Assembly (NCBI GenBank): GCA_025057975.1
Contig: JANWUV010000007.1
Coordinates: forward strand, 62,001-126,000
Reading direction: 5' to 3'
DNA: 64,000 nt
DNA from: Chloracidobacterium sp.
GTDB lineage: Bacteria; Acidobacteriota; Blastocatellia; Chloracidobacteriales; Chloracidobacteriaceae
Part shown: positions 1 through 64,000 of the stretch, piece after piece
Numbering within the stretch: the stretch's first letter is position 1
Layout of the letters: every line of letters begins with the position of its first letter
The notes under the pieces: model-generated
What the model was told of the DNA's origin: nothing
Databases searched by the model: none
The model's input: the letters and a program-made list of their open reading frames with translations, nothing else
Translations under genes and position numbers: made by a program

Positions 1-614
1 AGCGAAACCGTCGGCGGCAACCGCGCAATCAGCACCCACAGCACGGCAACCAGTCCCACCCCAATCACCGCCATCTGCTTGACATCGTTCCACGCCACGG
101 CGCGGACGCCACCCACGACCGTGTACAGCGTCGTTACGACGCCCATGACCAGGATCGTGGCGGACTCAGGCCAGCCCAGCGCCGCCGACAACACAACCGA
201 CGGTGCGGCGATGACCACCGAAGTCGCCAACCCCCGCGACAGCAGAAAAAAGACGCTTGTCAGCGTCCGGGCGCAGCCGCCAAAGCGCCGTTCCAGAAAC
301 TCGTAGGCGGTGAAGACATTGGCTCGGTAAAAGCCCGGTACGGCCGTCGCGCAGAGGATGACCATGGCGACCGGCAGCGCAAAATAAAACTGAATGAAGC
401 GCAGCCCGTCGGCGTAGCCCTGCCCCGTCGCGCCGACCAGCGTGATGGCCGAGAGCTGCGTCGCCATCACCGACAGCCCCACCGTCCACCAACCCAAACT
501 GCGGTTAGCTCGGAAGTAGCCGTCCGGCGTGCGGCTTCGGCGACCCGCCCGAAAACCATCCACGATGAGATAAGCAAAGTAAGCCGCAACGATGGCCCAA
601 TCCAGCCCGGTCAT
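1..614 (-). CDS. Sodium:solute symporter (SSS/SLC5 type), N-terminal part, runs off left edge
   Basis: Only the first ~204 residues are present; the open frame continues past base 1. The product should be an inner-membrane carrier using a Na+ gradient for solute uptake. The visible part has a first hydrophobic helix (about residues 4-20), the loop [16 protein letters not shown] typical of the stretch before helix 2 in SSS proteins, then helices with [12 protein letters not shown] and a glycine-rich turn, and a later helix ending in [17 protein letters not shown], another SSS hallmark. The start ATG at 614 overlaps the TGA of the upstream kinase gene (ATGA, 611-614), so the two are very likely translated as a coupled pair. 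The substrate cannot be told from this fragment. Confidence 0.85.
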
Positions 615-3370
615 GGGACGGCCGCCCGTCTTTTTCCGGCCAGTGCAAGCTCAGGAATCCCAGCACACAGCATCAGATTCGGCGCATCGTCGCTCGCCGC
701 CACCACCAGCACCCGTCCGTCCGGCGAGAAGGCGAAACTTTCCGGCGGCGAACCGAAGATGTCCCCCACGAGGCGGCGGCGTGTGGCTGTGGTGTCCGCG
801 CCGGGACGGAACTCCTGCATGAAAACGCCTACCTCGCCAGCGGTTGAGACCCAAGCAATGTGTCGGCCATCCGGCGACCACCGTGCGCGGCCATGGCTCA
901 AACCGCCCAACCCCGTCTCGATGGAAAAAACCTGCGCGCCGTCGGTCGCCTGTACAACGCGGATGGCGTTGCCGTTGCCTTCGCGCATCGTCGTGACATA
1001 GAGCACGTAACGCCCATCCGGCGACACCTCGGGCCACCGCGCCGGCATGTCGGCGACAAGCCGCCGACCGTCTGCGCCGTCCACCCCCAAGCGCCAGAGG
1101 CCGTAATCGGGATGGTCGCTGACAGTAAAGAATATTGTCCGGCCGTCCGGCGAGACAGTCGGATTCTGGGCGCTCGCGTTGAAAGCCGTCAGCGCGCGCC
1201 CGCGCGTCCCGTCGGCCGCCGCCGTCCAGATTTCAAACTTGCCGGTCCGGTTGGAACTCCAATACAGCCGGCCGCCGTCCGGCGACAGCGCCGGGTCCCA
1301 GTCGGTGGCTGGGTGTGTCGTGAGGGGCGCAAGACGGCCGTCAGCGAAGGTCAGTCGCCAGACATCGTTGTTGCCCGTTCGATTGGACGTAAACACCAGC
1401 CCGTCGCCCTTTGGCGTGTAGCGCGGTTGACGGTCAATGCTCGTGCCGCGCGCCAGCACGCGCAGCTGCGGCGGCTCGCCGGGCCGCACGCCAAGCCGTA
1501 CTTCAACGAGATTACCGCGCCGTGAACGGGCTTCGTAGAGCAGTCGCCCGTCCCGCACGTCGCACACCGGCGTATCGTGCGGCAGGGCGGCGATGACACG
1601 AACAGTGCGCGTCCGGAGGTCAAACGCCAGCACGCGCGCTGGCGTAACGATGTTGGGCGCTTCCGGCGAAGTCGCCTGAACGGCGACGATGGTGGCGCTG
1701 TCTTCAAGCCAAGCAGGGCTGGACAGATAGCCGCCGCGTTCTGTCGGGTCAAACTGGCGCACTTCGCCGGTGGCGACGGTGGCGACCCAGACCGACGAGA
1801 TCACATTGCCCGCGACGACATCCTTAGTCAGCGCAATGAATTGACCGTCCGGCGACCAACGCGGACGCCGTAGGCGCAAACCCGGCAGACGCACAACGGG
1901 GCGCTGGTTGCTGCCGTCGCTTTCGACGCTTTCCAGCAGCGTCGAGGTAACGCCCTGCTCCCGAACCCAACGGATGAAGCACAGGCGGCGGCCGTCGGGC
2001 GACCAGTCGCCTTCCACGGCGTCGTCCACCACCTTGCGCGGCTCACCGCCCAGCGACGACACCACGTAAAGCGCCGTTGAACCATCGCTTGCACGACGTG
2101 TAAAGACAATCCGCTGACCGTCAGGCGAGAAACGCGGCGCACTGTCTTCCCCTTCGGTAATCGCCACCTCGACATCCTCGCCGGAGAGACGCTTGATCCA
2201 GATGCGCTGCCGGCCGTCGCGCTGTGAAGCAAAGGCAATGCTTTGACCATCCGGCGACCACGCCGGAGTGGTGTCGCTCCCGGCGTTCGTCAGGTAGGTA
2301 TAGGTCAAAAACGGCGGCGCTGAGCGACTACCCCATATCCAGCCAGTGAACATCCCTGCCAGCGCCGCCGCTACGAGCGCCCCTGCGCCCCACCACAACC
2401 AGCTTCGGTCGCCGACCAGCGCAGCATCTTTGAAAACTTTTTGCGACAGCGGCGGGACGGTGGCATCGCGGCGCGTTGTCTTCGCCGCCGGAGCGTTTTC
2501 CGTTGTCCCCGGCTGGAGAGTGCGTAAGACAAAGGCAAGGTCGCAGGCGCTTTGGAAACGCTGCTCTGGCCGGCGGTGCAGGCACCGCGCGAGGATGCGG
2601 CGCAGATCGGCCGGCAGGACATCCGTCTCACTGAGTTGCGCCAGCGGATCGTCGCGCAGGATCGCGGCGGTGACTTCCGCCGGCGTCGCGCCTGGAAAAG
2701 CGCGGCGTCCCGTAAAGACTTCAAACAGCACCGCACCCAAGGCGAAAATGTCGCTTCGGCCGTCGAGCGGCGCACCACGTACCTGCTCCGGGGACATGTA
2801 GCCAACAGTCCCGACGACCATACCGGGCGACGTGGCAAAGGTCTCTGACGCGCGTACCGTTTTCTCCTCTTCTGAAAAGGGTTGTGGCTTCGACATGCGC
2901 GCCACCCCAAAGTCAAGAATTTTGACCTGTCCATCGGCCGTCAGAAAGATGTTCTCTGGCTTGAGATCGCGGTGAACGATGCCCTTCTGGTGAATAGCGG
3001 CGAGTCCCTCGGCGACGGCGACGGCGATCGTCAGCCCTTCTGTCCGTAAGACTGGGCCCTGACGCAGGCGTTCGCGCAGGGATTCACCTTCAAGGTATTC
3101 CATGACGGCGAAGGCGCAGTCACCTTCCACGTCAAAGTCGTAAATGGCGCGCACGTTTGGATGCGTCAACTGGGCGATGGCCCGGGCTTCGCGCTCAAAG
3201 CGCAAGCGTACTTCCGGGTCATTGACCAGATGGGGCGGCAAAACCTTGATAGCGACATCCCGATTGAGTCTAAGGTCACGCGCACGATAAACCTCCCCCA
3301 TGCCGCCGGCACCAAGCTTTTCACAGATTTCGTAGTGCGCAAGGCGTGTTCCGACGGCGGGCATAGACAA
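611..3370 (-). CDS. Membrane Ser/Thr protein kinase with TolB/WD40-like propeller
   Basis: A receptor-like eukaryotic-type kinase of about 919 residues. The cytoplasmic kinase domain (about 12-280) has the glycine loop GAGGMGEVY, the lysine in VAIKVLP (K42), catalytic [14 protein letters not shown] and the substrate-loop SPEQVRG. One membrane segment follows at about 330-350. The remaining ~560 residues carry repeated WSPDGQ/FSPDGR motifs of PD40 (TolB-like) blades forming a probable periplasmic propeller. This kinase-helix-propeller layout is common in Acidobacteria. Start: GAGGTGA lies 6 bases before the TTG at 3370 but about 12 before the ATG at 3364, so TTG is favoured by the RBS while ATG stays possible. 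The stop overlaps the start of the symporter gene, suggesting regulated transport. Confidence 0.93.
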
Positions 3371-3751
3371 ACTTTGTCACCTCGTTTCAGTAGTTCACCT
3401 GAGACTGAGGCAAGCCAGCTTGTAACCACGGGCTGAGTATACTGGCTTAGGAAGCTACGTGAGCAGATAAATTTCGGTCAATCAGCTGGCGACTGTTGTC
3501 AGGATTGGCTAGCAAGCGCACCTTTGAAAAAAAGTAGTGTTTGGCAGTGGTTGACAGGCTTGAGGTTGTTGAAAAGCGCTGCTGGACACATTGTGCGCGT
3601 CTGAATGGGGCGTCTTGCGCATCGGAGGCGCTGCATAGCCAACAGGGCGCTCAAGTGAACTAGGGTCGTCTTTGGACAAGCGCATATTGCCATGCCACTG
3701 GACGCACTCCCGGCCAGAAAGAGCTCCCCTCAGCTCGCTTCACCTTGTGCC
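3371..3751. other. Intergenic region, no gene seen
   Basis: About 380 bases between the kinase and the CYTH-CHAD gene, both on the minus strand. The only open frame (minus, 3499-3693) has no recognisable RBS or domain and I do not regard it as a gene. The kinase RBS lies at its left end. No convincing terminator hairpin or structured RNA was found. Confidence 0.5.
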
Positions 3752-5296
3752 CTAATCTTTCCCAACCCAGTACGGCTGCGCCCGGCGGAAGTCTCGCCAT
3801 AGCCGTTCAAGTTCTTCCAGCCGCCGGGCCTGCTCACAGGCTAAGAATCCGGCGACAAATCCAGCGGCTTCCCAGACGGCAGGGCCGCCGTTTTGTTTGA
3901 TGGCGTCTAGGCAGCGCATTGTCACAGCGGCGTCGTTTAACACACCCAGCACGTCCTGCAAATCAGCCAGACATCGAATGAAACGTCGCGCCGACTTCGG
4001 ATGCCGCCCGGCAAAAAACTCCGCCCCATAGCGCAGTTTCTTGGCGGCGATGCGCAGCGCATGCCGCTCGGCTGGGCTAAGACTGTTAAGGCGCTCTCCC
4101 CGGCGCAACAGTTGGCGATGGCGACGGTGCAAGGCCGCCTGCAACCATGCCGTCGCCGTCATCACCACGGGCGGTTGGGTCGCCAGTTCGCGCTCCAACT
4201 TGAGCCATAGCCGCACCAGACGCGACGAACCAACCGCCGCACGCGCCCGGAGGTTCGCTGCCCGGCGCAGCGCCGCCGCTACGTCCAGCAACTCATCCAG
4301 TCGCTCTGGCTGTTCAAGGCGCGTCCGAACGCGCGTCAGCGTTTCTGTCACAAATACGTCCCAGTCACGCGCCGCCGCCAGCTCGCCCATCAGCCATTTG
4401 AGTTCTCCCAGCCAGTCTGGCCGGCTGCACTCCATAAAGCGCAACAGACCAAACGCCGCCCGCATCCGGCGTAGAGCGACGCGCATCTGGTGTACATATT
4501 CTGGGTCGGGATCGGGAGTGTTCAGAAAACCCGACAGATTCGCCTCAAACTGCCGCATGCAGCTGCGCACGATTTGCTGGAACGCCAGCACCGCCGGGCC
4601 GTCGAAATCCAGCGTTGGTGGCACGGCCTTGACGGGCGTTGGCGTAACGGCTCCAGTCAACTGATAGCCGCGCTGCGCTTTACTGCGCGGTTCAAGAGAC
4701 ACCGGGAACGCTGTCGCCAACTGTTCCGCCAACTCAAAAAGGCCAATCGCCTCGCCGGTCTTTAGTTCCAACTCAATCTCAGTAAGCGGCGCAACTTGCG
4801 CATTCCCACGCACTTCGCCTCGATCTAGCGCAACTTCAATCTGGGTCTCATCCCGGACAACCTGCCAAGTCTCACGCCAGACGTCCGTCTCAAAACAAGG
4901 ACGTAGCTCCGAGACGACTTCCGGCGGGAGACAGGCTCGGATGTCCGGCGGCAAGGCGTCGAGCGCAGGGCCTTGACGCGATATCGGGGTCTCCCACTCA
5001 AATCGCCGCGAGAGAACGCCGCCGGCACCCTGCCACCCTTTTACGGTTTGCACCCACCGCCGTCCAACGCGCCGCAAGCGTAGAGACAGCCCTCGCTTGA
5101 ACAACGCTGCTTCAGGGGTGTCGAAGTAAATGGTGCGCAGTCGGGCGCGGGTTCGCGGCGCCTGACGCACAACAGGATGCCGTCTCAACCGGCGTACTTG
5201 GTCAGGCGCAAGGGCCAGCCTTATCTCAATTTCAACCGGAGAAACCTGAGTAGCGACCTCCGCGATCGGCGACGAACCCGCCGCAGATTTTCCCAT
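3752..5296 (-). CDS. CYTH-CHAD domain protein (triphosphate tunnel fold plus polyphosphate-binding CHAD)
   Basis: A 514-residue soluble protein. The N-terminal half (about 20-215) is a CYTH/triphosphate tunnel domain: acidic-basic pattern near the start (VEIEIRLAL, where the usual final Lys of ExExK is Arg), YFDTPEAALFKRGLSLRLRR, a central TVKG strand and the late TEIELELKTG strand. The C-terminal half (about 230-500) is a CHAD helical bundle with VHQMRVALRRMRAAF and paired basic helices (AAKKLRYGAEFF). CHAD domains bind polyphosphate and often sit next to CYTH, so an inorganic triphosphate or polyphosphate role is likely by family. Start ATG 5296 is preceded by GGGAG at good spacing. It lies 114 bases downstream of the HEAT gene on the same strand and may share its transcript. 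Confidence 0.9.
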   Translation of the reverse strand: MGKSAAGSSPIAEVATQVSPVEIEIRLALAPDQVRRLRRHPVVRQAPRTRARLRTIYFDTPEAALFKRGLSLRLRRVGRRWVQTVKGWQGAGGVLSRRFEWETPISRQGPALDALPPDIRACLPPEVVSELRPCFETDVWRETWQVVRDETQIEVALDRGEVRGNAQVAPLTEIELELKTGEAIGLFELAEQLATAFPVSLEPRSKAQRGYQLTGAVTPTPVKAVPPTLDFDGPAVLAFQQIVRSCMRQFEANLSGFLNTPDPDPEYVHQMRVALRRMRAAFGLLRFMECSRPDWLGELKWLMGELAAARDWDVFVTETLTRVRTRLEQPERLDELLDVAAALRRAANLRARAAVGSSRLVRLWLKLERELATQPPVVMTATAWLQAALHRRHRQLLRRGERLNSLSPAERHALRIAAKKLRYGAEFFAGRHPKSARRFIRCLADLQDVLGVLNDAAVTMRCLDAIKQNGGPAVWEAAGFVAGFLACEQARRLEELERLWRDFRRAQPYWVGKD

Positions 5297-5410
5297 AGCA
5301 AATCACTCCCTTGATCGTCTTGGGTAGGGCGGAGCGTGGCGCACGCGCTCCCTAGGCCGTCACACAGCTTCTGAGCTTCAGAGGACGCGGTAGGATTCAC
5401 TACCTCAAGG

Positions 5411-6694
5411 TCAGCGCAGGTTTGAAGTCGAAGTCGGCGTAATCCGCGCCAGCGCCAGTTCGGCCGTCTCACGGACGCTGAAATGTTCATCCTCAATCGC
5501 GGCGCGCTCCAACGTTGGACGCACGTCCATTTCACTGACGCCCACAAGCAACCCAAGGCCGCGAGCAGCCGCCGCACGAACGCGCCACTCTTTGTCGTGA
5601 GTCGCTTCAGCCAGTGGGATGACCGCTTTTGGATGGCGCGTCGCCGCCAACGCATGCACGTAGCGCCAGCGCATGGGGAGTTCCGTGTTTTTGAGGTTCG
5701 CTGTGAGCGTGGCGAGGTCCTGCATCTCGACGCGCACCGGCGCGACCGCCTTTGCCGCCGGCGGCGGCGGCAGGGCTCGGATCGTCCGTTCGCGCGCGAT
5801 GGTGAAGTTTTTCAGGCTATGTCTGGCGGCGGCGCGCACCAGCGCGTTGTCGTCACGGACAGCCAGACGCTCAAGAACACGCTGCGCTTGCTGGTATGGC
5901 TCAATGCGCCGCATCTCCATCGTACCGAGCATGGCGACAGCGTGAAAACGCAGGTTGGGATGTTCCTCCTCGGTCGAAGCCACTAGATTCTCGACCAAGC
6001 GGGCTTCTTCGTCAGGGATGTAGCCGAAGCTGGCCAGCGCCAGCATAGCCTCGACGCGGACGCCCGGTTCTTTGGCCTTCCGCATATCAACCAACAAGGG
6101 CGAAACCGCGCGCTCGTCCACTACACGTGACGCCGCGTCACACAGCCGCAGGTGCGCCCGCCAGACTTCCCGATTACGTGCCGCCAGCAGAGTTTCTAGG
6201 GCTTCCTCCCGACCGAGCCGCACCATCTCCGAAGCCGTCCAAGCGCGAATCGTCCAGTCCTCATCGTCGAGGAGGCGGATGATCTCCGGCAGGGCCGCGA
6301 AGTCCTTGAGGCTGACCAGCGCCGAGACCGTTAGGCCGCGCACTTCCGCCGAGTCGTCATGCAGGCGCTCCCGTAGCGGTTCGCTCGCACGTGGGTCATC
6401 GAGTTTCCCTAGTGAGTCCACTACCACAGCACGCACTTCCGGTTCGGGATCGGACAACCGCTTGAGCAAAGCATCCACGGCTTCCTTTGCCTCCGAGCCT
6501 GAGCACTCCGCCAGCTCGCTGGCGGCGCGCACTCGGCGGGTCGGTCGCTTGTGTTCAAGATTCCGCAACAACTCTCGGAGGGGACGCCGGCGCGGCCGGG
6601 CAGCGCGGCGGTATAGCCAACGCACGGTCAACACAATCACGGCGGCGGTGCAGAATGAAGCAAACAAAGCCCAGAGGACAGGGAGGCCCTTCAT
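5411..6694 (-). CDS. Membrane-anchored HEAT-repeat protein
   Basis: A 427-residue protein. It begins with a single hydrophobic segment (about residues 4-26) followed by a run of arginines, which suggests an inner-membrane anchor with the rest in the cytoplasm. From about residue 40 to 250, and again from 335 to the end, it consists of ~31-residue helical HEAT/PBS-like repeats with the signature DPEPEVRAVVVDSLGKL and DDEDWTIRAWTASEM. A Pro-rich linker near residue 310 separates the two solenoids. HEAT solenoids act as protein-binding scaffolds; the partner is unknown. ATG 6694 has GAGG about 11 bases upstream. It is divergent from the SUMF1-domain gene at 6967. Confidence 0.85.
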   Translation of the reverse strand: MKGLPVLWALFASFCTAAVIVLTVRWLYRRAARPRRRPLRELLRNLEHKRPTRRVRAASELAECSGSEAKEAVDALLKRLSDPEPEVRAVVVDSLGKLDDPRASEPLRERLHDDSAEVRGLTVSALVSLKDFAALPEIIRLLDDEDWTIRAWTASEMVRLGREEALETLLAARNREVWRAHLRLCDAASRVVDERAVSPLLVDMRKAKEPGVRVEAMLALASFGYIPDEEARLVENLVASTEEEHPNLRFHAVAMLGTMEMRRIEPYQQAQRVLERLAVRDDNALVRAAARHSLKNFTIARERTIRALPPPPAAKAVAPVRVEMQDLATLTANLKNTELPMRWRYVHALAATRHPKAVIPLAEATHDKEWRVRAAAARGLGLLVGVSEMDVRPTLERAAIEDEHFSVRETAELALARITPTSTSNLR

Positions 6695-6966
6695 GATACG
6701 CTTTTCCTCAGAAACGATGCAGCGGCCGTGCGCTTGCGAAGTGATGACGCCTCTAATCTACGACAAATTCCTCGGTATTGACAGTAGCCGGGCGCGGATA
6801 AAGCGCCTTCCGAAAGGTCGCTCTGTGTTTAGTTCGGTTTGAGCGCACGTCCCGCCAAGGCTGAAAAACAAACCAAAAGCAGATTGCTGAAAGATACAAT
6901 CTATAACTGATTGGCGGTGACAACGCCGACCACCAGACAACCTAATTTCCTTAGCAAAGCCAAGCC

Positions 6967-8310
6967 ATGTCATGGGCAAAACGGTTGCTTCAGGACTCGA
7001 CGCCGGCCTTCCTGCGCCGACGGTGGAGATGGCCGACGCTGGTGATTATTCTCGTCATTGGAATGAGCCTCTGGCAGCCGGCTGAACGTACAGTCCGGTC
7101 ACAGGAACTGAGTACGCGCGTTGGTACGTCGCAGCCGACGCGCGTTGTGCGCGTTACACCGAAGCGGGCAAAGGCGGTTGTTCGTCTCACGGAGGAAGAC
7201 CGCGCCTGGAACGCCATTCGCCATAGCAGCGACCCGGAAGCTTTCAAAGCCTTTCTGAGCAAGTATGGGCCGGACAGTAAGTACGGGCGAATTGCCGAGC
7301 GGTTGGCCGAAAACGCCGAACTGGAACGGCTGCGCAGCCGCAACAAAGGCGGCGGTGACGCCCCACTCATCATGCGTGAGTTGGCCTTTGATGAGTTCCA
7401 AACCGTAGACCTGACCCCAGAAGGTCACATTGTTAACCCACGCATTTTGAAGTCTGAGCTAGTAGCGATTGAACTTGACCGGGAAAAGGGGGTCATCTTG
7501 GAGTTGGTGCGGATTCCGGGCGGCGAGTTTCAAATGGGGTCGCCAGAGCATGAGGTCGGCCGGTTGCCGAACGAGAAACTGCATGAGGTTACTGTCCCGG
7601 AGTTCTATCTTGGCCGTTATGAAGTCACCCGCCGGCAATGGGCGTTTGTCGCGTCGCTGCCCAAAGTCAAAGACGACCTACCGCTTGATCCTTCGCCGTC
7701 GGACACGCCACGACCGCGACGCTCCCCGCGCATGGCACTGCAGAACACCGACACGTTGCCGGTTGAGAACATCACGTGGTCGCAGGCGGTTGAGTTTTGC
7801 CGGCGACTTGAAAAAATCACTGGCAAACATTTCCGGCTGCCAACAGAAGCGGAATGGGAGTATGCCTGTCGCGCCGGGTCGTCTAAACCGTTCGCATTCG
7901 GCGACACCCTAACCACGCGCGTCGCCAACATCAACGGTGAAATTCCCTATAGCAAGGGCAAGCCGTCAGCAACCGTTGGCCATCCATTGCCGGTGGGGTC
8001 GCTAGGCATTGCGAATGCGTTCGGCCTTTTTGACATGCACGGCAACGTCTGGGAGTGGTGTCAGGACGCCTTCGTTGAGGACTACGACCATACGCCGACG
8101 GACGGCAGCGCTTACGACGTACTCAATCCGGTGTATCGCGTCCGACGTGGGGGCGCCGCGACATACAAGGCCGAGTTATGCCGGTCGGCGATGCGCGGCC
8201 GCGCCGAACCGGAACGACTCGGCAACTGCCCGACTTGTGTTGGTGGGACGGGTCTGCGTGTGGCGATTCTTGCTGAGGACCTGAAGCTGACGGATGATGA
8301 TGACGAGTAA
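6967..8310 (+). CDS. SUMF1/FGE-sulfatase-domain protein with N-terminal membrane segment
   Basis: A 447-residue protein. An Arg/Trp-rich N-terminus and a hydrophobic stretch (about 22-40) act as signal or anchor. The SUMF1 (formylglycine-generating enzyme fold) domain covers about 165-440: GEFQMGSPEHEVGR, YEVTRRQW, RLPTEAEWEYACRAG, DMHGNVWEWC, RRGGA and a final GLRVA strand. True FGE enzymes have two active-site cysteines (CxxxC within a CRSYC-like motif). Here the motif reads CRSAMRGR, keeping the first Cys but not the second, so it is probably not a sulfatase-activating oxidase. Proteins of this kind often act as nonenzymatic or ergothioneine-type relatives, or as partners of Ser/Thr kinases. 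No sulfatase gene is in the window. Confidence 0.88.
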   Translation: MSWAKRLLQDSTPAFLRRRWRWPTLVIILVIGMSLWQPAERTVRSQELSTRVGTSQPTRVVRVTPKRAKAVVRLTEEDRAWNAIRHSSDPEAFKAFLSKYGPDSKYGRIAERLAENAELERLRSRNKGGGDAPLIMRELAFDEFQTVDLTPEGHIVNPRILKSELVAIELDREKGVILELVRIPGGEFQMGSPEHEVGRLPNEKLHEVTVPEFYLGRYEVTRRQWAFVASLPKVKDDLPLDPSPSDTPRPRRSPRMALQNTDTLPVENITWSQAVEFCRRLEKITGKHFRLPTEAEWEYACRAGSSKPFAFGDTLTTRVANINGEIPYSKGKPSATVGHPLPVGSLGIANAFGLFDMHGNVWEWCQDAFVEDYDHTPTDGSAYDVLNPVYRVRRGGAATYKAELCRSAMRGRAEPERLGNCPTCVGGTGLRVAILAEDLKLTDDDDE

Positions 8311-8541
8311 ACGTGGCTGGCAGACCGCAGCGGTGGACGCCCTGCATCTCCTGGTGTGTTTTCCACCAGTGGAGGGCCGTGCGCCTAAGGGATTTTAGAT
8401 GGCTTGGGTGCGTTAGGCTTGACCAGAATTGGCATGACGCGCATCTTTTTTGAACAGCCTTCGTAAACTGCGAACTGCCGCAAGGTGGCGGCACTAAAGA
8501 CAGGGCTTTGCACCATTTTCTGTCCAAACCGACGGCTCACC

Positions 8542-9249
8542 ATGCCCATTCTGGAGTTTCCACCGGTCGAAGAAGCCGACGAGCATGGTCTTTTGGCAGT
8601 CGGCGGCGACTTGCACGTGTCATCGCTGCTGCTGGCGTACAGCAACGGCATCTTTCCGTGGCCGCACGAAGGTTATCCGATGCTGTGGTTTGCTCCGGCT
8701 GAACGGGCCATTCTCGACTTTGCGGATTTTCACATTCCGTCCCGGCTGGCGCGTTACCTCAAAAAAGCCAACTTCACCTTCCATATCAACACTGACTTCC
8801 CTGGGGTCATTCGCGGCTGCCGCATGAGCGTCCGCAAGCATCAGCAAGGGACTTGGATTACGCCGGAGATTGAGGCGGCCTACACGAAGTTGCATTACGC
8901 CGGTTACGCGCACAGTTTTGAGGCGCGCAATCCTGCTGGCGAGCTGGTCGGCGGGATGTACGGCGTTATGATCGGACGCGCGTTCGCTGGAGAGAGCATG
9001 TTTTACCGCGAGTCCCACGCCTCAAAGTTTGTCATCATTCAAACCGTAGAGTACTTCCGTCGGCACGGGATGACCTGGTTTGACATTGAAGTGATGACGC
9101 CGCACATGGCGATGTTTGGGGCGAAGGAAATTCCGCGCGCCGAGTTTATGCGGCGACTCAAGCAGGCAATCGCCGAGCCGCCCATTCCATTGCCGCCTCC
9201 GGCGCGACGCCGTCTGCTCCATCCCACCTCGACGGCACAAAGACCCTGA
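8542..9249 (+). CDS. aat: Leucyl/phenylalanyl-tRNA--protein transferase
   Basis: Transfers Leu or Phe from aminoacyl-tRNA to the N-terminus of proteins that carry an N-terminal Arg or Lys, marking them for ClpS/ClpAP (N-end rule). The protein has the family's landmarks: GLLAVGGDL near the start, YSNGIFPWP, LWFAPAERAIL, the GTWITPEIEAAY segment, GGMYGVMIGRAFAGESMF and the HMAMFGAKEIPRAEF stretch close to the C-terminus. Length (about 235 residues from ATG 8542) fits the family. A GTG at 8485 would add 19 residues that do not resemble known Aat N-termini; neither start has a clear Shine-Dalgarno sequence. It stands alone, followed by a hairpin with a T-run. Confidence 0.93.
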   Translation: MPILEFPPVEEADEHGLLAVGGDLHVSSLLLAYSNGIFPWPHEGYPMLWFAPAERAILDFADFHIPSRLARYLKKANFTFHINTDFPGVIRGCRMSVRKHQQGTWITPEIEAAYTKLHYAGYAHSFEARNPAGELVGGMYGVMIGRAFAGESMFYRESHASKFVIIQTVEYFRRHGMTWFDIEVMTPHMAMFGAKEIPRAEFMRRLKQAIAEPPIPLPPPARRRLLHPTSTAQRP

Positions 9250-9409
9250 GCCGTCATGTGTCATGGGACAAGCGTCAACGGCAGGCAACACCCCGCTGAG
9301 CCACTGGCTTGTGCAGCGAGCGAGCCGTCACCATCCACGTCCGGGATGGCGGAGAGGCGTTCAGACGGATGACTGGGGCGTACGCGAGTTGACACGAAAG
9401 CATACCCCT

Positions 9410-9427
9410 AGCCGGCTACGGCTTTTT
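9410..9427 (+). terminator. Putative Rho-independent terminator after aat
   Basis: Stem AGCCG/CGGCT with a 4-base loop (GCTA) followed by five T residues. It lies 160 bases after the aat stop and just past the 3' end of the convergent protease gene. The stem is short, so confidence is moderate. Confidence 0.4.
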
Positions 9428-9466
9428 ACTCTCTAAAAGCGGCGCAGCCCACGCGCCCAGTCTTGC

Positions 9467-12400
9467 TTACGGTACGGAGACGGGCGGTGGTTTGGGCTGT
9501 CCGTCCCAGTTCCCAATCAGCGGCACGTCCCCCGGCACGCCGTAGTTCACTCGAATCTCCGGCGGCCCGCTCGTGTTCGACGTCCGCAACTGAAACTGGA
9601 TCGTCCCCCCAAGGTTCACCACCACCCCCACCGTCGCAAATCCCTGCCGCGTCCAGTCCCCAGCCACCGCCGCCACGAACGTTCCGGTCGTCGTCAGCGT
9701 GAAGGTCACGTCCGGCGCCCCGCTCGTGTTGGCGTTCTTCAGCAAAAACTGCCCCGTACTCGGCCGATACAGCCCCACCCCCGTCACACCGCTCCCGGCC
9801 GTCCACCGCCCCGCGACCGGCACGTCACCCCCCTGCGCCCCTGCAATCACCACCGCCAAGTCCGGATTCCCCGCCGCCAACGCATTCCGCAGGAAAAACG
9901 TCTGCACGCTCGGTCGGTACACCCCCACCGTCACCGTCCCGTTCCCGTCCCAGTCCCCAGCCAGCGGAATGTCCCCTACACCCCCAAACGCAAACGACAC
10001 ATCCGCAAAACCGCCCGTGTTGTTGTTGATGAGGAAAAACGTCATCGCTCCGTTGACATTCCGGTAAATCCCCGGCGTGTCAATCCCGTCCCCATCCCAG
10101 TCCCCAGCCAACGGCACATCGCCCGCCAAACCATAGAAGAAATCTTGGTCGGCGAAATCCGAAATCAGCCGGTTCTTCAAGTACATATACCCGTTCGACG
10201 GCCGAAACATCGCCATCGTTGAGCCGATGGGCGCGCCCGGTCCGACCGACCCAGCTTGCGTGACGGTCACGACCTGTCCGGCGACGAAGAACGTGCCTGT
10301 TCGGGGTGTGGCGCGCGGGTTGCGCCCAACGGCAAAGGTGAGCGTCGCGCTGCCCGCCGCGGAAATGGCCAAGCGGCGATTGACATCGCCGAGTTGACCG
10401 ACCATGCGGGGCGTAACGACCTGCCCGCTGGCCAACTGGGCTGAAATCAGCTTGATCCACGGCGCGTCAGTGTTGCGCACCGTCGCTTCCCACGTGCAGT
10501 TCGGACTCGTTGTGATGGTGAGTGTCGCGCTCGGCACAACGTCACCCGGTAGGTTCACCACCGTCGGCGTCACCGTGTACTCGCACGGCGCACACGGTGC
10601 ACAACTCGGCAACTGTGCCTCCAACCGCAGCCCAGCTGTAATCACCCCCTGATTGAACGAAAACTGCGTAAACCGATTCCCGCTCCCTGCCGCCTGCACC
10701 CCTACTGTCGCGCTGTTCCCATTCCCAGGACCCGTCTGCGCATACCGATACTCAAAGCGGTTTGACCCCTCCTGCAACACCACCGCTACGTGAATCTCCT
10801 CACTCGTCCCAAACCGCACCCCGCGCCACTCCACGATCCACTGCCGGTTCGGTGCGGTTCCTGTCACCTGTGTGAAAATCCCCCGCGGCCCGCCGCCCTG
10901 CTGCGCCGTCAGGTCAATATCATCCCAGAACACAAACAACGCCGGCGCGCTCCCCGTCCCAGCCACCGGCAGCGGCTGATTGGTGAACAAACTCTCCCCT
11001 CCACCCACCAACCGCAAAATCCCGTTTGTGTCCGCCGTCAATGTCGCCCCGCCGGCGACGTTCGTCTCGTACACCGAAAACCCAAACGGCGCCGTCAGCG
11101 TCACCAGCGCGTCATCCTGCTGACTCCCCACCACCAACTGCCCTCCAGCCGGAATCGTCCCACCACTCGACGACGTGAACGTGTAGTTCCCCCCCACAAA
11201 ACCCGTCGGCACGCGCAGCGTCGTTACCAGCGGCCCGCCCCCGCCCGCATAGTTGACTGTCAACTGAAACTCAACAACCTGCCCGCACGGCACGCCTGCG
11301 CCCAGCGTAAACCGAAACGCTGGCGTCGGCCCCGTCACCACCTGTCCCGTCCCTACGTCGGGGAACGTCCCTGTCCCACTTGTCACCACCACCCCAGGCG
11401 TCACCGCTGTCAGCGTCGCCGACAACCCCGTCGCCAGCGTGCCGTCGTTGCGAAGCTGTACCGTCAGCGTCCCACCCTCGCACGGCTCAATCACACCATT
11501 CCCGTTTCCCCCTTGCTCTGTCGCTGTCACACCCAGCACCCCCAGCAACGGCGCTGTCGGCGTTACCGCCACCGCGTTCGACACTACCAACCCAAAATGC
11601 TGGTCCGTACCATCCGCATTCCCCAAAATCCCGTTCCCGTTCAGCGCCGTCGCCACCACCCGCACCACCACCGGCGTCCCAGCTGGCTGCGGCGGCAAAA
11701 ACACGTTCTCCACGTTGTTCCGGTTGTCCGCGCTCCCGCCGGTTACCGACACTCCATCCGCCAACACATTCCCACGATATGTCTGCCCGCCCACCGTCAC
11801 CACCAGATCAAGGTCGTTGACTAGCGCTGGACTTGCCCCCGGCGCTCCCGGTGCGTCGCTGTACGCCAGCGTCACCCGCACCGGCTGACCCCCGTTGACC
11901 ACCTGCCCCGTAAACACATAGGTCTGCCCTACATCCAGTAGCGCAATGTTTTCATTGACGTACACCGTCGGCAGCCCGCCTGGTATTGTGCGCCGCAGAT
12001 TCACACGCCCCCACCCTTCGCCCGTGTTCGGAATCGGCACCGTCGTACTGCTGCTCGGTGCGCCCGGATGCTCGGCGTTCATATCCACCGCCCCATTGAT
12101 GAGCGCCGCCTTCACCAGCGCCGGCGCGGGCGTCTGTCCTCCGTTGTTCGCCCGCCACCATCCCGTGAACACTGCCGCCGCGCCTGCGACGTGTGGCGCT
12201 GCAAACGATGTCCCGCTCCCGTGAACGTGAACCCCATCCCCAAGCTGCGTCCCAACCTGCCCCGAGGTCGTCCGCGGCCCTGTAATCCGCTGTCCCGGCG
12301 CGCACACATCCGGCTTCACCCGTCCATCCGCCGCCGGCCCGCGACTCGAAAATCTCGACAAAAAATCAATGTTCGTGTTCGGAATATCTGAAAACGCCGG

Positions 12401-13798
12401 CAACTCCGGCCGTAGGCCCACCGACGACCCCACCGTGATGATGTTTTTCGCCGCCTTCGGCCGTGTCAGTGTCCCCTCGTTCGGCCCGCTGTTCCCCGCC
12501 GAAAACACAAACAGCAGCGGGTCAATCGTCTCACCTTGTGAAGCGTCCTGCGTGAAGGCGTCGTACTGCGCTTCCCGTGTCCCGTAGTCCGTCCCAACCC
12601 CCGCGCCCCAACTGTTGTTGGAAATCGTCGCCCGCGCCCCGTTCGGCGGCAGCGTCGTGATTGTGTCGTTGACCGCCGTCGCGTCTCCGCCCTGATACGC
12701 CCCGCCCGTAATCAGCGGCACGCTCACCAAGTGCGCCCCCGGCGCCACTCCAAGCCCGTAGTTGTAGTTGCGTGGGTCCAAAAGATTCGGAAACGGCGTC
12801 GTCCCCGCAATGATGCTCGCGCACAGATGCCCGTGTCCGCCACGAAACGAACTCGCCCCGTCCGCCCCGCGCGGCGGCCCCGCCACTGCGTTTGCCGCCG
12901 TGATGTAAAATCCCTGCGGCCCTGGAATCTCTACCCCGTCGTCCACTACGCCGACCGTCACCCCATTTCCATTGCTTCCAAACTGCGCCTGCGGGTTGTA
13001 CCCCGGTCCCGCCAAGTTCTCGATCCCCGTCCCGGTGTAGTTCCCGGCCGTGACGTGCGCGTTGCGCTCGTCTTCCGGCGTCGGTCGCACGTACGGCTCA
13101 ATCGCCAGCACCGCTTGCAACTGCGCCGCCGCCGCCACCCCCTCTGGCGTCAGTTGGACGCGCAACACGTCAAACGCAGCCCCGGACGGCATCGCCTCCG
13201 CCGTCAGCACCTTCCCGACCGTCGCCACTTGTCGGGCCGCCGCTTCCAGCCCTTCGCGCTTGAAGGTCGCCACAAGGTACGTCCCATCCCCTGCCGGCTT
13301 CCTTGCCTTCCCCGTAAACACCCACTGCAAGTCCGGGCTGAGCTTGTAGATGGGGTGGTACGGCCCCATCCACCGCACAAACGCCAGCCCGGTCGTCGTC
13401 TCACGCGCCGTGGCCGGGACATAGACCAAGTACGCCTGATGCGGTACGTACTGCACCGGCTCGACGCCCAACGCCTGCAACTGCGTCAGCCAAGCGTCCC
13501 GCGTCCGCCCTGTGAACTGGACAAGGTAGTAGCCGTCGCCAGTGTGTTCGGTTAGGTAGCCGCCGCGCCGGGCGCATTCGCGCGCCGGGTCACTCGTCGT
13601 GGGGTCAAAGCAAAAGCCGCGCAGCGAAATCGTGAAATCGGTCGGCGGAGTCAACTCGGTCATCGTGTGCGCTCCAGAGGCGGCGGCGCGCTGCCGCGCC
13701 GGAAAACTAAGCCAGATCAAGGCAAACAACAGGCAGGGCAGCGCCGCCAAACCAAAACGACGCGCGGTACGGGAATGGAAAACCAAGTGAAGGGACAT
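9467..13798 (-). CDS. Giant secreted subtilisin-like (S8) serine protease with C-terminal WD-type repeats
   Basis: A 1443-residue exported protease. The N-terminus is basic followed by a hydrophobic signal segment (about 15-34). A propeptide-like region precedes the S8 domain (about 250-640). Catalytic residues read as Asp286 (VGVVDDGVE), His322 (GGHGHLCAS, an unusual version of HGTHVAG), oxyanion Asn436 (SAGNSGP) and Ser531 (GTSFAAPHVAG). Later parts look like a jelly-roll beta domain (about 620-740), Ig-like segments, a BACON-like domain (about 1110-1200, NCTWEA) and five ~50-residue repeats at the end built on GDxPLAGDWDGxG...GVYRP. The repeats may bind glycans or the cell surface (inference). 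A TTGACG-N18-CATACT promoter lies ~95 bases upstream. The plus strand here has long antisense frames that I do not accept as genes. Confidence 0.93.
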   Translation of the reverse strand: MSLHLVFHSRTARRFGLAALPCLLFALIWLSFPARQRAAASGAHTMTELTPPTDFTISLRGFCFDPTTSDPARECARRGGYLTEHTGDGYYLVQFTGRTRDAWLTQLQALGVEPVQYVPHQAYLVYVPATARETTTGLAFVRWMGPYHPIYKLSPDLQWVFTGKARKPAGDGTYLVATFKREGLEAAARQVATVGKVLTAEAMPSGAAFDVLRVQLTPEGVAAAAQLQAVLAIEPYVRPTPEDERNAHVTAGNYTGTGIENLAGPGYNPQAQFGSNGNGVTVGVVDDGVEIPGPQGFYITAANAVAGPPRGADGASSFRGGHGHLCASIIAGTTPFPNLLDPRNYNYGLGVAPGAHLVSVPLITGGAYQGGDATAVNDTITTLPPNGARATISNNSWGAGVGTDYGTREAQYDAFTQDASQGETIDPLLFVFSAGNSGPNEGTLTRPKAAKNIITVGSSVGLRPELPAFSDIPNTNIDFLSRFSSRGPAADGRVKPDVCAPGQRITGPRTTSGQVGTQLGDGVHVHGSGTSFAAPHVAGAAAVFTGWWRANNGGQTPAPALVKAALINGAVDMNAEHPGAPSSSTTVPIPNTGEGWGRVNLRRTIPGGLPTVYVNENIALLDVGQTYVFTGQVVNGGQPVRVTLAYSDAPGAPGASPALVNDLDLVVTVGGQTYRGNVLADGVSVTGGSADNRNNVENVFLPPQPAGTPVVVRVVATALNGNGILGNADGTDQHFGLVVSNAVAVTPTAPLLGVLGVTATEQGGNGNGVIEPCEGGTLTVQLRNDGTLATGLSATLTAVTPGVVVTSGTGTFPDVGTGQVVTGPTPAFRFTLGAGVPCGQVVEFQLTVNYAGGGGPLVTTLRVPTGFVGGNYTFTSSSGGTIPAGGQLVVGSQQDDALVTLTAPFGFSVYETNVAGGATLTADTNGILRLVGGGESLFTNQPLPVAGTGSAPALFVFWDDIDLTAQQGGGPRGIFTQVTGTAPNRQWIVEWRGVRFGTSEEIHVAVVLQEGSNRFEYRYAQTGPGNGNSATVGVQAAGSGNRFTQFSFNQGVITAGLRLEAQLPSCAPCAPCEYTVTPTVVNLPGDVVPSATLTITTSPNCTWEATVRNTDAPWIKLISAQLASGQVVTPRMVGQLGDVNRRLAISAAGSATLTFAVGRNPRATPRTGTFFVAGQVVTVTQAGSVGPGAPIGSTMAMFRPSNGYMYLKNRLISDFADQDFFYGLAGDVPLAGDWDGDGIDTPGIYRNVNGAMTFFLINNNTGGFADVSFAFGGVGDIPLAGDWDGNGTVTVGVYRPSVQTFFLRNALAAGNPDLAVVIAGAQGGDVPVAGRWTAGSGVTGVGLYRPSTGQFLLKNANTSGAPDVTFTLTTTGTFVAAVAGDWTRQGFATVGVVVNLGGTIQFQLRTSNTSGPPEIRVNYGVPGDVPLIGNWDGQPKPPPVSVP
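9500..10216 (-). repeat. Five tandem ~50-residue GDWDG/YRP repeats encoded at the 3' end of the protease gene
   Basis: The C-terminal ~240 residues of the protease consist of five related units. Each has a GD(V/I)P(L/V)AGxW(D/T) core followed about ten residues later by G(I/V/L)YRP or a decayed version, then an aromatic-rich FFLxN strand. The DNA shows the same pattern as repeated blocks near GTCCCAGTCCCCAGCC. They resemble FG-GAP/VCBS-like repeats seen in acidobacterial secreted proteins. Confidence 0.75.
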
Positions 13799-14130
13799 GG
13801 GCAGGCTTCAAAATAACAGAGAACGGTCGAGCACCACAAAAGACGTAGGGCGTACGTGGTTGAGACGACAAAGTTTGGTTAATAAATGCACAGAGTATGA
13901 CGAGGTGCAAAGACACACGTCAAGGCAAACGTCGCCCTCCGACGAACTCGACCTGCAAAGTTTGCATGGCGGTGCAACCAGTTTTTTCGGCCTCACCGCC
14001 ACAGGGTGCGCTCCAAAAAACCGGCGCTCACTTTGAGTCGGCGACTGATAGGCCGTCTTCAAGAGAGTGTGTACCAAACGGCTGACAGAAAAAGCTTACC
14101 CAAAACAATGAGCATTCCTATGCCTCAACT
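13799..14130. other. Intergenic region between protease and cobW remnant
   Basis: About 330 bases without a credible gene. It carries the predicted protease promoter and a near-perfect palindrome TGCAAAGTTTGCA near 13958-13970, upstream of that promoter, which could be an operator. Nothing else was recognised. Confidence 0.4.
13894..13923 (-). promoter_or_regulatory. Predicted sigma70-type promoter of the protease gene
   Basis: On the minus strand: -35 TTGACG (13923-13918), an 18-base spacer, -10 CATACT (13899-13894). Expected start of transcription is near 13886, giving a leader of about 90 bases before the start codon at 13798. Based on sequence match only. Confidence 0.35.
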
Positions 14131-15295
14131 TCAGATGCCTCCCAAATTATTGAAAGGATCGGGCAGCGTCGCCCACGCCCTCAACCCGCGTCGCGCTTCG
14201 GCTTCCGTCAACAGACAGGCGTCGAGCGCCGCTTCGATGACATCGCGCCGCATGCGCCGGTCGCCGATAAACACAAGCTCCTGCCGTCGGTCGCCGCACA
14301 GACCGTCAAACAGCGACCGAATCTCAGCCCGCAGCGCCTCATCCGCTGGCCAGGCTTCTTCCGGTTGCGTCGCCCACCAGTACCCGCCGGGTTCGACGCG
14401 ACATGCGCGCCTGCCTGACTCCAGATGCCGACCGCGTCCATGCGCGTCGCCAACCAGAAAAAACCTTTTGATCGTAAAACGCCTTGCCACTCGTCGCCGC
14501 CCGTCTCGCCATGGAAAAACGCCCACAATCGTTCAGGATGAAACGGACGGCGGCGACGATAAACAAAGCTCGATATGCCGTAGGTTTCGGTCTCCGGCGG
14601 ATGCTCGCCGCGCAGTTCCTTGAGCCATCCGGCGGCCTGACTGGCGCGCTCAAAACTAAAACGCCCTGTCCCCAACACTTCCGTCAGCGGCGCTTGTCCA
14701 AATTGGCATGTCACCAGACGCGCCTCCGGGTTGAGCCGCCGTAGAACGCCGCGCAGTTCGGAGAGTTCCTCCGCCGAAACAAGGTCGGCTTTGTTGATGA
14801 GGATGACATCGGCGAACTCAACTTGTTCGGTCAGCAAGTCGCGATTGTCCGGTCGTCTTCCGGGCCAAGTTCAAGACGACGCTCCGTGAGGCTTTGCGCC
14901 TCACGGTAATCGCGCAGAAAGTGCTTCGCGTCCACGACCGTCACCATCGTGTCCAGTCGGGCCACATCCGATAAGCTCCGCCCGGTCTCATCGGTAAAGG
15001 TAAAGGTTTCGGCGACGGGCAGCGGCTCTGAAATGCCGGTGGATTCAATGAGCAGGTAATCAAACCGTCCTTCCCGCGCCAACCGTCCGACCTCGATGAG
15101 CAGGTCTTCGCGCGGTGTGCAGCAAATGCACCCGTTCGACATTTCCACCAACTTTTCTTCAACGCGATTGAGCGCCGCGTCGCCGTTGGCGACCAGTTGT
15201 GCGTCAATGTTGACCTCGCTCATGTCGTTGACGATGACGGCGACGCGCTTCCCTTCGCGGTTGCGCAGGACGTGGTTGAGGGCTGTGTCCATCAA
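14131..15295 (-). pseudogene. COG0523/CobW-family GTPase, broken (P-loop missing, two frameshifts)
   Basis: The protein would be a G3E-family metal-chaperone GTPase (CobW/YjiA/ZigA group). Readable pieces: LNHVLRNREGKRVAVIVND, the metal-binding CICC motif in NGCICCTPREDLL, ESTGISEP, then VILINKADLV (the NKxD guanine motif) and the CobW_C part with GFFWLATRMD, GYWWAT and GDRRQELVFIGDRRM up to a normal-looking end (LPDPF). Three lesions: the N-terminal GxxGxGKTT P-loop that should come just before LNHVL is absent, a one-base loss near 14840 separates DDRTIA from LLTEQVEF, and a second shift near 14405 lies just before RVEPGGYWW. The 5' loss is exactly where the restriction-modification island begins. 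It cannot make a working GTPase. Confidence 0.88.
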
Positions 15296-15330
15296 TGATC
15301 ACCAGCGTCGGGCGTGGCAGGGCGGGGGGA

Positions 15331-15358
15331 TTGTACCTCATGTGCAAACAGGTATACT
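15331..15358 (+). promoter_or_regulatory. Predicted promoter giving a leaderless or near-leaderless restriction gene transcript
   Basis: TTGTAC (15331-15336), 16-base spacer, TATACT (15353-15358). Transcription would begin near 15365-15367, which is where the ATG of the endonuclease gene lies (15367). No Shine-Dalgarno sequence is present in front of that ATG, in keeping with leaderless translation. Confidence 0.45.
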
Positions 15359-15366
15359 CCTTATCC

Positions 15367-16515
15367 ATGCCGCGCCCAGTCATCCGCTTGCAAGGACTCG
15401 TTCAATCGCTCCGCTTTTGCGGACAACCTACAGAACTGCCCGTTTATGACTGGAGCGGATTCGATATCAATAACGCCCGCCCCGCCTGCAAGGTGCGCCT
15501 GCCTGACGGTGCCGAAATCGCCCTGTCCAAGTGGACAGGTCCGAAACGCACGCGCACCTATCCGCTGGCGAAGGTCTACGACACTTACTCGCACAGCGGC
15601 AAGATTGTCACGGTCATCCCGATTATCAAAGATGAAGGCAAAGGCGAACGCGAGAATGACACAAATCTCGATCAGGTGAATTTTATCACGCTATCGTGGA
15701 TGAACTTGATGGGGGTGTATGTTGTCCTCGCTTGGTATAGCGACGCCAGTAAGAAGGATTCTTATCGCATCACTCACCAGCGCATGGAGAACGCATATGT
15801 TCACCAAAAAATTGAGGAGATAGCGCGCTATAAAATGGACGCGCACCACTGGAACCGCGACCATTTTGTGGATAAGTTCCTCTGCATATATGAACGCGCT
15901 ATTCAGAGCTACAGCGCGATTGCTCAGAGACTAGGAGTGCAGTTGCATTCACAAAGAGGGCTGCGCTCGTTTCTCGACACAGTGCGCTCGACGGAAAATC
16001 CACACAAGTTAGATCTCGCCAAGTACGCTGAACATTCCCTTTCTGCATCTGAACGCGCAGCCCTGCGAGAGACAATCACAGAGCATGCACTGGAACGCAG
16101 TCAGGCGGGAAGCGCAAAGGGATTTTTTGAGATACGCAACTACCTAGGAGGCGTATATTACCTGACCGCCGACGAGGTTATCTTCGAGTGCGAAAATCAG
16201 ATAGTCATTCAGGAGAGCAAAAACAGCACAAAGCATTTCCTACCGTCGCTTAGCGATGTCAAGGACGGTCTGTTCAAACTCCTGTTGTTCTCTCAACTTC
16301 AGCAGCTGCAGTTAGGGAAAACGCCCTTGCTGTTTCGCACACGTCTGCGATTGACAGGAGCGTTCAGGGGCAAACTAAGTTTGCCTGCGGAGACCGAAGT
16401 GTTGGAAGCGTTTTGCAGAGGACGGAAGCAGCCTGCACGCTCGAAACTGACTTGGCTGAACGAGGAGCTGCGACGACTGGGCATAGAAGGCGTTCTGGAG
16501 GGTAACGATGCTTAA
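15367..16515 (+). CDS. Putative type II restriction endonuclease paired with D12 methyltransferase
   Basis: A 382-residue protein counted from ATG 15367 (a longer in-frame reading from 15295 adds residues encoded by the promoter region). I do not recognise a named endonuclease family with certainty. The case rests on context: it overlaps by 8 bases the start of a Dam-like adenine methyltransferase, and it has a plausible PD-(D/E)xK core near its last third (DEVIFECEN followed by VIQESKN, giving an E-x-K after a hydrophobic strand). Its base composition looks less GC-rich than its neighbours, consistent with recent acquisition. If real, it would cleave unmethylated DNA at the site protected by the neighbour. 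An alternative is a non-nuclease helper of the methyltransferase. Confidence 0.65.
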   Translation: MPRPVIRLQGLVQSLRFCGQPTELPVYDWSGFDINNARPACKVRLPDGAEIALSKWTGPKRTRTYPLAKVYDTYSHSGKIVTVIPIIKDEGKGERENDTNLDQVNFITLSWMNLMGVYVVLAWYSDASKKDSYRITHQRMENAYVHQKIEEIARYKMDAHHWNRDHFVDKFLCIYERAIQSYSAIAQRLGVQLHSQRGLRSFLDTVRSTENPHKLDLAKYAEHSLSASERAALRETITEHALERSQAGSAKGFFEIRNYLGGVYYLTADEVIFECENQIVIQESKNSTKHFLPSLSDVKDGLFKLLLFSQLQQLQLGKTPLLFRTRLRLTGAFRGKLSLPAETEVLEAFCRGRKQPARSKLTWLNEELRRLGIEGVLEGNDA

Positions 16516-17371
16516 GAGTCCCCTTCGCTTCCCTGGCGGCAAATCGCGGGCGATTGGGCAGATTCTGCCCATCGTGCCCGACTTTGAGGAATATCGCGAG
16601 CCGATGGTGGGCGGCGGATCGGTGTTTCTTGCGGTGCGCCAACGCTTCCCGAACCGCCGCTACTGGATTAACGACCTGAACTACGAACTCTACTGCTTCT
16701 GGAAGGTTGCGCAGGAACGCGCTTATCAGCTCGCTGACGCGCTTCACCAACTGCGAGCGGAAACTCAAAACGGGAAGGCACTCTTCTACCGCTTGCTTGA
16801 CCGCTATGGGCAGGGCGACGAGTTCGAACGCGCCGTCCGCTTCTTCGCGCTTAATCGGATGACCTTCTCTGGCACGGTCGACTCAGGAGGCTACTCGGAA
16901 CAGGCGTTTCGCGGGCGGTTCACCAGTTCCGCGATTGAGCGTGTTCGGCGGCTGGAACCTTTGCTGCAAGGGGTACAAATCACGCACGGAGACTCTGAGC
17001 TTGTAGTACGCGCAGAGGGGGCGGGGGTATTTCTCTTTTTAGACCCGCCCTACTACTCAGCAACCGATTCGCGCCTTTATGGCAAGCGCGGGGAGCTACA
17101 CACAGGCTTTGATCACCACCGCCTGATGCGCGTATTGCGCGAGACTCCACATCGTTGGTTGCTGACTTACGACGATAGCCCCTTCATTCGCGACTTGTAC
17201 GCCGAGTACACACAGGTACGCTGGACACTGCAATATGGAATGAACAACTACAAGCAACTAACCGCACGTGCGGGCGAAGAGTTATTTATCGCCAACTATC
17301 CTATTCAGTCGCGAGGCAGCGCGCAGCTTTGCCTCGTATTCGAGCGGCGGATGCGAGAGTATGCTCCATAA
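16508..17371 (+). CDS. DNA adenine methyltransferase, D12 (Dam-like) class
   Basis: A 287-residue N6-adenine methyltransferase. Motif I appears as PLRFPGGKSRAIGQIL near the start (SAM binding, the FxGxK form), followed by EPMVGGGSVFL and WINDLNYELY. Motif IV, DPPYYSA, binds the target adenine. LLTYDDSPFIRDLY and YGMNNYKQL match the C-terminal part of the D12 class. The family methylates GATC or related sites; the actual target is unknown. The gene starts inside the 3' end of the putative endonuclease gene, so the pair is translationally coupled in the order endonuclease-methyltransferase. Confidence 0.92.
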   Translation: MLKSPLRFPGGKSRAIGQILPIVPDFEEYREPMVGGGSVFLAVRQRFPNRRYWINDLNYELYCFWKVAQERAYQLADALHQLRAETQNGKALFYRLLDRYGQGDEFERAVRFFALNRMTFSGTVDSGGYSEQAFRGRFTSSAIERVRRLEPLLQGVQITHGDSELVVRAEGAGVFLFLDPPYYSATDSRLYGKRGELHTGFDHHRLMRVLRETPHRWLLTYDDSPFIRDLYAEYTQVRWTLQYGMNNYKQLTARAGEELFIANYPIQSRGSAQLCLVFERRMREYAP

Positions 17372-17425
17372 GGCAGGCAAGCAATATCCCATAATCCTTC
17401 TCGGCCAAGGTACAATCCTTCCGAA

Positions 17426-17536
17426 ATACCCAACGACACGCGCCCTGAGATAGAGCAACGGCTCATCCAGCGTTATCGCCAGATGACGCCCAGCGAGAAG
17501 CTGTGCATGGTCGCGCAGATGGCGGAGACGATATGA
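17426..17536 (+). pseudogene. 36-codon stub of a small conserved gene
   Basis: The frame reads PNDTRPEIEQRLIQRYRQM then TPSEKLCMVAQMAETI before a stop. I recall this opening (PNDT..EIE..LI..YR.MTP.EKL) as typical of a ~80-100-residue bacterial protein family of unknown function; that is from memory, not a search. No ATG is present at the expected start: the codon before PNDT is ATA (17426), perhaps a mutated start. The frame stops where permease DNA on the other strand begins, so the rest of the gene was lost at the island border. Confidence 0.55.
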
Positions 17537-17539
17537 ATA

Positions 17540-17679
17540 GCCGCACGCTGAAAAGTTGTCCACCGCAGGCCATTGAACGCGCCGAAGAGGATGAGCATCG
17601 GCAGCGCCGCCAAAATCAGCCACGCGGTTTTTTCCACAAAAAGACGCCGCCATTCGCAACGGAAAATCACTCGCCACAT
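17540..17679 (-). pseudogene. ABC-2 permease, N-terminal remnant
   Basis: About 46 residues starting MWRVIFRCEWRRLFVEKTAW and continuing through a hydrophobic segment to NGLRWTTFQRAA. This is the N-terminus of an ABC-2/DUF3526-type permease. The start ATG is 10 bases after the stop of the preceding permease gene, as in an operon. The homologous reading ends around 17540, where the sequence turns into the stub gene on the opposite strand, so the gene has lost nearly all of its body to the island insertion or deletion. Confidence 0.75.
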
Positions 17680-17688
17680 CAGCTTGGC

Positions 17689-19110
17689 TCAGTTCAAAAC
17701 GACCATGCGGCGCATCGCCCAGTAGAGCGCCGCCGATGCGACGCCGCACCATACGCCGAGCATCGCTAGGGCCAACCACTGCCGGCCGAGCGCCGGTCCA
17801 AGCGGCGGCGGGTTGTAGGCAAATGGAGGAATGGCGGCCCACAGCCGGGCGTCGGCCTTGTAGGTTTCATCGGTCGCCATCGTTGACTGATACGCCAAAT
17901 CCTCGTTGAGCTTTTTGATGAACGGCTGCCGGTATTGCTCGGCCGCTTCCACGAAGGCGATGTGGTGAAAAACGTCCGTGCCGGCCAGCGCCATTGAGAG
18001 ACTGCGCATAGCCAGCGTCGGCGAGAGCGCCGCCGCCGCGTTGTACAACCTGTCCTGACGCTCAAACGCCGACCACAAACCCGCGTAATGGTGGGCGTAC
18101 ACGCGGTTGCCGTGTTCCTCGCTTTCCTGCATCAACAAACCGGTCGGGTTGATCGGCAGGTCTTCCAAACGCTTTGCGTTGTACTGCGTCAGCAAGCGCG
18201 CCTCAAACGCTTTGAGGCGTTCCGCCTGCGGGTCGTAGCCGTCAATCCCATCGCGCATACCGCGCGCAACGGCCTCGTCAAACGCCGCCCGCGACGGCGT
18301 TGGAAACCAGCGCGCCGCCAAGTCGGACACGGCGCGCGGAACGACAAAGCCGCTCACAACCCAGAAGGCCAGCAAACTCAACAGCGTCAGTCGGGACGAC
18401 AACCGCGCCGAAACCGCCAGCGTCAACGCCAGAAAGATCAACCCGTAAAGCGTATAGCCGCCGACCATCAACGCGAAGCGCCCTGCTTCCCAGCGCGCGC
18501 CGTCGAGCGTCCACAGCAGCGTAACGCCCGCCAACGTCGCCGGGAGGAGCGCCAGCCCCAAAGCGCCGCCGACGCCGAGGAGTTTTCCGGCGACCAGCGC
18601 GCCGGGACGCGCGCCGAGACTCACGGCCAACCGCAGCGTTCCGCTTTCGCGCTCACCGGCGAAGGCGTCAAACGCCAGAACGATGACGAGCAGCGGCAGG
18701 ACGTACTGGAGCAGTCCCGCCGCCGTCAGCGCCAGAAACCGTTGGGCGCGCCCGTCCTGCGCCGCCGCTCCGGTCAGGTCGTTGCGGTGGTGCGCTTCAA
18801 GGTAGGCGACGACGCCCGCGTAGTCATCCACGCCGGCGTCCACAAAGGCCAGCGCCGTCTGTGGCTTGAAGGCGTACACCCCGTAGTGCGCCGCGCTGTG
18901 CGGGTCTTCGGCAGCTGCGTCACCCAGTGCTCACGAGCCAGCGCATTGGCGGCGGCGCGTTGTTGTCGGACGGCGCTGACTTGCCGCCAACCAACAACCG
19001 TCGCCGCCAACACCAGTAGGCCAACCGCCCCGCATAGCCAACGAAAGCGTTGGTCGCGGAGCATGCCCTGAAACTCGCGCCGCGCAACGATCGACCAAGT
19101 CCTTATACTC
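17689..19110 (-). pseudogene. ABC-2 permease (DUF3526-like), frameshifted
   Basis: A large membrane permease. The 5' part reads WSIVARREFQGMLRDQRFRW then a transmembrane helix; no good start codon is found in front of it. Near 18925 the frame shifts: the first frame ends in EHWVTQLPK, while the true continuation (GDAAAEDPHSAAHYGVYAFK) lies in another frame, which then stays open to 17689. The long second part has a conserved FAGERESGTLRLAVSLG segment (typical of ABC-2 permeases next to helix 2), several hydrophobic helices and a final helix ending MRRMVVLN. It sits between the broken ATPase gene and the truncated second permease, so the whole transporter operon is defunct. Substrate unknown; metal or haem traffic is a guess from the neighbours. 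Confidence 0.8.
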
Positions 19111-19138
19111 CGTGCTCCCCTCGGAGGGCGTCGCCCCC

Positions 19139-19847
19139 TTAGTTCCGCATATGTTCAAGGTAAATCGTCTCAAGGTCGCGGTGCGTCAGATCGGCGCTTG
19201 TCAGCGTCGTTAACAGCCTGCCCTGCCGCATAATCCCAATGCGCGTACCGACTTCCTTGGCCCGAAACAAATCGTGGGTCGCCATCAGGATGGCTACGCC
19301 CTGTTCGGCTAAGCGCGTGACAGTTGGGAAAACTCGTTGGCCGCCTGTGGGTCGAGGCCGGAAGTCGGCTCATCCAGCAGAAGCGCCTTGGCTTCATTGG
19401 CCATAGCAATGGCAATTCCGACTTTCTGGCGCATGCCCTTGGAATAGGTTGAGACGCGCCGCTCAGCGGCTTCGGCCGGCAGGCCGGCCTTGGCCAACCA
19501 ATCAAGCAACTCGCGCTTGGCGTACCGCTTGCCGGCCAGTTCGCTGAAATAATCCAAGTTTTCAACGCCGGTGAAGTTCTTGTAGAGCATCACCTGTTCC
19601 GGGATGTAGGCGAATCACTGCTTGGTTTCGAGCGGGTGCTCGGCGACGACATAACCGTTGACGCGCGCCTCGCCTTTGGTCGGCGTTGTGAAACCCAGAA
19701 ACAGGTTGATGGTCGTCGTCTTGCCGGCGCCGTTGGCTCCCAGCAGACAAAAAATCTCGCTGGGGGCGACCGTGAGATTTAGGTCGTCCAGAGCCGGATG
19801 CGCGCCGTACCCTTGTTCAAGTCAATAGCTTCCAGCATAGCGGACAT
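19139..19847 (-). pseudogene. ABC transporter ATPase, three lesions
   Basis: Recognisable ABC nucleotide-binding protein. Pieces in order: MLEAIDLNK, ALDDLNLTVAPSEIFCLLG, Walker A GANGAGKTTTIN, Q-loop region AYIPEQVMLY, signature STYSKGMRQKVGIA, Walker B ALLLDEPTSGLDP, D-loop, and switch His in ILMATHDLF. Damage: a frameshift near 19815 between LNK and GYGAHPALDD, an in-frame TGA at 19617-19615 (K-Q-stop-FAY, consistent with a CGA to TGA change), and a second frameshift near 19318 after EFSQL. The gene start (ATG 19847) and stop (TAA 19139) are still present. First gene of the decayed operon. Confidence 0.85.
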
Positions 19848-19935
19848 GGAACGATACCTTGGCAAATACCAAATAGGAATAATCTGAATAACAAATCAAG
19901 GTAACGGCGCGCAAGCCGCCCGGCGCGCGCCCGAT

Positions 19936-20200
19936 AGCAGTCCCCTGTTGGGATTCTGGAGGCGACGTGTTTACTGGAGGCGCAAACCGGCGAGATTGCC
20001 CAACGTTACGTCACGCGCAGTCGTGTCAACCGCTGGGTTTACCATGGGCTGCACGGCTTTGGTTTTCCTGTTGCTCTACAGTTCGCGCCTATTGTGGGAA
20101 GTGATTGGGTTAAGCTTGGGCGGCGCTTGGTTGAGCACGCTCGCCGTTCGGACGACTTGGAAACGGCTGCGCGCGCCGTACCGCCGACATTTTCAGCTGC
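19936..20200 (+). pseudogene. PepSY-associated membrane protein, C-terminal remnant with frameshift
   Basis: Two pieces in different plus-strand frames join into one family-like C-terminus. The first reads AQTGEIAQRYVTRSRVNRW then VYHGLHGFGFP; from about 20065 the other frame continues LLYSSRLLWEVIGLSLGGAW and a basic end (TTWKRLRA). PepSY-TM proteins end with TGE...RSRxxRWLYxGLHxLDFP...RPLWD and a last helix, so the match is good. A TAG stop lies just upstream of the first piece and no 5' part was found. These proteins often accompany iron or copper uptake, matching the decayed transporter and CobW remnants next door. Confidence 0.65.
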
Positions 20201-20469
20201 CCACCAACCTTCGCGCGGCTGCATCCGCCGCACCATTGCTCTGGGCGCGCAAATGTCTTGCCCAGCTAAGGGCTGCGCACTGACGGCGTTCTACAACCAA
20301 GCGACGGGACGCCGCTCAGCGCGCTTTCCGAGCAAAGTAGCGAGTCACCCTGTCAGTCAGCGGCCCTAGTGCGGCGTGACAGACAAACAGTCTAGGCTGT
20401 GGGTGTGAAGGCGTCACGACGCCATCCGCGCGCTAGCGTGATGGGGCTAATCTTTGCCCAAAAACTGCT
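20201..20469. other. Noncoding stretch between PepSY remnant and FHA gene
   Basis: No gene, tRNA or clear hairpin with a T-run was found. Together with the 90 bases before the PepSY remnant (19848-19935) this is probably eroded coding DNA. Confidence 0.4.
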
Positions 20470-21216
20470 CTAGTTCAGCTCAGCGTTGGCTTCATCAATC
20501 TCCCGGAGGGTGTCAAGCGTCAGGCTGGCGTTGCTTGTCGTTACAATTGTGACCGGAAAGGGCGTCGCCGAACGTTCCACATCAAAAAACCCCTCTGTGA
20601 AGGTGACAAACTTGCGGAAGGCTTCCAGTCCGCGTAGGTCGCCCACCTCGCAGGTCACAATGAGGCCGTCGTTGAAGCCAAGCCACCCGTGGCCTTGCGC
20701 GGCGCGTACCGTAAACGCCGCCGTCAGCCGGTTTGCTTCAATGACCTGAATGACATCAAAGACCGAAATCCGACTTAGATCGCCGGTCAAAAACTTCGAG
20801 CCGCTGCGCAGCGGCAGCACAAAGACGAAGGTATGTGACCCGATGGTGAAACGGTCCCCGTCCGACAGCAGACAACGCTCGTGCGGCGGCAGCCGCCGGC
20901 CGTTGAGGAATGTGCCGTTCGTACTGCCCAAGTCGGTGAGAAAATAACGCGCCCGCTCCGACGCCTCCGGCGCAAGGTCCAACGTCACTTGCGCATGCTC
21001 GCGCGAGGCGACGACATCGTTTTCCAGCATAATGGTCGCCGTCGGCGCACGTCCGATGATGGTCGTCGGCGCGTCAAGAATGTGAGTCCTTTTGACGCCG
21101 CCCCCCTCTAGAACCAGCAACGTAGCAAACCGCTCGCTCGGCGACGAGGCACGGGACAGAGCTTCTATGTCCAGCCGGGTGGTTTTGATCGTTGGCACTT
21201 CGGAATGTTCCGACAT
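20470..21216 (-). CDS. FHA domain plus DUF4388 protein
   Basis: A 248-residue cytoplasmic protein. The FHA domain (about 35-135) has the phosphothreonine-binding marks: IIGRAPTATIMLEND, VASREHAQV and TDLGSTNGTFLNGRRL. The C-terminal part (about 140-235) matches DUF4388: FLTGDLSRISVFDVIQVIE, GWLGFNDGLIVTCEVGDLRG and EGFFDVE. Proteins of this type occur in Myxococcota and Acidobacteria in Ser/Thr-kinase signalling, and the window also has such a kinase at 611-3370. It lies 40 bases downstream of the suhB stop on the same strand. Confidence 0.88.
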   Translation of the reverse strand: MSEHSEVPTIKTTRLDIEALSRASSPSERFATLLVLEGGGVKRTHILDAPTTIIGRAPTATIMLENDVVASREHAQVTLDLAPEASERARYFLTDLGSTNGTFLNGRRLPPHERCLLSDGDRFTIGSHTFVFVLPLRSGSKFLTGDLSRISVFDVIQVIEANRLTAAFTVRAAQGHGWLGFNDGLIVTCEVGDLRGLEAFRKFVTFTEGFFDVERSATPFPVTIVTTSNASLTLDTLREIDEANAELN

Positions 21217-21256
21217 CTAACGCCTCCCTGCCCGCGTACATCGTTTCGGTGGGCGA

Positions 21257-22045
21257 CTATTCCGATGTTCGCGCCGACGCCCGGAGCACCTCGCACATGG
21301 CGTCATGCAGCAGCCCATTGCTGGCGACAATCTCGGCCACGTATGGACTAAACGGCTGCCCGTCAAAGGCTGTAACCCGGCCGCCGGCCTCCGTCACCAA
21401 AAGGCTTCCGGCGGCCATGTCCCATGGCGCGAGATTGAGTTCCCAGAACCCGTCAAACCTTCCCATCGCCACATACGCTAAATCCAGCGCCGCCGACCCA
21501 TCCCGCCGGATGGCTTGTGCGATCTCCAGAAACGCGCTGAAATGGTCCAGATTCTTCCGTGGCGACGATCTGACGTTATAGGGAAATCCGGTCACGAGCA
21601 AGGCTTGTTCCAGAGTTGGTACGGCCGAGACTCGCACCGGATGGCCGTTGCAGGTCGTTCCCTGCCCCCGCGCCGCCGCAAACAGTTCATCGCGCAACGG
21701 ATCATACACCACGCCGACAACCGTTTCGCCCGCCTGCTCCAGCGCAATGGCGACACTGAAAAACGGGTAGCCATGCGAGTAGTTGGTCGTTCCGTCTAGC
21801 GGATCAATGATCCAACGAAAGGCTGAGGCGCGTTCCACCAAGCCGCTTTCTTCAGCCAGGATGGCATGGTCGGGAAAACGCCGCTGGATGCGGCTACGAA
21901 TCAGGTTTTCCGCCAGTACGTCCACTTCTGTCACTAAGTCGATGCGCCCCTTGCGACGGACATCAAGCGGCGCGCCGAACCGTTCCCGCAAAATCGCGCC
22001 CGCCTCACGCGCGACCTGTTCGGCGAAGCTCAAAAACTCATTCAT
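21257..22045 (-). CDS. suhB: Inositol-1-monophosphatase family protein
   Basis: A 262-residue Mg2+-dependent phosphatase of the IMPase family. Seen motifs: TEVDVLAENLIR, AEESG (metal-binding Glu), WIIDPLDGTTNYSHGYPFF (the family signature) and the late WDMAAGSLLVTEAGG. Bacterial members dephosphorylate inositol phosphates and also act with the transcription machinery (SuhB). Its start overlaps by 8 bases the stop of the upstream secreted-protein gene (22038-22045), so the two form a coupled pair. Confidence 0.92.
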   Translation of the reverse strand: MNEFLSFAEQVAREAGAILRERFGAPLDVRRKGRIDLVTEVDVLAENLIRSRIQRRFPDHAILAEESGLVERASAFRWIIDPLDGTTNYSHGYPFFSVAIALEQAGETVVGVVYDPLRDELFAAARGQGTTCNGHPVRVSAVPTLEQALLVTGFPYNVRSSPRKNLDHFSAFLEIAQAIRRDGSAALDLAYVAMGRFDGFWELNLAPWDMAAGSLLVTEAGGRVTAFDGQPFSPYVAEIVASNGLLHDAMCEVLRASARTSE

Positions 22046-22721
22046 TGGCGCGATCCTTACGAGGCGGTTCGGGTTCTAGCTGAAACGCCATGTTGCGCGC
22101 CTCCCGTTTCTGTACGTCCAACGCCTTGGTCTGCGTTCGGTAGCCTTTGGCCTGCGCCGTAAGACGATACACGGCGTCCGCGCCGGGAAAACGGAAGGCA
22201 AACTCACCAGCGCTGTTGGTAACGGCCGTCCCAACCTTACCGGGCTTGAGGCTGGGATCAGAGGACGAAACCCGTTCGGCGACCACCGTGACGCCAGGCA
22301 TTGTCAGTCCGCGTTCGTTGAAGACCGCGCCACGAATGACCGAGTAGGTCCGCTCAACTTCCAGTTTGAAAGGCGTCTTGAGCGCCGTAGTCTTGCCGGC
22401 TTCAACGGTTTGCAGCACGTTGAGACGAATGCCTGTGCGGCCCTCAGCGTCAATCTCAACAACGTAGTTGCCGGGCGGCAGGTCGCCAAGCCGAAACTCG
22501 CCCTTAGCGTCGGTTTCACCCGTGTAGGCGTCCTTCGTCACCGAGCGCGTGACAGTGACTTTTGCGCCAGCAATCGGTTGGTTGCTTTCACGCGCAACGA
22601 CGCGCCCGCTCAGGCTTCCTGTCGGCGCTTGCGCCCATCCGACGCCAGTTAAGACGACGCCCGCCGACCACATCCCTAGTCCCACACACAAGCACGACAT
22701 TCTCAACAATCCGGCAGTCAT
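22038..22721 (-). CDS. Secreted protein with two carboxypeptidase-regulatory/Cna-B-like domains
   Basis: About 227 residues. I place the start at ATG 22721 (MTAGLLRM...), which has AAGGG at proper distance and is followed by a clear signal peptide ending in VGWAQA; a longer in-frame reading to 22934 gives a non-natural N-terminus. Two beta-sandwich domains follow: GSLSGRVVARESNQPIAGAK with GEFRLGDLPPGNYVVEI, then RGAVFNERGLTMPGVTVVAE with GEFAFRFPGADAVYRL. Such modules stabilise or display surface proteins; here they make up the whole protein. Function unknown; translationally coupled to suhB. Confidence 0.82.
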   Translation of the reverse strand: MTAGLLRMSCLCVGLGMWSAGVVLTGVGWAQAPTGSLSGRVVARESNQPIAGAKVTVTRSVTKDAYTGETDAKGEFRLGDLPPGNYVVEIDAEGRTGIRLNVLQTVEAGKTTALKTPFKLEVERTYSVIRGAVFNERGLTMPGVTVVAERVSSSDPSLKPGKVGTAVTNSAGEFAFRFPGADAVYRLTAQAKGYRTQTKALDVQKREARNMAFQLEPEPPRKDRANE

Positions 22722-22851
22722 TGAAAGCACCCTTGGCGAATCACCGACGATGAACACGTAGCGCCGCAATGGAATTTTGGTTTTCGGACGGCGCGCCCCT
22801 AACCCTTTCAAAGAAGGCCGCACCTCTCGGCAACCCAAACTTGAAAACGCG

Positions 22852-23388
22852 CTACAGGAGTTTGAACATACTTTTGAGCGCGCTGCCGACAATATCCGTA
22901 AGCGTATGCGTCGCTGCACCCCACCACAAGCCAATGAACGCCGTCAGCCACACTTTGCCGTCCACGGCTCGAAACAGGCGCGCCATGTGATGACCGGCTG
23001 CTTGGAGCGTTCGCACGGCTTGGTCGCCGTCGGCCGGTAAGCCCTCCAACCAGACGGCGCGCGCGTAGAGGACGGCGGCCAGCGCCAGCGTGACCATGAA
23101 CGTGAAATAGCCGACGCGCAGCCAAGTACTCCACAGCAGCCCGTGCGTCCAGTGTGACCGGTGCGGGAAAAGCTTTTTGTAGGGATACCACAACCAGCGC
23201 AGAACGCCCCAGCGGGTGTATTGCTTGCTGTGGGTGTCAAGGTCAGGACCGAACATCAGACCGCCAAAGAGCATCATGGCCGTTCCAAGCACCGTTAGAC
23301 CGGCATGGCGCGTCAGCCAGAAGAAGCCGACCGCCGTTGGAACAGCGAGTACATAGGTGACAATGTCGTGGGTACGACCGGAAGGCAT
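22852..23388 (-). CDS. DUF2227 putative metal-binding membrane protein
   Basis: About 178 residues from ATG 23388 (MPSGRTHDIVTYV), the usual start of this family; a longer reading from 23481 has a non-homologous extension. It has conserved polar motifs SGRTHD, FGPDLDTHSKQYTRWG and PHRSHWTHGLL, rich in His and Asp as expected for a metal site, and about four hydrophobic segments. The family is annotated as membrane metal-binding proteins of unknown role, similar in plan to YdjM-like hydrolases. Neither start has a strong Shine-Dalgarno sequence. Confidence 0.85.
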   Translation of the reverse strand: MPSGRTHDIVTYVLAVPTAVGFFWLTRHAGLTVLGTAMMLFGGLMFGPDLDTHSKQYTRWGVLRWLWYPYKKLFPHRSHWTHGLLWSTWLRVGYFTFMVTLALAAVLYARAVWLEGLPADGDQAVRTLQAAGHHMARLFRAVDGKVWLTAFIGLWWGAATHTLTDIVGSALKSMFKLL

Positions 23389-23491
23389 GGCGGTGAGAAA
23401 GTCAGCGGCAATCGTAGCAGCGTGAGCATAGAAAGCCGCCGACTGACGTTTCAAGAGCAGTTCACGCCACAGAACTGTCACTGCAAAGAAA

Positions 23492-23516
23492 ACGCGCGGG
23501 GACGAGCCCCGCGCGT
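23492..23516 (-). terminator. Rho-independent terminator of the Cys-rich peptide gene
   Basis: A perfect 10-bp stem ACGCGCGGGG/CCCCGCGCGT with a 5-base loop. On the minus strand it is followed by TTTCTTT. It lies 25 bases beyond the stop of the Cys-rich gene (23542). Confidence 0.75.
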
Positions 23517-23541
23517 CGAAACAGCACGTTTGATGGAAAGC

Positions 23542-23814
23542 CTAGCGAGCGGTCTTCTTTGCCTTCTTGCCGCCGGTGCACTGACCGTCCACGCAGCAAT
23601 CGCTCCCCGGCGCGCAGCAATCCGCGCCCATATCGCACGCCTGCCCGACGCAACAGCCGGGCTTGGCGCAGCAGGCGGCCGTATCGGCTTTTTTCTTCGT
23701 CGCGCAGCAGGCCGCCGGCGCTTTTTTCCCAGTTTTCGGGGTTTTGGCTTCAACAAACGCGCCGCCAAAGGTCGTGACGGCAAGCAACAACGCTGGAACA
23801 ATGGCTTTCAACAT
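23542..23814 (-). CDS. Small secreted cysteine-rich protein
   Basis: A 90-residue protein with a signal peptide (about 1-23, cleavage after VEA). The mature part is Lys-rich and has 12 cysteines, mostly as CC pairs: AACCATKKK, AACCAKPGCC, ADCCAPGSDCC and DGQC. The spacing looks like a metallothionein-like or disulphide-knotted peptide; neither can be proven from sequence. A strong Shine-Dalgarno (AAAGGAGA) and a strong terminator show it is a real, separately expressed gene. Metal binding in the periplasm or at the surface is a reasonable guess, given the DUF2227 neighbour. Confidence 0.82.
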   Translation of the reverse strand: MLKAIVPALLLAVTTFGGAFVEAKTPKTGKKAPAACCATKKKADTAACCAKPGCCVGQACDMGADCCAPGSDCCVDGQCTGGKKAKKTAR

Positions 23815-23907
23815 GATGTGTCTCCTTTTTCAAAGTCATTCGGTGTGTCTTTCGGCGCTCCACGTGGAAGCGCCGGGTGGGCAAAGCCAAAGCGACACAG
23901 CCGTGTA

Positions 23908-24483
23908 CTAAATGCGGAAGACACAGCACCTCAAATAGGTCTCACGGTACGAGGGAAGATACGTCGTCGTCCGCAGCCGTGTCTCTAGCCGTGACGCCGC
24001 CGTACGTATAACCGGCGGCTCAGCCGGCGACGGCAAGGGGACGGTAAGCGTCAAGAACGGCGACGCCGTGAAACGATTCGGCTCGGTCAAACGGCGACAA
24101 CAGCCACAGCCAACGGTATCCCAGTCTGTCAGGTGCGCCGTCGGGTATTGACGCGCGACGACAACCGGCTCGTCGGTCGCCGTTTGCGTAGCCGCCAGCA
24201 ACGCCGGTTTACCGGCCGTCTTCGGCCGGCAGGTTTTAGCTCTTGTCGCAGCACAGCAGCGTGCAGTCGTCTCCGGCCGATTTGCAGAGGTCGTTGACGG
24301 ACGCGCCGCCGCCAAGGCCGCTCGGCGTGACACAAGGACTTCCACAGTATGCGCCGCATGCGACCGAGTGGACTGCGCGCAACCACCTAGCAGGCAGGTC
24401 AAAACGCACGCCAGAGGCGACAGCCAAAGGCTTATCACAACTGGCGCGATCATCATTGGCGACCAACGGGAAGCGCGCGTCAT
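23908..24483 (-). CDS. Putative Cys-containing lipoprotein, unknown function
   Basis: About 191 residues from ATG 24483. The N-terminus is a signal segment (MMIAPVVISLWLSPLAC...) ending in LLGGC, a good lipobox for lipidation. The rest has Ala/Thr-rich stretches, the motif TVGCGCCRRL and a C-terminus rich in Arg, Thr and Tyr. A second minus-strand frame (24236-24490) also ends in a Cys-rich segment, so a frameshift in this gene cannot be excluded. No clear RBS was found. Moderate to low confidence. Confidence 0.4.
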   Translation of the reverse strand: MTRASRWSPMMIAPVVISLWLSPLACVLTCLLGGCAQSTRSHAAHTVEVLVSRRAALAAARPSTTSANRPETTARCCAATRAKTCRPKTAGKPALLAATQTATDEPVVVARQYPTAHLTDWDTVGCGCCRRLTEPNRFTASPFLTLTVPLPSPAEPPVIRTAASRLETRLRTTTYLPSYRETYLRCCVFRI

Positions 24484-24525
24484 AGCGCAAACTGTACCGA
24501 GTTCAGTTTCGCTCCACAAGAGAAC

Positions 24526-25026
24526 TTAGGATTCAGCCTGCTGGAAGACTTCTAAGACGATTTGATCCGCTGTGGGCGCTTTCACTCGGCAGGCGACAGG
24601 CGTCTCCATCACGCCGCCGATGAGGGCTTCAAAAAAGCCGGCGAGTAGCGCATCCGCCCCGGCCGGGATGTCGCGGAGGTGGACGGCGAAGGTCGGCTCA
24701 CCCGCAACAAACACACAGCTTCCAAAGCCGTATGCGCGCAGGTAATCACGGCACAAATCAAGGAAGGGTTCGACCGGGGCCTGCGCCAACACGGTCGGCA
24801 AGCCGGTTCGCAAAGCGAGTAAACGAGCAAAACGCTCGACCATGCGCCGCCCCCAAGCCTGTCCAATCGCGCGCCAACAATCCGACTGATCGGCTTCTGT
24901 TTCACCCAACGCGGACGCCAGCGTGTCTAATTCCGGCGCCGCCATGCCGGGCGCGCCGGTCGCGTCAGCGCACAGACCGCGTTTGCCGTCCCGCTGAAAG
25001 AAAAGTTCGTCCGCCGTGAGCGTCAT
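24526..25026 (-). CDS. Conserved-looking protein of unknown function, second gene of a pair
   Basis: About 166 residues from ATG 25026, which has GAGG nine bases upstream; a longer in-frame reading runs back into the upstream gene. The protein is soluble and helical at first (WGRRMVERFARLLALR) with a final part ALLAGFFEALIGGV and ACRVKAPTADQIVLEV. That end faintly resembles V4R/DUF2507-type ligand-binding domains, but too weakly to name. It starts 29 bases after the stop of the membrane protein gene 25055-26509, so the two are one transcript. Confidence 0.65.
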   Translation of the reverse strand: MTLTADELFFQRDGKRGLCADATGAPGMAAPELDTLASALGETEADQSDCWRAIGQAWGRRMVERFARLLALRTGLPTVLAQAPVEPFLDLCRDYLRAYGFGSCVFVAGEPTFAVHLRDIPAGADALLAGFFEALIGGVMETPVACRVKAPTADQIVLEVFQQAES

Positions 25027-25054
25027 CGGCGCATCCTCACCCCTGTGCTCCCGC

Positions 25055-26509
25055 CTATCCGAAGCCGAAGCCGCCGCGCCCAAACGAACCTGACCGTCCC
25101 GCCCGCGTTCCCGTAATGCGTCCGCCGGCACCGACCCGCACTGTGCTGCGCCCAAAACCACTCGGCTTGCTCCGTCCAACGCCCCGCGCGCCGCCTACCC
25201 GCGTGCTTGAAAACATCGTCTGCCGTGGGACTGGCGTGTAGCTCGGTACGCGCCCAGCCATCGGGTTCGTCGCCGGTGTGATTGTCCGGTAGTAGGGCGT
25301 ACGGCTGACGTACACCGGCGACGGCGCATAGCACGGGTAGGAATAGAAAAACCAGACGCTGCCGAGCGGATGTCCGCCGTAGTAATAACGCGGACGGCCG
25401 CCGCTCGCCGTCGTCTGGTTCGGGTCAGGGACGAACTCGCTCGCCGGGAGGATGGCGACCTGAATGCCCGCGTCCTTGTAGGCCACAAAGTCCTCGTTGA
25501 GGTCGTCCATCTCATGCTTTTGAGAGCTATTAGGCGTCACATAGATGATGTTTTTGACGCCAGCGGCGCGGAGCTTGTCCGCCGGCGGAACCTTCGCCAG
25601 ATAGCGGTTGTCGAACTGATTGTCGGCGTCCTTGTACTCATTGAGTCGGTAGGCGTCGAGCAAAAACACCGGCGGCGCGTCTTCGGGCAGCGTCGCCTGC
25701 TTGGCGGCGATTTCGTCGGCGTAGTACAGCATCGCTGCTAAGGTTTCGTGCGACGGGACGACGCCCAGCGGATGTGGGTAATTGTCAAAGGTCGTGATGA
25801 GCCGACAGCGGGCCGCCAGACCTGCACCGTAGGCGACGCTGTCACGCCCGATGAGGTCAACGAAGATCGCCGTTTCATTCGGGTTGGAGGCGTTGGCGAG
25901 AATGTCCTCAGCCAAGGCCTGACCACGTCCGTAGCTCGCGTCCATACTCGGAGAGAATATCGGCGTCAGTTGCGACCGGAGCGATTGGGCTTGCAGGGAT
26001 TGGATGAGCGTCGGCACAAAGTAGGGCTGCCAGCGGCCGCGCGGTTCAAACGCCCGCAGCATGGCGTCGGCAGCAAGATATTGCTTCCAAGCGTCGCTGT
26101 TGCGTGAGTCGAGGCGTGTCTGGGGAACGCCGAACGTCAGCGGCCGGTTTTCCGAACCGATGTTCCAGCCGCTTTTCTTCTGAAGCTCAAGCGAATCGGT
26201 GTCAATCTCCTCTTCCCCGAAGAGCGCCACCAAGCCCGCAATGCCGCCAACGGTGACGACGCCGGCTGCAACGCCGCCGATAATCCAGCCGCGCCGCGAA
26301 ACCTTTTGCCACCAAGGTTTTGTGCCGCTCACATAGCCGCCGGCCGGCGCGGCGTACGGATGGTACATCGGCGGCGCATAGTTGATGCGACCAACGCCGC
26401 CGGGGCCGGCAAACCACTCACTTGCGCCGCCGGAGGTATTGGAAGGCGCTTTGGACGCCTGCGGTATCTGAATCGGTGGTTTAGATGACGAAGGATATTG
26501 TTCCGACAT
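25055..26509 (-). CDS. Single-pass membrane protein with glycine-rich tail, unknown function
   Basis: About 484 residues from ATG 26509 (MSEQYPSSSKPPIQIP). The N-terminus (1-90) is Pro/Ser/Tyr-rich and disordered, followed by a basic stretch and one membrane helix (GWIIGGVAAGVVTVGGIAG, about 98-116). A folded domain (about 130-380) includes ETAIFVDLIGRDSVAYGAGL, PPVFLLDAYRLNEYKDADN and KNIIYVTPNSSQKHEMDDL. The C-terminal ~100 residues are Tyr/Pro-rich and then Arg/Gly-rich (GFGRSTVRVGAGG...). I do not recognise the folded domain. It is followed at once by the 24526-25026 gene. Confidence 0.7.
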   Translation of the reverse strand: MSEQYPSSSKPPIQIPQASKAPSNTSGGASEWFAGPGGVGRINYAPPMYHPYAAPAGGYVSGTKPWWQKVSRRGWIIGGVAAGVVTVGGIAGLVALFGEEEIDTDSLELQKKSGWNIGSENRPLTFGVPQTRLDSRNSDAWKQYLAADAMLRAFEPRGRWQPYFVPTLIQSLQAQSLRSQLTPIFSPSMDASYGRGQALAEDILANASNPNETAIFVDLIGRDSVAYGAGLAARCRLITTFDNYPHPLGVVPSHETLAAMLYYADEIAAKQATLPEDAPPVFLLDAYRLNEYKDADNQFDNRYLAKVPPADKLRAAGVKNIIYVTPNSSQKHEMDDLNEDFVAYKDAGIQVAILPASEFVPDPNQTTASGGRPRYYYGGHPLGSVWFFYSYPCYAPSPVYVSRTPYYRTITPATNPMAGRVPSYTPVPRQTMFSSTRVGGARGVGRSKPSGFGRSTVRVGAGGRITGTRAGRSGSFGRGGFGFG

Positions 26510-26783
26510 AGGCGCGTGGCGGAGGCCCGTGACGGAGGCCGAAGTGGAGGCGGTGGGGCGGTTCAAGCAGGCGAGCAAGGCTTGACCAACGGCTTGAACG
26601 TTACTTAGCACACTTTGGCCCGCCCGTGAATTGTTTTTCGTCCTTCCTCAGACTGCTTACAAATGCCGTTCACCGTTGCTCCCCGTTGCGCAAAGGCGCT
26701 GGCAGCCTGCGCCGGTTCAGGGTAGACGCTCCACCGAACGCAACACGGCGTGCGCGCCACCGACTCGGCAAAACGGGCAATTC

Positions 26784-27971
26784 CTACCGCGCAAGCCAAT
26801 TCCGAACGGTCGACCAGACGGTCGTTGTTGCGCCCCGTCCGACCACCAGCGCCAGATGCCCCAAGCGCGCTTGGTATTCCACATATCGCGCCGCCGGTAG
26901 TCGCTCCGCCAGCGCTATAGCGCTCGCCGGATGCACAATCTGATCCAATGACCCGATGATGTTGAGTACGGGACAGTCCAGCGCGTCAAGCGCCGCCCGC
27001 TGCCCGTCAACCAGTAGCTTTCCTTCCCACAGGGCGTTGTCCTGGTAGTAGGTCGTCACAAAGTCAGCGTAAAACCTTCCGGGCAGCGGCACGGCGTCCG
27101 CCAGCCACACTTCGACCGCTAGATGTGTCTCGCGGTCGGCGGCGTCCAGCCATATCAGCCACGGCTTTGTCGCGTAGGTCGCTGGCTTGACGCTCCGAAA
27201 TGACGCGCTTACCAACCACCCCGGTAGGTTTCCGAAAATCTCCGCTATGCGCTGTGGCTTGAATGTCGGCGTGGTCAGCCATGTGCGCAATGGCGCATCG
27301 CGCGTGAAGTCGGCCGGTGTCCCTAGCAGGATCAAACTCGCCGCCCGCGCCGGGGACAACGCTGCGTAAGTCGTCGCCAAGACGCCGCCCATCGAATAGC
27401 CAAGTAGATGCACAGCGCGCGCGCCGGTTTCGCTACCGACCGCTTCCACTGCGCGCCCGACAACGCCCACCACATCCTCCAGCCGCCACGCCTGCGCCGC
27501 CGCTGCGGGGCAACCCCAATCCAGCGCGAAGACCTCCTGACCGGCCGCCGTCAGATAGGCGATAAAACTGCGCCCAGCATACAGGTCAAAAATGTAATGG
27601 CGGTTGATGAGCGAGTTGACGATCAATACCGGCGCACGCTTGCGCCGTCGGCCGTTTACGCCCGCCGGCGGATAACGCCGTAACCACGTATGCCCCACCA
27701 GGGGCACCATGGCGCAGGGCGTCGTCGCCGTCGGCGGCGCAACAGCCCGGGCCGCCGCCAACAGCGCCGCCTGCCGCACTTCCTGAGCCAGCGTGAACGG
27801 ATGCCACGGCGCAGCCGCACCAGCCAGCGCCACCCAATCCAACCAATGATCAAGCGTCCAGCCGGCTGCGTGCGCCAAGACTGGGGTTCCAGCGATGCGC
27901 AGCAACCGGTCGTCCAGCGCCCATTGCCAGTACTCGACAAACGCGCTTAAGCGCGACGCTTCAGTTGTCAC
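26784..27971 (-). CDS. PHA synthase-like alpha/beta hydrolase (PhaC class III type) with Ser nucleophile
   Basis: A 395-residue protein built like class III PHA synthase PhaC: VLIVNSLINRHYIFDL, the core FALDWGCP, the nucleophile elbow HLLGYSMGG, then NIIGSLDQIVHP with the acid (D343) and LGHLALVVG with the base (H372). In PHA synthases the elbow is G-x-C-x-G with an essential Cys; here it is Ser193. So it may be a depolymerase-like esterase, or a synthase with an unusual nucleophile. Context supports PHA: the GTG start overlaps the stop of a PhaE-like gene (GTGA, 27968-27971), with a phasin-like gene and phaR next door. Confidence 0.8.
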   Translation of the reverse strand: MTTEASRLSAFVEYWQWALDDRLLRIAGTPVLAHAAGWTLDHWLDWVALAGAAAPWHPFTLAQEVRQAALLAAARAVAPPTATTPCAMVPLVGHTWLRRYPPAGVNGRRRKRAPVLIVNSLINRHYIFDLYAGRSFIAYLTAAGQEVFALDWGCPAAAAQAWRLEDVVGVVGRAVEAVGSETGARAVHLLGYSMGGVLATTYAALSPARAASLILLGTPADFTRDAPLRTWLTTPTFKPQRIAEIFGNLPGWLVSASFRSVKPATYATKPWLIWLDAADRETHLAVEVWLADAVPLPGRFYADFVTTYYQDNALWEGKLLVDGQRAALDALDCPVLNIIGSLDQIVHPASAIALAERLPAARYVEYQARLGHLALVVGRGATTTVWSTVRNWLAR

Positions 27972-28480
27972 GATGAAGAGGATGCGGCGTCGGAAGTGGA
28001 GATCGTCTCAGGCACAGAAGCCGCCTCAACCGCCTTGCGTGCGGCACGCTTGCGGCCCGACGGGGACGCCGGTTTCACAGTTGGCGAAGGCTTCTCCTTT
28101 CGGCCGGCGATTCCTTTTGCGCTTGAAGCTCTCTGGGCAGTCGTCGCCCGCGCTGCGCGCTTCGGAGCAGCAACGTCGGTCAGGTGCGCCGTCAGGTCGT
28201 CCAGCCGGTCGTGCAGCGCCGTCAACTTGTGGTCGAGGGCGGCAATTTCCTCGCGCGTCGGCAGGTTCATCATCCGCAGCCCGAAGCCCATCAACGCCCG
28301 CGTCCGTTCCAACAGCGTCAAAACGCCGTTGATGTAGAGTGATACCGGACGCAAAAACCACGGATGGCGCAGCACGGCGTCCCACTGCGCCGCCGAAGTT
28401 CGGGTGAGCATGTCGTAAAGCGCCTGCGGAAAGGATTTGGCGGACTGAGACGCTTTTGCGCCGCCGGCGGCTTTAGCCAT
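27968..28480 (-). CDS. PhaE/phasin-like helical protein with basic tail
   Basis: About 170 residues from ATG 28480 (MAKAAGGAKASQSAKSFPQ); a longer reading to 28645 crosses the terminator hairpin and is rejected. The middle has amphipathic helices (WFLRPVSLYINGVLTLLERT, then REEIAALDHKLTALHDRLDD, a likely coiled coil). The C-terminal ~60 residues are Ala/Lys/Pro/Ser-rich, like the basic tails of PHA-granule proteins. By position (directly upstream of and coupled to the PhaC-like gene) it is a candidate PhaE-type partner or granule-associated protein. Family assignment is by context rather than a firm motif. Confidence 0.6.
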   Translation of the reverse strand: MAKAAGGAKASQSAKSFPQALYDMLTRTSAAQWDAVLRHPWFLRPVSLYINGVLTLLERTRALMGFGLRMMNLPTREEIAALDHKLTALHDRLDDLTAHLTDVAAPKRAARATTAQRASSAKGIAGRKEKPSPTVKPASPSGRKRAARKAVEAASVPETISTSDAASSSS

Positions 28481-28512
28481 TCGGGAAAGCCTCGAAACCG
28501 TGAAAGTGAAGA

Positions 28513-28557
28513 TAAAGGGGGCGCTTGTCCGTGCTGAAGCCTGACGGATGAGCGCCC
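28513..28557 (-). terminator. Hairpin terminator/attenuator between phasin-like and PhaE-like genes
   Basis: On the minus strand: GGGCGCT, an internal CA/CA mismatch, TCCGT, an 11-base loop, ACGGA, AGCGCCC, then CC and TTTA. It lies just after the phasin-like stop (28567) and before the start of the PhaE-like gene (28480). Partial termination here would make more phasin than synthase (inference). Confidence 0.5.
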
Positions 28558-28566
28558 ACAGGGATT

Positions 28567-28941
28567 CTACTTGACGAATTGGTTGATTGGAAACGCCAGC
28601 AAGTCCATCTGCTTGCGCAGGCTGTCGCCGACCAGCACGTTCCATTGCTCAAACGTGGCGCGTACGGCATCGGCCCCGGCGGTGACAACTTCACGCGCCG
28701 CATCCCCGGCGGCGGCTGTCGTCCGGTCGGCGCCGGCAATCATCGTCATCGCCGACTTGAGGGCCTCTTCCTGCACAGCTAGTCCAGCGCGCAGGCTGGT
28801 GAACGCAACGCTTCGCAGGGACGAAGCCGCGTCCAGCATGGCGTCCGTAGCAACTCGCATGGCTTTGGTCATTGGGTCGAGCATGGTTGATTGCCGCTCG
28901 GCGGCTTCGTTGGGTTTGTCGGTCTGCTTTGACTGCGCCAT
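28567..28941 (-). CDS. Phasin-like protein
   Basis: A 124-residue, Ala-rich, almost fully helical protein without Cys or signal peptide: AMRVATDAMLDAASSLRSVA, AGLAVQEEALKSAMTM, DAAREVVTAGADAVRATFEQ and WNVLVGDSLRKQMDLL. Amphipathic low-complexity helices of this kind are typical of phasins, which coat PHA granules. Strong Shine-Dalgarno AAGGAGT before the ATG. It is the first gene after the promoter that diverges from phaR, the usual place for a phasin gene under PhaR control. Confidence 0.72.
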   Translation of the reverse strand: MAQSKQTDKPNEAAERQSTMLDPMTKAMRVATDAMLDAASSLRSVAFTSLRAGLAVQEEALKSAMTMIAGADRTTAAAGDAAREVVTAGADAVRATFEQWNVLVGDSLRKQMDLLAFPINQFVK

Positions 28942-28986
28942 AGTGTACTCCTTGCTGAAAGGGTGAAAGCCGTTTGGCTGCTCACG

Positions 28987-29016
28987 AAGCTATCCCCGCC
29001 TAGCGCGGCATGTCAA
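28987..29016 (-). promoter_or_regulatory. Predicted sigma70 promoter of the phasin-like gene
   Basis: Minus strand: TTGACA (29016-29011), 18-base spacer, TAGCTT (28992-28987). Predicted transcription start near 28980, about 40 bases before the ATG at 28941. Confidence 0.5.
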
Positions 29017-29021
29017 GGTAC

Positions 29022-29042
29022 TTTTTCGCATTTGCACAAAAA
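29022..29042. promoter_or_regulatory. Candidate PhaR operator 1 (GCA-AA-TGC palindrome)
   Basis: An imperfect palindrome with TTTTT and AAAAA ends around a GCA-AA-TGC core (read on the minus strand). It touches the -35 box of the phasin promoter. PhaR-type repressors are known to bind TGC/GCA-rich repeats; its use here is inferred. Confidence 0.35.
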
Positions 29043-29122
29043 TGTCGCTAAGTGCCCTTTGAAGAATGGTTTAGCTCTGAAAATATTTAGCCGAAAATGT
29101 GATAGCCCTTCAAGATGACGCG

Positions 29123-29141
29123 GTTTTGCGCTTGCAAAAAC
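29123..29141. promoter_or_regulatory. Candidate PhaR operator 2 (TGC-N4-GCA palindrome)
   Basis: GTTTTGC-GCTT-GCAAAAAC, a near-perfect inverted repeat with core TGC-N4-GCA, about 80 bases upstream of phaR. It fits autoregulation of phaR and control of the operon that follows. Confidence 0.4.
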
Positions 29142-29217
29142 TGACAAAACTCCTTTACTTCGAGTACTTTATAAAAAAACTATTGACGATATTGAAGCCA
29201 ATTGCGTAAAAACGCCC

Positions 29218-29748
29218 ATGACGCGACGTACACCCACGCATAACGCGCTCATCATCAAGCGATACGGCAACCGGCGGCTTTATGACACGGAATCCGGCGG
29301 CTATCTAACCAATCAAGATGTCATTGACATCATTCGGCAGGGGCGCGACATCCGTGTGGTGGATTCCCGCACCGGCGAGGACATCACCAAAATGGTGCTG
29401 GTCAACATCATCCTCGAAGAAGAAAAGCTCCGGCAAAATCTCCTACCAGTGTCGTTTCTCTTGCAGCTGATCCGCTTGCAGGGTGAAACCATTCAGGATT
29501 TCTTTCAGAACTACCTTACGGCGAGTCTGGAAGCGTATCTGAAAACGCGCCGGGAGTTTGACCGCCGCTTCCGCGAGTGGCTTGACCTTGGGGCGGCGAT
29601 GACCGCCTTTGCCAATCCGCCGGAGCGCCCTGCCGTAACTGACGACGTAGAAGATAAGGACGCCGCTGCGCCGGTCAAAACGCCACGTCGAACCACGAAA
29701 AAGACGGCGCCGAAGTCCCGTACGAAACGTTCCCCGAAAACGCCATGA
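29218..29748 (+). CDS. phaR: Polyhydroxyalkanoate synthesis repressor PhaR
   Basis: A 176-residue DNA-binding regulator that senses PHA granules. The N-terminal domain has the family signature IIKRYGNRRLYDTESGGYLT, then QDVIDIIRQGRDIRVVDSRT and GEDITKMVLVNIILEEE (residues about 11-70). A second helical region (EEKLRQNLLPVSFLLQLIRL to about 130) is the PHB-accumulation regulatory part. The C-terminus is basic and Pro/Lys-rich. It diverges from the phasin-like gene and its TGA overlaps the start of the acyl-CoA ligase gene (ATGA, 29745-29748), so it heads a five-gene operon. Confidence 0.92.
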   Translation: MTRRTPTHNALIIKRYGNRRLYDTESGGYLTNQDVIDIIRQGRDIRVVDSRTGEDITKMVLVNIILEEEKLRQNLLPVSFLLQLIRLQGETIQDFFQNYLTASLEAYLKTRREFDRRFREWLDLGAAMTAFANPPERPAVTDDVEDKDAAAPVKTPRRTTKKTAPKSRTKRSPKTP

Positions 29749-31289
29749 CCGTTTCCACGTGCCCACCGACAGCTTGGCTTGCCGCCCGCGCGCGCCTGTC
29801 GCCCGACAAAACGGCGCTCATTGACGCGCAACGCGGCTATGCTCCGGTCACGTACGGCGCATGGTTTCGGCGTGTCAACCAGACGGTGCGTTTTCTGCGG
29901 GATGGGTTGGGTGTCCAGCCCGGCGATCGCGTCGCCGTCCTCGCCCGCAACCGGGTTGAATACCTTGACGTGTGGTTTGCGCTTGGACATATCGGCGGCG
30001 TACTCCAAAACCTCAACTGGCGTCTGAGCCGACGCGAACTGGCGGCCATTCTTGCCGACGCCGCGCCGGTCGCCCTGCTCTACGACGCGCCACATGCGGC
30101 ATTGGCCGCCGAACTCGCCGCCGAGCAATCGCCTCCCCTGCGCCGCGTCGCCTTCGACGCTCCCGACGCCGACACCCTGGCCTTTGGCGAACGCGATACA
30201 CTTTCCGCCGAACCGCCGCCGCCGCCGTCCATCACCGCTGAAGCGCCGTGGGTGCTCTGCTACACCGGCGGCTCGACCGGCACGCCTAAGGGGGCCGTCT
30301 TGTCGCACCGCGCCATTTTCGCCAACGCCGTCAACACCGTTCTGTCGTGGGGACTGCGTCCCGATGACGTGACGCTCCTCGACGCGCCGCTGTTTCATAC
30401 CGGCGGCCTCAACGTTCTGACCGCGCCGCTGGTCGCCGTCGGCGGGACGAGCATTGTTACGGGCGGTTTTGCGCCCGATCAGACGTTTGACGCTGTTGAA
30501 CGCCACGGCGTCACCATCCTGTTCGGCGTCCCGACGATGTTTATTGAACTCCAGCGTCATCCGCGCTGGGCGACAGCCGACTTCAGCCGCCTGCGCTTCA
30601 TCATCAGCGGCGGCGCGCCCTGCCCGATGAGCGTGTTTGAGGCCTTCTGGGCCAAGGGTGTCGCTTTCAAAACCGGTTATGGGCTGACCGAAGCCGGGCC
30701 GAACAATTTCTGGCTGCCTGAAGAACAGGTGCGCGAAAAACCTGGCGCCGTCGGCTATCCGCTCTGGTCGGTTGAGGCGCGCATTGTGCGATCAGACGGC
30801 GTAGAGGCTGCGCCCGATGAAGTCGGCGAACTTTGCCTGCGCGGGCCGCACCTGTTTTCCGGCTACTGGAACAACCCCGCTGCAACGGCCGCCGCCGTGG
30901 ACGCCGACGGTTGGCTTCACACCGGCGATCTGGCGGCGCGCGACGCCGACGGCTGTTTCCGCATCGTCGGCCGCCTCAAGGAAATGTTCATTTCCGGCGG
31001 CGAAAACGTCTATCCAGCCGAAGTCGAGAGCGTCTTGCACGAGCATCCGTCCGTCGTCGAAGCCGCCGTCGTCGGTGTTCCTGACCCCAAGTGGGGCGAA
31101 GTCGGCGCGGCGTTTGTCGTGCTCACCGGCGACGCAAGCGACGATGAGCTGACGGCGTTTTGCCGGGCGCGCTTAGCGGGCTACAAGGTTCCGAAACGCT
31201 TTATCCGTCTTCCGGCGCTGCCGCGCACCGGCGCGCACAAGATCGACAAAGCGGCGCTGCGCCGCCGCATCACCGAAGAAAGGCTATAA
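29745..31289 (+). CDS. Acyl-CoA ligase (AMP-binding, ANL family) I
   Basis: A 514-residue acyl-activating enzyme that makes acyl-AMP and then acyl-CoA. Motifs: P-loop YTGGSTGTPKGAVLSHRAIF, the A5 segment GYGLTEAGPNNFWL, TGDLAARDADGCFRIVGRLK (A7/A8 hinge) and SGGENVYPAEVESVLHEHP, with the A10 lysine in HKIDKAAL. It resembles medium/long-chain acyl-CoA ligases more than acetyl-CoA synthetase. Coupled to phaR by ATGA overlap and followed after 3 bases by the hydrolase gene. Probably activates a free 3-hydroxy or fatty acid for the KAS III-like enzyme (inference). Confidence 0.9.
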   Translation: MTVSTCPPTAWLAARARLSPDKTALIDAQRGYAPVTYGAWFRRVNQTVRFLRDGLGVQPGDRVAVLARNRVEYLDVWFALGHIGGVLQNLNWRLSRRELAAILADAAPVALLYDAPHAALAAELAAEQSPPLRRVAFDAPDADTLAFGERDTLSAEPPPPPSITAEAPWVLCYTGGSTGTPKGAVLSHRAIFANAVNTVLSWGLRPDDVTLLDAPLFHTGGLNVLTAPLVAVGGTSIVTGGFAPDQTFDAVERHGVTILFGVPTMFIELQRHPRWATADFSRLRFIISGGAPCPMSVFEAFWAKGVAFKTGYGLTEAGPNNFWLPEEQVREKPGAVGYPLWSVEARIVRSDGVEAAPDEVGELCLRGPHLFSGYWNNPAATAAAVDADGWLHTGDLAARDADGCFRIVGRLKEMFISGGENVYPAEVESVLHEHPSVVEAAVVGVPDPKWGEVGAAFVVLTGDASDDELTAFCRARLAGYKVPKRFIRLPALPRTGAHKIDKAALRRRITEERL

Positions 31290-31292
31290 CCC

Positions 31293-32093
31293 ATGCCGTA
31301 CGTTACGACCAACGGCGTCAACCTCTACGTCGAAGACACCGGCGGCGACCTCCCGCCCGTCCTTCTCATCACCGGTCTGGGCTACGACGAGTGGTTCTGG
31401 ATGGAAACCGTCGCGCCGCTGCTGCGCGACCGCTACCGCCTAATTGCGCCTGCCAATCGCGGCGCGGGACGCAGCGACAAGCCGGCCGGTCCCTACACAA
31501 CAGCGCAGATGGCGGCGGATATGGTCGGCGTGCTGGACGCGCTCGGCGTCGAGCGCGCCATCGTCGTCGGTCATTCCCTTGGCGGCTTCATCGCGCAGGA
31601 GCTTACACTTGCGCATCCGACGCGCGTCACCAAGCTAGTCCTAGCCGGCACAAGCTTTGGCGGCCCAGAAGCCATCCCGCCGACGCCGGCCGCCATGGCC
31701 GTGCTGATGCTTGACCGGACGATGGACCCAATGGAGTTGATCCGGCGCGGCCTTGAAACGGCCGTTGCGCCGTCGTTTCTTGCCGCCAAGCCGCCGATGC
31801 TGGAGCGGCTCATCGCCTACCGACTGACGACGCCTGTGCCGCCGGAAGCCTTCCAGAGTCAGATGCTGGCCGGCGCGACGCACAATGCCGCCGACCGCAT
31901 TGCGGCCATCACCTGCCCGACGCTGATTCTCGCCGGTGAGTTGGATCAAGTTGTACCGCCCGGCAACGTCGCCTTGCTCAAGGCAAAGCTGCCGCAGGCC
32001 GAAACGGTCATGATTTCTGACGCCGGGCACCTGTTCCCCATCGAGAAACCCAACGAAACGGCGGCGGCGCTGGCTGCCTTCTTCGCCGCCTGA
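31293..32093 (+). CDS. Alpha/beta hydrolase
   Basis: A 266-residue hydrolase with the complete triad: the nucleophile elbow VVGHSLGGF (Ser), LILAGELDQVVPPGN (Asp) and ISDAGHLFPIEKP (His). The oxyanion region is LLITGLGYDEWFW. It resembles 3-oxoadipate enol-lactonase/esterase-type hydrolases, so it could cleave a thioester or ester. It sits between the first acyl-CoA ligase (3-base gap) and the KAS III-like gene (13-base gap with AAGGAG upstream of the next ATG), clearly one operon. Confidence 0.9.
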   Translation: MPYVTTNGVNLYVEDTGGDLPPVLLITGLGYDEWFWMETVAPLLRDRYRLIAPANRGAGRSDKPAGPYTTAQMAADMVGVLDALGVERAIVVGHSLGGFIAQELTLAHPTRVTKLVLAGTSFGGPEAIPPTPAAMAVLMLDRTMDPMELIRRGLETAVAPSFLAAKPPMLERLIAYRLTTPVPPEAFQSQMLAGATHNAADRIAAITCPTLILAGELDQVVPPGNVALLKAKLPQAETVMISDAGHLFPIEKPNETAAALAAFFAA

Positions 32094-32106
32094 AGGAGAC
32101 GCGCCT

Positions 32107-33102
32107 ATGACGCGCTACGCCCACATCCTGGCCACCGGCAGTTACGCGCCCGCGCAAGTCGTCCCGAACGCCGTTTTTGACGCCCGCTTTGGTGAACCGA
32201 TTGACGCATGGCTTCAGGCCAACGTTGGCATCCGCGAACGGCGCTACATGGCCGCCGACGAAACGACCTCCGACTTAGCCGTGGCCGCCGCCCGGCAGGC
32301 GCTGGAGCGCGCTGGACTCGACGCCGCCGACCTTGACCTCATCATTGTCGCCACCGACACGCCGGATTATCTCTCGCCGGCGACGGCTTCAGTCGTACAG
32401 ACCAAGCTTGGCGCGCACCGCGCCGGGGCGTTCGACCTCAACGCCGCCTGCGCAGGCTGGGTGACGGCGCTCAATCAGGCGGCGCTGATGATGGCCGCCG
32501 ACGCCGACTATCGGCGCGTCCTTGTTGTCGGCGGCTACGGGATGAGCCGCTTTCTCGACCCGAACGACAAATATACGGCGACGCTCTTCGCCGACGGCGC
32601 GGGCGCAGTCATTCTGGCGGCCGGCGACAAGCCGGGCTTTTTGGCCGGCAAGCTGCAAGCCGTCGGTGGATTTCATGACGCGATGGGGATTTACACTGGC
32701 GGCGCGTTTCGTCCCTGCACGCTGGAAACGCTCGCTGCTTTTGGTCCGCCAAAGGTGCAGTTTGTACGAAAGTTTCCGCGCACGTTCAACACCGAGTACT
32801 GGCCGGCGCTGATTCAGGCCACGCTGGCCAAGGCGAAACTGACGCTCGCCGATGTAGATTGGTTCCTGTTCACGCAAATCAACCTGCGGACGATTGAAAT
32901 GGTCATGGCGATGCTTGGCCAGCCAGTCGAAAAAACGCACTGGGTAATGGACAAGTGGGGCTACACCGGTTCGGCCTGCCTGCCGATGGCGCTCGACGAC
33001 CTTGCCACAACACGGCGCGGCTTGAAGCCGGGACAGACCATCGTCTTTTGCGCCAGCGGCGGCGGCATTGCGCTGGCGGCTTCCGTGTGGAGGTGGGTCT
33101 AG
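32107..33102 (+). CDS. KAS III (FabH)-like enzyme lacking the catalytic His and Asn
   Basis: A 331-residue thiolase-fold protein. Cys115 is present in DLNAACAGW. The FabH motif PHQAN is FTQIN here (Thr256 replaces His) and the GNTSAA motif is GYTGSA (Tyr286 replaces Asn). Other KAS III marks are normal: ATDTPDYLSPATAS, FADGAGAVIL and CASGGGIALAAS at the end. Without His and Asn, malonyl decarboxylation and C-C condensation are unlikely. It may instead be an acyltransferase forming esters or thioesters through Cys, as known for some divergent KAS III enzymes. Between a hydrolase and the second acyl-CoA ligase, whose ATG follows its stop by one base. Confidence 0.9.
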   Translation: MTRYAHILATGSYAPAQVVPNAVFDARFGEPIDAWLQANVGIRERRYMAADETTSDLAVAAARQALERAGLDAADLDLIIVATDTPDYLSPATASVVQTKLGAHRAGAFDLNAACAGWVTALNQAALMMAADADYRRVLVVGGYGMSRFLDPNDKYTATLFADGAGAVILAAGDKPGFLAGKLQAVGGFHDAMGIYTGGAFRPCTLETLAAFGPPKVQFVRKFPRTFNTEYWPALIQATLAKAKLTLADVDWFLFTQINLRTIEMVMAMLGQPVEKTHWVMDKWGYTGSACLPMALDDLATTRRGLKPGQTIVFCASGGGIALAASVWRWV

Positions 33103-33103
33103 C

Positions 33104-34669
33104 ATGCTTGTCGGACTGGGCGACTATCTTGGACGCCGCGCCATTTATTCGCCGGACGCGCTGGCCTTTGTCGACGCCGGCAAGGCCGAACCGCTCCGGC
33201 TGACCTTCGCTGAAGCCAACGTGCGCGCCGTGCGCGTCGCAGCCGCGCTGCGGCGGTTGGGCGTCGGCGCAGGTGATCGGGTGGCGCTGCTGGCCCGCGA
33301 CGGCATTGAACATCTCGATTGTTTTTTCGCCTGCGCCAAGCTCGGCGCGCTCCATACGCCGTTCAACTGGCGACTGCACTGGCGTGAGAATTTGGCAATC
33401 CTGAAACGGCTTGAGCCGCGTGTGCTGCTGTTTGGAAGCGACTTCGCAACGGCGGTTGCCGAGATGCGCGAGACAGGTGAACTCGGCGCGACGCGGTTGG
33501 TTCATTTGGACGGCGAGCCGGTCGCCGACAGCGTGGCATTTGCCGAGTGGCTTGCGGCGCCTGCGCCTGATTTCGCGCCGACGCCGGTGCAGCCGGAGGA
33601 CATTGCGGCGCTCATCTTCACCGGCGGCACGACCGGGACGCCCAAAGCTGCCGCGATTTCACACCGGCAAATCGCGTGGAACACCCTCAACACGGTCATT
33701 CACGACCTACGGCACGGCGACCGCTACTTGAACGTGTTTCCGCTGTTTCACACAGGCGGGTTGTTTGTCTATACCGTGCCGCTTGCGCTCCTCGGTGGGA
33801 CGACTGTACTGATGCGCCAGTTTGACGCGGCGCAAACACTGAACCTCATTGCGCGCGAACGCATTACGGTCTTTGCGGGCGTGCCGACGATGTACCAGAT
33901 GATGACGGCCGCGCCGAACTGGCCAACGGCGGATTTGTCGTCGCTGCGCTTTTGCACGAGCGGCGGCGCGCCGCTCCCGTTGTCGCTCATTGAGACCTAC
34001 CGCGCCGCGAAGGGTGTCTGTTTCAAGCAGGGTTTCGGGATGACGGAGTTTGGTCCCGGCGTCTTTGCGCTTGCGCCGGAGGACGCTGAACGCAAGGCCG
34101 GCTCCATCGGGCGTCCCAACTTCTTCATTGAGGCTGCCGTGATGGACGACGCTGGGACGCTATTGCCGCCTGACACGGCCGGTGAACTGGTTTTGCGCGG
34201 CCCAGCGGGGTCGTCCGGCTACTTCGGCGCTGAGGAAGCGACGGCCGCAAGCCGCGACGCCGACGGCTGGTTTCACACGGGTGATGTCGCCCGCTACGAC
34301 GCTGAAGGGTTCTTCTTCATCGTGGATCGCAAGAAGGACATGTTCATTTCGGGCGGCGAAAACGTCTATCCGGCGGAAATTGAGCAGGCGCTATATGCGC
34401 ATCCGGCGGTCGCCATGTGCGCCGTCGTAGGCGTCCCCGACGCAAAATGGGGCGAGGTCGGCGCGGCTTGCGTCGTGTTGAAGCCAGGCGCGACGGCGAC
34501 CGAAGCGGAACTCATCGCGTTTTTGCGCGAGCGGCTGGCAGGCTACAAAACGCCGAAGTCGGTGCATTTCTTTGACGCGCTGCCGATGAGCGCCGCTGGC
34601 AAGATTCTCAAGCGCGATCTGCGCACGCTCCTAACGCAGCCGCCCGAAGGCCAGTCCGACCAACCGTAA
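33104..34669 (+). CDS. Acyl-CoA ligase (AMP-binding, ANL family) II
   Basis: A 521-residue ligase from ATG 33104, which has GGAGGTG ten bases upstream inside the end of the KAS III-like gene. Motifs: IFTGGTTGTPKAAAISHRQI, QGFGMTEFGPGVF, TGDVARYDAEGFFFIVDRKK and SGGENVYPAEIEQALYAHP, with the A10 lysine in AGKILKRDL. It is related to ligase I but not a close duplicate (the N-terminal thirds differ much). Last gene of the phaR operon. Two ligases suggest two acyl substrates are brought together. Confidence 0.9.
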   Translation: MLVGLGDYLGRRAIYSPDALAFVDAGKAEPLRLTFAEANVRAVRVAAALRRLGVGAGDRVALLARDGIEHLDCFFACAKLGALHTPFNWRLHWRENLAILKRLEPRVLLFGSDFATAVAEMRETGELGATRLVHLDGEPVADSVAFAEWLAAPAPDFAPTPVQPEDIAALIFTGGTTGTPKAAAISHRQIAWNTLNTVIHDLRHGDRYLNVFPLFHTGGLFVYTVPLALLGGTTVLMRQFDAAQTLNLIARERITVFAGVPTMYQMMTAAPNWPTADLSSLRFCTSGGAPLPLSLIETYRAAKGVCFKQGFGMTEFGPGVFALAPEDAERKAGSIGRPNFFIEAAVMDDAGTLLPPDTAGELVLRGPAGSSGYFGAEEATAASRDADGWFHTGDVARYDAEGFFFIVDRKKDMFISGGENVYPAEIEQALYAHPAVAMCAVVGVPDAKWGEVGAACVVLKPGATATEAELIAFLRERLAGYKTPKSVHFFDALPMSAAGKILKRDLRTLLTQPPEGQSDQP

Positions 34670-34711
34670 AAGGTTTAGCCCAAAATACTCAGGAGTAAGG
34701 AGTTCACCCCT

Positions 34712-37700
34712 ATGCACTGCCGATTGTTGCGCCTCTGTCTGGCGCTGCTGCTTGGCTGCGCGGTGGGCCTGCCAGTTTGGGGGCAGGTTTCAACTGGGCA
34801 GTTGAGTGGAACTGTCACCGATCCGTCCGGGGCGGCCATTGCCGGGGCGACCGTGACCGTCACCCAGAAGGCAACGGGGGCGACGCGCACGGTCACGACC
34901 GGTGAAAACGGCGCGTATGTCGTCCCGTTGCTGCCGCCGGGCATGTACAAAGTGGAAGTCACCGCCCCCAACTTCCGCAAGACGGTGCTTGACGAAGTGC
35001 CCGTGCGGATTACTGAAAACACTACTGTGGATTTGACCTTGCAGGTCGGGGAAGTCGGCGGCGAAGTGGTCGTCGTCTCCGCCGAAGGCGCGCTTGTCCG
35101 CACCGACTCGTCGAGTCAGGGGCGCGTTATTGAGGAGCGCAGCATCCGCCAACTACCGCTCCCGACACGCAACTTCCAGCAACTGCTAACGCTCAGCGCG
35201 GGCACTTCAGCCAACATCACCAACACGTCGGAAGTCGGACGCGGCGACACGGCCATCAACGTCAACGGCCAGCGCACGACGAGCAATTCCGTCCTGATCA
35301 ACGGCATTGACGCTAACTCCATTGGGACCGGCTCAACGCCGAACCTCGCCGTACCGGCGACCGACTCGCTTCAGGAGTTCATTGTGCTAACCAGCCAGTA
35401 CGACGCTTCGGCCGGGCGCAACGCGGGCGGCATTGTCACCGCCGTGACCAAATCCGGCACGAACGAGTTTCACGGCAACGCCTATTTCTTCCTGCGCGAC
35501 ACCTCGCTCAACGCCAACAACTTCTTCCTCAAGCGGCAGGGGATTGATCGGCAGACGAACGAGCGTTACCAGTACGGCGGCACGCTGGGCGGCCCCATCG
35601 TCAAGGATCGGCTGTGGTTTTTCGGCTCCTATCAGGGGACGCGCGAAACCAACGGCACGTCGCTGACCAACAGCTTAGCTGTCATTGGGACACCCCCGGA
35701 TCTGACCGACGACCGTTCGGACGCGGCGCTGGCGGCGCTGTCGCGGGCGCGCGCGCCGGGCCTCGCGCTGTTCGGGCAACTGGGCTTCGTCAATCCGGTG
35801 GCGCGGCGACTGCTTCAGGCGCGGTATCCCGACGGCTCGTTTTTGATTCCGTCGGGCAATGGGCAGATTGCGCGCATCCTACCGACGCTGTCCAAGTTCC
35901 GCGAGGAGCAGTTCAACGCTAACGTGGACGCCCAAATCGGCAGCGCCAACCGGCTGGCGGTCAAGTTTTTCTTCGCCAACAACCGGACCGACCAAGGGCT
36001 GTTTAGCCAGTTTGGGCTGGGGAACGCGCTTCAGACGCCCGGCTACCCAGTGCGCACGGAAGCCAACAACCGCTTCCTGTCCGTCACCGATACGCATGCG
36101 TTTGCAAGCGGCTTCATCAACGAAGCGCGGTTCGGCTTCAACATCATCCCGGCTAAGGCTGTGCCGACCGAACCCTTTACAGCAGCGCAGTTTGGCATCA
36201 ACTCGCCGAATCGCGGGCGGTTTCCGGGTATGCCGGCCATTGGCCTGACGAACCTGTTTACGGTTGGCCCGTCTGGGTTTTCGGCTAGCGACAACCAAGC
36301 CGATACGCTGACGGCGGGCGACACCGTGACCTACACCCTCGGCAACCACGCCATGAAATTCGGCGGCGAATATCGCTACAACCGCGTCCGGGTGGATTTC
36401 GACGTGTTTGCGCGCGGCTCGATCACCTTCACGGGTGCGCTGGCGAATCTGCCGTCGCTGGCGCCGCTGTTTGCACCAGGACGCCGCGACGCCTTCACCG
36501 AGTTTCTCGTTGCGGACGCTTTTCCAGGCTTCAACCCGACGTTCTCCATCATCGGCCCCGGCGCGGCCAAGCGGCAGGTGCGCGCCCATGACTTTGCACT
36601 CTTCTTCCAAGACGACTGGAAGATTCACCCGCGGCTAACGCTCAACCTTGGCGTTCGGTATGACTATTTCGGGCCATTCTTCGACACCGAAGGGCGGTTT
36701 GTGACCTTTGACCCGGATCGCTTCCGCGCTGGCGCGCCTGGCAACGGCTTTTTGCAGGCTGGGAACGCCAATCCGGGTGTTCCGAATGTGCCGAAAATCG
36801 AGCGCGGGCTTGTTCCACCCGACCGCAACAACTTCGCGCCGCGCACCGGCTTCGCCTTCCGCCCGCTGGAAAGCAATCGGTTCGTGATTCGGGGCGGTTA
36901 CGGGATTTACTACGACCGGCCAAACTCGCGCGTGGTCAACAATCAGGCGCTGACGTATCCCTACTACACATTGGCGCTGGCGCAGTTTTCGCGGCCGCTG
37001 GCTAACCCATTCGTCCCGATTCCGCAGCAATACCCAGTCGGCTTTCCGTTTATCGTCCCGAACGATTTGTTCAATCCCGCCCTGCCAGTCGGACCGACGA
37101 ACCAACCGACGATTGTCATCCCAGTGCAGGGCATTTACCTCAACCGCAAGCTGCGCACGCCTTACGTCCAGCAGTACTCCCTTGGCTTCCAGTGGGAGTT
37201 TATCCGCGACACGCAGCTTGAGATTGCCTATGTCGGTTCGGTGGGCCGCAAGCTCACGCGCTTCCGCAACCTCAACCAGACGACCTCGCCAAACGCGGTC
37301 GGGACGTTCACCCTCAGTCCACTGCTTTCGACGATTCCCACTATCGGCTTCGGCGTCCATGCGCAGGAGACGACGGCGAATTCAAGCTACAACTCGCTGC
37401 AAATCAGCGTCACGCGCCGACTGTCGAAGGGCCTGCAGGGGCTATTTGCCTACACGTGGTCGCACACGATTGACAACTACTCCGGTCAGATTACCTCGCT
37501 GGGAACGAGCGACGTATCCGCCGATGTGGGCGATCAGGCGACTTTCGCCGGGACGCGCGGGACGGCGGATTTCGACCGGCGGCACCGCGTCGTGGCGAGT
37601 TTTGTTTATGACCTGCCGAAGTTTTATCAGGGCGACAACTTGGCGGCGAAACTCTTGCTCAACGACTGGCAGATTGCAGCGGTGAGCATTGTTCAGTCGG

Positions 37701-38137
37701 GGCTGCCGTTCAACGTCATTTCGGGACGCGGGCTATTTGACGCTTCGCGGGCGGATTACGTTCCGGGCTTCCGGGGGAGCGCGGCACGCAGCGGCAACGT
37801 CCGTAACCGGTTGGACAACTACTTCAACACGGGAGCGTTTGTCGTCGCGACGGGCGTCGGCAACTTCGGCAACACGGGACGGAACATCCTGCGCGGGCCG
37901 GCGCAGGCCAACACGGATATTTCCATTGTGAAGTTCTTCCCAATTAGCGAACGGCAACGGGTGGAGTTTCGGACGGAGTTCTTCAACGCCTTCAACCAGA
38001 CGAACTTTGCCAACCCGGTCAGTACGGGTGCGCCGCTTGTACCAGGTGGGCCGCCGCTGAATCCGAACTTCGGGCGGATTCTCTCGACCTCGACCGGACC
38101 GCGGTTGATCCAGTTCGCGTTCAAGTACAACTTCTAA
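34712..38137 (+). CDS. Oar-like TonB-dependent outer-membrane receptor I
   Basis: A 1141-residue outer-membrane protein. Signal peptide ends near VWGQVS. A carboxypeptidase-regulatory domain (about 25-110) begins GQLSGTVTDPSGAAIAGATV, followed by a plug region (about 120-240, including NVNGQRTTSNSVLINGID and GGIVTAVTKSGTNEFHGN) and a long beta-barrel ending in FAFKYNF, with terminal Phe as in outer-membrane barrels. Acidobacteria have many such Oar/SusC-distant receptors for large nutrients or adhesion. Two Shine-Dalgarno-like GGAG sequences lie upstream. It follows the acyl operon after 42 bases but is probably a separate unit. Confidence 0.9.
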   Translation: MHCRLLRLCLALLLGCAVGLPVWGQVSTGQLSGTVTDPSGAAIAGATVTVTQKATGATRTVTTGENGAYVVPLLPPGMYKVEVTAPNFRKTVLDEVPVRITENTTVDLTLQVGEVGGEVVVVSAEGALVRTDSSSQGRVIEERSIRQLPLPTRNFQQLLTLSAGTSANITNTSEVGRGDTAINVNGQRTTSNSVLINGIDANSIGTGSTPNLAVPATDSLQEFIVLTSQYDASAGRNAGGIVTAVTKSGTNEFHGNAYFFLRDTSLNANNFFLKRQGIDRQTNERYQYGGTLGGPIVKDRLWFFGSYQGTRETNGTSLTNSLAVIGTPPDLTDDRSDAALAALSRARAPGLALFGQLGFVNPVARRLLQARYPDGSFLIPSGNGQIARILPTLSKFREEQFNANVDAQIGSANRLAVKFFFANNRTDQGLFSQFGLGNALQTPGYPVRTEANNRFLSVTDTHAFASGFINEARFGFNIIPAKAVPTEPFTAAQFGINSPNRGRFPGMPAIGLTNLFTVGPSGFSASDNQADTLTAGDTVTYTLGNHAMKFGGEYRYNRVRVDFDVFARGSITFTGALANLPSLAPLFAPGRRDAFTEFLVADAFPGFNPTFSIIGPGAAKRQVRAHDFALFFQDDWKIHPRLTLNLGVRYDYFGPFFDTEGRFVTFDPDRFRAGAPGNGFLQAGNANPGVPNVPKIERGLVPPDRNNFAPRTGFAFRPLESNRFVIRGGYGIYYDRPNSRVVNNQALTYPYYTLALAQFSRPLANPFVPIPQQYPVGFPFIVPNDLFNPALPVGPTNQPTIVIPVQGIYLNRKLRTPYVQQYSLGFQWEFIRDTQLEIAYVGSVGRKLTRFRNLNQTTSPNAVGTFTLSPLLSTIPTIGFGVHAQETTANSSYNSLQISVTRRLSKGLQGLFAYTWSHTIDNYSGQITSLGTSDVSADVGDQATFAGTRGTADFDRRHRVVASFVYDLPKFYQGDNLAAKLLLNDWQIAAVSIVQSGLPFNVISGRGLFDASRADYVPGFRGSAARSGNVRNRLDNYFNTGAFVVATGVGNFGNTGRNILRGPAQANTDISIVKFFPISERQRVEFRTEFFNAFNQTNFANPVSTGAPLVPGGPPLNPNFGRILSTSTGPRLIQFAFKYNF

Positions 38138-38264
38138 GCGCTTTCCGCCCAAGGGGTCGCCTTGCGCCTGTTGGGCGTTGGAGGCGCGGCCGGCAAGCAA
38201 GCCATCCTTCAGTGGCCGCCGCCCAGCAGGGCGGTGGCCACAGCTTTTGCAAGGCGTCCACAAC

Positions 38265-38296
38265 AAAATACCCCGTACGACTTGCGCCGTACGGGG
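38265..38296 (-). terminator. Terminator of Oar-like receptor II
   Basis: A perfect 9-bp stem CCCCGTACG/CGTACGGGG with an 8-base loop. On the minus strand it is followed by TATTTTG. It lies 28 bases past the stop of the receptor gene at 38324, between the two convergent receptors. Confidence 0.75.
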
Positions 38297-38323
38297 CGTC
38301 GTCACCCACGAGCACAGACGACT

Positions 38324-41300
38324 TTAGAAGGAATAACGCAAGGCGAACACGATGCGCCGGTTGCCGCCATCCGTGCCCCACTGGTTGAGAAACGCGGCGG
38401 AGGTGCGGACGGCGACCGGAATACCGAAGTTGCGCGTGTTCGTCATGTTGAAGAAGTCCACACGGAGTTGGATGTTGTGGCCTTCCACGATGCGCGTGTT
38501 CTTGGCCACGCTGAGGTCAATGTTGCCGATACCGTCGGCGCGCAGGATGTTCCGTCCGGCATCGCCCACGCGCTGACCTGGCCGCAAGGGCGCAAAGAGG
38601 CTCGCACCGCCCATCCGCAAAATCTCAGCCACGTTCATTCGGCTCAGATTCCGCGTCGTGTTGAGATTCGGACGAATCGGGTCGCCGACCAACCCGTTGA
38701 TGCCGGACAGACTCTGCAACGGATCGGAGCCGTTGAAGACCGTGAACGGCGCGCCGCTCTGGAAGGTGATGAAGCCGGAAGTCTGCCAGCCGCCCAACAA
38801 CCGACCGAGCGCGCCCTGCTGCGCACGGAAGAACGGCAACTCATAGACGAAGTTGCCTGTCAGCCGGTGCGTCCGGTCGTAGCTTGAGACGGCGCGGTCA
38901 GCGCGGCGATTGAACGAATCCTGCGGAATGGCGACCTCGCCCGTCGAGGGGTTGAAGATTTCCGAGGCTTCATCAATGAACTTGCTCCACGTGTAGTGGA
39001 CGCCCGCACTGAAGTCCTGGCTTAGGCGCTTGTCCACGCTGATCTGGAGCGAGTGGTAAATCGAGGACGCCGCGTTGGCGCGCAACCGGACGACGCCGCG
39101 CGTTGGGTCCACACGCACGTTGGGGTCAGTCGCCGTCGGTGGCGTCGTACGCGGGCGGTTCGGGTTGGCGTCAATCGTCTGGAACAGCGCCGTCCCCTTC
39201 GTGCCGACATAGCCGACGCGCAACACCACGTCGCGCGTCAGTTCGCGCTGGACTTCGAGGCTGTACTGCTCGGCGTAAGGCGACCGGAAATCCGGGGCGA
39301 CCGTCGTCGCCGCCAGCAAACGCGGGTTGCCAGTGAAGGGCTGCACCGTCCGCAGCGCCGCAAAGGAGTTGGTTGAGGGCAACGTCACTAGCGCCACAAA
39401 CGGCGAGGCGGTCGCCACGTTGAGCGCGATGTTGAGGAACGAGGCGTCAAAAGCGCGCGCGTAGCCGCCGCGCACCACAAGCTTATCGCCGCCTGTAATC
39501 GCGCCCCAGACGCCGCTCCCGTCGTTGCGCGGATTCCAGTTGAACCCAAACCGGGGCTGGAAGTTGTTCATGTCGCGCCCCGGCCGCTCCTCCAACCGGA
39601 AGCGCGGGTCATTGCCGTTGGCGGCAACGATCCGGTCATTGAGGCGATAGAGGTTCTCCATCGCGTTGCCGGGCGTTTCATAGCGTAGCCCATACGTGAT
39701 GGTGAAGTTCGGGCGAATACGCCATTCGTCCTGCCAGAACAAGAACACGTCGGTGAAGTCGTAGTACTGAATGGCTTGCCCGCCGCGCAGCGGGAGGTTG
39801 ATCTGCGCTGCGAGCGTCGCCGAGTCGTCTACGAACGCCTGCAACGTCGTGTAGTGCAGGCGGCCGCGCAACGTCGGCAGGAAGAAACTCCGAATGTCGC
39901 GGTTGGTGATATCCGCGCCAAACTTTAGCGTGTGGTTTCCAACCGTGTAAGTCATTATGTCCTGAAACTGATAGGTGTTGTTCAGGCGTGACTGCGGCAG
40001 GTTCACCGCCAGCCCAATCGCCGTCCGACTCACCGCCGCGTTGAAACCGAGCATGCCGAGTTCGCTGATTTCAATCGAAGGGATTTCCTGCGAGGTTGGA
40101 TCATCGGCGTTGGTGATCGAGTTGAACCGGTTGTAGGCGGCGCGAAACTCATTGACCCAGCGCGGCGAGAAAACATGTGTCCACGTCAGGTTGAGCGCCT
40201 GCTGCCGGCCTTTGACGCGGGTGGTCAGCCCCGGTGGGGTGACCTGCCCAGTACCGGATGAAAGCTGGTCGTTGAACAGAAAGCTGCCTGAAACCCGGTT
40301 GCGCTCATCAAACTGTTGGTCAATGCGGGCTGACCACTGCCAGTTGTCAAACTTCTGCGACGCCGATCCGGTAAGCGAACCCAGCGGCACAGTGAAAGTC
40401 TGACCGCCAATCGTGAAGGTGGCGTTGCGCCCGATGGGAGCCTGCGCGGGCGGCAGGAAGCGGAGCAGCGCCGCCACCTGCGGACGGTCGCCGGCGGCGG
40501 CTCGAAGCACCTGCCGCCCGGCCTCGGTCGGCGCCCCGTTGAGCGTAAAGCCCGAACCGAGCGCCCGGTCGGTCCAGCGTTGAAGTGTGCCGAAAAAGAA
40601 CGTCTTGTTGCGCCGGATGGGGCCGCCCAACGAGCCGCCAATGCGGTTTTCCACGCGGAAGGGCGCCTCCGTCCGTCCGGCGCGTTTGTCGAGGTTGCTG
40701 CGCGCGTTGAGCGCGTTGTTGTTGTTGAACCAGAACAGCGACCCGTGGAACTCATTCGAGCCGCTCTTCGTGACTATATTCACCACCGAGCCGCTGTTGC
40801 GCCCGAACTCCGGCGCGAACTGGCTGGTGATGATGCGCACTTCCTGAATGAGGTCAGGATTGTTCAGCGGCTGCTGGACGCCCGCCACGCTGGGGTCATT
40901 GAGGTCCTGCCCGTCCACCATGAAGTTGTTCGAGCGAACGCGCCCACCGTTGGACGAAAAGCTGATCCCATTGGCGAAGCCCGTCTGCCCCGAACCAAGC
41001 TGGCTGACACCCGGCACGGACAGCAGGATGTTGTACACGCTGCCGTTCGTCGCAAACGGTAGGTTCATCAAACGCTTCGAATCAAAGCGTGTGCTGACTT
41101 CGGCGTTGGAGGTGTTCAAAATCGAGGCGTCGCCCGTGACGGTGACGACTTCCTGTGTCGCCGCCACCTTCAACGTCACATCCACCACGGCGACTTGGTT
41201 GACCAGCAGCTCGATGCCCTGCTGAATGTATTTAGCTTGTCCGGTCGCCTCGACAGTTAGCTCGTAACTCCCAATTGGTAGGCTGCTAAAGCGAAAACGC

Positions 41301-41500
41301 CCTTCGCCGTCGGTTTGGGTCGTCCGAGTTAGTCCTGTCCGCGTGTTGCGCACCGTAACCGTAGCGTTGCCGACCACGGCTTTTGATTCATCCGACACCG
41401 TACCAGTGATCGTTCCGGTGTCGAGTTGAGCGTACCCGACCGTCGCCAACCCACACACCAGAACGAAGCCCTGGAGGAAGCGGCTGATCCAGTTTTTCAT
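38324..41500 (-). CDS. Oar-like TonB-dependent outer-membrane receptor II
   Basis: About 1058 residues counted from the ATG near 41500 (MKNWISRFLQGFVLV...), which has AGGAG upstream; a longer in-frame reading to 41797 has a non-natural N-terminus. Signal peptide ends VGYAQL. The regulatory domain reads TITGTVSDESKAVVGNATV, followed by a plug (FSSNGGRVRSNNFMVDGQDL and SVVNIVTKSGSNEFHGSLFW) and a barrel ending in FALRYSF. It is convergent with receptor I and clearly of the same family, but the two differ in plug and barrel, so they may take different ligands. No substrate can be given. Confidence 0.9.
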   Translation of the reverse strand: MKNWISRFLQGFVLVCGLATVGYAQLDTGTITGTVSDESKAVVGNATVTVRNTRTGLTRTTQTDGEGRFRFSSLPIGSYELTVEATGQAKYIQQGIELLVNQVAVVDVTLKVAATQEVVTVTGDASILNTSNAEVSTRFDSKRLMNLPFATNGSVYNILLSVPGVSQLGSGQTGFANGISFSSNGGRVRSNNFMVDGQDLNDPSVAGVQQPLNNPDLIQEVRIITSQFAPEFGRNSGSVVNIVTKSGSNEFHGSLFWFNNNNALNARSNLDKRAGRTEAPFRVENRIGGSLGGPIRRNKTFFFGTLQRWTDRALGSGFTLNGAPTEAGRQVLRAAAGDRPQVAALLRFLPPAQAPIGRNATFTIGGQTFTVPLGSLTGSASQKFDNWQWSARIDQQFDERNRVSGSFLFNDQLSSGTGQVTPPGLTTRVKGRQQALNLTWTHVFSPRWVNEFRAAYNRFNSITNADDPTSQEIPSIEISELGMLGFNAAVSRTAIGLAVNLPQSRLNNTYQFQDIMTYTVGNHTLKFGADITNRDIRSFFLPTLRGRLHYTTLQAFVDDSATLAAQINLPLRGGQAIQYYDFTDVFLFWQDEWRIRPNFTITYGLRYETPGNAMENLYRLNDRIVAANGNDPRFRLEERPGRDMNNFQPRFGFNWNPRNDGSGVWGAITGGDKLVVRGGYARAFDASFLNIALNVATASPFVALVTLPSTNSFAALRTVQPFTGNPRLLAATTVAPDFRSPYAEQYSLEVQRELTRDVVLRVGYVGTKGTALFQTIDANPNRPRTTPPTATDPNVRVDPTRGVVRLRANAASSIYHSLQISVDKRLSQDFSAGVHYTWSKFIDEASEIFNPSTGEVAIPQDSFNRRADRAVSSYDRTHRLTGNFVYELPFFRAQQGALGRLLGGWQTSGFITFQSGAPFTVFNGSDPLQSLSGINGLVGDPIRPNLNTTRNLSRMNVAEILRMGGASLFAPLRPGQRVGDAGRNILRADGIGNIDLSVAKNTRIVEGHNIQLRVDFFNMTNTRNFGIPVAVRTSAAFLNQWGTDGGNRRIVFALRYSF

Positions 41501-41835
41501 ACCTTGTGCTCCTCTCTGCTTCGCGGAACCCACCGGCCGCGCCGTTATGGTCAGGCGACCGGCTTTGCTGGCCACAAGAATGCAACTTTGATGCCAACGT
41601 GGCGTTACCTCCAAAACAGACGACGGGGGCGCGGGACGCTCGGAAGATTCATGACCCACCGCCGATGAGAACCGGTGTAGGCATAACCACAACCTTCGCC
41701 AAGCCTTGGGGTTGCCCGCGAGAGCAGCAGCGCCGTCGCCGCGCCGGAGAACAGTTGTTGCCCGGACGGCATGCAAAGTTTTCGAGATGGCATCCAAAAA
41801 CTTGTTTTTTTCGGAGAAGTGAGAGCCGCGCCGCG
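41501..41835. other. Upstream region of receptor II
   Basis: About 335 bases between the receptor II start and the stop of the CAP-domain gene. It must hold the receptor promoter, but no clear -35/-10 pair stands out. I looked for a cobalamin-type riboswitch on the minus strand because of the TonB receptor and saw no B12 box. Confidence 0.35.
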
Positions 41836-42783
41836 CTATTCAACCCAGACGGAGAAGGCGGCGGCTGGAAACGGTTTGCCCCGTGTCCCACGCTGCACGA
41901 AGACCACAGTCGTATAAACGCCGCGTTCCTGCTCGGGGAACGTTAGCTCGAACTGGAAACGGCCACGCGGATCAACGTCAATCTCGCCGGTTGTCCCGTC
42001 AGTGTATTGTGCGCCGTCCTGAGGCCTCGGTTTGAGCAGGCGGGCTTTTTCCGGCAGGGTGTAGGGGCGCGGCTGACGAAGTTGGTCCAGGGTCATTGGC
42101 TGCGGCAACGGCTCGTGATGCACGACCGCGCCGTAACAAGCAAACTCGGATGGCTCCAGCACCTGCCCGACAATGGTCAGCCGCTCCGTCGGACGCGCCT
42201 TGGTCGGCGGCGGCTCAAGGCGGACATAGCGGCTCAGAAACTCCTGCGCCATGCGCAGTTCCTTGCCGACGACGGCGAACCCCAGACCGACATGGGTGTG
42301 CTCCGGGTTGAGGATCGTCCGCCGGTGGCCGTCGTTGGGCGGCTTCTCGTCGTGCATGAGGTTGTGCAGCCGTAGGATGGTCGCCGCGATTTCCGCCGGC
42401 GTCGCACGGGGGGACAGGCCGGAGAACATCGAAACATTTTCGGCTGAATAGTCCGTGCCGCCCTGTAGCGCAAACCGTAAGTAGGGCGGCAGCCCCTCCC
42501 GATTCCAGTGACTCAGGTAGTTGTACTGCGCCATGTCGCGCGCATGGGCGTCGGCAACCCGGTTGGCAAGGTCGTCCAACACGACCGGCGGCGCACCGAC
42601 GCGCGCCCGCTGAGCGTTGATGACGGCCAGCAACTCACGCCGAACGGCGTCAACATCGAGCGCGGGGGCGTTCAACTCTTGAACCGACGGCTGTGCAGCG
42701 GCCGGCTCTCCACTCCGCCCGCAGAAAAGCGCCACTGCCGCTAAAGCTAGTAAGCCGATCCAAAAACGCCGCATATGGGGCAT
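41836..42783 (-). CDS. Secreted CAP/SCP-domain protein
   Basis: About 315 residues from ATG 42783 (MPHMRRFWIGLL), which has GGAAA upstream; further starts exist at 42774 and upstream at 42807 and 42816. A signal peptide ends near AAAQ. The CAP domain (about 45-190) shows VINAQRARVGAPPVVLDD, HARDMAQYNYLSHWNREG, YSAENVSMF and DGHRRTILNPEHTHVGLGF, with the His and Glu residues of the CAP cavity. The C-terminal half (about 195-315) is beta-rich and ends in an Ig-like strand pattern. Bacterial CAP proteins are secreted and poorly understood. It is divergent from the amidohydrolase gene. Confidence 0.88.
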   Translation of the reverse strand: MPHMRRFWIGLLALAAVALFCGRSGEPAAAQPSVQELNAPALDVDAVRRELLAVINAQRARVGAPPVVLDDLANRVADAHARDMAQYNYLSHWNREGLPPYLRFALQGGTDYSAENVSMFSGLSPRATPAEIAATILRLHNLMHDEKPPNDGHRRTILNPEHTHVGLGFAVVGKELRMAQEFLSRYVRLEPPPTKARPTERLTIVGQVLEPSEFACYGAVVHHEPLPQPMTLDQLRQPRPYTLPEKARLLKPRPQDGAQYTDGTTGEIDVDPRGRFQFELTFPEQERGVYTTVVFVQRGTRGKPFPAAAFSVWVE

Positions 42784-42874
42784 GCTTTTCCAAACTTGGC
42801 AAAGCATGGTTTTCAACCGCCGCTGGCAAGATTACCATCTCAGTATTTCTTGCAGGAATGCTGTTTGAGAGCCC

Positions 42875-44128
42875 ATGCCGGATGCGGAGACTGTTTCATC
42901 ATCATATCGCCTTTTTGAGTCGCCCCATGCGCGAGATCAGTTCGTCGCCGAGCTGGTTGCACAAATCGAACCGCGCTTGATCGCTATCCGCCGGGAGTTG
43001 CACCAGCACCCGGAGCTGTCAAACCGCGAAGTACGGACGGCACGCTACCTTGTCCATCGTCTCCAAGAACTTGGCATCACGGACATTCGCGCCAATATCG
43101 CCCACCATGGCGTTGTGGCGACCATCCATGGGCGGCAGCCCGGTCGGATTGTTGGCGTTCGGGCCGATATGGACGCCCTGCCGATTGACGAACCGCCGGG
43201 GCTTCCTTTCGCATCCGCAACGCCGGGCGTCATGCATGCCTGCGGCCACGACATCCATATGACCGTGGCGCTTGGCACGGCCGAAGTGTTGCACCGCTTG
43301 CGCCGGCACTTTTCCGGCACGGTCAAATTCTTTTTCCAACCGGCTGAAGAAGGGCCGCCGCCGGGTGAGGAAGGCGGGGCCAAACTCATGATTGCTGAAG
43401 GCGCGCTCGGCTCGCCGCCTCCCGACGCCATCTTTGCGCTGCACTGCTATCCGCCGCTTGAAGTCGGGCGACTTGGCTACAACGCGGGCGTGATGATGTC
43501 GAGCTGTGACCGTTTCACCATCACGATTCGGGGCAAGATGGCGCATGGGGCCTACCCGCACCGGGGCGTGGACGCGATTGTGGTCGCTTCCACCGTCGTC
43601 ATGCTGCTCCAGACGATTCGCAGCCGCATGATCGACGCCCAGCAGCCGATGGTGTTGACCGTCGGCAAAATGCAGGGCGGGCGGCGTTACAACATTGTCG
43701 CCGACGAGGTGGTTCTGGAGGGCACGGTGCGGGCGTTTGACGAAACCGTGCGGGTGGATACCGAAGCCTTGATCCACCAGATTGTCGCTAACGCCGTGGC
43801 GGGCAGCGGCGCAACCTGCGACATCCGGTACGAACGCCTTGTTCCTCCGCTAGTCAACGACGCCGCGCTCGTCAAGCGCATGCTACCCACACTGCAACGG
43901 GTCGTCGGCAGCGAGCGGGTCGTTGAGCATGCGCCGCGCATGGGAGCGGAAGACTTCGCTTACTTTGCGCGTGAGACGCCGGCTATGTTTTACTCGCTAG
44001 GCGTGTCCAATCAGGCTGCCGGGATTGGCGGCGACATCCATACGCCTCAGTTTGCGGTGGATGAAGCCTGCATTGGCGTCGGCGTACGGGCGATGACGGC
44101 GTTGGCGCTGGATTTCCTCGCGTCATAG
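42875..44128 (+). CDS. M20-family amidohydrolase (hippurate/IAA-amino acid hydrolase type)
   Basis: A 417-residue metallo-amidohydrolase that cleaves N-acyl amino acids. Motifs: RRELHQHPELSNRE, GVRADMDALPIDEP, the metal site MHACGHDIHM, KFFFQPAEEGPPPGEEGG and the late MGAEDFAYFARE with its ligand Glu. The dimerisation domain lies at about 210-325 (HGAYPHRGVDAIV). Length and order fit the M20D subfamily. No signal peptide, so it acts in the cytoplasm. Stands alone. Confidence 0.92.
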   Translation: MPDAETVSSSYRLFESPHARDQFVAELVAQIEPRLIAIRRELHQHPELSNREVRTARYLVHRLQELGITDIRANIAHHGVVATIHGRQPGRIVGVRADMDALPIDEPPGLPFASATPGVMHACGHDIHMTVALGTAEVLHRLRRHFSGTVKFFFQPAEEGPPPGEEGGAKLMIAEGALGSPPPDAIFALHCYPPLEVGRLGYNAGVMMSSCDRFTITIRGKMAHGAYPHRGVDAIVVASTVVMLLQTIRSRMIDAQQPMVLTVGKMQGGRRYNIVADEVVLEGTVRAFDETVRVDTEALIHQIVANAVAGSGATCDIRYERLVPPLVNDAALVKRMLPTLQRVVGSERVVEHAPRMGAEDFAYFARETPAMFYSLGVSNQAAGIGGDIHTPQFAVDEACIGVGVRAMTALALDFLAS

Positions 44129-44228
44129 CTCCGTCACACAAGGCCTGTAACCGGGCGCACGTCGGCGGCTGACCTTCTAAGCTTGCCCCCCAATGCGACG
44201 CCGATTGGGCGTTTGTGAGGTGACGGCC

Positions 44229-44564
44229 ATGAACATGGAGTACTGGGAAGCCACGTTCCCCAAGGCCGAAGCCCTTGCCATTGCCGGACTTGAACCCTAC
44301 GCTTTCGCTCTGCTGTCGCGCTGGCGGCAGGCTGTTCAGGACGGCTTTGCGCTGCCCTTTCTGGACAAGAAAACGCTCCCGGCACGCGAAGCCCTTGAGG
44401 CGCAAGGCTTTTTGATTATTGGTTCCGTCGGAACGCTGGTGGTTGGGATGAACCACCTTGTGATCGTGGCGGTGGGAAGCCTCGACCGCTCCGACGCCTA
44501 CTGGAGCGTCAACGTCACGCCGTTGTTCCCGGAAGAATTCCATCCACCAGCGTATCCGCAGTAA
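44229..44564 (+). CDS. Small conserved-looking protein of unknown function
   Basis: About 111 residues from ATG 44229, preceded by GAGGTGA at good spacing; an upstream in-frame extension to 44193 is unlikely. It reads MNMEYWEATFPKAEALAIAG, then helices (EPYAFALLSRWRQAVQDGF), and a hydrophobic strand-rich centre (FLIIGSVGTLVVGMNHLVIV) ending NVTPLFPEEFHPP. No family recognised. It lies 160 bases before dnaB on the same strand. Confidence 0.65.
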   Translation: MNMEYWEATFPKAEALAIAGLEPYAFALLSRWRQAVQDGFALPFLDKKTLPAREALEAQGFLIIGSVGTLVVGMNHLVIVAVGSLDRSDAYWSVNVTPLFPEEFHPPAYPQ

Positions 44565-44722
44565 GGTTCCGCCGCCGGTCGCCGCAGCGTTTGGCGCTCA
44601 CCGGCCGCCGTTGAGCGTTTGGCGGAAGGCGCGCCCGGGTGTGCCTCCGCCAAGCTTCACCAGTCAATTCGCACCCGGCGACGCCGTTCGGCGGTTCGCC
44701 TAGCGTCCGCTGCTTTCGCCGC

Positions 44723-46087
44723 ATGTCTGCACGCACGAGTAAGAGCGAGGGTTTATCAGCGCCCGATTACCTGCTGCCGCACGATCTGGACGCCGAGCGG
44801 AGCGTGCTGGCTTCGATTCTGCTTGACAACGAGGTGTGCTACGCGGCGCTCGAACTGCTCAAGCCGGAGGATTTTTTCCGACGAAGCCACCAGCAGATTT
44901 TCGACGCGATGCGCGAACTGGCGGAACAGAATCAACCAATTGACCCGACGACGCTAGCGACCGTGCTCCGCCGACGCAATCAGCTTGACGATATCGGCGG
45001 CATTCCGGCGCTCTCGGCGCTGCTGGACGCCTACGCCCTACCGTCGAACCTCGAAGCCTACGCCAAGACAGTCAAAGATAAAGCCCTTTTGCGGCGGGCG
45101 CTGGAAGTTTGTCGGCAAGGGATTGACGCCTGCCAACGCGGAGAGAAAGAAGCCCATGCCATTTTGGAAGAACTGGAGCGCGACATTTTTGAAGTCGGCG
45201 AAGAACGGATTCGGGGCGGCTTTGTCCCTGTCGCCGAGGTCGCCCGCACCCAGTTGCACCGTGTGGAAGCCGCGCAGGAACACAGTCACCGCCTGACAGG
45301 ATTGGCCACGGGTTTTACGGATTTCGACCGGCTGACCAATGGATTACAACCTTCCGATCTCATCATCGTCGCGGCGCGTCCTTCGGCCGGCAAGACGGCG
45401 TTTTGTCTCAACATCGCGCAACATGCGGCGGTCAACGAGGGCAAGTGCGTTGGGATTTTCTCACTGGAAATGTCTAAGGAATCGCTCGTGATGCGCCTGC
45501 TGTGCGCTGAAAGCCGCGTGGACTCCCAGCGGCTGCGCAGCGGCTATCTCAACCGCGATGAATGGAAACGATTAGCTGAGGCGCTGGCCGTCTTAACGCA
45601 GGCGCAGATTTTCATTGACGACACGCCGGCGGTTTCCGTCGCCGAAATGCGCGCCAAAGCGCGCCGCCTCAAAGCTCGGCAGGGGCGGCTTGACCTCCTG
45701 ATTGTGGACTATCTCCAGCTCGTCCGCGGACGCGGACGCGCGGAAAACCGGCAAACCGAAGTTTCGCAGATTTCGCGTGACCTCAAAGGGCTGGCCAAGG
45801 AGCTCAACGTTCCGCTCATCGCCCTCTCGCAGCTCAGTCGCGCTTCCGAAATGCGCGCCGACCACCGGCCGCTGCTGTCTGACTTGCGCGAAAGCGGCAG
45901 CCTCGAACAGGACGCCGACGTGGTGGCCTTCATCTTTCGGGAAGAGATGTACAACCCGACGGAGGACAACGCCGGGCGAGCTGAACTTATCGTCGCCAAG
46001 CAACGCAACGGGCCGACCGGCACGGTTTATTTGACGTTTATCAAAGCCTGCACTCGCTTTGACAACTTCTGGGAAGAACCTCTATGA
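44723..46087 (+). CDS. dnaB: Replicative DNA helicase DnaB
   Basis: 454 residues from ATG 44723 (MSARTSKSEG). The N-terminal domain starts LLPHDLDAERSVLASILLD and contains LEAYAKTVKDKALLRR. The RecA-type domain has Walker A AARPSAGKTAF, GIFSLEMSKESLVMRLL, Walker B LDLLIVDYLQLV and the sensor VPLIALSQLSRASEMR, and ends in FIKACTRFDNF. It unwinds DNA at the replication fork as a hexamer. No intein interrupts it. Upstream residues in an alternative longer frame are not DnaB-like. Confidence 0.96.
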   Translation: MSARTSKSEGLSAPDYLLPHDLDAERSVLASILLDNEVCYAALELLKPEDFFRRSHQQIFDAMRELAEQNQPIDPTTLATVLRRRNQLDDIGGIPALSALLDAYALPSNLEAYAKTVKDKALLRRALEVCRQGIDACQRGEKEAHAILEELERDIFEVGEERIRGGFVPVAEVARTQLHRVEAAQEHSHRLTGLATGFTDFDRLTNGLQPSDLIIVAARPSAGKTAFCLNIAQHAAVNEGKCVGIFSLEMSKESLVMRLLCAESRVDSQRLRSGYLNRDEWKRLAEALAVLTQAQIFIDDTPAVSVAEMRAKARRLKARQGRLDLLIVDYLQLVRGRGRAENRQTEVSQISRDLKGLAKELNVPLIALSQLSRASEMRADHRPLLSDLRESGSLEQDADVVAFIFREEMYNPTEDNAGRAELIVAKQRNGPTGTVYLTFIKACTRFDNFWEEPL

Positions 46088-46187
46088 AGTGCCGTCGTGC
46101 GCCGCCGGTGCAGGGTCGGAGACGGACGCGCGACGGCTGTTCAGCGGTCATCCCTAATGGCCGCACTGTTTTTCGGGAGTTTGGTTT

Positions 46188-46862
46188 ATGGATGTTCGGT
46201 CACGACCGCTGTGCTGCCGCCCTGTCACCAGCGAAGAGCGCGCGGCGCAACTCGCCGCCGTTCGGCACTGGAAGGTTCAGGGTAGTTTGATTAAATCGCG
46301 CTTGCTGTATCTGCAAATGAAGCATGGGATTGCCACGCTCAAGCGCATCCTCAACGACCTTGACGAAGCCGATCGCGCAACGCTGACTAAAACAGTGTTT
46401 GTCGGCGAATGGTATGATCTTGGGTTACTGATGCGGCTAGATGCGGCGATTGCTGCGGCGCTGGGCGACACGACGCCCGATGTCGTGGAAGCTTTAGGCG
46501 CGTTTTCAGCCGAACTCAACATCGGCGGCACGTATGAAAGTCTCGTCCAGCGGGATGTGGACGGTTTCTTACGGCTTTCGGCCGTCGTTTCCCCAACGTT
46601 CCAGACCTTCGGCAGCGCGCGCTACGAACCGGAACAAACGACCGGGCCAGTACGCGCTGGCACGGTTTGTCTGGCCTATGACCTGCCGCCGCCGTCACAG
46701 TACTGCCAATCCGGGATTGGTTACTTTCGCCGCGCCGTTGAACTCTGCGGCGGCGTCAACCCCGACGTGACGGTGACAGCTTGCCGGCGCGAAGGCGCCG
46801 CCGAGTGTCGGTTTCGGATTTGCTGGCAACCGAGCGGTGGCTCTACGCTCCCCATGGCCTGA
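46188..46862 (+). CDS. DUF2378-like (myxococcal TIGR02265-type) protein, tentative
   Basis: A 224-residue cytoplasmic protein. ATG 46188 has GGGAG eight bases upstream. After a short N-terminus it reads VQGSLIKSRLLYLQMKHGIA, then TKTVFVGEWYDLGLLMRLDA and YESLVQRDVDGFLRLSAVV, and ends with a Cys-containing sheet (VTACRREGAAECRFRICW). The order (a helix, WYDLGLLMRL, a TFQTFGSARYEP segment, final beta hairpin) resembles the DUF2378 family of myxobacteria and related V4R-like sensors. I am not certain of the family. Probably a small sensor or partner protein. Confidence 0.6.
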   Translation: MDVRSRPLCCRPVTSEERAAQLAAVRHWKVQGSLIKSRLLYLQMKHGIATLKRILNDLDEADRATLTKTVFVGEWYDLGLLMRLDAAIAAALGDTTPDVVEALGAFSAELNIGGTYESLVQRDVDGFLRLSAVVSPTFQTFGSARYEPEQTTGPVRAGTVCLAYDLPPPSQYCQSGIGYFRRAVELCGGVNPDVTVTACRREGAAECRFRICWQPSGGSTLPMA

Positions 46863-46934
46863 CGCGCCCGCCGTTGAAGAAGCGTCCCCATCGCTCCCGC
46901 AATTTGTTCCCGCACTGTTTCCGAGCGGTTTCCT

Positions 46935-47465
46935 ATGCAGCGGCATCATTTGTGCGAAGTACGGCGTTCTCCGATCCATGGGTGGGGCGTGTTCGCCACG
47001 ACATTCATCAAGGCGGGAACGCGCATCATCGAATACAAGGGCGAGCGGATCAGCCGCGCCGAGGCCGACCGACGGTACGCGCGCAAACTGCAGTACACCA
47101 CCCACACGTTTCTCTTCATCATTGACGAGCAGACGATGCTGGACGGCGGTCGCTTCGGCAATCTGGCCCGTTACATCAACCACGCCTGCGAACCCAACTG
47201 TGAAAGCGTGCAGGACGCCAACGGGCGGGTGTTTATTGAGGCGTTGACCGACATTGAGCCGGGGGCGGAGTTGACGATGGACTACCATTTGCAGGTGGTG
47301 GGGGGCGACCCGGAAACGTGGCGACGCGATTATCCCTGTTACTGTGGGGCGGCGACATGCCGTGGGACGCTGGTTGGCCCGCGTCCGGGAGCGGCCGCTG
47401 CGTCGCCGGCGTCTACACAAGTTTTCACGCCGCCTAAGGAACGTTTCCATGGATACCGTCTATGA
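46935..47465 (+). CDS. SET-domain protein (putative protein lysine methyltransferase)
   Basis: A 176-residue SET-domain protein. Motifs: SPIHGWGVFATTFIKAGTRI (SET-N, GxG), IEYKGERIS, LARYINHACEPNCES (the catalytic NHxxxPN motif), GAELTMDYHL (Tyr of the active site) and a post-SET-like CYCGAATCRG. These are the full set of residues for SAM binding and Lys transfer. Bacterial SET proteins are scattered and were probably gained by transfer; targets may be ribosomal or nucleoid proteins. Its 3' end overlaps the kdsC start by 17 bases. Confidence 0.9.
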   Translation: MQRHHLCEVRRSPIHGWGVFATTFIKAGTRIIEYKGERISRAEADRRYARKLQYTTHTFLFIIDEQTMLDGGRFGNLARYINHACEPNCESVQDANGRVFIEALTDIEPGAELTMDYHLQVVGGDPETWRRDYPCYCGAATCRGTLVGPRPGAAAASPASTQVFTPPKERFHGYRL

Positions 47466-47970
47466 CCGCGCGCGCCGTATTGAGGTGCTGCTGATGGACT
47501 GCGACGGCGTCCTGACCGAAGGCTTCATCTACCTTTTACCGGACGGAACAGAGTTCAAGGCTTTCAACTCGCAGGACGGCCATGGTCTCAAACTCGCCCG
47601 GCGGGCGGGGCTGCGGACGGGGGTGATCAGCGGGCGGCGTTCGACGGCGTTGGAGCAGCGCGCCCGCGAAACCGGCGTTGAGTTTCTCTGTCAGGCGGCC
47701 GACGACAAGGCGCAACGTCTGACTGAACTGATGGCGGCGCATGGCTTTCCGCCCGAAGCCGTCGCCTTCATTGGGGACGACCTGCCGGACGTGCCGGTGA
47801 TGGAACGGGTAGGGCTGGCGGTGGCGGTCGCTAACGCTGTCCCAGAAGTCAAGCAGGTCGCCCACTACGTGACGACCCGCCCCGGCGGACGCGGCGCGGT
47901 ACGGGAGGTTGTTGAGCTAATTCTGAAAGCGCAGGACAAATGGAAGGCTGAGTTTTTATTCATAGCCTGA
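47449..47970 (+). CDS. kdsC: KDO-8-phosphate phosphatase (HAD family)
   Basis: 173 residues from ATG 47449. HAD motifs: LLMDCDGVLTEGF (motif I), GVISGRRS (motif II), KAQRLTELM and GDDLPDVPVM (motif III/IV), with the KdsC-type features KAFNSQDGHGLKLARRAG, FLCQAADDK and RPGGRGAVREVVELIL. It hydrolyses KDO-8-phosphate in the lipopolysaccharide core pathway, which confirms a Gram-negative envelope. The start lies within the end of the SET gene, so the two are co-transcribed. Confidence 0.92.
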   Translation: MDTVYDRARRIEVLLMDCDGVLTEGFIYLLPDGTEFKAFNSQDGHGLKLARRAGLRTGVISGRRSTALEQRARETGVEFLCQAADDKAQRLTELMAAHGFPPEAVAFIGDDLPDVPVMERVGLAVAVANAVPEVKQVAHYVTTRPGGRGAVREVVELILKAQDKWKAEFLFIA

Positions 47971-48434
47971 CCATGACGCTCCATCAGCCGCCGACGCCGA
48001 CCGCCACCGGGATAGCGACTAGAGCGACGCGAGCGCACTGCACCGGCTGGCCGCTGACCAGGCCCGCAGTTTGGCGAACTGACGCGCAGTGAAACCGTCT
48101 GGCCGAACGGCCCGACAAGTTGGGAACCGGGACCAGTCGGCAGGCGGACGGAACAATCCGTGTCGTCCTCACCGCCTCCGGTTCGGCGCGACAAAACGCA
48201 GGCCCAGCGGCAAAACACGCCACTTCGGCTTGCTGAACGATGTGCGTAGCCGCAGGAGCGGCGCGTCAGGCAAAACAGCCCGCCGTGGGCGGCGGGGACT
48301 CTGGGCCTGAGGCGAATGCGCCGCGCGTCACTGTGATTTATCCCTGCCCTGCAATTGGGAGGCGGCGGCAAGCTACCTCCCAAAACCGTTGAAACAGTTC
48401 GCCGGCGCGTCGCTTGACTCACGCGGAAGCAACT
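47971..48434. other. Intergenic region between kdsC and gamma-glutamyltransferase, no gene seen
   Basis: About 460 bases between convergent genes. Open frames on the minus strand (such as 47865-48422) overlap kdsC and have no family-like content. No clear terminator, tRNA or repeat was found. Possibly old, eroded coding DNA. Confidence 0.4.
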
Positions 48435-50165
48435 CTAGTAGCCAATCGCCAGCGCGTCCGGGTTGCGCGGATCGGACGCCCCTAGTCTGACGCCGGTCGC
48501 GTCAATCATGATGCCTTCAGCGTCGCCGTTGTAACGCGGTATGACATCCAACCGATGACCTTTGGCTTCCAAAGCGCGGCGTGTGTCTGCTGTCATCCCG
48601 TACGGCTCCCACATCACGACATCTGGCAGCCACTGGTGATGCAAACGTGGCGCATCAATCGCCTGCTGCAAGTTCATCTTGTGATCAATAACGTTGATGA
48701 TGATCTGAATCACCGTGGAAATGATGGTCGGCCCGCCCGGACTGCCAACCGCAAACCATGGCTTGCCGTCCTTGAGAACAATCGTCGGCGTCATCGAAGA
48801 CAAGGGCCGCTTCCCCGGCGCAATGGCGTTGGCTTCACCCTGAATCAATTGAAAGGCGTTCGGCGAGCCGGGCTTGGCGGTGAAGTCGTCCATTTCGTTG
48901 TTGAGCAGAACACCCGTGCCGGGTACCGTCACGCCAGCGCCGTACGGGCCGTTGAGCGTATAGGTGTTCGCCACAATGTTGCCTTCAGCGTCCACAATTG
49001 TGAAGTGCGTGGTTTCTGCCGCCTCTGACACTGGCGCTTCCGGCCCCGCTCGGACGGCGGCGCTCGGCGTCGCACGATTCGGATCAATCGTTGCACGCCG
49101 TTCCCTGGCGTAGCTCTTAGAAATGAGCATGTCTACCGGTACCTGCACAAAATCCGGATCGCCCATGAGCGCAGCGCGGTCGGCGAACGACCGTCGCAGA
49201 GCCTCAATTAGCAAGTGACTCGCCTCGGATGAACCGGGACCTAACGCCGCCAAATCGTCGCCCTCAAGTTGGTTGAGGACATTGAGCAAGACGACGCCGC
49301 CGGAACTGGGCGGCGGGAACGTCACGATTTCATAACCCCGATACGTCCCACGCAACGGCGTGCGCTCGACTGGGCGGTAACGCTTCAGGTCGTCCAACGT
49401 GATAAGGCCGCCGTTGGCGGCCATGGCGGCGGCAATCCGACGGGCGGTTTCGCCTTCGTAAAACTCACGTGGGCCGCGCCGTTCAAGCCGCTCCAACGTA
49501 TCCGCCAACTCCGGCTGACGGAAAATCTCGCCTTCCGCGTAGTAATTGCCGTTCCGATGGAAAATTCGCCGACTTTCGGGATCGCGCGCCAAACGTTCGG
49601 CGATCCGCAGACCCTGCGCCATAGCGTAGCTCACCGGAAATCCCTCGCGCGCCAGTCGTCGCGCCGGAGCGACGACCTGCGCCCATTTGAGCCGGCCGTA
49701 CTTGCGCAGCGCCAAGTCAAAACCCGCCACCGTGCCGGGCACGCCGACCGCTGCATAGCCCACTGTGGACTTCTCCACCACGTGGTTGCCGTCCGCGTCA
49801 AGGTACATGTCGCGGCGCGCAGCAGCCGGAGCGGTTTCACGGTAGTCAATCGCCGTCGTCCGGCCGTCGGCCATCCGAATGAGCATAAACCCGCCGCCGC
49901 CAAGGTTGCCCGCGACCGGAAACGTCACAGCCAATGCCAGTCCGACGGCGACGGCGGCGTCCACGGCATTGCCGCCGCGTTGGAGAATGTCCACGCCGAC
50001 CCGTGACGCTATGGCGCTCGCCGACGCCACCATCGCTTTAGGGGCGCGCACCGGCTGCCGCGCCACTTGCGCACGGACGACGGCCGGCGGCGACGCTGCG
50101 CTGACCAGGGCGACGGCGCACCACAGCGCCGTCCACAACCGCGAATAGGGTGAGCAAATTCTCAT
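48435..50165 (-). CDS. ggt: Gamma-glutamyltransferase, secreted
   Basis: A 576-residue Ntn-hydrolase precursor. A signal peptide covers about residues 10-32. The catalytic Thr at the new N-terminus of the small subunit is T385 in AETTHFTIVD. Other marks: RAPKAMVASASAIASRVGVD, LQRGGNAVDAAVAVGLALAV, GGFMLIRMADGRT, NNEMDDF and GSPGGPTIISTVIQII. It cleaves the gamma-glutamyl bond of glutathione and similar peptides in the periplasm. Last gene of a minus-strand operon; the ChaN-like gene ends 34 bases upstream. Confidence 0.94.
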   Translation of the reverse strand: MRICSPYSRLWTALWCAVALVSAASPPAVVRAQVARQPVRAPKAMVASASAIASRVGVDILQRGGNAVDAAVAVGLALAVTFPVAGNLGGGGFMLIRMADGRTTAIDYRETAPAAARRDMYLDADGNHVVEKSTVGYAAVGVPGTVAGFDLALRKYGRLKWAQVVAPARRLAREGFPVSYAMAQGLRIAERLARDPESRRIFHRNGNYYAEGEIFRQPELADTLERLERRGPREFYEGETARRIAAAMAANGGLITLDDLKRYRPVERTPLRGTYRGYEIVTFPPPSSGGVVLLNVLNQLEGDDLAALGPGSSEASHLLIEALRRSFADRAALMGDPDFVQVPVDMLISKSYARERRATIDPNRATPSAAVRAGPEAPVSEAAETTHFTIVDAEGNIVANTYTLNGPYGAGVTVPGTGVLLNNEMDDFTAKPGSPNAFQLIQGEANAIAPGKRPLSSMTPTIVLKDGKPWFAVGSPGGPTIISTVIQIIINVIDHKMNLQQAIDAPRLHHQWLPDVVMWEPYGMTADTRRALEAKGHRLDVIPRYNGDAEGIMIDATGVRLGASDPRNPDALAIGY

Positions 50166-50199
50166 CTCATCTTCCTACCGTCATATCCTTAGGCCGTGG

Positions 50200-51168
50200 T
50201 CACGGCTTGGGCTTGACGCTCAACGCTACAAAATCGCCCAGTTTGCCGTAGCGCGCCGCATCAAAAGTTTCTGGGTCGGCCTCCTCCGCCACGACGGTCA
50301 CAATCAGCATGCGCGTCCCTTTGCGATAGGCGGCAAGATGCTCCGGGACGCCCAACCCTTCCTCGCTGTGGAAGCGACCGTTGATGTGAACGACGAGAGG
50401 GTGTGGGACGCGCGCCAGCGTTTCAGCAATGGCATGCGCCATACTCGCGTCCCACAGCGACTGTGAATCCAGCATCCGCGAAAGATTCGACGTGGGATGC
50501 GTCCCGCCGCCGGCGCCGTGCAGGTCGGTCATCAGTCGCCGGAACTTCGCCTCATACGCTTCTGAGGCCAACCCGTAGGGCAACGGCGGCAGAAAGGCGC
50601 GCGCCGGCGCGGAGAGCTTCGTCAGCGCCTCGCGCCCTTCGCGGCCGACCAAGTTGACGTAGCGGCGCGGCGCATTCGCCGCCACCACGGGGAGTTGGTG
50701 CGCTTTGGCGAACTCCACCAACGGACGATAATCACTCTGGTAGTTGTTCCACGGCCGGCTGCATGCCAGAAACTGATTTTCGGGTATCAAGCCGGCCAAG
50801 TATTCGTCCAGTACAAGTTGTACGTCGCGCTCAAACATTTCCAGCGACAGCACGACCTGCCGCTTATCCACGGCGGCGTCCGCGCCGTAGCGGGCGTAGG
50901 CCGCGCGCAGCAGGTCGAGTTGCAGAGCATGCGCGCCGGGGTCGTCGTGGGACTCGCCAATGAAGACCACCTCCGTGCGGGCCAGCGCCCCAACCAAGTC
51001 GTCGAGCGTCGCCGGCTGGCCGTCGGGTTTGTACAGACGATACGCCGGCGTTGTAGATTGTCCGTACACAGGTTGACTCAGTCCTCCCAGCCAACTCGCC
51101 AGCCAACTCAGACTCGCCGCCCACAGAACCAGCCGCTGGAGTCGTCGTCTGCGTCCCCACACCCTCAT
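50200..51168 (-). CDS. ChaN-family (haem-binding uptake, Tiki/ChaN superfamily) protein
   Basis: About 322 residues from ATG 51168 (MRVWGRRRRLQRL), which has GGAG upstream; the ATG overlaps the TGA of the esterase gene (ATGA, 51165-51168). A signal or anchor segment (about 12-32) is followed by the ChaN core: VVFIGESHDDPGAHALQLDL, LSLEMFERDVQLVLDEYLAG, VVAANAPRRYVNL and PHPLVVHINGRFHSEEGLG. Members are haem-binding lipoproteins or EreA/Tiki-like metallohydrolases. Here no lipobox is obvious. Probably periplasmic, coupled to the esterase and gamma-glutamyltransferase. Confidence 0.86.
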   Translation of the reverse strand: MRVWGRRRRLQRLVLWAASLSWLASWLGGLSQPVYGQSTTPAYRLYKPDGQPATLDDLVGALARTEVVFIGESHDDPGAHALQLDLLRAAYARYGADAAVDKRQVVLSLEMFERDVQLVLDEYLAGLIPENQFLACSRPWNNYQSDYRPLVEFAKAHQLPVVAANAPRRYVNLVGREGREALTKLSAPARAFLPPLPYGLASEAYEAKFRRLMTDLHGAGGGTHPTSNLSRMLDSQSLWDASMAHAIAETLARVPHPLVVHINGRFHSEEGLGVPEHLAAYRKGTRMLIVTVVAEEADPETFDAARYGKLGDFVALSVKPKP

Positions 51169-52121
51169 AGTCGTTTCTCCGGTCGCTGCGCCGACCGGCC
51201 GGACACGGCCGGGGACAGCGTACGCCAGCAAAAGGTGAATGCCGGTTCACTCCGCGCCGTCAAGAAAGCCCAGCCGTGACCACCGGGCGCAAGCGTAAAC
51301 TCGTGCGGGATGTTCAACGCCTCCAGTGTTTCGTGCAGCCGTTGGTTGCCGACATCAAAACGGTAACGGTCTTCCGTTCCGACATCAAAGTAGATCTTGA
51401 GCCGCCGGATGGCGTCGGCTTGCGCCCGCGCTATGGCGAGCGGACTATGCGCCTCGAAAAACGCGGCGTCCGGCGGGTCGCCGTAGAGTTTGGTCGCCAG
51501 GCTGTAGCGCCACGCGCCGATGCGATCCTCGGCCGACTGCGGCGGGCGCGGCGGCTCCGTGAAAATGGCCGCGCAGTGCGCCGCGACGCCCGCAAACAGC
51601 GTCGGGTGCTTGAAGGCGATCAGCAGCGCGCCGTAGCCGCCCATCGAAATGCCTGCAATCATTCGCCCTTCGCGGACGCCGAGCGTTCGGTAACGCCGCT
51701 CAATAAAGGGTAGAAAATCCCGCACGATGGCGTCTTCATACCGGTCGCCCTGCTTGGCGTTGATGTAGAAGCTGTTTTCGCCGCGCGGGATGGCGACGAT
51801 GAATTCGCCGACCCGTCCTTTTTCGCGGAGCGCGTCAAGCGCCGCCTGTACGCCGCGCGTTTCCCAGTCACGTTCGTCGTTGAACATCCCATGCAGGAAA
51901 ATCACCAGCGGGTAGCGGCGCTCCGGCGACGCGGCGTATGACGGCGGCAGCGAGACGGCGTAGGGTACGTCGCGTCCTAGACTCTCCGAACGAAACGTCC
52001 CGTACTCAACCACGCCGGGCGATGCAGCGTGGCCATCCGGCCCATCCGCCGCCGCGCCGCCCACTGTCCCCACCCAGCCGGCCAGCCATAGAAGGGCGAC
52101 GCTAATGACCACCGGCTTCAT
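51165..52121 (-). CDS. Secreted esterase D-like alpha/beta hydrolase
   Basis: A 318-residue esterase of the S-formylglutathione hydrolase/enterochelin esterase fold. Signal peptide (about 1-25). Motifs: RRYPLVIFLHGMFNDERDWE, the nucleophile elbow MIAGISMGGYGAL (Ser), YFDVGTEDRYRFD (Asp) and LAPGGHGWAF (His). It is exported, so it is not the cytosolic formaldehyde-detox enzyme; it may act on ester or glutathione thioester substrates in the periplasm. The ATG overlaps the AhpD-like stop (52118-52121), and its TGA overlaps the ChaN start. Confidence 0.9.
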   Translation of the reverse strand: MKPVVISVALLWLAGWVGTVGGAAADGPDGHAASPGVVEYGTFRSESLGRDVPYAVSLPPSYAASPERRYPLVIFLHGMFNDERDWETRGVQAALDALREKGRVGEFIVAIPRGENSFYINAKQGDRYEDAIVRDFLPFIERRYRTLGVREGRMIAGISMGGYGALLIAFKHPTLFAGVAAHCAAIFTEPPRPPQSAEDRIGAWRYSLATKLYGDPPDAAFFEAHSPLAIARAQADAIRRLKIYFDVGTEDRYRFDVGNQRLHETLEALNIPHEFTLAPGGHGWAFLTARSEPAFTFCWRTLSPAVSGRSAQRPEKRL

Positions 52122-52510
52122 GACGCACTGGAAGAGGACGCGGCGGACGGCGTGTTGGGGAAGTGATTGAGGTTGAGCCGTTCGGCGCAGCGATCCGACA
52201 TGTCAATCATCGCCGCCGCATTGATAGCCGCCGCGATGCAAATCGTCTCGCTGATTTCCTCCTTCGTCGCGCCAAGTTCGAGCGCCTTCTTCATATGACC
52301 GTCAAGACAGCCCTCGCACTTGGCGACGAGCGACGCCGCAATTGAAATGAGTTCCTGAATTTTCGGATCAAGAACGCGCCGCTCCGGCGTGTAGTACAGC
52401 TCTTTGTAGTACGCGCCGTACACTTTTTTCATGCGCGGCTCAAGCATGGAATACGACCTGCTCGGCGCGTCGCCGGAGGTTGGAATCAATGGTTCGTTGA
52501 CATCAGGCAT
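52118..52510 (-). CDS. AhpD-like carboxymuconolactone decarboxylase-family protein
   Basis: About 130 residues. The CxxC redox pair is in AKCEGCLDGHMKKALELGAT, with the typical helical frame SIAASLV, KEEISETICIAAAINAAAMI and the proton-relay region. AhpD-like proteins reduce peroxides or act as thiol-disulphide oxidoreductases. The start at 52510 (MPDVNEP) has AGGGA at good spacing; an ATG two codons earlier (52516) has too little. First gene of the four-gene operon ending in gamma-glutamyltransferase, which suggests a thiol/peroxide stress role. Confidence 0.87.
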   Translation of the reverse strand: MPDVNEPLIPTSGDAPSRSYSMLEPRMKKVYGAYYKELYYTPERRVLDPKIQELISIAASLVAKCEGCLDGHMKKALELGATKEEISETICIAAAINAAAMIDMSDRCAERLNLNHFPNTPSAASSSSAS

Positions 52511-52529
52511 GATCATTCCCTAAGCGGAC

Positions 52530-52549
52530 GGAGACGCCGGGGCGTCTCC
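52530..52549. other. Strong hairpin between secreted-protein gene and AhpD operon
   Basis: An 8-bp perfect stem GGAGACGC/GCGTCTCC with a 4-base loop. On the minus strand no T-run follows, so it is not a classical terminator; it may protect an mRNA end or lie in the leader of the AhpD-like gene, starting 14 bases before that gene's first ATG. Confidence 0.45.
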
Positions 52550-52614
52550 AAAATGCATCTTGGACAGTGGAGCAAGCCTGGTCCGGCGGCGAGTCGCCAT
52601 TCACCGTCGGTCGG

Positions 52615-53244
52615 TTACTTCACCAGTGTCAGCTTTTCCGTAAACGAGCGGTCACCGTAGTTGATGGTCATTTCGACCATGTTCTTCTTGGCTACTAGCG
52701 AAATCCGCATAGCGTCGCTCTGAGGCGCGCCGGGCTTGAACTCCACTGGACGCGAGGCGAGGATGGGGCCATCCGGCGTCTCCGTAAACACGTTGCCGGG
52801 GACAAGAAACGTCCCCCTGTCACCGCTTGGCTGGAAGCTACGTACTTGCATGCCCATCTTGTGGGCGAGACCCTTCGGCACAATAACAAGGACATAATCG
52901 CCGGGATCAAACTCACGGCCGAAGAACTTCGCCCGCGCTTTGAGCGTCAGGTGCGCGATGGGCCATGTGCGCGTACTGTAGAACTGGTTGCCGCCGTTTT
53001 CGATGTAGCCAAACGTCTGCGCTCCCCACGGCAGATTCAAGTAGCGTACAGTGACGGCATCGGCGACATTACCCAGCTTAGCGGAGGCGGTTTGAATCGT
53101 CGTCGCCTTGCGTGGATCGTTCTCGCCTGTATTCATCCCTTCCTGAACGGCCGCCGCCAGGGTGGTGGTCGGCGAATGCGTGACGACCGGGCCGAGACCA
53201 AGTAGGGCGGCTAGGGCCAGAGTTCCGGTGCGAACAGGTGTCAT
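52615..53244 (-). CDS. Secreted protein of unknown function, possibly DUF2911-related
   Basis: A 209-residue protein. Signal peptide (about 1-30: LALAALLGLGPVVTHS). The mature part is beta-rich: AVTVRYLNLPWGAQTFGYIE, FYSTRTWPIAHLTLKA, FDPGDYVLVIVPKGLAHKMG and a final strand MVEMTINYGDRSFTEKL. The order 'VRYxxxPWG ... GDYVLVIVPK' recalls DUF2911 sheet proteins, but the match is weak. Good RBS position cannot be judged with certainty. It lies about 100 bases upstream of the AhpD-like operon on the same strand. Confidence 0.72.
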   Translation of the reverse strand: MTPVRTGTLALAALLGLGPVVTHSPTTTLAAAVQEGMNTGENDPRKATTIQTASAKLGNVADAVTVRYLNLPWGAQTFGYIENGGNQFYSTRTWPIAHLTLKARAKFFGREFDPGDYVLVIVPKGLAHKMGMQVRSFQPSGDRGTFLVPGNVFTETPDGPILASRPVEFKPGAPQSDAMRISLVAKKNMVEMTINYGDRSFTEKLTLVK

Positions 53245-53312
53245 GGTGTCTCTTCCTCGCGTGAGAGTTTTGAGATTCAGAGGCGGCGCGTCGGACGCGC
53301 TGCTGCGCTTAC

Positions 53313-55406
53313 CTACGGTATCATGACTGCCTGCTGAAGAAAGCCGTCTATAGCCTCGATGTACCGCTGGGGCGAGACGGCGTAGGCTTCGCCGTGCGCC
53401 GCGCCGCCGATGACCAGCTTGCGGCTGGCCGGGTGCCGTGCCGCACGGTAAAGCGGTTCAAGCGTGGTTTCAACCGGCATGCGCCGGTCGCGTCCGCCGC
53501 CGATGAATAGGATTGGGACGGTGATGCGGCGGGCGACGCGCTCTAGGTCGAAGTCGCCAACGGCGAAGCCCATCCGCCACGCGGTCGTATAGGTCAGCAC
53601 CGGGGCTAGCGGCCAGTGGGGCAACCCCAAATAGCGTACGTCGTTGCTAACGGCGTCCCGAAAGGAACGAAAGCTGCTGTCGCTGACGACGGCGGCGACT
53701 TCCGGGGTTTCAGCCGCCGCCAGCAGGCTTGCCGCCGCGCCCATAGAGACGCCTAGCAGCACAATCCGGTCGTAGGGCGCACGCCGCCGGACAAACTCAA
53801 CGGCTGCCCGTACATCGCGGCGCTCAACATAACCGACGGTGCAGAACTCGCCCCGGTGTTTACCGTGGCGGCGTACGTCGTACAGCAGCACGCCGTAGCC
53901 GAGCTTCCAGAGCGCCACACCGCGCTCCAACATTTCATAGCGCGAGCGAAACAGCCCGTGAGTCAAAATGATGGTGACCTGCCGTGTCCGTGCCGGCAAA
54001 TACCAGCCAGTGAGCGGAATCCCGGAAGATTCAAACCTAACATCCTCATATTGCGCGCCCAGCGCCGCCGGCGTATCCGTGCGGCGACGTTCATCAGGGC
54101 GCGTCCGTGCTTTGGTGACGGCGACGCCGGCAAGGTAGGGGAGTCCCAACCCGATGATGAGCAGCCACGCGGCGACACGCCGCAACAACCGCGGGTAGAG
54201 ACGTAGCTTTGGTGGGTCCACCACAGCGCGTCCCGTTTGCGGGTCGTCCAGATTGCGCAAGCAAGCCCAGGCGACGATGGTGAGGCCAGTGCAGACAGCC
54301 GCGACCGCCAAGAAGCCGCCGGACGAATAAACCAGCCCGGCGAGGACGACGGCGGCGACAATCCCCAGTTGGGAGAAGCCGTTGCGCAAGGCGATGAAAG
54401 CCGGGCGCTCATGCGGAGCGACCAGTTCCGTCGTCAGAGCTTGAAGCGGGGCGACACGCGCGGCAGCGCAAAAGGCGGCGAACGCCGTCGCCAGATGGAG
54501 TCCCCATGTCCAAGCGAAGGTCGGGACCAGCAGCAGTCCCACCGCCATCCACCCATTGGCGAGCACCGCCACCCGTCGCTTGCCGTAGCGGTCGGCCAAC
54601 TTGCCGCCGACGAAGCCGCCGCCGACGGCACCGACGCCCGTCACGCCGAACAGCATGCCGATGCGGAACTCGTCGGCGCGGAAGGCGTCGGAAAGCCACG
54701 TCCCCAGAAAAGCCGAGAAGGCGACGAGACCGCCGGAGACGAACGCCGCGCTGATGAGCGCCAACCCATGCGAGCGGGAGCGTGTCGCCATGCGCCACAG
54801 GTCGCGGACGCCGCCGACCTGCGCGCCGGATGACGTTTGAGTTGCCGGGAGCGGAAACCGCAGCACCAGCCCACCCGCGACGGCCGCCGCCGCTGCTGCG
54901 AACCAGAACGCCGCCGTCCAGCCGAAGCGCCCGACCAGAAACGCGCCCAGTGGAACGCCGATGACTGGTGCCAAGAAGTAACTGACCGCCACGCCGCTCA
55001 TTTGCACGCCGCGCGCAGCGTAACTTGAAGCGTTGGCCAGCGCCGCAATCGCCAGCGCCGACACCAGTCCGCCGGAGAAACCGGCCGCAGCCCGCGCCAA
55101 GTAAAACACCCATATGTTCGGCGCGAGGGCGGCCGTCAGCGCCGCCGCCACGGCCAGCAGCCCCGCCAACGGCAAGCCGCGTGTCGGGCGCAGTGTTCGC
55201 CCTGGGCCGACCAACCAAAACGCTGTCGCGGCGTTGGCGAGTGAATACACACCGGCGCTTTGCGCAACGGCCGATTTGGACGCCCCCAACCCAGCCGCAA
55301 CGCCGGGGGCGATGGCGCCGATGAGCTGGGAATCCACAAGGGCCGCCAAGATCAGCAGACACACCGCCCAGTAGGCCACAATCTCACGGCTTCCGGGATG
55401 ACGCAT
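53313..55406 (-). CDS. Fusion protein: MFS transporter plus cytoplasmic alpha/beta hydrolase
   Basis: A 697-residue protein. Residues ~10-400 are a 12-helix major facilitator with motif-A-like GGFVGGKLADRYGKRR in the central loop and the start SREIVAYWAVCLLILAAL. A further helix near 420 (LLIIGLGLPYLAGVAV) leads into a soluble domain (about 455-697): VTIILTHGLFRSRYEM, the nucleophile elbow VLLGVSMGAAAS (Ser554), LFIGGGRDRRMP (Asp) and GGAAHGEAY (His). This is a complete catalytic triad. By the extra helix the hydrolase may be periplasmic or cytoplasmic; that depends on whether it counts as helix 13. It may transport a compound and release its ester. Both halves are in one unbroken frame. Confidence 0.88.
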   Translation of the reverse strand: MRHPGSREIVAYWAVCLLILAALVDSQLIGAIAPGVAAGLGASKSAVAQSAGVYSLANAATAFWLVGPGRTLRPTRGLPLAGLLAVAAALTAALAPNIWVFYLARAAAGFSGGLVSALAIAALANASSYAARGVQMSGVAVSYFLAPVIGVPLGAFLVGRFGWTAAFWFAAAAAAVAGGLVLRFPLPATQTSSGAQVGGVRDLWRMATRSRSHGLALISAAFVSGGLVAFSAFLGTWLSDAFRADEFRIGMLFGVTGVGAVGGGFVGGKLADRYGKRRVAVLANGWMAVGLLLVPTFAWTWGLHLATAFAAFCAAARVAPLQALTTELVAPHERPAFIALRNGFSQLGIVAAVVLAGLVYSSGGFLAVAAVCTGLTIVAWACLRNLDDPQTGRAVVDPPKLRLYPRLLRRVAAWLLIIGLGLPYLAGVAVTKARTRPDERRRTDTPAALGAQYEDVRFESSGIPLTGWYLPARTRQVTIILTHGLFRSRYEMLERGVALWKLGYGVLLYDVRRHGKHRGEFCTVGYVERRDVRAAVEFVRRRAPYDRIVLLGVSMGAAASLLAAAETPEVAAVVSDSSFRSFRDAVSNDVRYLGLPHWPLAPVLTYTTAWRMGFAVGDFDLERVARRITVPILFIGGGRDRRMPVETTLEPLYRAARHPASRKLVIGGAAHGEAYAVSPQRYIEAIDGFLQQAVMIP

Positions 55407-55683
55407 CAGAAAACCATCTCATTTCGGGAAGGACGTTCGCGCGCCGTACCATCCCAAACAACCTTTTGTTTGGCAACCGGATCACCGCCCTGTTCGGCGT
55501 CCTGGGGCGGGGCGGACGGCGGCGACGCGGCTGAAAAATGCTCCCGCTCGGTGGCGTCAGCGTTTGATCCGTGCATTAGGATGAAAACATTGGGGAACGG
55601 CTCGCCCCGGCCGTCCCCGAAATATCACCCAGTTTCACCGCAGCCCAACGCGCTTTCACCCCGAAGTTGATGGAGGATGCCTG

Positions 55684-58437
55684 ATGCGGCGTGACGCTTC
55701 GGCAACGAAAAACCCCTTACCAACCACTCCGTGGCATGCACTGGCGACGCATGACATTTATGACCGACTGGCGACGAACGCAAACGGGCTGACCACTGCC
55801 GAAGTTGAGACCCGCCAGCGTCAATATGGACGCAATCTCCTTCCGACCAAGCCGCCGCCGAAGCTGTGGGTGGTCATTCTGCACCAGTTCGCAAATTCAC
55901 TCATTTATATTCTGCTCATTGCTGGTGTGGTGGCGCTGGCGATTGGCGACTTCAAGGATGCAGGGTTCATTTTCGGCGTCGTTGTCCTCAATGCCATTAT
56001 CGGGACGTATCAGGAATGGCAGGCGGAGCAAAACGCCCACGCCCTGCAAAACCTGCTTGAGATTCGTGCGCGCGTCCGGCGCAACGGCGAGGCCTTGTCG
56101 GTTTCCGCCGAAGACCTCGTGCCGGGTGACATCGTTTTGTTAGAAGCCGGCGACAAAGTAGCGGCGGACGTGCGTTTGGTTCAGGTTTCCAACCTCGGCG
56201 TAGATGAAGCCCTGCTCACGGGAGAATCTATGCCAATCACCAAGTCGGTGGCGGTGTTACCCGAACCGACGCCCGTGAGTGACCGACTCAACATGGTCTT
56301 CGCCGGTTCGCTGGTCGTCACCGGACGTGCGATGGGCGTCGTGGTTGAGACTGGAACGCGCACGGAAGTCGGACGCATTGCGCAGTCGCTGGTTGAGGTG
56401 GCGAGCGCCAAACCGCCGCTGCTGGTACGGATGGAGCGATTTTCGCATCAGGTCGGCTTCATCATCCTCGCTTGTTCGTGCGTCTTGGGAGTCGTGTCGG
56501 TCTTCCAAGGGTTGCCCGTCCGCGAGGTGTTTATGGTGATGGTCGGGCTAGCGGTGGCCGCCATCCCCGAAGGATTGCCCGTCGCCCTGACAGTGGCGCT
56601 GTCCATCGCTACGGCGCGGATGGCGAACCGCAAGGTGATTGCACGGCGGTTGGTGGCGGTGGAGAGTTTGGGCAGTTGTACGGTCATTGCCAGCGACAAA
56701 ACCGGAACGCTGACGCTCAATGAGCAAACTGCACAGGTCATCGTATTGCCCGATGGACAACGCTGTGAGGCGCATGGACAGGGCTACAACGGCGAGGGCG
56801 AGGTCACATTAGCCGGCGGCAAGCCGCTTGATGACATGCAACGCAAAAGACTGCTCCGGCTGGCGCGCGCGGCCGTCCTGTGCAATGAGGGATCGCTGAC
56901 GCGCACGGAGAGCGGCTGGCGGCACAGCGGCGACGCGATGGACGTGGCGTTGTTGGCGCTGGGTTACAAGCTCGGATTGACGCCGGACGCTGAACGCCAA
57001 GCGCATCCGCCGCTGGCGGAAATCCCCTTTGAGTCCGAACGTCGTTATGCCGCCGTCGCCTACCGCGTCGGAGACCAAACGCACGCAGCGGTCAAAGGCG
57101 CGGTGGAGGTCGTCGCAGGCTTCTGCCGGACGATGGAAACAGCGCAGGGCGAGCAGGCGCTCAACCTTGAGCGCGTCGTCCGGCAAGCGGATGCACTGGC
57201 GGCTGAAGGCTACCGCGTGCTCGCCATTGCGCACGGCGCTGTTGAAACGCCAGTTGAGACACCGGCCGACCTAGAAAAGGTCAAGTGTCTGGCGCTTGTC
57301 GGGTTGGTAGGTTTTATTGACCCCTTGCGGCCGGAGGTCAAGGACGCCGTCGCCCGCGCACAACGCGCCGGCGTCAAGGTGATGATGATTACCGGCGACC
57401 ATCCGCTGACGGCACTGGCGATTGCGCGTGAGTTAGGTCTGGCGCAAACCAAGGAGCAGACGGTCACTGGTCAGGAACTGGCGGCGGTGCCGCGCGAGCA
57501 GCTCGGCCGGTGGCTGGATGAGCACCCGCAGGTGCGTGTCTTTGCCCGCGTTACGCCCGACCAAAAGCTCGCGATTGTGGACGCGCTGGTGGCGCGCGGC
57601 GAAGTCGTGGCTGTCACCGGCGACGGCGTCAATGATGCGCCAGCGCTCAACCGAGCCAACATTGGCGTGGCGATGGGGTCAGGTACGGATGTCGCCAAGG
57701 AAGCGGCGCAGATCATCATCGCCGACGACAATTTCGCTTCTATCGTCGCTGGCATTGAGGAGGGGCGTTATGCCTACGCCAACATCCGCAAGGTGACATG
57801 GTTTTTGATCTCGACCGGCGCAGCGTCGCTGATTCTCATCGGCGGGACAGTCGCGCTGGCGCTGCCGATGCCGTTGTCAGCCGTCCAGTGGTTATGGCTC
57901 AACCTTGTCACAAACGGCATTCAGGACGTGGCGCTGGCGTTTGAGGCGGGAGAACCCGGCGCGATGCAGCAACCGCCGCGTGATCCGAAGGAAGGGATTT
58001 TCGACCGGCGGATGATGACGCGCGTTCTGCTGGGCGGTGTCACGATGGCGATCCTCTGCTTTGGGCTGTGGGTGTACCTGATGCAGACAGGAGTTGAAGT
58101 CACGGCGGCGCGCAACATCCTGCTGGCGTTTTTTGTGCTGATTCAGTTTTTCTACGTACTCACCTGCCGGTCGGAGACGGCGTCGGCGTTCACGATTTCA
58201 TGGCGGCGCAATCCAGTGTTGGTCGGTGGGGCGCTGACGGCGCTGGCCATTCACATCCTCTCGATGAACTGGCCGGTGATGCAGGCGATCTTGCGCCTCG
58301 AACCGCTGTCGTTGGACAAATGGTTGGGGCTGGGCGCGTTGGCGACCATCGTGTTCATCGTAATGGAGATTTACAAACGTCGGCAACGCCTTGAACAGGA
58401 GCACGCACCGGTTCGGGAAACCCCAACGGCGGCCTGA
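55684..58437 (+). CDS. P-type cation ATPase (P2, Ca2+-type)
   Basis: A 917-residue ion pump. Motifs: DEALLTGESMPITK, the cation site in VAAIPEGLPVALTVALSIAT (helix 4, PEGL), phosphorylation motif ASDKTGTLTLNEQ, nucleotide-binding KGAVEVV, MITGDHPLTALAIA and VTGDGVNDAPALN. About ten membrane helices, with N-terminal cation-ATPase_N sequence and a C-terminal cation-ATPase_C part. The PEGL form and layout fit calcium or related P2 pumps of bacteria; Mg or Na/K cannot be ruled out. GGAGG lies before the ATG at good spacing. It is divergent from the MFS-hydrolase gene. Confidence 0.93.
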   Translation: MRRDASATKNPLPTTPWHALATHDIYDRLATNANGLTTAEVETRQRQYGRNLLPTKPPPKLWVVILHQFANSLIYILLIAGVVALAIGDFKDAGFIFGVVVLNAIIGTYQEWQAEQNAHALQNLLEIRARVRRNGEALSVSAEDLVPGDIVLLEAGDKVAADVRLVQVSNLGVDEALLTGESMPITKSVAVLPEPTPVSDRLNMVFAGSLVVTGRAMGVVVETGTRTEVGRIAQSLVEVASAKPPLLVRMERFSHQVGFIILACSCVLGVVSVFQGLPVREVFMVMVGLAVAAIPEGLPVALTVALSIATARMANRKVIARRLVAVESLGSCTVIASDKTGTLTLNEQTAQVIVLPDGQRCEAHGQGYNGEGEVTLAGGKPLDDMQRKRLLRLARAAVLCNEGSLTRTESGWRHSGDAMDVALLALGYKLGLTPDAERQAHPPLAEIPFESERRYAAVAYRVGDQTHAAVKGAVEVVAGFCRTMETAQGEQALNLERVVRQADALAAEGYRVLAIAHGAVETPVETPADLEKVKCLALVGLVGFIDPLRPEVKDAVARAQRAGVKVMMITGDHPLTALAIARELGLAQTKEQTVTGQELAAVPREQLGRWLDEHPQVRVFARVTPDQKLAIVDALVARGEVVAVTGDGVNDAPALNRANIGVAMGSGTDVAKEAAQIIIADDNFASIVAGIEEGRYAYANIRKVTWFLISTGAASLILIGGTVALALPMPLSAVQWLWLNLVTNGIQDVALAFEAGEPGAMQQPPRDPKEGIFDRRMMTRVLLGGVTMAILCFGLWVYLMQTGVEVTAARNILLAFFVLIQFFYVLTCRSETASAFTISWRRNPVLVGGALTALAIHILSMNWPVMQAILRLEPLSLDKWLGLGALATIVFIVMEIYKRRQRLEQEHAPVRETPTAA

Positions 58438-58517
58438 GACTGATGCAGAGGCAATTGACGTCATCCCACCCAGCTAACCGAGGGTGCTTTCCGAGACAAC
58501 AGAGCAGGCTACATTTG

Positions 58518-58558
58518 AAGTTCAGCGGCGTTTCGCGCCGAAAAACCTGAACTTTTCT
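58518..58558 (+). terminator. Hairpin terminator after the P-type ATPase
   Basis: An 8-bp outer stem AAGTTCAG/CTGAACTT (58518-58525 and 58547-58554) encloses a smaller hairpin CGGCG/CGCCG and is followed by a short T-rich run. It lies 80 bases after the stop of the ATPase gene. Confidence 0.45.
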
Positions 58559-59348
58559 GTGATGAGCGGGCGTCGCCGTGCCTTTCGGCGGGAAAACAGT
58601 AAACGCTGTCGCTCTTCCGTCGAGGATGATCCCCGCCGTAGCTAACGCCGGTTTCCAGCCTGCGCAGCAGACAGCATCTACAGTCCAACGATGAGCGCCA
58701 ACGGAGTAGCCTTAGGTGAGCATGACCCGGCTTCTGCGATGGAGGAACCTGCAGGTAGCGGCGACGCAGAAGACGCAGAACATGACGGTGTACACGCAGA
58801 CGGCGGACGGGAGAAGTGGCGATCGGGTGGTGGTAACCGTGGAGCATTGATCGCCGCGCCGCAGCTGTGGTCGCAGGGGCGGTAACGCAGGTGTTGAGTG
58901 GGGGACAGATGGCGCGCTATGAGCAGCCGTTTAGCGACGGAAGGGCAGATGTCTTTGTTTGGCGCAACCCGCCCTCAGCCCTAGCGATGAGATGACGCAG
59001 TGGTTTTTTGAAGCAGCTGAAAGACACACAGAGGCGGCAGACGCGCCTCTATGGACCTGTGCTGGAGACGACAACGTGCAGAGCATCAGCTACACGAACA
59101 CAAACGAGCGGCCGCCCACGCCCCCGACACTGGGGCTTTACGTAGATGTGGATTTCAACCAGCTGACGGGGGTGACAGATAGGCCGCGACGTGCAAGTGC
59201 TATCCGTGAACGGGCGGCTTGGCGCGGGACAGCTGAAGCGTATAGACGGCTGCTAATCAATCACACAATCACCTCGTGGGGACGGTGGGCGCACGCCAAG
59301 CCGGCGACTGGACATGGAAGGCTGATGAAATCGCCGCACGCCAAGCCG
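58559..59348. other. Long region without intact gene, possibly eroded RHS-like coding DNA
   Basis: About 790 bases. A plus-strand frame at 58959-59432 runs into the cytochrome gene on the other strand and is not credible. Short readable segments such as YVDVDFNQLTGVTD and TQNMTVYTQTADG have a Tyr/Asp/Gly-rich character slightly like RHS/YD repeats, but they are in different frames and separated by stops. I cannot claim a gene. Confidence 0.35.
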
Positions 59349-62300
59349 TCAGCGCCGTTTACGCCGGCGAAGCGCAAATGGCGTGGCGACAGCGAAAAAC
59401 GCCAGCCAACCAAGCGGCCACCACGACGCTGACTTTGGCTCCGCCGCCTTGGCTTCGGCGTACCACCCTTTGGTCGGCCCTTTGGGTACATCGTTTGACA
59501 CCGTGTACACCGTGCCATCCGGCTTCAGATATAGCCTGCGCATTTCGTCCAACTTGAACGGCCGCGCCCCACGCCGACCAAACACGACAAGCTGGTTGCC
59601 GCTTTCGTCCACACCCCGGTCGCGGTCAAGCCCCTTCGAGATAGCCACCGACTTACCTTTCGTCGGGTGCGTCGCAATTAGTCGCGGCTCTGGACGCGGG
59701 CTGAACCCTCCGTTGGTCGCCATCGTCTCCGGCGAGGTCAACTGCACCACCCGCAAGCCGTTCTTGCCGTCGGCAATGTAGGCAAAGGCGCTGGCGTTCG
59801 TCATCCCAACCTTCACATCGTGCGCGTCGTTGATGACGCCGCCGGCCGTAAAGACCTGGTCAAGCTTCGGCTGCTCAGGCCGCTCGACGTCAATAATCAC
59901 CAACCCCTGCTTGCCGCCCGCGACGTAGGCGTATGTCCGCGCGACGTAAACCTGATGCGCGTCCTCCAGCGGTACGGTCGCGCCCGGCACGAGTCGGGCT
60001 TTCTCCGGCAGTGTAATGTCCACGACGTGCAAGCCGGTCGCGTCCGTTACAAAGGCGTACCGGAACTGAATGGCGATGCCCTTGGGCTTCTTGAAGCCTT
60101 CAACCACCGAAACCACCTTCGGCGCGGCGGCATTGGCGATGTTCACAATAACCAGCCCACGGTCGCACAAGATATAGGCATGGTCGCCCGCTACTGTCAG
60201 GTTCTCCGCGCCGTTGAGGATGCCGTTCGGATTGAAGGTGTAGTCCTTCTTGAGGAAGTTGTTGGTCGGGTCGCCGTCCAGTAGCGTTGCGGCGTTGATC
60301 ATTACCAACCCTTCCTCGCGGTCGCTGACGTAGAGGTACGCATACACCGGACTGATCGGCTGTTCCTCATTTTCCGGGAAACGCTGCCGGGTTGGGTCCA
60401 CGGCCAGTGTCGTCGGGGCAGCGATCGCCGTCGCATACTTCGTCTTGACGTAAAACCGCTGCCCTAGGGGGGACACTGGCGCGGTCGTGATGCGTTCGGA
60501 AAAGTCTTTGTTGTCAATGTTGGCGATGTCGTAGATGCGGACGCCACGCTCGCCCTCAGCGACATACAGATACTCGCCCCGCATCTGAACGCTCAGCGCA
60601 TGACCGTGATGGTGATAACTTTCCTTGAGTTTGTCACCGTTGGCTTTGTGCTTCTTGTATTCCTTTGGATAGGCGATTTCATGCAGCGTGCTGCCGATAA
60701 CGGCCTGCGGTTCGCTCCGCTCCGTCGCTACAACAGCTGAAATGCCGTGATGCTCCTCAGCGACATAGATGTACCGTCCCATGAAGTTGACGTAGTTCGT
60801 CCCAAGGAGCAGAAGCTGCGCCATAATCGCGTTGTTGTCGTTGTCCTTGGAGATGTGGCAGTCCGTACAGCCCTTGGTCTCACGCGCCCGTACCGTATGC
60901 GGCACGTGCGTGTTCATCGCCTGTCCCGAATAGCCCTCCGAAGAAATCGTCTGCTGTTGGGAGTATAGCCACAGTCGGTTGGCGTTCTGCGAACCGACGA
61001 TGACCGCCGACGACGACCGCACCGGCGCAATGCGGTTGCCGGTCGCCGTGCCGTCAATGCCCAGCATGAACACATCGTCGCGCAGCACTTGGAAGTTGTA
61101 AGAGGTCCAGTTGCGCGTCTCCGGCCCGCCCTCGTTGTGGTTCATCGGGCGCTTCCGGTTGGCGACCATCGGCAGGTGACAACCGAAGCAGCTTGTCATC
61201 CACGCCGAGTGACAGGCGTAGCAGGTCATTTTCTGGTCGCTGTGAGCCAACTGGCTGTCTTTGCTTTCATCCGGTTTGGCGTTCGGGTCCCACACGTCGC
61301 CTTTCATGAGCATCTTCGCGTAGTGAGACTTCTCGCTGTAATGCTCGTGGCCGGGTGTGACGGTGTCCTTCGTTTGAACGACAACCCAGAACTTTTCCGG
61401 GTCCACCATCGAGTACTGAATGACCTTGCCCTTGTACGGCCCCTGCGTCGGGATTTCGAGAACGGACGCCTGCCGGAAACCACGCGGGCGACGTTTGGAT
61501 GGGTCGCGGTCGTAAACCGTTCGTGTCTTGTAGCCGTCCAGTGAATTGCCGCCGCCCGGCGCTTCCGCCTCGGTCTTGTTGCGCGCCGTGAACTTTCCGG
61601 TCACCAGCGCGTCGTCGGCGCTCTTCTTGCGCGCGCCGCCCGCAAAGCCGGTCGTCAATGATTTCGGGTTGGCGTAGGCGTAAATCGAGCCGTGGCAGTC
61701 CTGACAGCTGATCTCAATGGCGGCGCGCGGCTCGCCGTAAAGCAGCCGGTCGCCATGACCGTCCTGCGAGAAGTGGCAGTCCACGCAGTGCATGCCCTTC
61801 TCCAAGTGAATGTCCTTCAAGTGCACCGGTACGCCGCTGCGCATCGTCTTTTTGTTGACTTCAACGCCCTCCGACGTGTACGCCACGGCCTCGCGCAGGG
61901 CGTCCGGCGTCACATTCGCCACCGGCTGGTCGTTTTCATCCAGGTAGCGTCCCTTGCGATCCTGCTTGAAGACGGCGCGGTAAATCCAGCCGTGGCCATG
62001 GAAGTCGGCGAACTGCGTCCGCTGCGCCTTGGGGTTGACTTTCGTCCACACTTCATCGAGGAAGTCACGGTCGCCCCACTTGCCGCGTTGCGCCGAGCCT
62101 TCCGGGTTATGCCGGGCGATGTTTTCCAGCTCTTCGTCGCTGCGCTTGAGCGGCGTTTCGGGATACATCAGCCGTCCGTCGGTTTCGTTGTCCCACCACA
62201 TGAAGCCCTGATAGGTCGTGAGCATGTTCGTGCCGGGATGCATGTGGCAGACCATGCACTGGCTGGTCGGGATGGCGTTGGTTAAAACGTGGCGGACGGG

Positions 62301-63563
62301 ATGCCCCGGCTCGTCCTTGGGAATCGTCGGGTCGTCCGTTTTGGTCGTCCCGCGATTCGTATGCGCGTAGTCGAACTTCGTGGATGAGTGCACCGGCGAG
62401 CGGTCGTTGGCGTAGGGCGTGTGACAGGCGGTGCAACCGCTGGAGCGATAGTCGCCCGGATGGTCGTTCGTGCCCAGCAGCGACGTAAGCGGATCGAGCA
62501 GGCGCGTTTTTTGCAAGCCCAAAAACACCGGATCGGTGCGCAAGAGCGTCCCAAAGCCGCGCGGACTGAGTTTGACTTCCGGCAAACCGGCCAGGTCGGC
62601 TTCCGGGTTTGGGTTGCCGACTTCCGACTGTTTCCGCCCGCCGCGTTCAAAGACGCGCAGGATGTTGCCCGGCTGGGTGACTTCCCAGCGCGGGAGCGGC
62701 GTGATGAACGGCAGGATGCCGCGATACTTGCGCTCGGAGGGCGTCGGCGGCTTGAGGGAGACAATCGCCTGCGGCGCGCCGTCTTGGTTGTAGCTTTCGC
62801 CCCAGCGCGTGTCCTTGTAGGGATAGGCCCCGTTGTTGTAGAGCGCCGCGCCCCACAGCATCGCGCCGTGGGTCATCATGCTGGTTTTGACCTTGTCCAC
62901 AATGAAAGCCTGCCCGTCGAACCGCTCAGCCTTGTTGTGGCACTCGCCGCAGGCGATGTCTGCGACGCGCAAATCGCCCGGATTGACGAAGCGGACGAAC
63001 TCAAGGTCTTCCTTGAGCAGCGCCGTGTAGGAAAGCTCCGGGTTGCCCGACCGCGCCGAGCCGTCCTTCCGCTTCCACAGTTTGGGATTCTTCGGCTGCG
63101 GGTGGGCTTCGTTTTGCGCTTTGATGTAGGCGGGTTGCCCCTTTTCGCTGCCGGACGGCTTCATGACTGCGCCGTTCCCACCGTGGCAATACACACAGGT
63201 GATGTTGCGGCCGATGTTGAGCGCGCTCCCGTCCGGGGCAATGTGGGCTGTCTTGTAGCCGCCCTCGTAGCCGGTATGACAACTCAAGCAACCGGCGTCA
63301 TTGGCGTTTTGAAGCTTCCAATCGTCTTCGGTTTTGTCCTTGGAGGCACGGTAAATCCGAGCACGCGCCGTCGCCGGGTCCACCGGCGCGGCGGGCTTGG
63401 CGGAAGGCGTGTTGTCCTGTCCGGCGGCCGGCGTCGGGTTGGTCGGCGGCGGCGCATTGTCGCCCGCCACCGAACGCAGCGCCGGCAGTCCGCTAAAACC
63501 AAGGAAGGCGACGGCGACCGTCGCGCCGAGAACAAAAGCTTTGAGTCTGAAAGCCGTGGCCAT
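59349..63563 (-). CDS. Decaheme cytochrome c with C-terminal LVIVD beta-propeller and membrane tail
   Basis: A 1404-residue exported multihaem protein. Signal segment at about 8-28. Ten CxxCH haem sites: CLSCH (C92), CVYCH (123), CGECH (205), CTACH (377), CMVCH (436), CVDCH (593), CQDCH (620), CYACH (781), CFGCH (792) and CTDCH (899). Several free His lie near them (HSDQ, HVPH, HHHGH) as possible sixth ligands. From about 930 to 1330 follow repeats YLYVAEGERGVRIYDIA, GLVIVNIANAAAPK and GLVIIDVERPEQPK, the LVIVD-type propeller. The C-terminus is a helix, WWPLGWLAFFAVATPFAL, with a basic tail RRRKRR, anchoring it. It follows an outer-membrane barrel gene by 60 bases, so an electron-transfer conduit is plausible. 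Confidence 0.93.
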   Translation of the reverse strand: MATAFRLKAFVLGATVAVAFLGFSGLPALRSVAGDNAPPPTNPTPAAGQDNTPSAKPAAPVDPATARARIYRASKDKTEDDWKLQNANDAGCLSCHTGYEGGYKTAHIAPDGSALNIGRNITCVYCHGGNGAVMKPSGSEKGQPAYIKAQNEAHPQPKNPKLWKRKDGSARSGNPELSYTALLKEDLEFVRFVNPGDLRVADIACGECHNKAERFDGQAFIVDKVKTSMMTHGAMLWGAALYNNGAYPYKDTRWGESYNQDGAPQAIVSLKPPTPSERKYRGILPFITPLPRWEVTQPGNILRVFERGGRKQSEVGNPNPEADLAGLPEVKLSPRGFGTLLRTDPVFLGLQKTRLLDPLTSLLGTNDHPGDYRSSGCTACHTPYANDRSPVHSSTKFDYAHTNRGTTKTDDPTIPKDEPGHPVRHVLTNAIPTSQCMVCHMHPGTNMLTTYQGFMWWDNETDGRLMYPETPLKRSDEELENIARHNPEGSAQRGKWGDRDFLDEVWTKVNPKAQRTQFADFHGHGWIYRAVFKQDRKGRYLDENDQPVANVTPDALREAVAYTSEGVEVNKKTMRSGVPVHLKDIHLEKGMHCVDCHFSQDGHGDRLLYGEPRAAIEISCQDCHGSIYAYANPKSLTTGFAGGARKKSADDALVTGKFTARNKTEAEAPGGGNSLDGYKTRTVYDRDPSKRRPRGFRQASVLEIPTQGPYKGKVIQYSMVDPEKFWVVVQTKDTVTPGHEHYSEKSHYAKMLMKGDVWDPNAKPDESKDSQLAHSDQKMTCYACHSAWMTSCFGCHLPMVANRKRPMNHNEGGPETRNWTSYNFQVLRDDVFMLGIDGTATGNRIAPVRSSSAVIVGSQNANRLWLYSQQQTISSEGYSGQAMNTHVPHTVRARETKGCTDCHISKDNDNNAIMAQLLLLGTNYVNFMGRYIYVAEEHHGISAVVATERSEPQAVIGSTLHEIAYPKEYKKHKANGDKLKESYHHHGHALSVQMRGEYLYVAEGERGVRIYDIANIDNKDFSERITTAPVSPLGQRFYVKTKYATAIAAPTTLAVDPTRQRFPENEEQPISPVYAYLYVSDREEGLVMINAATLLDGDPTNNFLKKDYTFNPNGILNGAENLTVAGDHAYILCDRGLVIVNIANAAAPKVVSVVEGFKKPKGIAIQFRYAFVTDATGLHVVDITLPEKARLVPGATVPLEDAHQVYVARTYAYVAGGKQGLVIIDVERPEQPKLDQVFTAGGVINDAHDVKVGMTNASAFAYIADGKNGLRVVQLTSPETMATNGGFSPRPEPRLIATHPTKGKSVAISKGLDRDRGVDESGNQLVVFGRRGARPFKLDEMRRLYLKPDGTVYTVSNDVPKGPTKGWYAEAKAAEPKSASWWPLGWLAFFAVATPFALRRRKRR

Positions 63564-63623
63564 GGCCGTACCCTTGGCGCGCCGGACCCGGATTGGGGGC
63601 TTTCGCCGCCGGCGCGAGTGTCG

Positions 63624-64000
63624 TCAGAACGTGAAGATCGCCTTGGCGTAGAGCGAGAACAGGAAGCGCGACTGCGCCCCGCAGTTCAGCCCGGAACAGT
63701 TCGAGGTGAAAATGTCCTTGAAACCATCGAGCGGGTGCATAACCGAGAATCCGCTCTTGATGATCATGTTTTCGCTCAGCAGCGGCCGATAGATGACGCC
63801 CGCGCCGTAATCAATCCCGACATTGTTGCGAATGCGCCGCTGGAAGGTCAGCAGTTGCAGGGATTCCGTATGGTGGAACCGCAGGTAGTTAAGGTTCGCC
63901 AAAAGCTTCAGCTTAGGCGTCAGGTTGGCTTCATAGCCGACGTTGGCCACGATGATGCCCGGATTGACGAAGTTGGCCTGCCCCTGCAACTTGCTGCTGC
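63624..64000 (-). CDS. Outer-membrane beta-barrel protein, C-terminal part, runs off right edge
   Basis: The last ~125 residues of a larger protein; the frame stays open to base 64000. Alternating strands are visible: IIVANVGYEANLTPKLKLLA, NLNYLRFHHTESLQLL, VGIDYGAGVIYRPLL and MIIKSGFSVMHPL, ending in FLFSLYAKAIFTF. The final Phe and the alternating pattern are typical of outer-membrane barrels. There are two Cys in SNCSGLNCG. Same strand and 60 bases upstream of the decaheme cytochrome gene, so the two are likely one transcript. Confidence 0.72.
   Translation of the reverse strand, partial: SSKLQGQANFVNPGIIVANVGYEANLTPKLKLLANLNYLRFHHTESLQLLTFQRRIRNNVGIDYGAGVIYRPLLSENMIIKSGFSVMHPLDGFKDIFTSNCSGLNCGAQSRFLFSLYAKAIFTF

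Follow-up and report, generated by a model that had tools for sequence, protein, structure and literature searches.

The PhaR regulons of alpha- and betaproteobacteria combine a regulator carrying a PHA-accumulation domain with YGC-N3/4-GCR operators located before the phasin and phaR genes (PMC12542648, PMC12849132). Among proteins with the KAS III fold, ChlB3 and CerJ act as acyltransferases and use a Cys-His-Asp triad (PMC9573744). Here, we describe an operon of the hot-spring phototroph Chloracidobacterium in which a PhaR likewise containing the PHA-accumulation domain precedes genes for acyl activation and a KAS III-like enzyme.

The window analyzed was a 64,000-nucleotide stretch of Chloracidobacterium DNA, in which five plus-strand genes (phaR, lig1, hyd, the KAS III-like gene, and lig2) occupy positions 29218–34669 (Table 1). 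Their coordinates and spacing were read directly and exactly reproduced those of the initial annotation: phaR and lig1 share an ATGA overlap, and the subsequent gaps (lig1–hyd, hyd–KAS, and KAS–lig2) are 3, 13, and 1 bases. The order phaR-lig1-hyd-KAS-lig2-transporter was identical in six Chloracidobacterium genomes, including the source genome, while in the seventh phaR-lig1-hyd was followed by the contig end; thus, the operon was present in 7/7 genomes. Because the order is kept across the genus, the gene run is beyond chance. The operon had been described as comprising five genes. It proved to be a co-directional unit throughout the genus; however, a number of six, with the transporter included, is very likely. 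The transporter gene starts 42 bases past lig2, this adjacency was found in six genomes of the genus, and no plus-strand terminator-like site was detected in the 42 bases. The TonB-dependent transporter is, therefore, probably the sixth operon gene. No MaoC or SDR gene was found within the Chloracidobacterium operon.

Table 1. Position and sequence support of the operon genes, predicted regulatory sites, and the divergent gene block in the window.
Feature	Position	Strand	Basis or remark
PhaC-like protein	26784..27971	-	TIGR01836 200.9 bits, below cutoff 365.3
PhaE-like coiled-coil protein gene	27968..28645	-	Weak PHA_synth_III_E match, E 0.052
Small phasin-like protein gene	28567..28941	-	Very weak Phasin_2 match only, E 0.57
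Predicted PhaR operator 1, TTTCGCATTTGCACAAA	29024..29040	+	Adjoins phasin promoter region
Predicted PhaR operator 2, TTTTGCGCTTGCAAAA core	29123..29140	+	Nearer phaR than operator 1
Candidate phaR promoter, TTGACG...AATTGCGTAAAA block	29183..29212	+	Upstream of phaR, conserved across six genomes of the genus
phaR, PHA granule-sensing regulator, first in operon	29218..29748	+	TIGR01848 above cutoff, PF07879, PF05233
lig1, acyl-CoA ligase (ANL superfamily)	29745..31289	+	PF00501/PF13193
hyd, alpha/beta hydrolase	31293..32093	+	PF00561 and motifs
KAS III-like enzyme (KAS III fold)	32107..33102	+	PF08545/PF08541 over cutoffs
lig2, acyl-CoA ligase (ANL superfamily)	33104..34669	+	PRK06187
TonB-dependent Oar-like outer-membrane transporter	34712..38137	+	PF25183, PF13620

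The assignment of PhaR was based on the TIGR01848 score (115.9 bits, with a cutoff of 109.45) and on the presence of both the N-terminal DNA-binding domain (PF07879) and the C-terminal PHB-accumulation domain (PF05233), each over its cutoff. Both predicted operators are located between the phasin gene and phaR and form YGC/GCR palindromes. The place of operator 1 is kept in the genus, and similar sites were found in the family members G008 and G009; operator 2 has one mismatch to the pattern and counterparts in G002 and G003. In three genomes (G001, G005, and G006), the phasin block is detached from phaR and still carries its own operator copy. The genome-wide operator search with one mismatch allowed gave hits no more numerous than the reversed control pattern; therefore, only exact and position-conserved sites were used. 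The candidate phaR promoter was not recovered by the sigma-70 scan. The initial annotation had tied the pathway to storage by the granule-sensing repressor at its head. This agrees with the conserved PhaR-type operators, which match the published motifs (PMC12542648, PMC12849132), and the predicted control of the operon by the storage regulator PhaR is supported.

The phasin-, PhaE-, and PhaC-like genes are divergent and lie upstream of phaR. The name of the phasin-like gene is derived mainly from its position beside the phaR and PhaC-like genes, as in the loci L126 and L127. The orthologues of the PhaE-like gene within the genus are 47–65% identical and adjoin the PhaC-like gene; the ORF start as listed overlaps the phasin gene, and the true start of the PhaE-like gene probably lies farther downstream. 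Assignment of the PhaC-like protein to the class III PHA synthases would require Cys in G-x-C-x-G and a score over the TIGR01836 cutoff, neither of which was found. The nucleophile position is instead occupied by Ser (GYSMGG), with Asp and His kept, and Ser was present in 7/7 genus orthologues. A description of the Ser-type PhaC in Acidobacteriota was not found in the open-licence literature searched. The Cys-type PhaC of Chloracidobacterium is encoded elsewhere in the genome, away from the operon.

The KAS III-like enzyme had been called atypical, and comparison with FabH confirmed this. The AlphaFold2 model (mean pLDDT 92.4) was closest to the FabH structure 4ryb (TM 0.89/0.92), and the enzyme shares with FabH its fold, length, catalytic Cys (Cys115), and the Gln of the PHQAN motif. 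However, the His and Asn required for malonyl decarboxylation are replaced by Thr256 and Tyr286, and an invariant Asp84 is added. A FabH in which Gln replaces His was considered and rejected: the alignment pairs PHQAN with FTQxN, in which Gln257 is conserved, and therefore the FabH His position corresponds to Thr256. Asp84, Cys115, Thr256, and Tyr286 were invariant in 123/123 of the clade members listed, which represent six phyla, whereas 13 FabH-type paralogues carried Cys-His-Asn and lacked an acid at position 84; the other KAS III of Chloracidobacterium is also Cys-His-Asn. In addition, position 39, commonly Arg in FabH, is mostly Asn, Ser, or Val in the clade. An acid is also employed by OleA, where it comes from the other subunit (PMC7064751). 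From these substitutions, the KAS III-like enzyme is probably non-decarboxylating. In the annotated record examined, the clade member is named a plain ketoacyl-ACP synthase III, and no description or function of the clade was found in the open-licence literature searched.

Lig1 contains the usual ANL catalytic motifs TGGSTGTPK, YGLTE, and HTGD and the C-terminal Lys, and its best NCBIfam model was PRK06839, with a score below the cutoff of that model; lig2 reached 477 bits against PRK06187 (cutoff 476). Lig2 often accompanies the KAS III-like gene, adjoining it in most of the Chloroflexota, Myxococcota, and Ignavibacteriota loci among those listed. The hydrolase has GHSLGG together with the expected Asp and His, and its nearest solved relatives are esterases. 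In most genomes of the class, the closest homologue of the transporter was the copy adjoining the KAS gene; the exceptions were G008, G009, and G271, in which the homologues (65–67%) stand apart from it.

The Asp-Cys-Thr-Tyr clade is spread over Acidobacteriota, Myxococcota, Chloroflexota, Ignavibacteriota, Bipolaricaulota, and Competibacter-type Pseudomonadota. When the gene order was searched for elsewhere, as the initial annotation had proposed, it was not confined to the source genome: ligase-hydrolase-KAS-ligase recurs in Chloroflexota and Ignavibacteriota. The phylum counts and the tree were drawn from the best 80 loci of the contig scan and are therefore biased towards close relatives. 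On this tree, the Chloracidobacterium KAS clade (SH-aLRT 100) was nested in a clade of 73 rows, mostly from other phyla (99), and separate from it was the KAS clade of Blastocatellia (SH-aLRT 99). The Chloracidobacterium enzyme cassette appears to have been laterally acquired from a lineage related to Chloroflexota. Arrival of the TonB-dependent transporter with the cassette was not supported, its closest homologues being in Blastocatellia.

The KAS clade was located less than 10 kb from a Cys-type PhaC in six of the eight decidable genomes of other Blastocatellia (G271, G350, G381, G401, G433, and G436), for which the chance is about 3e-11 at 1% per genome, ignoring relatedness; in G008 and G009 the KAS gene was not near PhaC. 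In these six genomes, the co-location extends in part to phasin and PhaR. In L063 and L335, the KAS gene is closely grouped with PhaC, a ligase, and two MaoC-type genes. The link to PHA is therefore supported: the predicted native version of the module in Blastocatellia is already tied to PHA genes, and the same kind of genes beside PHA synthase genes in related bacteria suggests a route feeding the storage polymer.

We consider, with moderate confidence, that the locus is a storage-linked acyl supply operon, i.e., a PhaR-controlled, partly foreign module for acyl uptake and CoA activation that feeds PHA metabolism. By sequence, the genes run in one direction as a single unit found throughout the genus, and the PhaR-type operators in front of it are common to the phasin/PhaE/PhaC-like block. 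PHA granules would titrate PhaR and thereby end its repression of both the phasin block and the operon that it heads; the transporter and hydrolase would then import or release carboxylic acids, which the ligases would turn into acyl-CoAs. Once loaded on Cys115, the KAS III-like enzyme may join or move acyl groups between CoA thioesters without decarboxylation, with Asp84 as a base and Thr256 and Tyr286 replacing the oxyanion pair His/Asn of FabH. The products could reach PHA synthase directly or via a reductase or hydratase. We infer both the reaction of the enzyme and the product route. A tentative and rather doubtful extension is that the members of the clade are acyl-CoA condensing enzymes of a new catalytic class, which would cooperate with a CoA ligase to supply PHA with 3-ketoacyl-CoA without PhaA and would be PhaR-controlled in Chloracidobacterium.

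Several points count against a role in storage: a published overview gives glycogen as the only storage of Chloracidobacterium (PMC4400912), MaoC and SDR genes are absent from the operon, the KAS gene of the family members G008 and G009 is not near PhaC, and the genus has a full beta-oxidation set, a possible outlet for the ligases (6 acyl-CoA dehydrogenases, 9–11 crotonase matches, and 3 thiolases). The latter is also in line with a possible, though less probable, explanation in which the genes (transporter, esterase, CoA ligases, and a thiolase-like KAS) form an ordinary module for uptake and activation of a hydrophobic carboxylic acid or ester, feeding beta-oxidation, which in Chloracidobacterium merely lies behind phaR and would be expressed under carbon surplus or during storage. 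In loci outside Blastocatellia, the neighbours of the KAS clade are mostly TetR, ligases, and importers of the ABC or TonB type rather than PHA genes, and ordinary acyl catabolism therefore stays a strong rival. Among the 120 loci listed, the neighbours were hydrolase (85), TetR (61), SDR (48), TonB transporter (33), and Liv-type ABC importer (20–26), with ligases, thiolase, and OB-fold protein also usual; PhaC was found in 7 and PhaR in 10, most of the latter from Chloracidobacterium. The plasmid search with the KAS protein returned one Chloroflexota plasmid only. There, a CoA-transferase adjoins the KAS gene and the stretch has no annotated ligase, which favours a catabolic module. However, the co-location with PHA synthase in Blastocatellia and the predicted PhaR operators point to storage.

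An acyltransferase function of the KAS III-like enzyme, moving acyl groups between CoA and a carrier protein or hydroxyl (CerJ/ChlB3-like or PhaG-like) and linking fatty-acid synthesis to PHA or lipid, seems unlikely. Cys is kept while the decarboxylation residues are lost, and ChlB3 and CerJ, with such activity, likewise have the KAS III fold and have given up the FabH catalytic pair (PMC9573744). However, the places of their Cys-activating His and Asp are taken by Tyr286 and Cys291, so that the Cys-His-Asp triad is absent; pure transfer gives no account of the invariant Asp84, and we noticed no gene for an acyl carrier protein in the clusters. It is very improbable that the product of the operon is a lipid for export or for the membrane (wax, ester, hydrocarbon, or polyketide-like) rather than a PHA precursor. 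The combination of ligase, KAS, and hydrolase superficially resembles OleA, OleB, and OleC, but the KAS belongs to a FabH-like clade, the operon contains no OleD-type gene, and importers and PHA genes make up the conserved neighbourhood. On the first two of these grounds, an Ole hydrocarbon cluster (OleA, B, C, and D together) was rejected. Of the products suggested earlier for the acyl pathway, namely wax, an unusual ester, or PHA monomers, the last was strengthened by the PHA synthases near the KAS clade in other Blastocatellia, whereas no wax synthase-type or other partner gene for a wax or Ole-type ester was seen.

The proposed storage-linked acyl supply operon draws attention to a large KAS III-like clade: in one class of bacteria it is tied to carbon storage, and its active site, as predicted, cannot work in the manner of FabH. 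Should PHA monomers be made or routed by it, thermophilic phototrophs would offer a new point of entry for polymer composition.

HMG-CoA synthase, like OleA a condensing enzyme of the non-decarboxylating type, uses Glu-Cys-His, whereas the KAS III-like enzyme has Asp for Glu, the Cys, and no catalytic His; Asp84 occupies what we take, from the TIGR01835 alignment offset, to be the place of the catalytic Glu. Its TIGR01835 score of 39.7 bits, with a cutoff of 360, places it outside the HMG-CoA synthases. The Blastocatellia clusters L063, L335, L336, and L337 (TetR, TonB-dependent transporter, hydrolase, KAS, MaoC, ligase, phasin, and PhaC) share the KAS clade and the TonB transporter subfamily with Chloracidobacterium and are physically joined to PHA synthase genes. 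In contrast, Chloracidobacterium has a Chloroflexota-type KAS, other ligases, and PhaR instead of TetR at the head, and its operon lacks both MaoC and the Cys-type PhaC. Compared with the proteobacterial PhaR regulons, the Chloracidobacterium operators differ in their four-base spacing, which the CTGCN3-4GCAG form of P. denitrificans also allows. A further difference from these regulons is that an acyl-activation cassette is located downstream of phaR in one operon.

Re-reading of the window reproduced exactly the genes, strand, and spacing of the five-gene operon proposed in the initial annotation. Domain searches of the window proteins placed PhaR above its curated cutoff and identified two ANL ligases, one alpha/beta hydrolase, and one KAS III fold beside it; the catalytic motifs were retained in both ligases and in the hydrolase. 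A TonB-dependent Oar-like transporter gene begins 42 bases past the last ligase, these 42 bases contain no terminator-like site on the plus strand, and the transporter gene comes after the operon in six genomes of the genus. On this arrangement, the unit very probably comprises six genes, including the transporter. All six were found in complete order in six of the seven Chloracidobacterium genomes, the operon of the seventh being interrupted by a contig end; the order recurs beyond this genome and is not peculiar to it. The host genome is 3.52 Mb in size, and the complete genomes of the genus consist of two replicons (~2.7 and 1.0 Mb), the smaller of which carries the operon.

Coordinates of the operon, its surroundings, and compared loci (without prefix, window positions)
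Feature	Position	Strand	Remark
phaR	29218-29748	+	
Ligase 1	29745-31289	+	
Hydrolase	31293-32093	+	
KAS III-like	32107-33102	+	
Ligase 2	33104-34669	+	
Transporter	34712-38137	+	
Predicted PhaR operator 1	29024-29040		TTTCGCATTTGCACAAA; within 276-base gap between divergent phasin-like gene and phaR
Predicted PhaR operator 2	29123-29140		palindrome similar to operator 1; same gap
Phasin-like ORF	28567-28941	-	
PhaE-like ORF	27968-28645	-	
PhaC-like gene	26784-27971	-	Ser nucleophile GYSMGG, Asp/His intact
518-aa protein	25055-26611	-	downstream of PhaC-like gene
PhaC-like gene, window genome	G000:C8:80704-81627		
PhaC-like gene, window genome	G000:C11:43286-44296		Cys-type; TIGR01836 347.8 vs cutoff 365.3 bits
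L244	CP069395.1 36527-61525		Chloroflexota plasmid
PRK06840-type KAS	L206:5549-6571; L199:5754-6776; L208:3220-4248		Chloroflexota, near same cassette

The weight of the finding lies in the clade of the KAS III-like enzyme and its link with PHA genes rather than in the operon layout alone. Among Blastocatellia outside the genus that have both genes, the KAS gene lies less than 10 kb from a Cys-type PhaC gene in six genomes (G271, G350, G381, G401, G433, and G436) and not within 10 kb in G008 and G009, a count of 6/8 that leaves out G435 and G405 at contig ends. The probability of this by chance is ~3e-11 at an assumed 1% per genome, the genomes being related to each other. The gene order is TetR, KAS, PhaR (reverse), phasin, long PhaC, two MaoC-type genes, ligase, and short PhaC in G401 (locus L335), and TetR, transporter, hydrolase, KAS, phasin-like, two MaoC-type genes, ligase, and PhaC in G350 (L063). 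Beyond Blastocatellia, TetR and importers are common near the KAS gene and the PHA link is rare (PhaR and PhaC in L197, Paraliomyxa; PhaC in L199, Chloroflexi).

The clade is distributed among Myxococcota, Chloroflexota, Ignavibacteriota, Bipolaricaulota, Competibacter relatives, and Acidobacteriota. The ligase-hydrolase-KAS-ligase order occurs in about a dozen loci of Chloroflexota and Ignavibacteriota, and the KAS-ligase 2 pair in most loci outside Acidobacteriota. On a quick tree without bootstrap, whose sampling favors close relatives, the Chloracidobacterium proteins (SH-aLRT 100) were nested in a 73-row clade of those other phyla (99), separate from the clade of other Blastocatellia (99). 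Identity to the window protein was 81–92% within the genus, up to 67% for foreign relatives, and 47–56% for other Blastocatellia. The tree placement and the higher identity to foreign relatives than to other Blastocatellia support a lateral acquisition that preceded diversification of the genus.

Members of the same clade with 63–65% identity and no adjoining ligase were observed in Competibacter and Contendobacter (L141, L153, L156, L157, and L182), known PHA-cycling sludge bacteria. On the L244 plasmid stretch, a CoA-transferase adjoins the KAS gene and no ligase is annotated; a Liv-type ABC importer and an OB-fold protein are encoded beside it. One KAS locus within the Myxococcus group comes from an entry labelled Comamonas sp. 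KCTC 72670 (L185); this assembly is likely mislabelled or mixed.

Predicted operator 1 is conserved in an unchanged position across the genus, and in G008 and G009 the phasin-phaR interval contains related palindromes. In three genus genomes, the phasin-PhaE-PhaC-like block was relocated from phaR (by ~8–10 kb in G001 and G006, and farther in G005), with a site copy retained at both promoters. The window sites are alike in form to the PhaR motifs published for Sinorhizobium, Rhodobacter, and Ralstonia (PMC12542648, PMC12849132); however, the GC pairs are spaced by four bases instead of three. The conservation of the sites, their retention at both promoters, and the match to published motifs support control of the whole divergent locus by PhaR through the predicted operators; the initially proposed storage control is well supported by these conserved sites.

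In the PhaC-like neighbor, the synthase Cys was replaced by Ser in all seven genus genomes, which suggests a putative esterase, partner subunit, or depolymerase. The Cys-type PhaC gene of the genus sits elsewhere, in the window genome away from the operon as one of two further PhaC-like genes. In six other Blastocatellia genomes (G007, G008, G009, G433, G435, and G436), a longer Ser-type paralogue adjoins the Cys-type PhaC; in G271 and G401, the corresponding longer paralogue belongs to the Cys type. The listed PhaE-like and phasin-like ORFs overlap by 79 bases, and translation of the PhaE-like protein probably begins at an ATG inside its listed ORF. The 518-aa protein has a 78% identical counterpart in the same place in G003; no family was assigned to it, its only match, to GltJ, being weak and below the cutoff.

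For other PhaR proteins, repression in the granule-free state and titration by granules are established (PMC12542648, PMC12849132). Most likely, on the sequence evidence, granule-free PhaR of Chloracidobacterium would repress both the phasin block and the operon that it heads, and granules would titrate it away. As to metabolism, the protein families and gene neighborhood point most likely to a pathway in which carboxylic acids would be delivered by the transporter and hydrolase and activated by the ligases, and the KAS III-like enzyme would join or shuttle acyl groups as CoA thioesters toward PHA synthase. Of the products suggested initially, monomer supply for PHA is plausible, and wax found no support. 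It is also possible that the operon feeds beta-oxidation, for which the genus has a full gene set.

The structure model of the KAS III-like protein had a FabH fold with high confidence. Asp84, Cys115, Thr256, and Tyr286 (window protein numbering) were present in 123/123 clade members; 13 FabH-type paralogues in the same dataset had Cys, His, and Asn and lacked an acidic residue at position 84, and the genus also holds a separate FabH-type copy. In FabH, the His and Asn residues act in decarboxylation; since they are replaced in the clade, a FabH-like mechanism is not expected for this enzyme. Judged by the alignment offset of the profile match, the invariant Asp84 sits at the place of the catalytic Glu of HMG-CoA synthase, and non-decarboxylating chemistry on acyl-CoAs is favored on this ground, with pure acyl transfer as the alternative. 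The PRK06840-type companion KAS carries Glu, Cys, His, and Asp at matching places, an unusual blend of HMG-CoA synthase and CerJ patterns. Compared with ChlB3 and CerJ, which have the Cys-His-Asp pattern (PMC9573744), the companion enzyme has the same three residues plus an acid.
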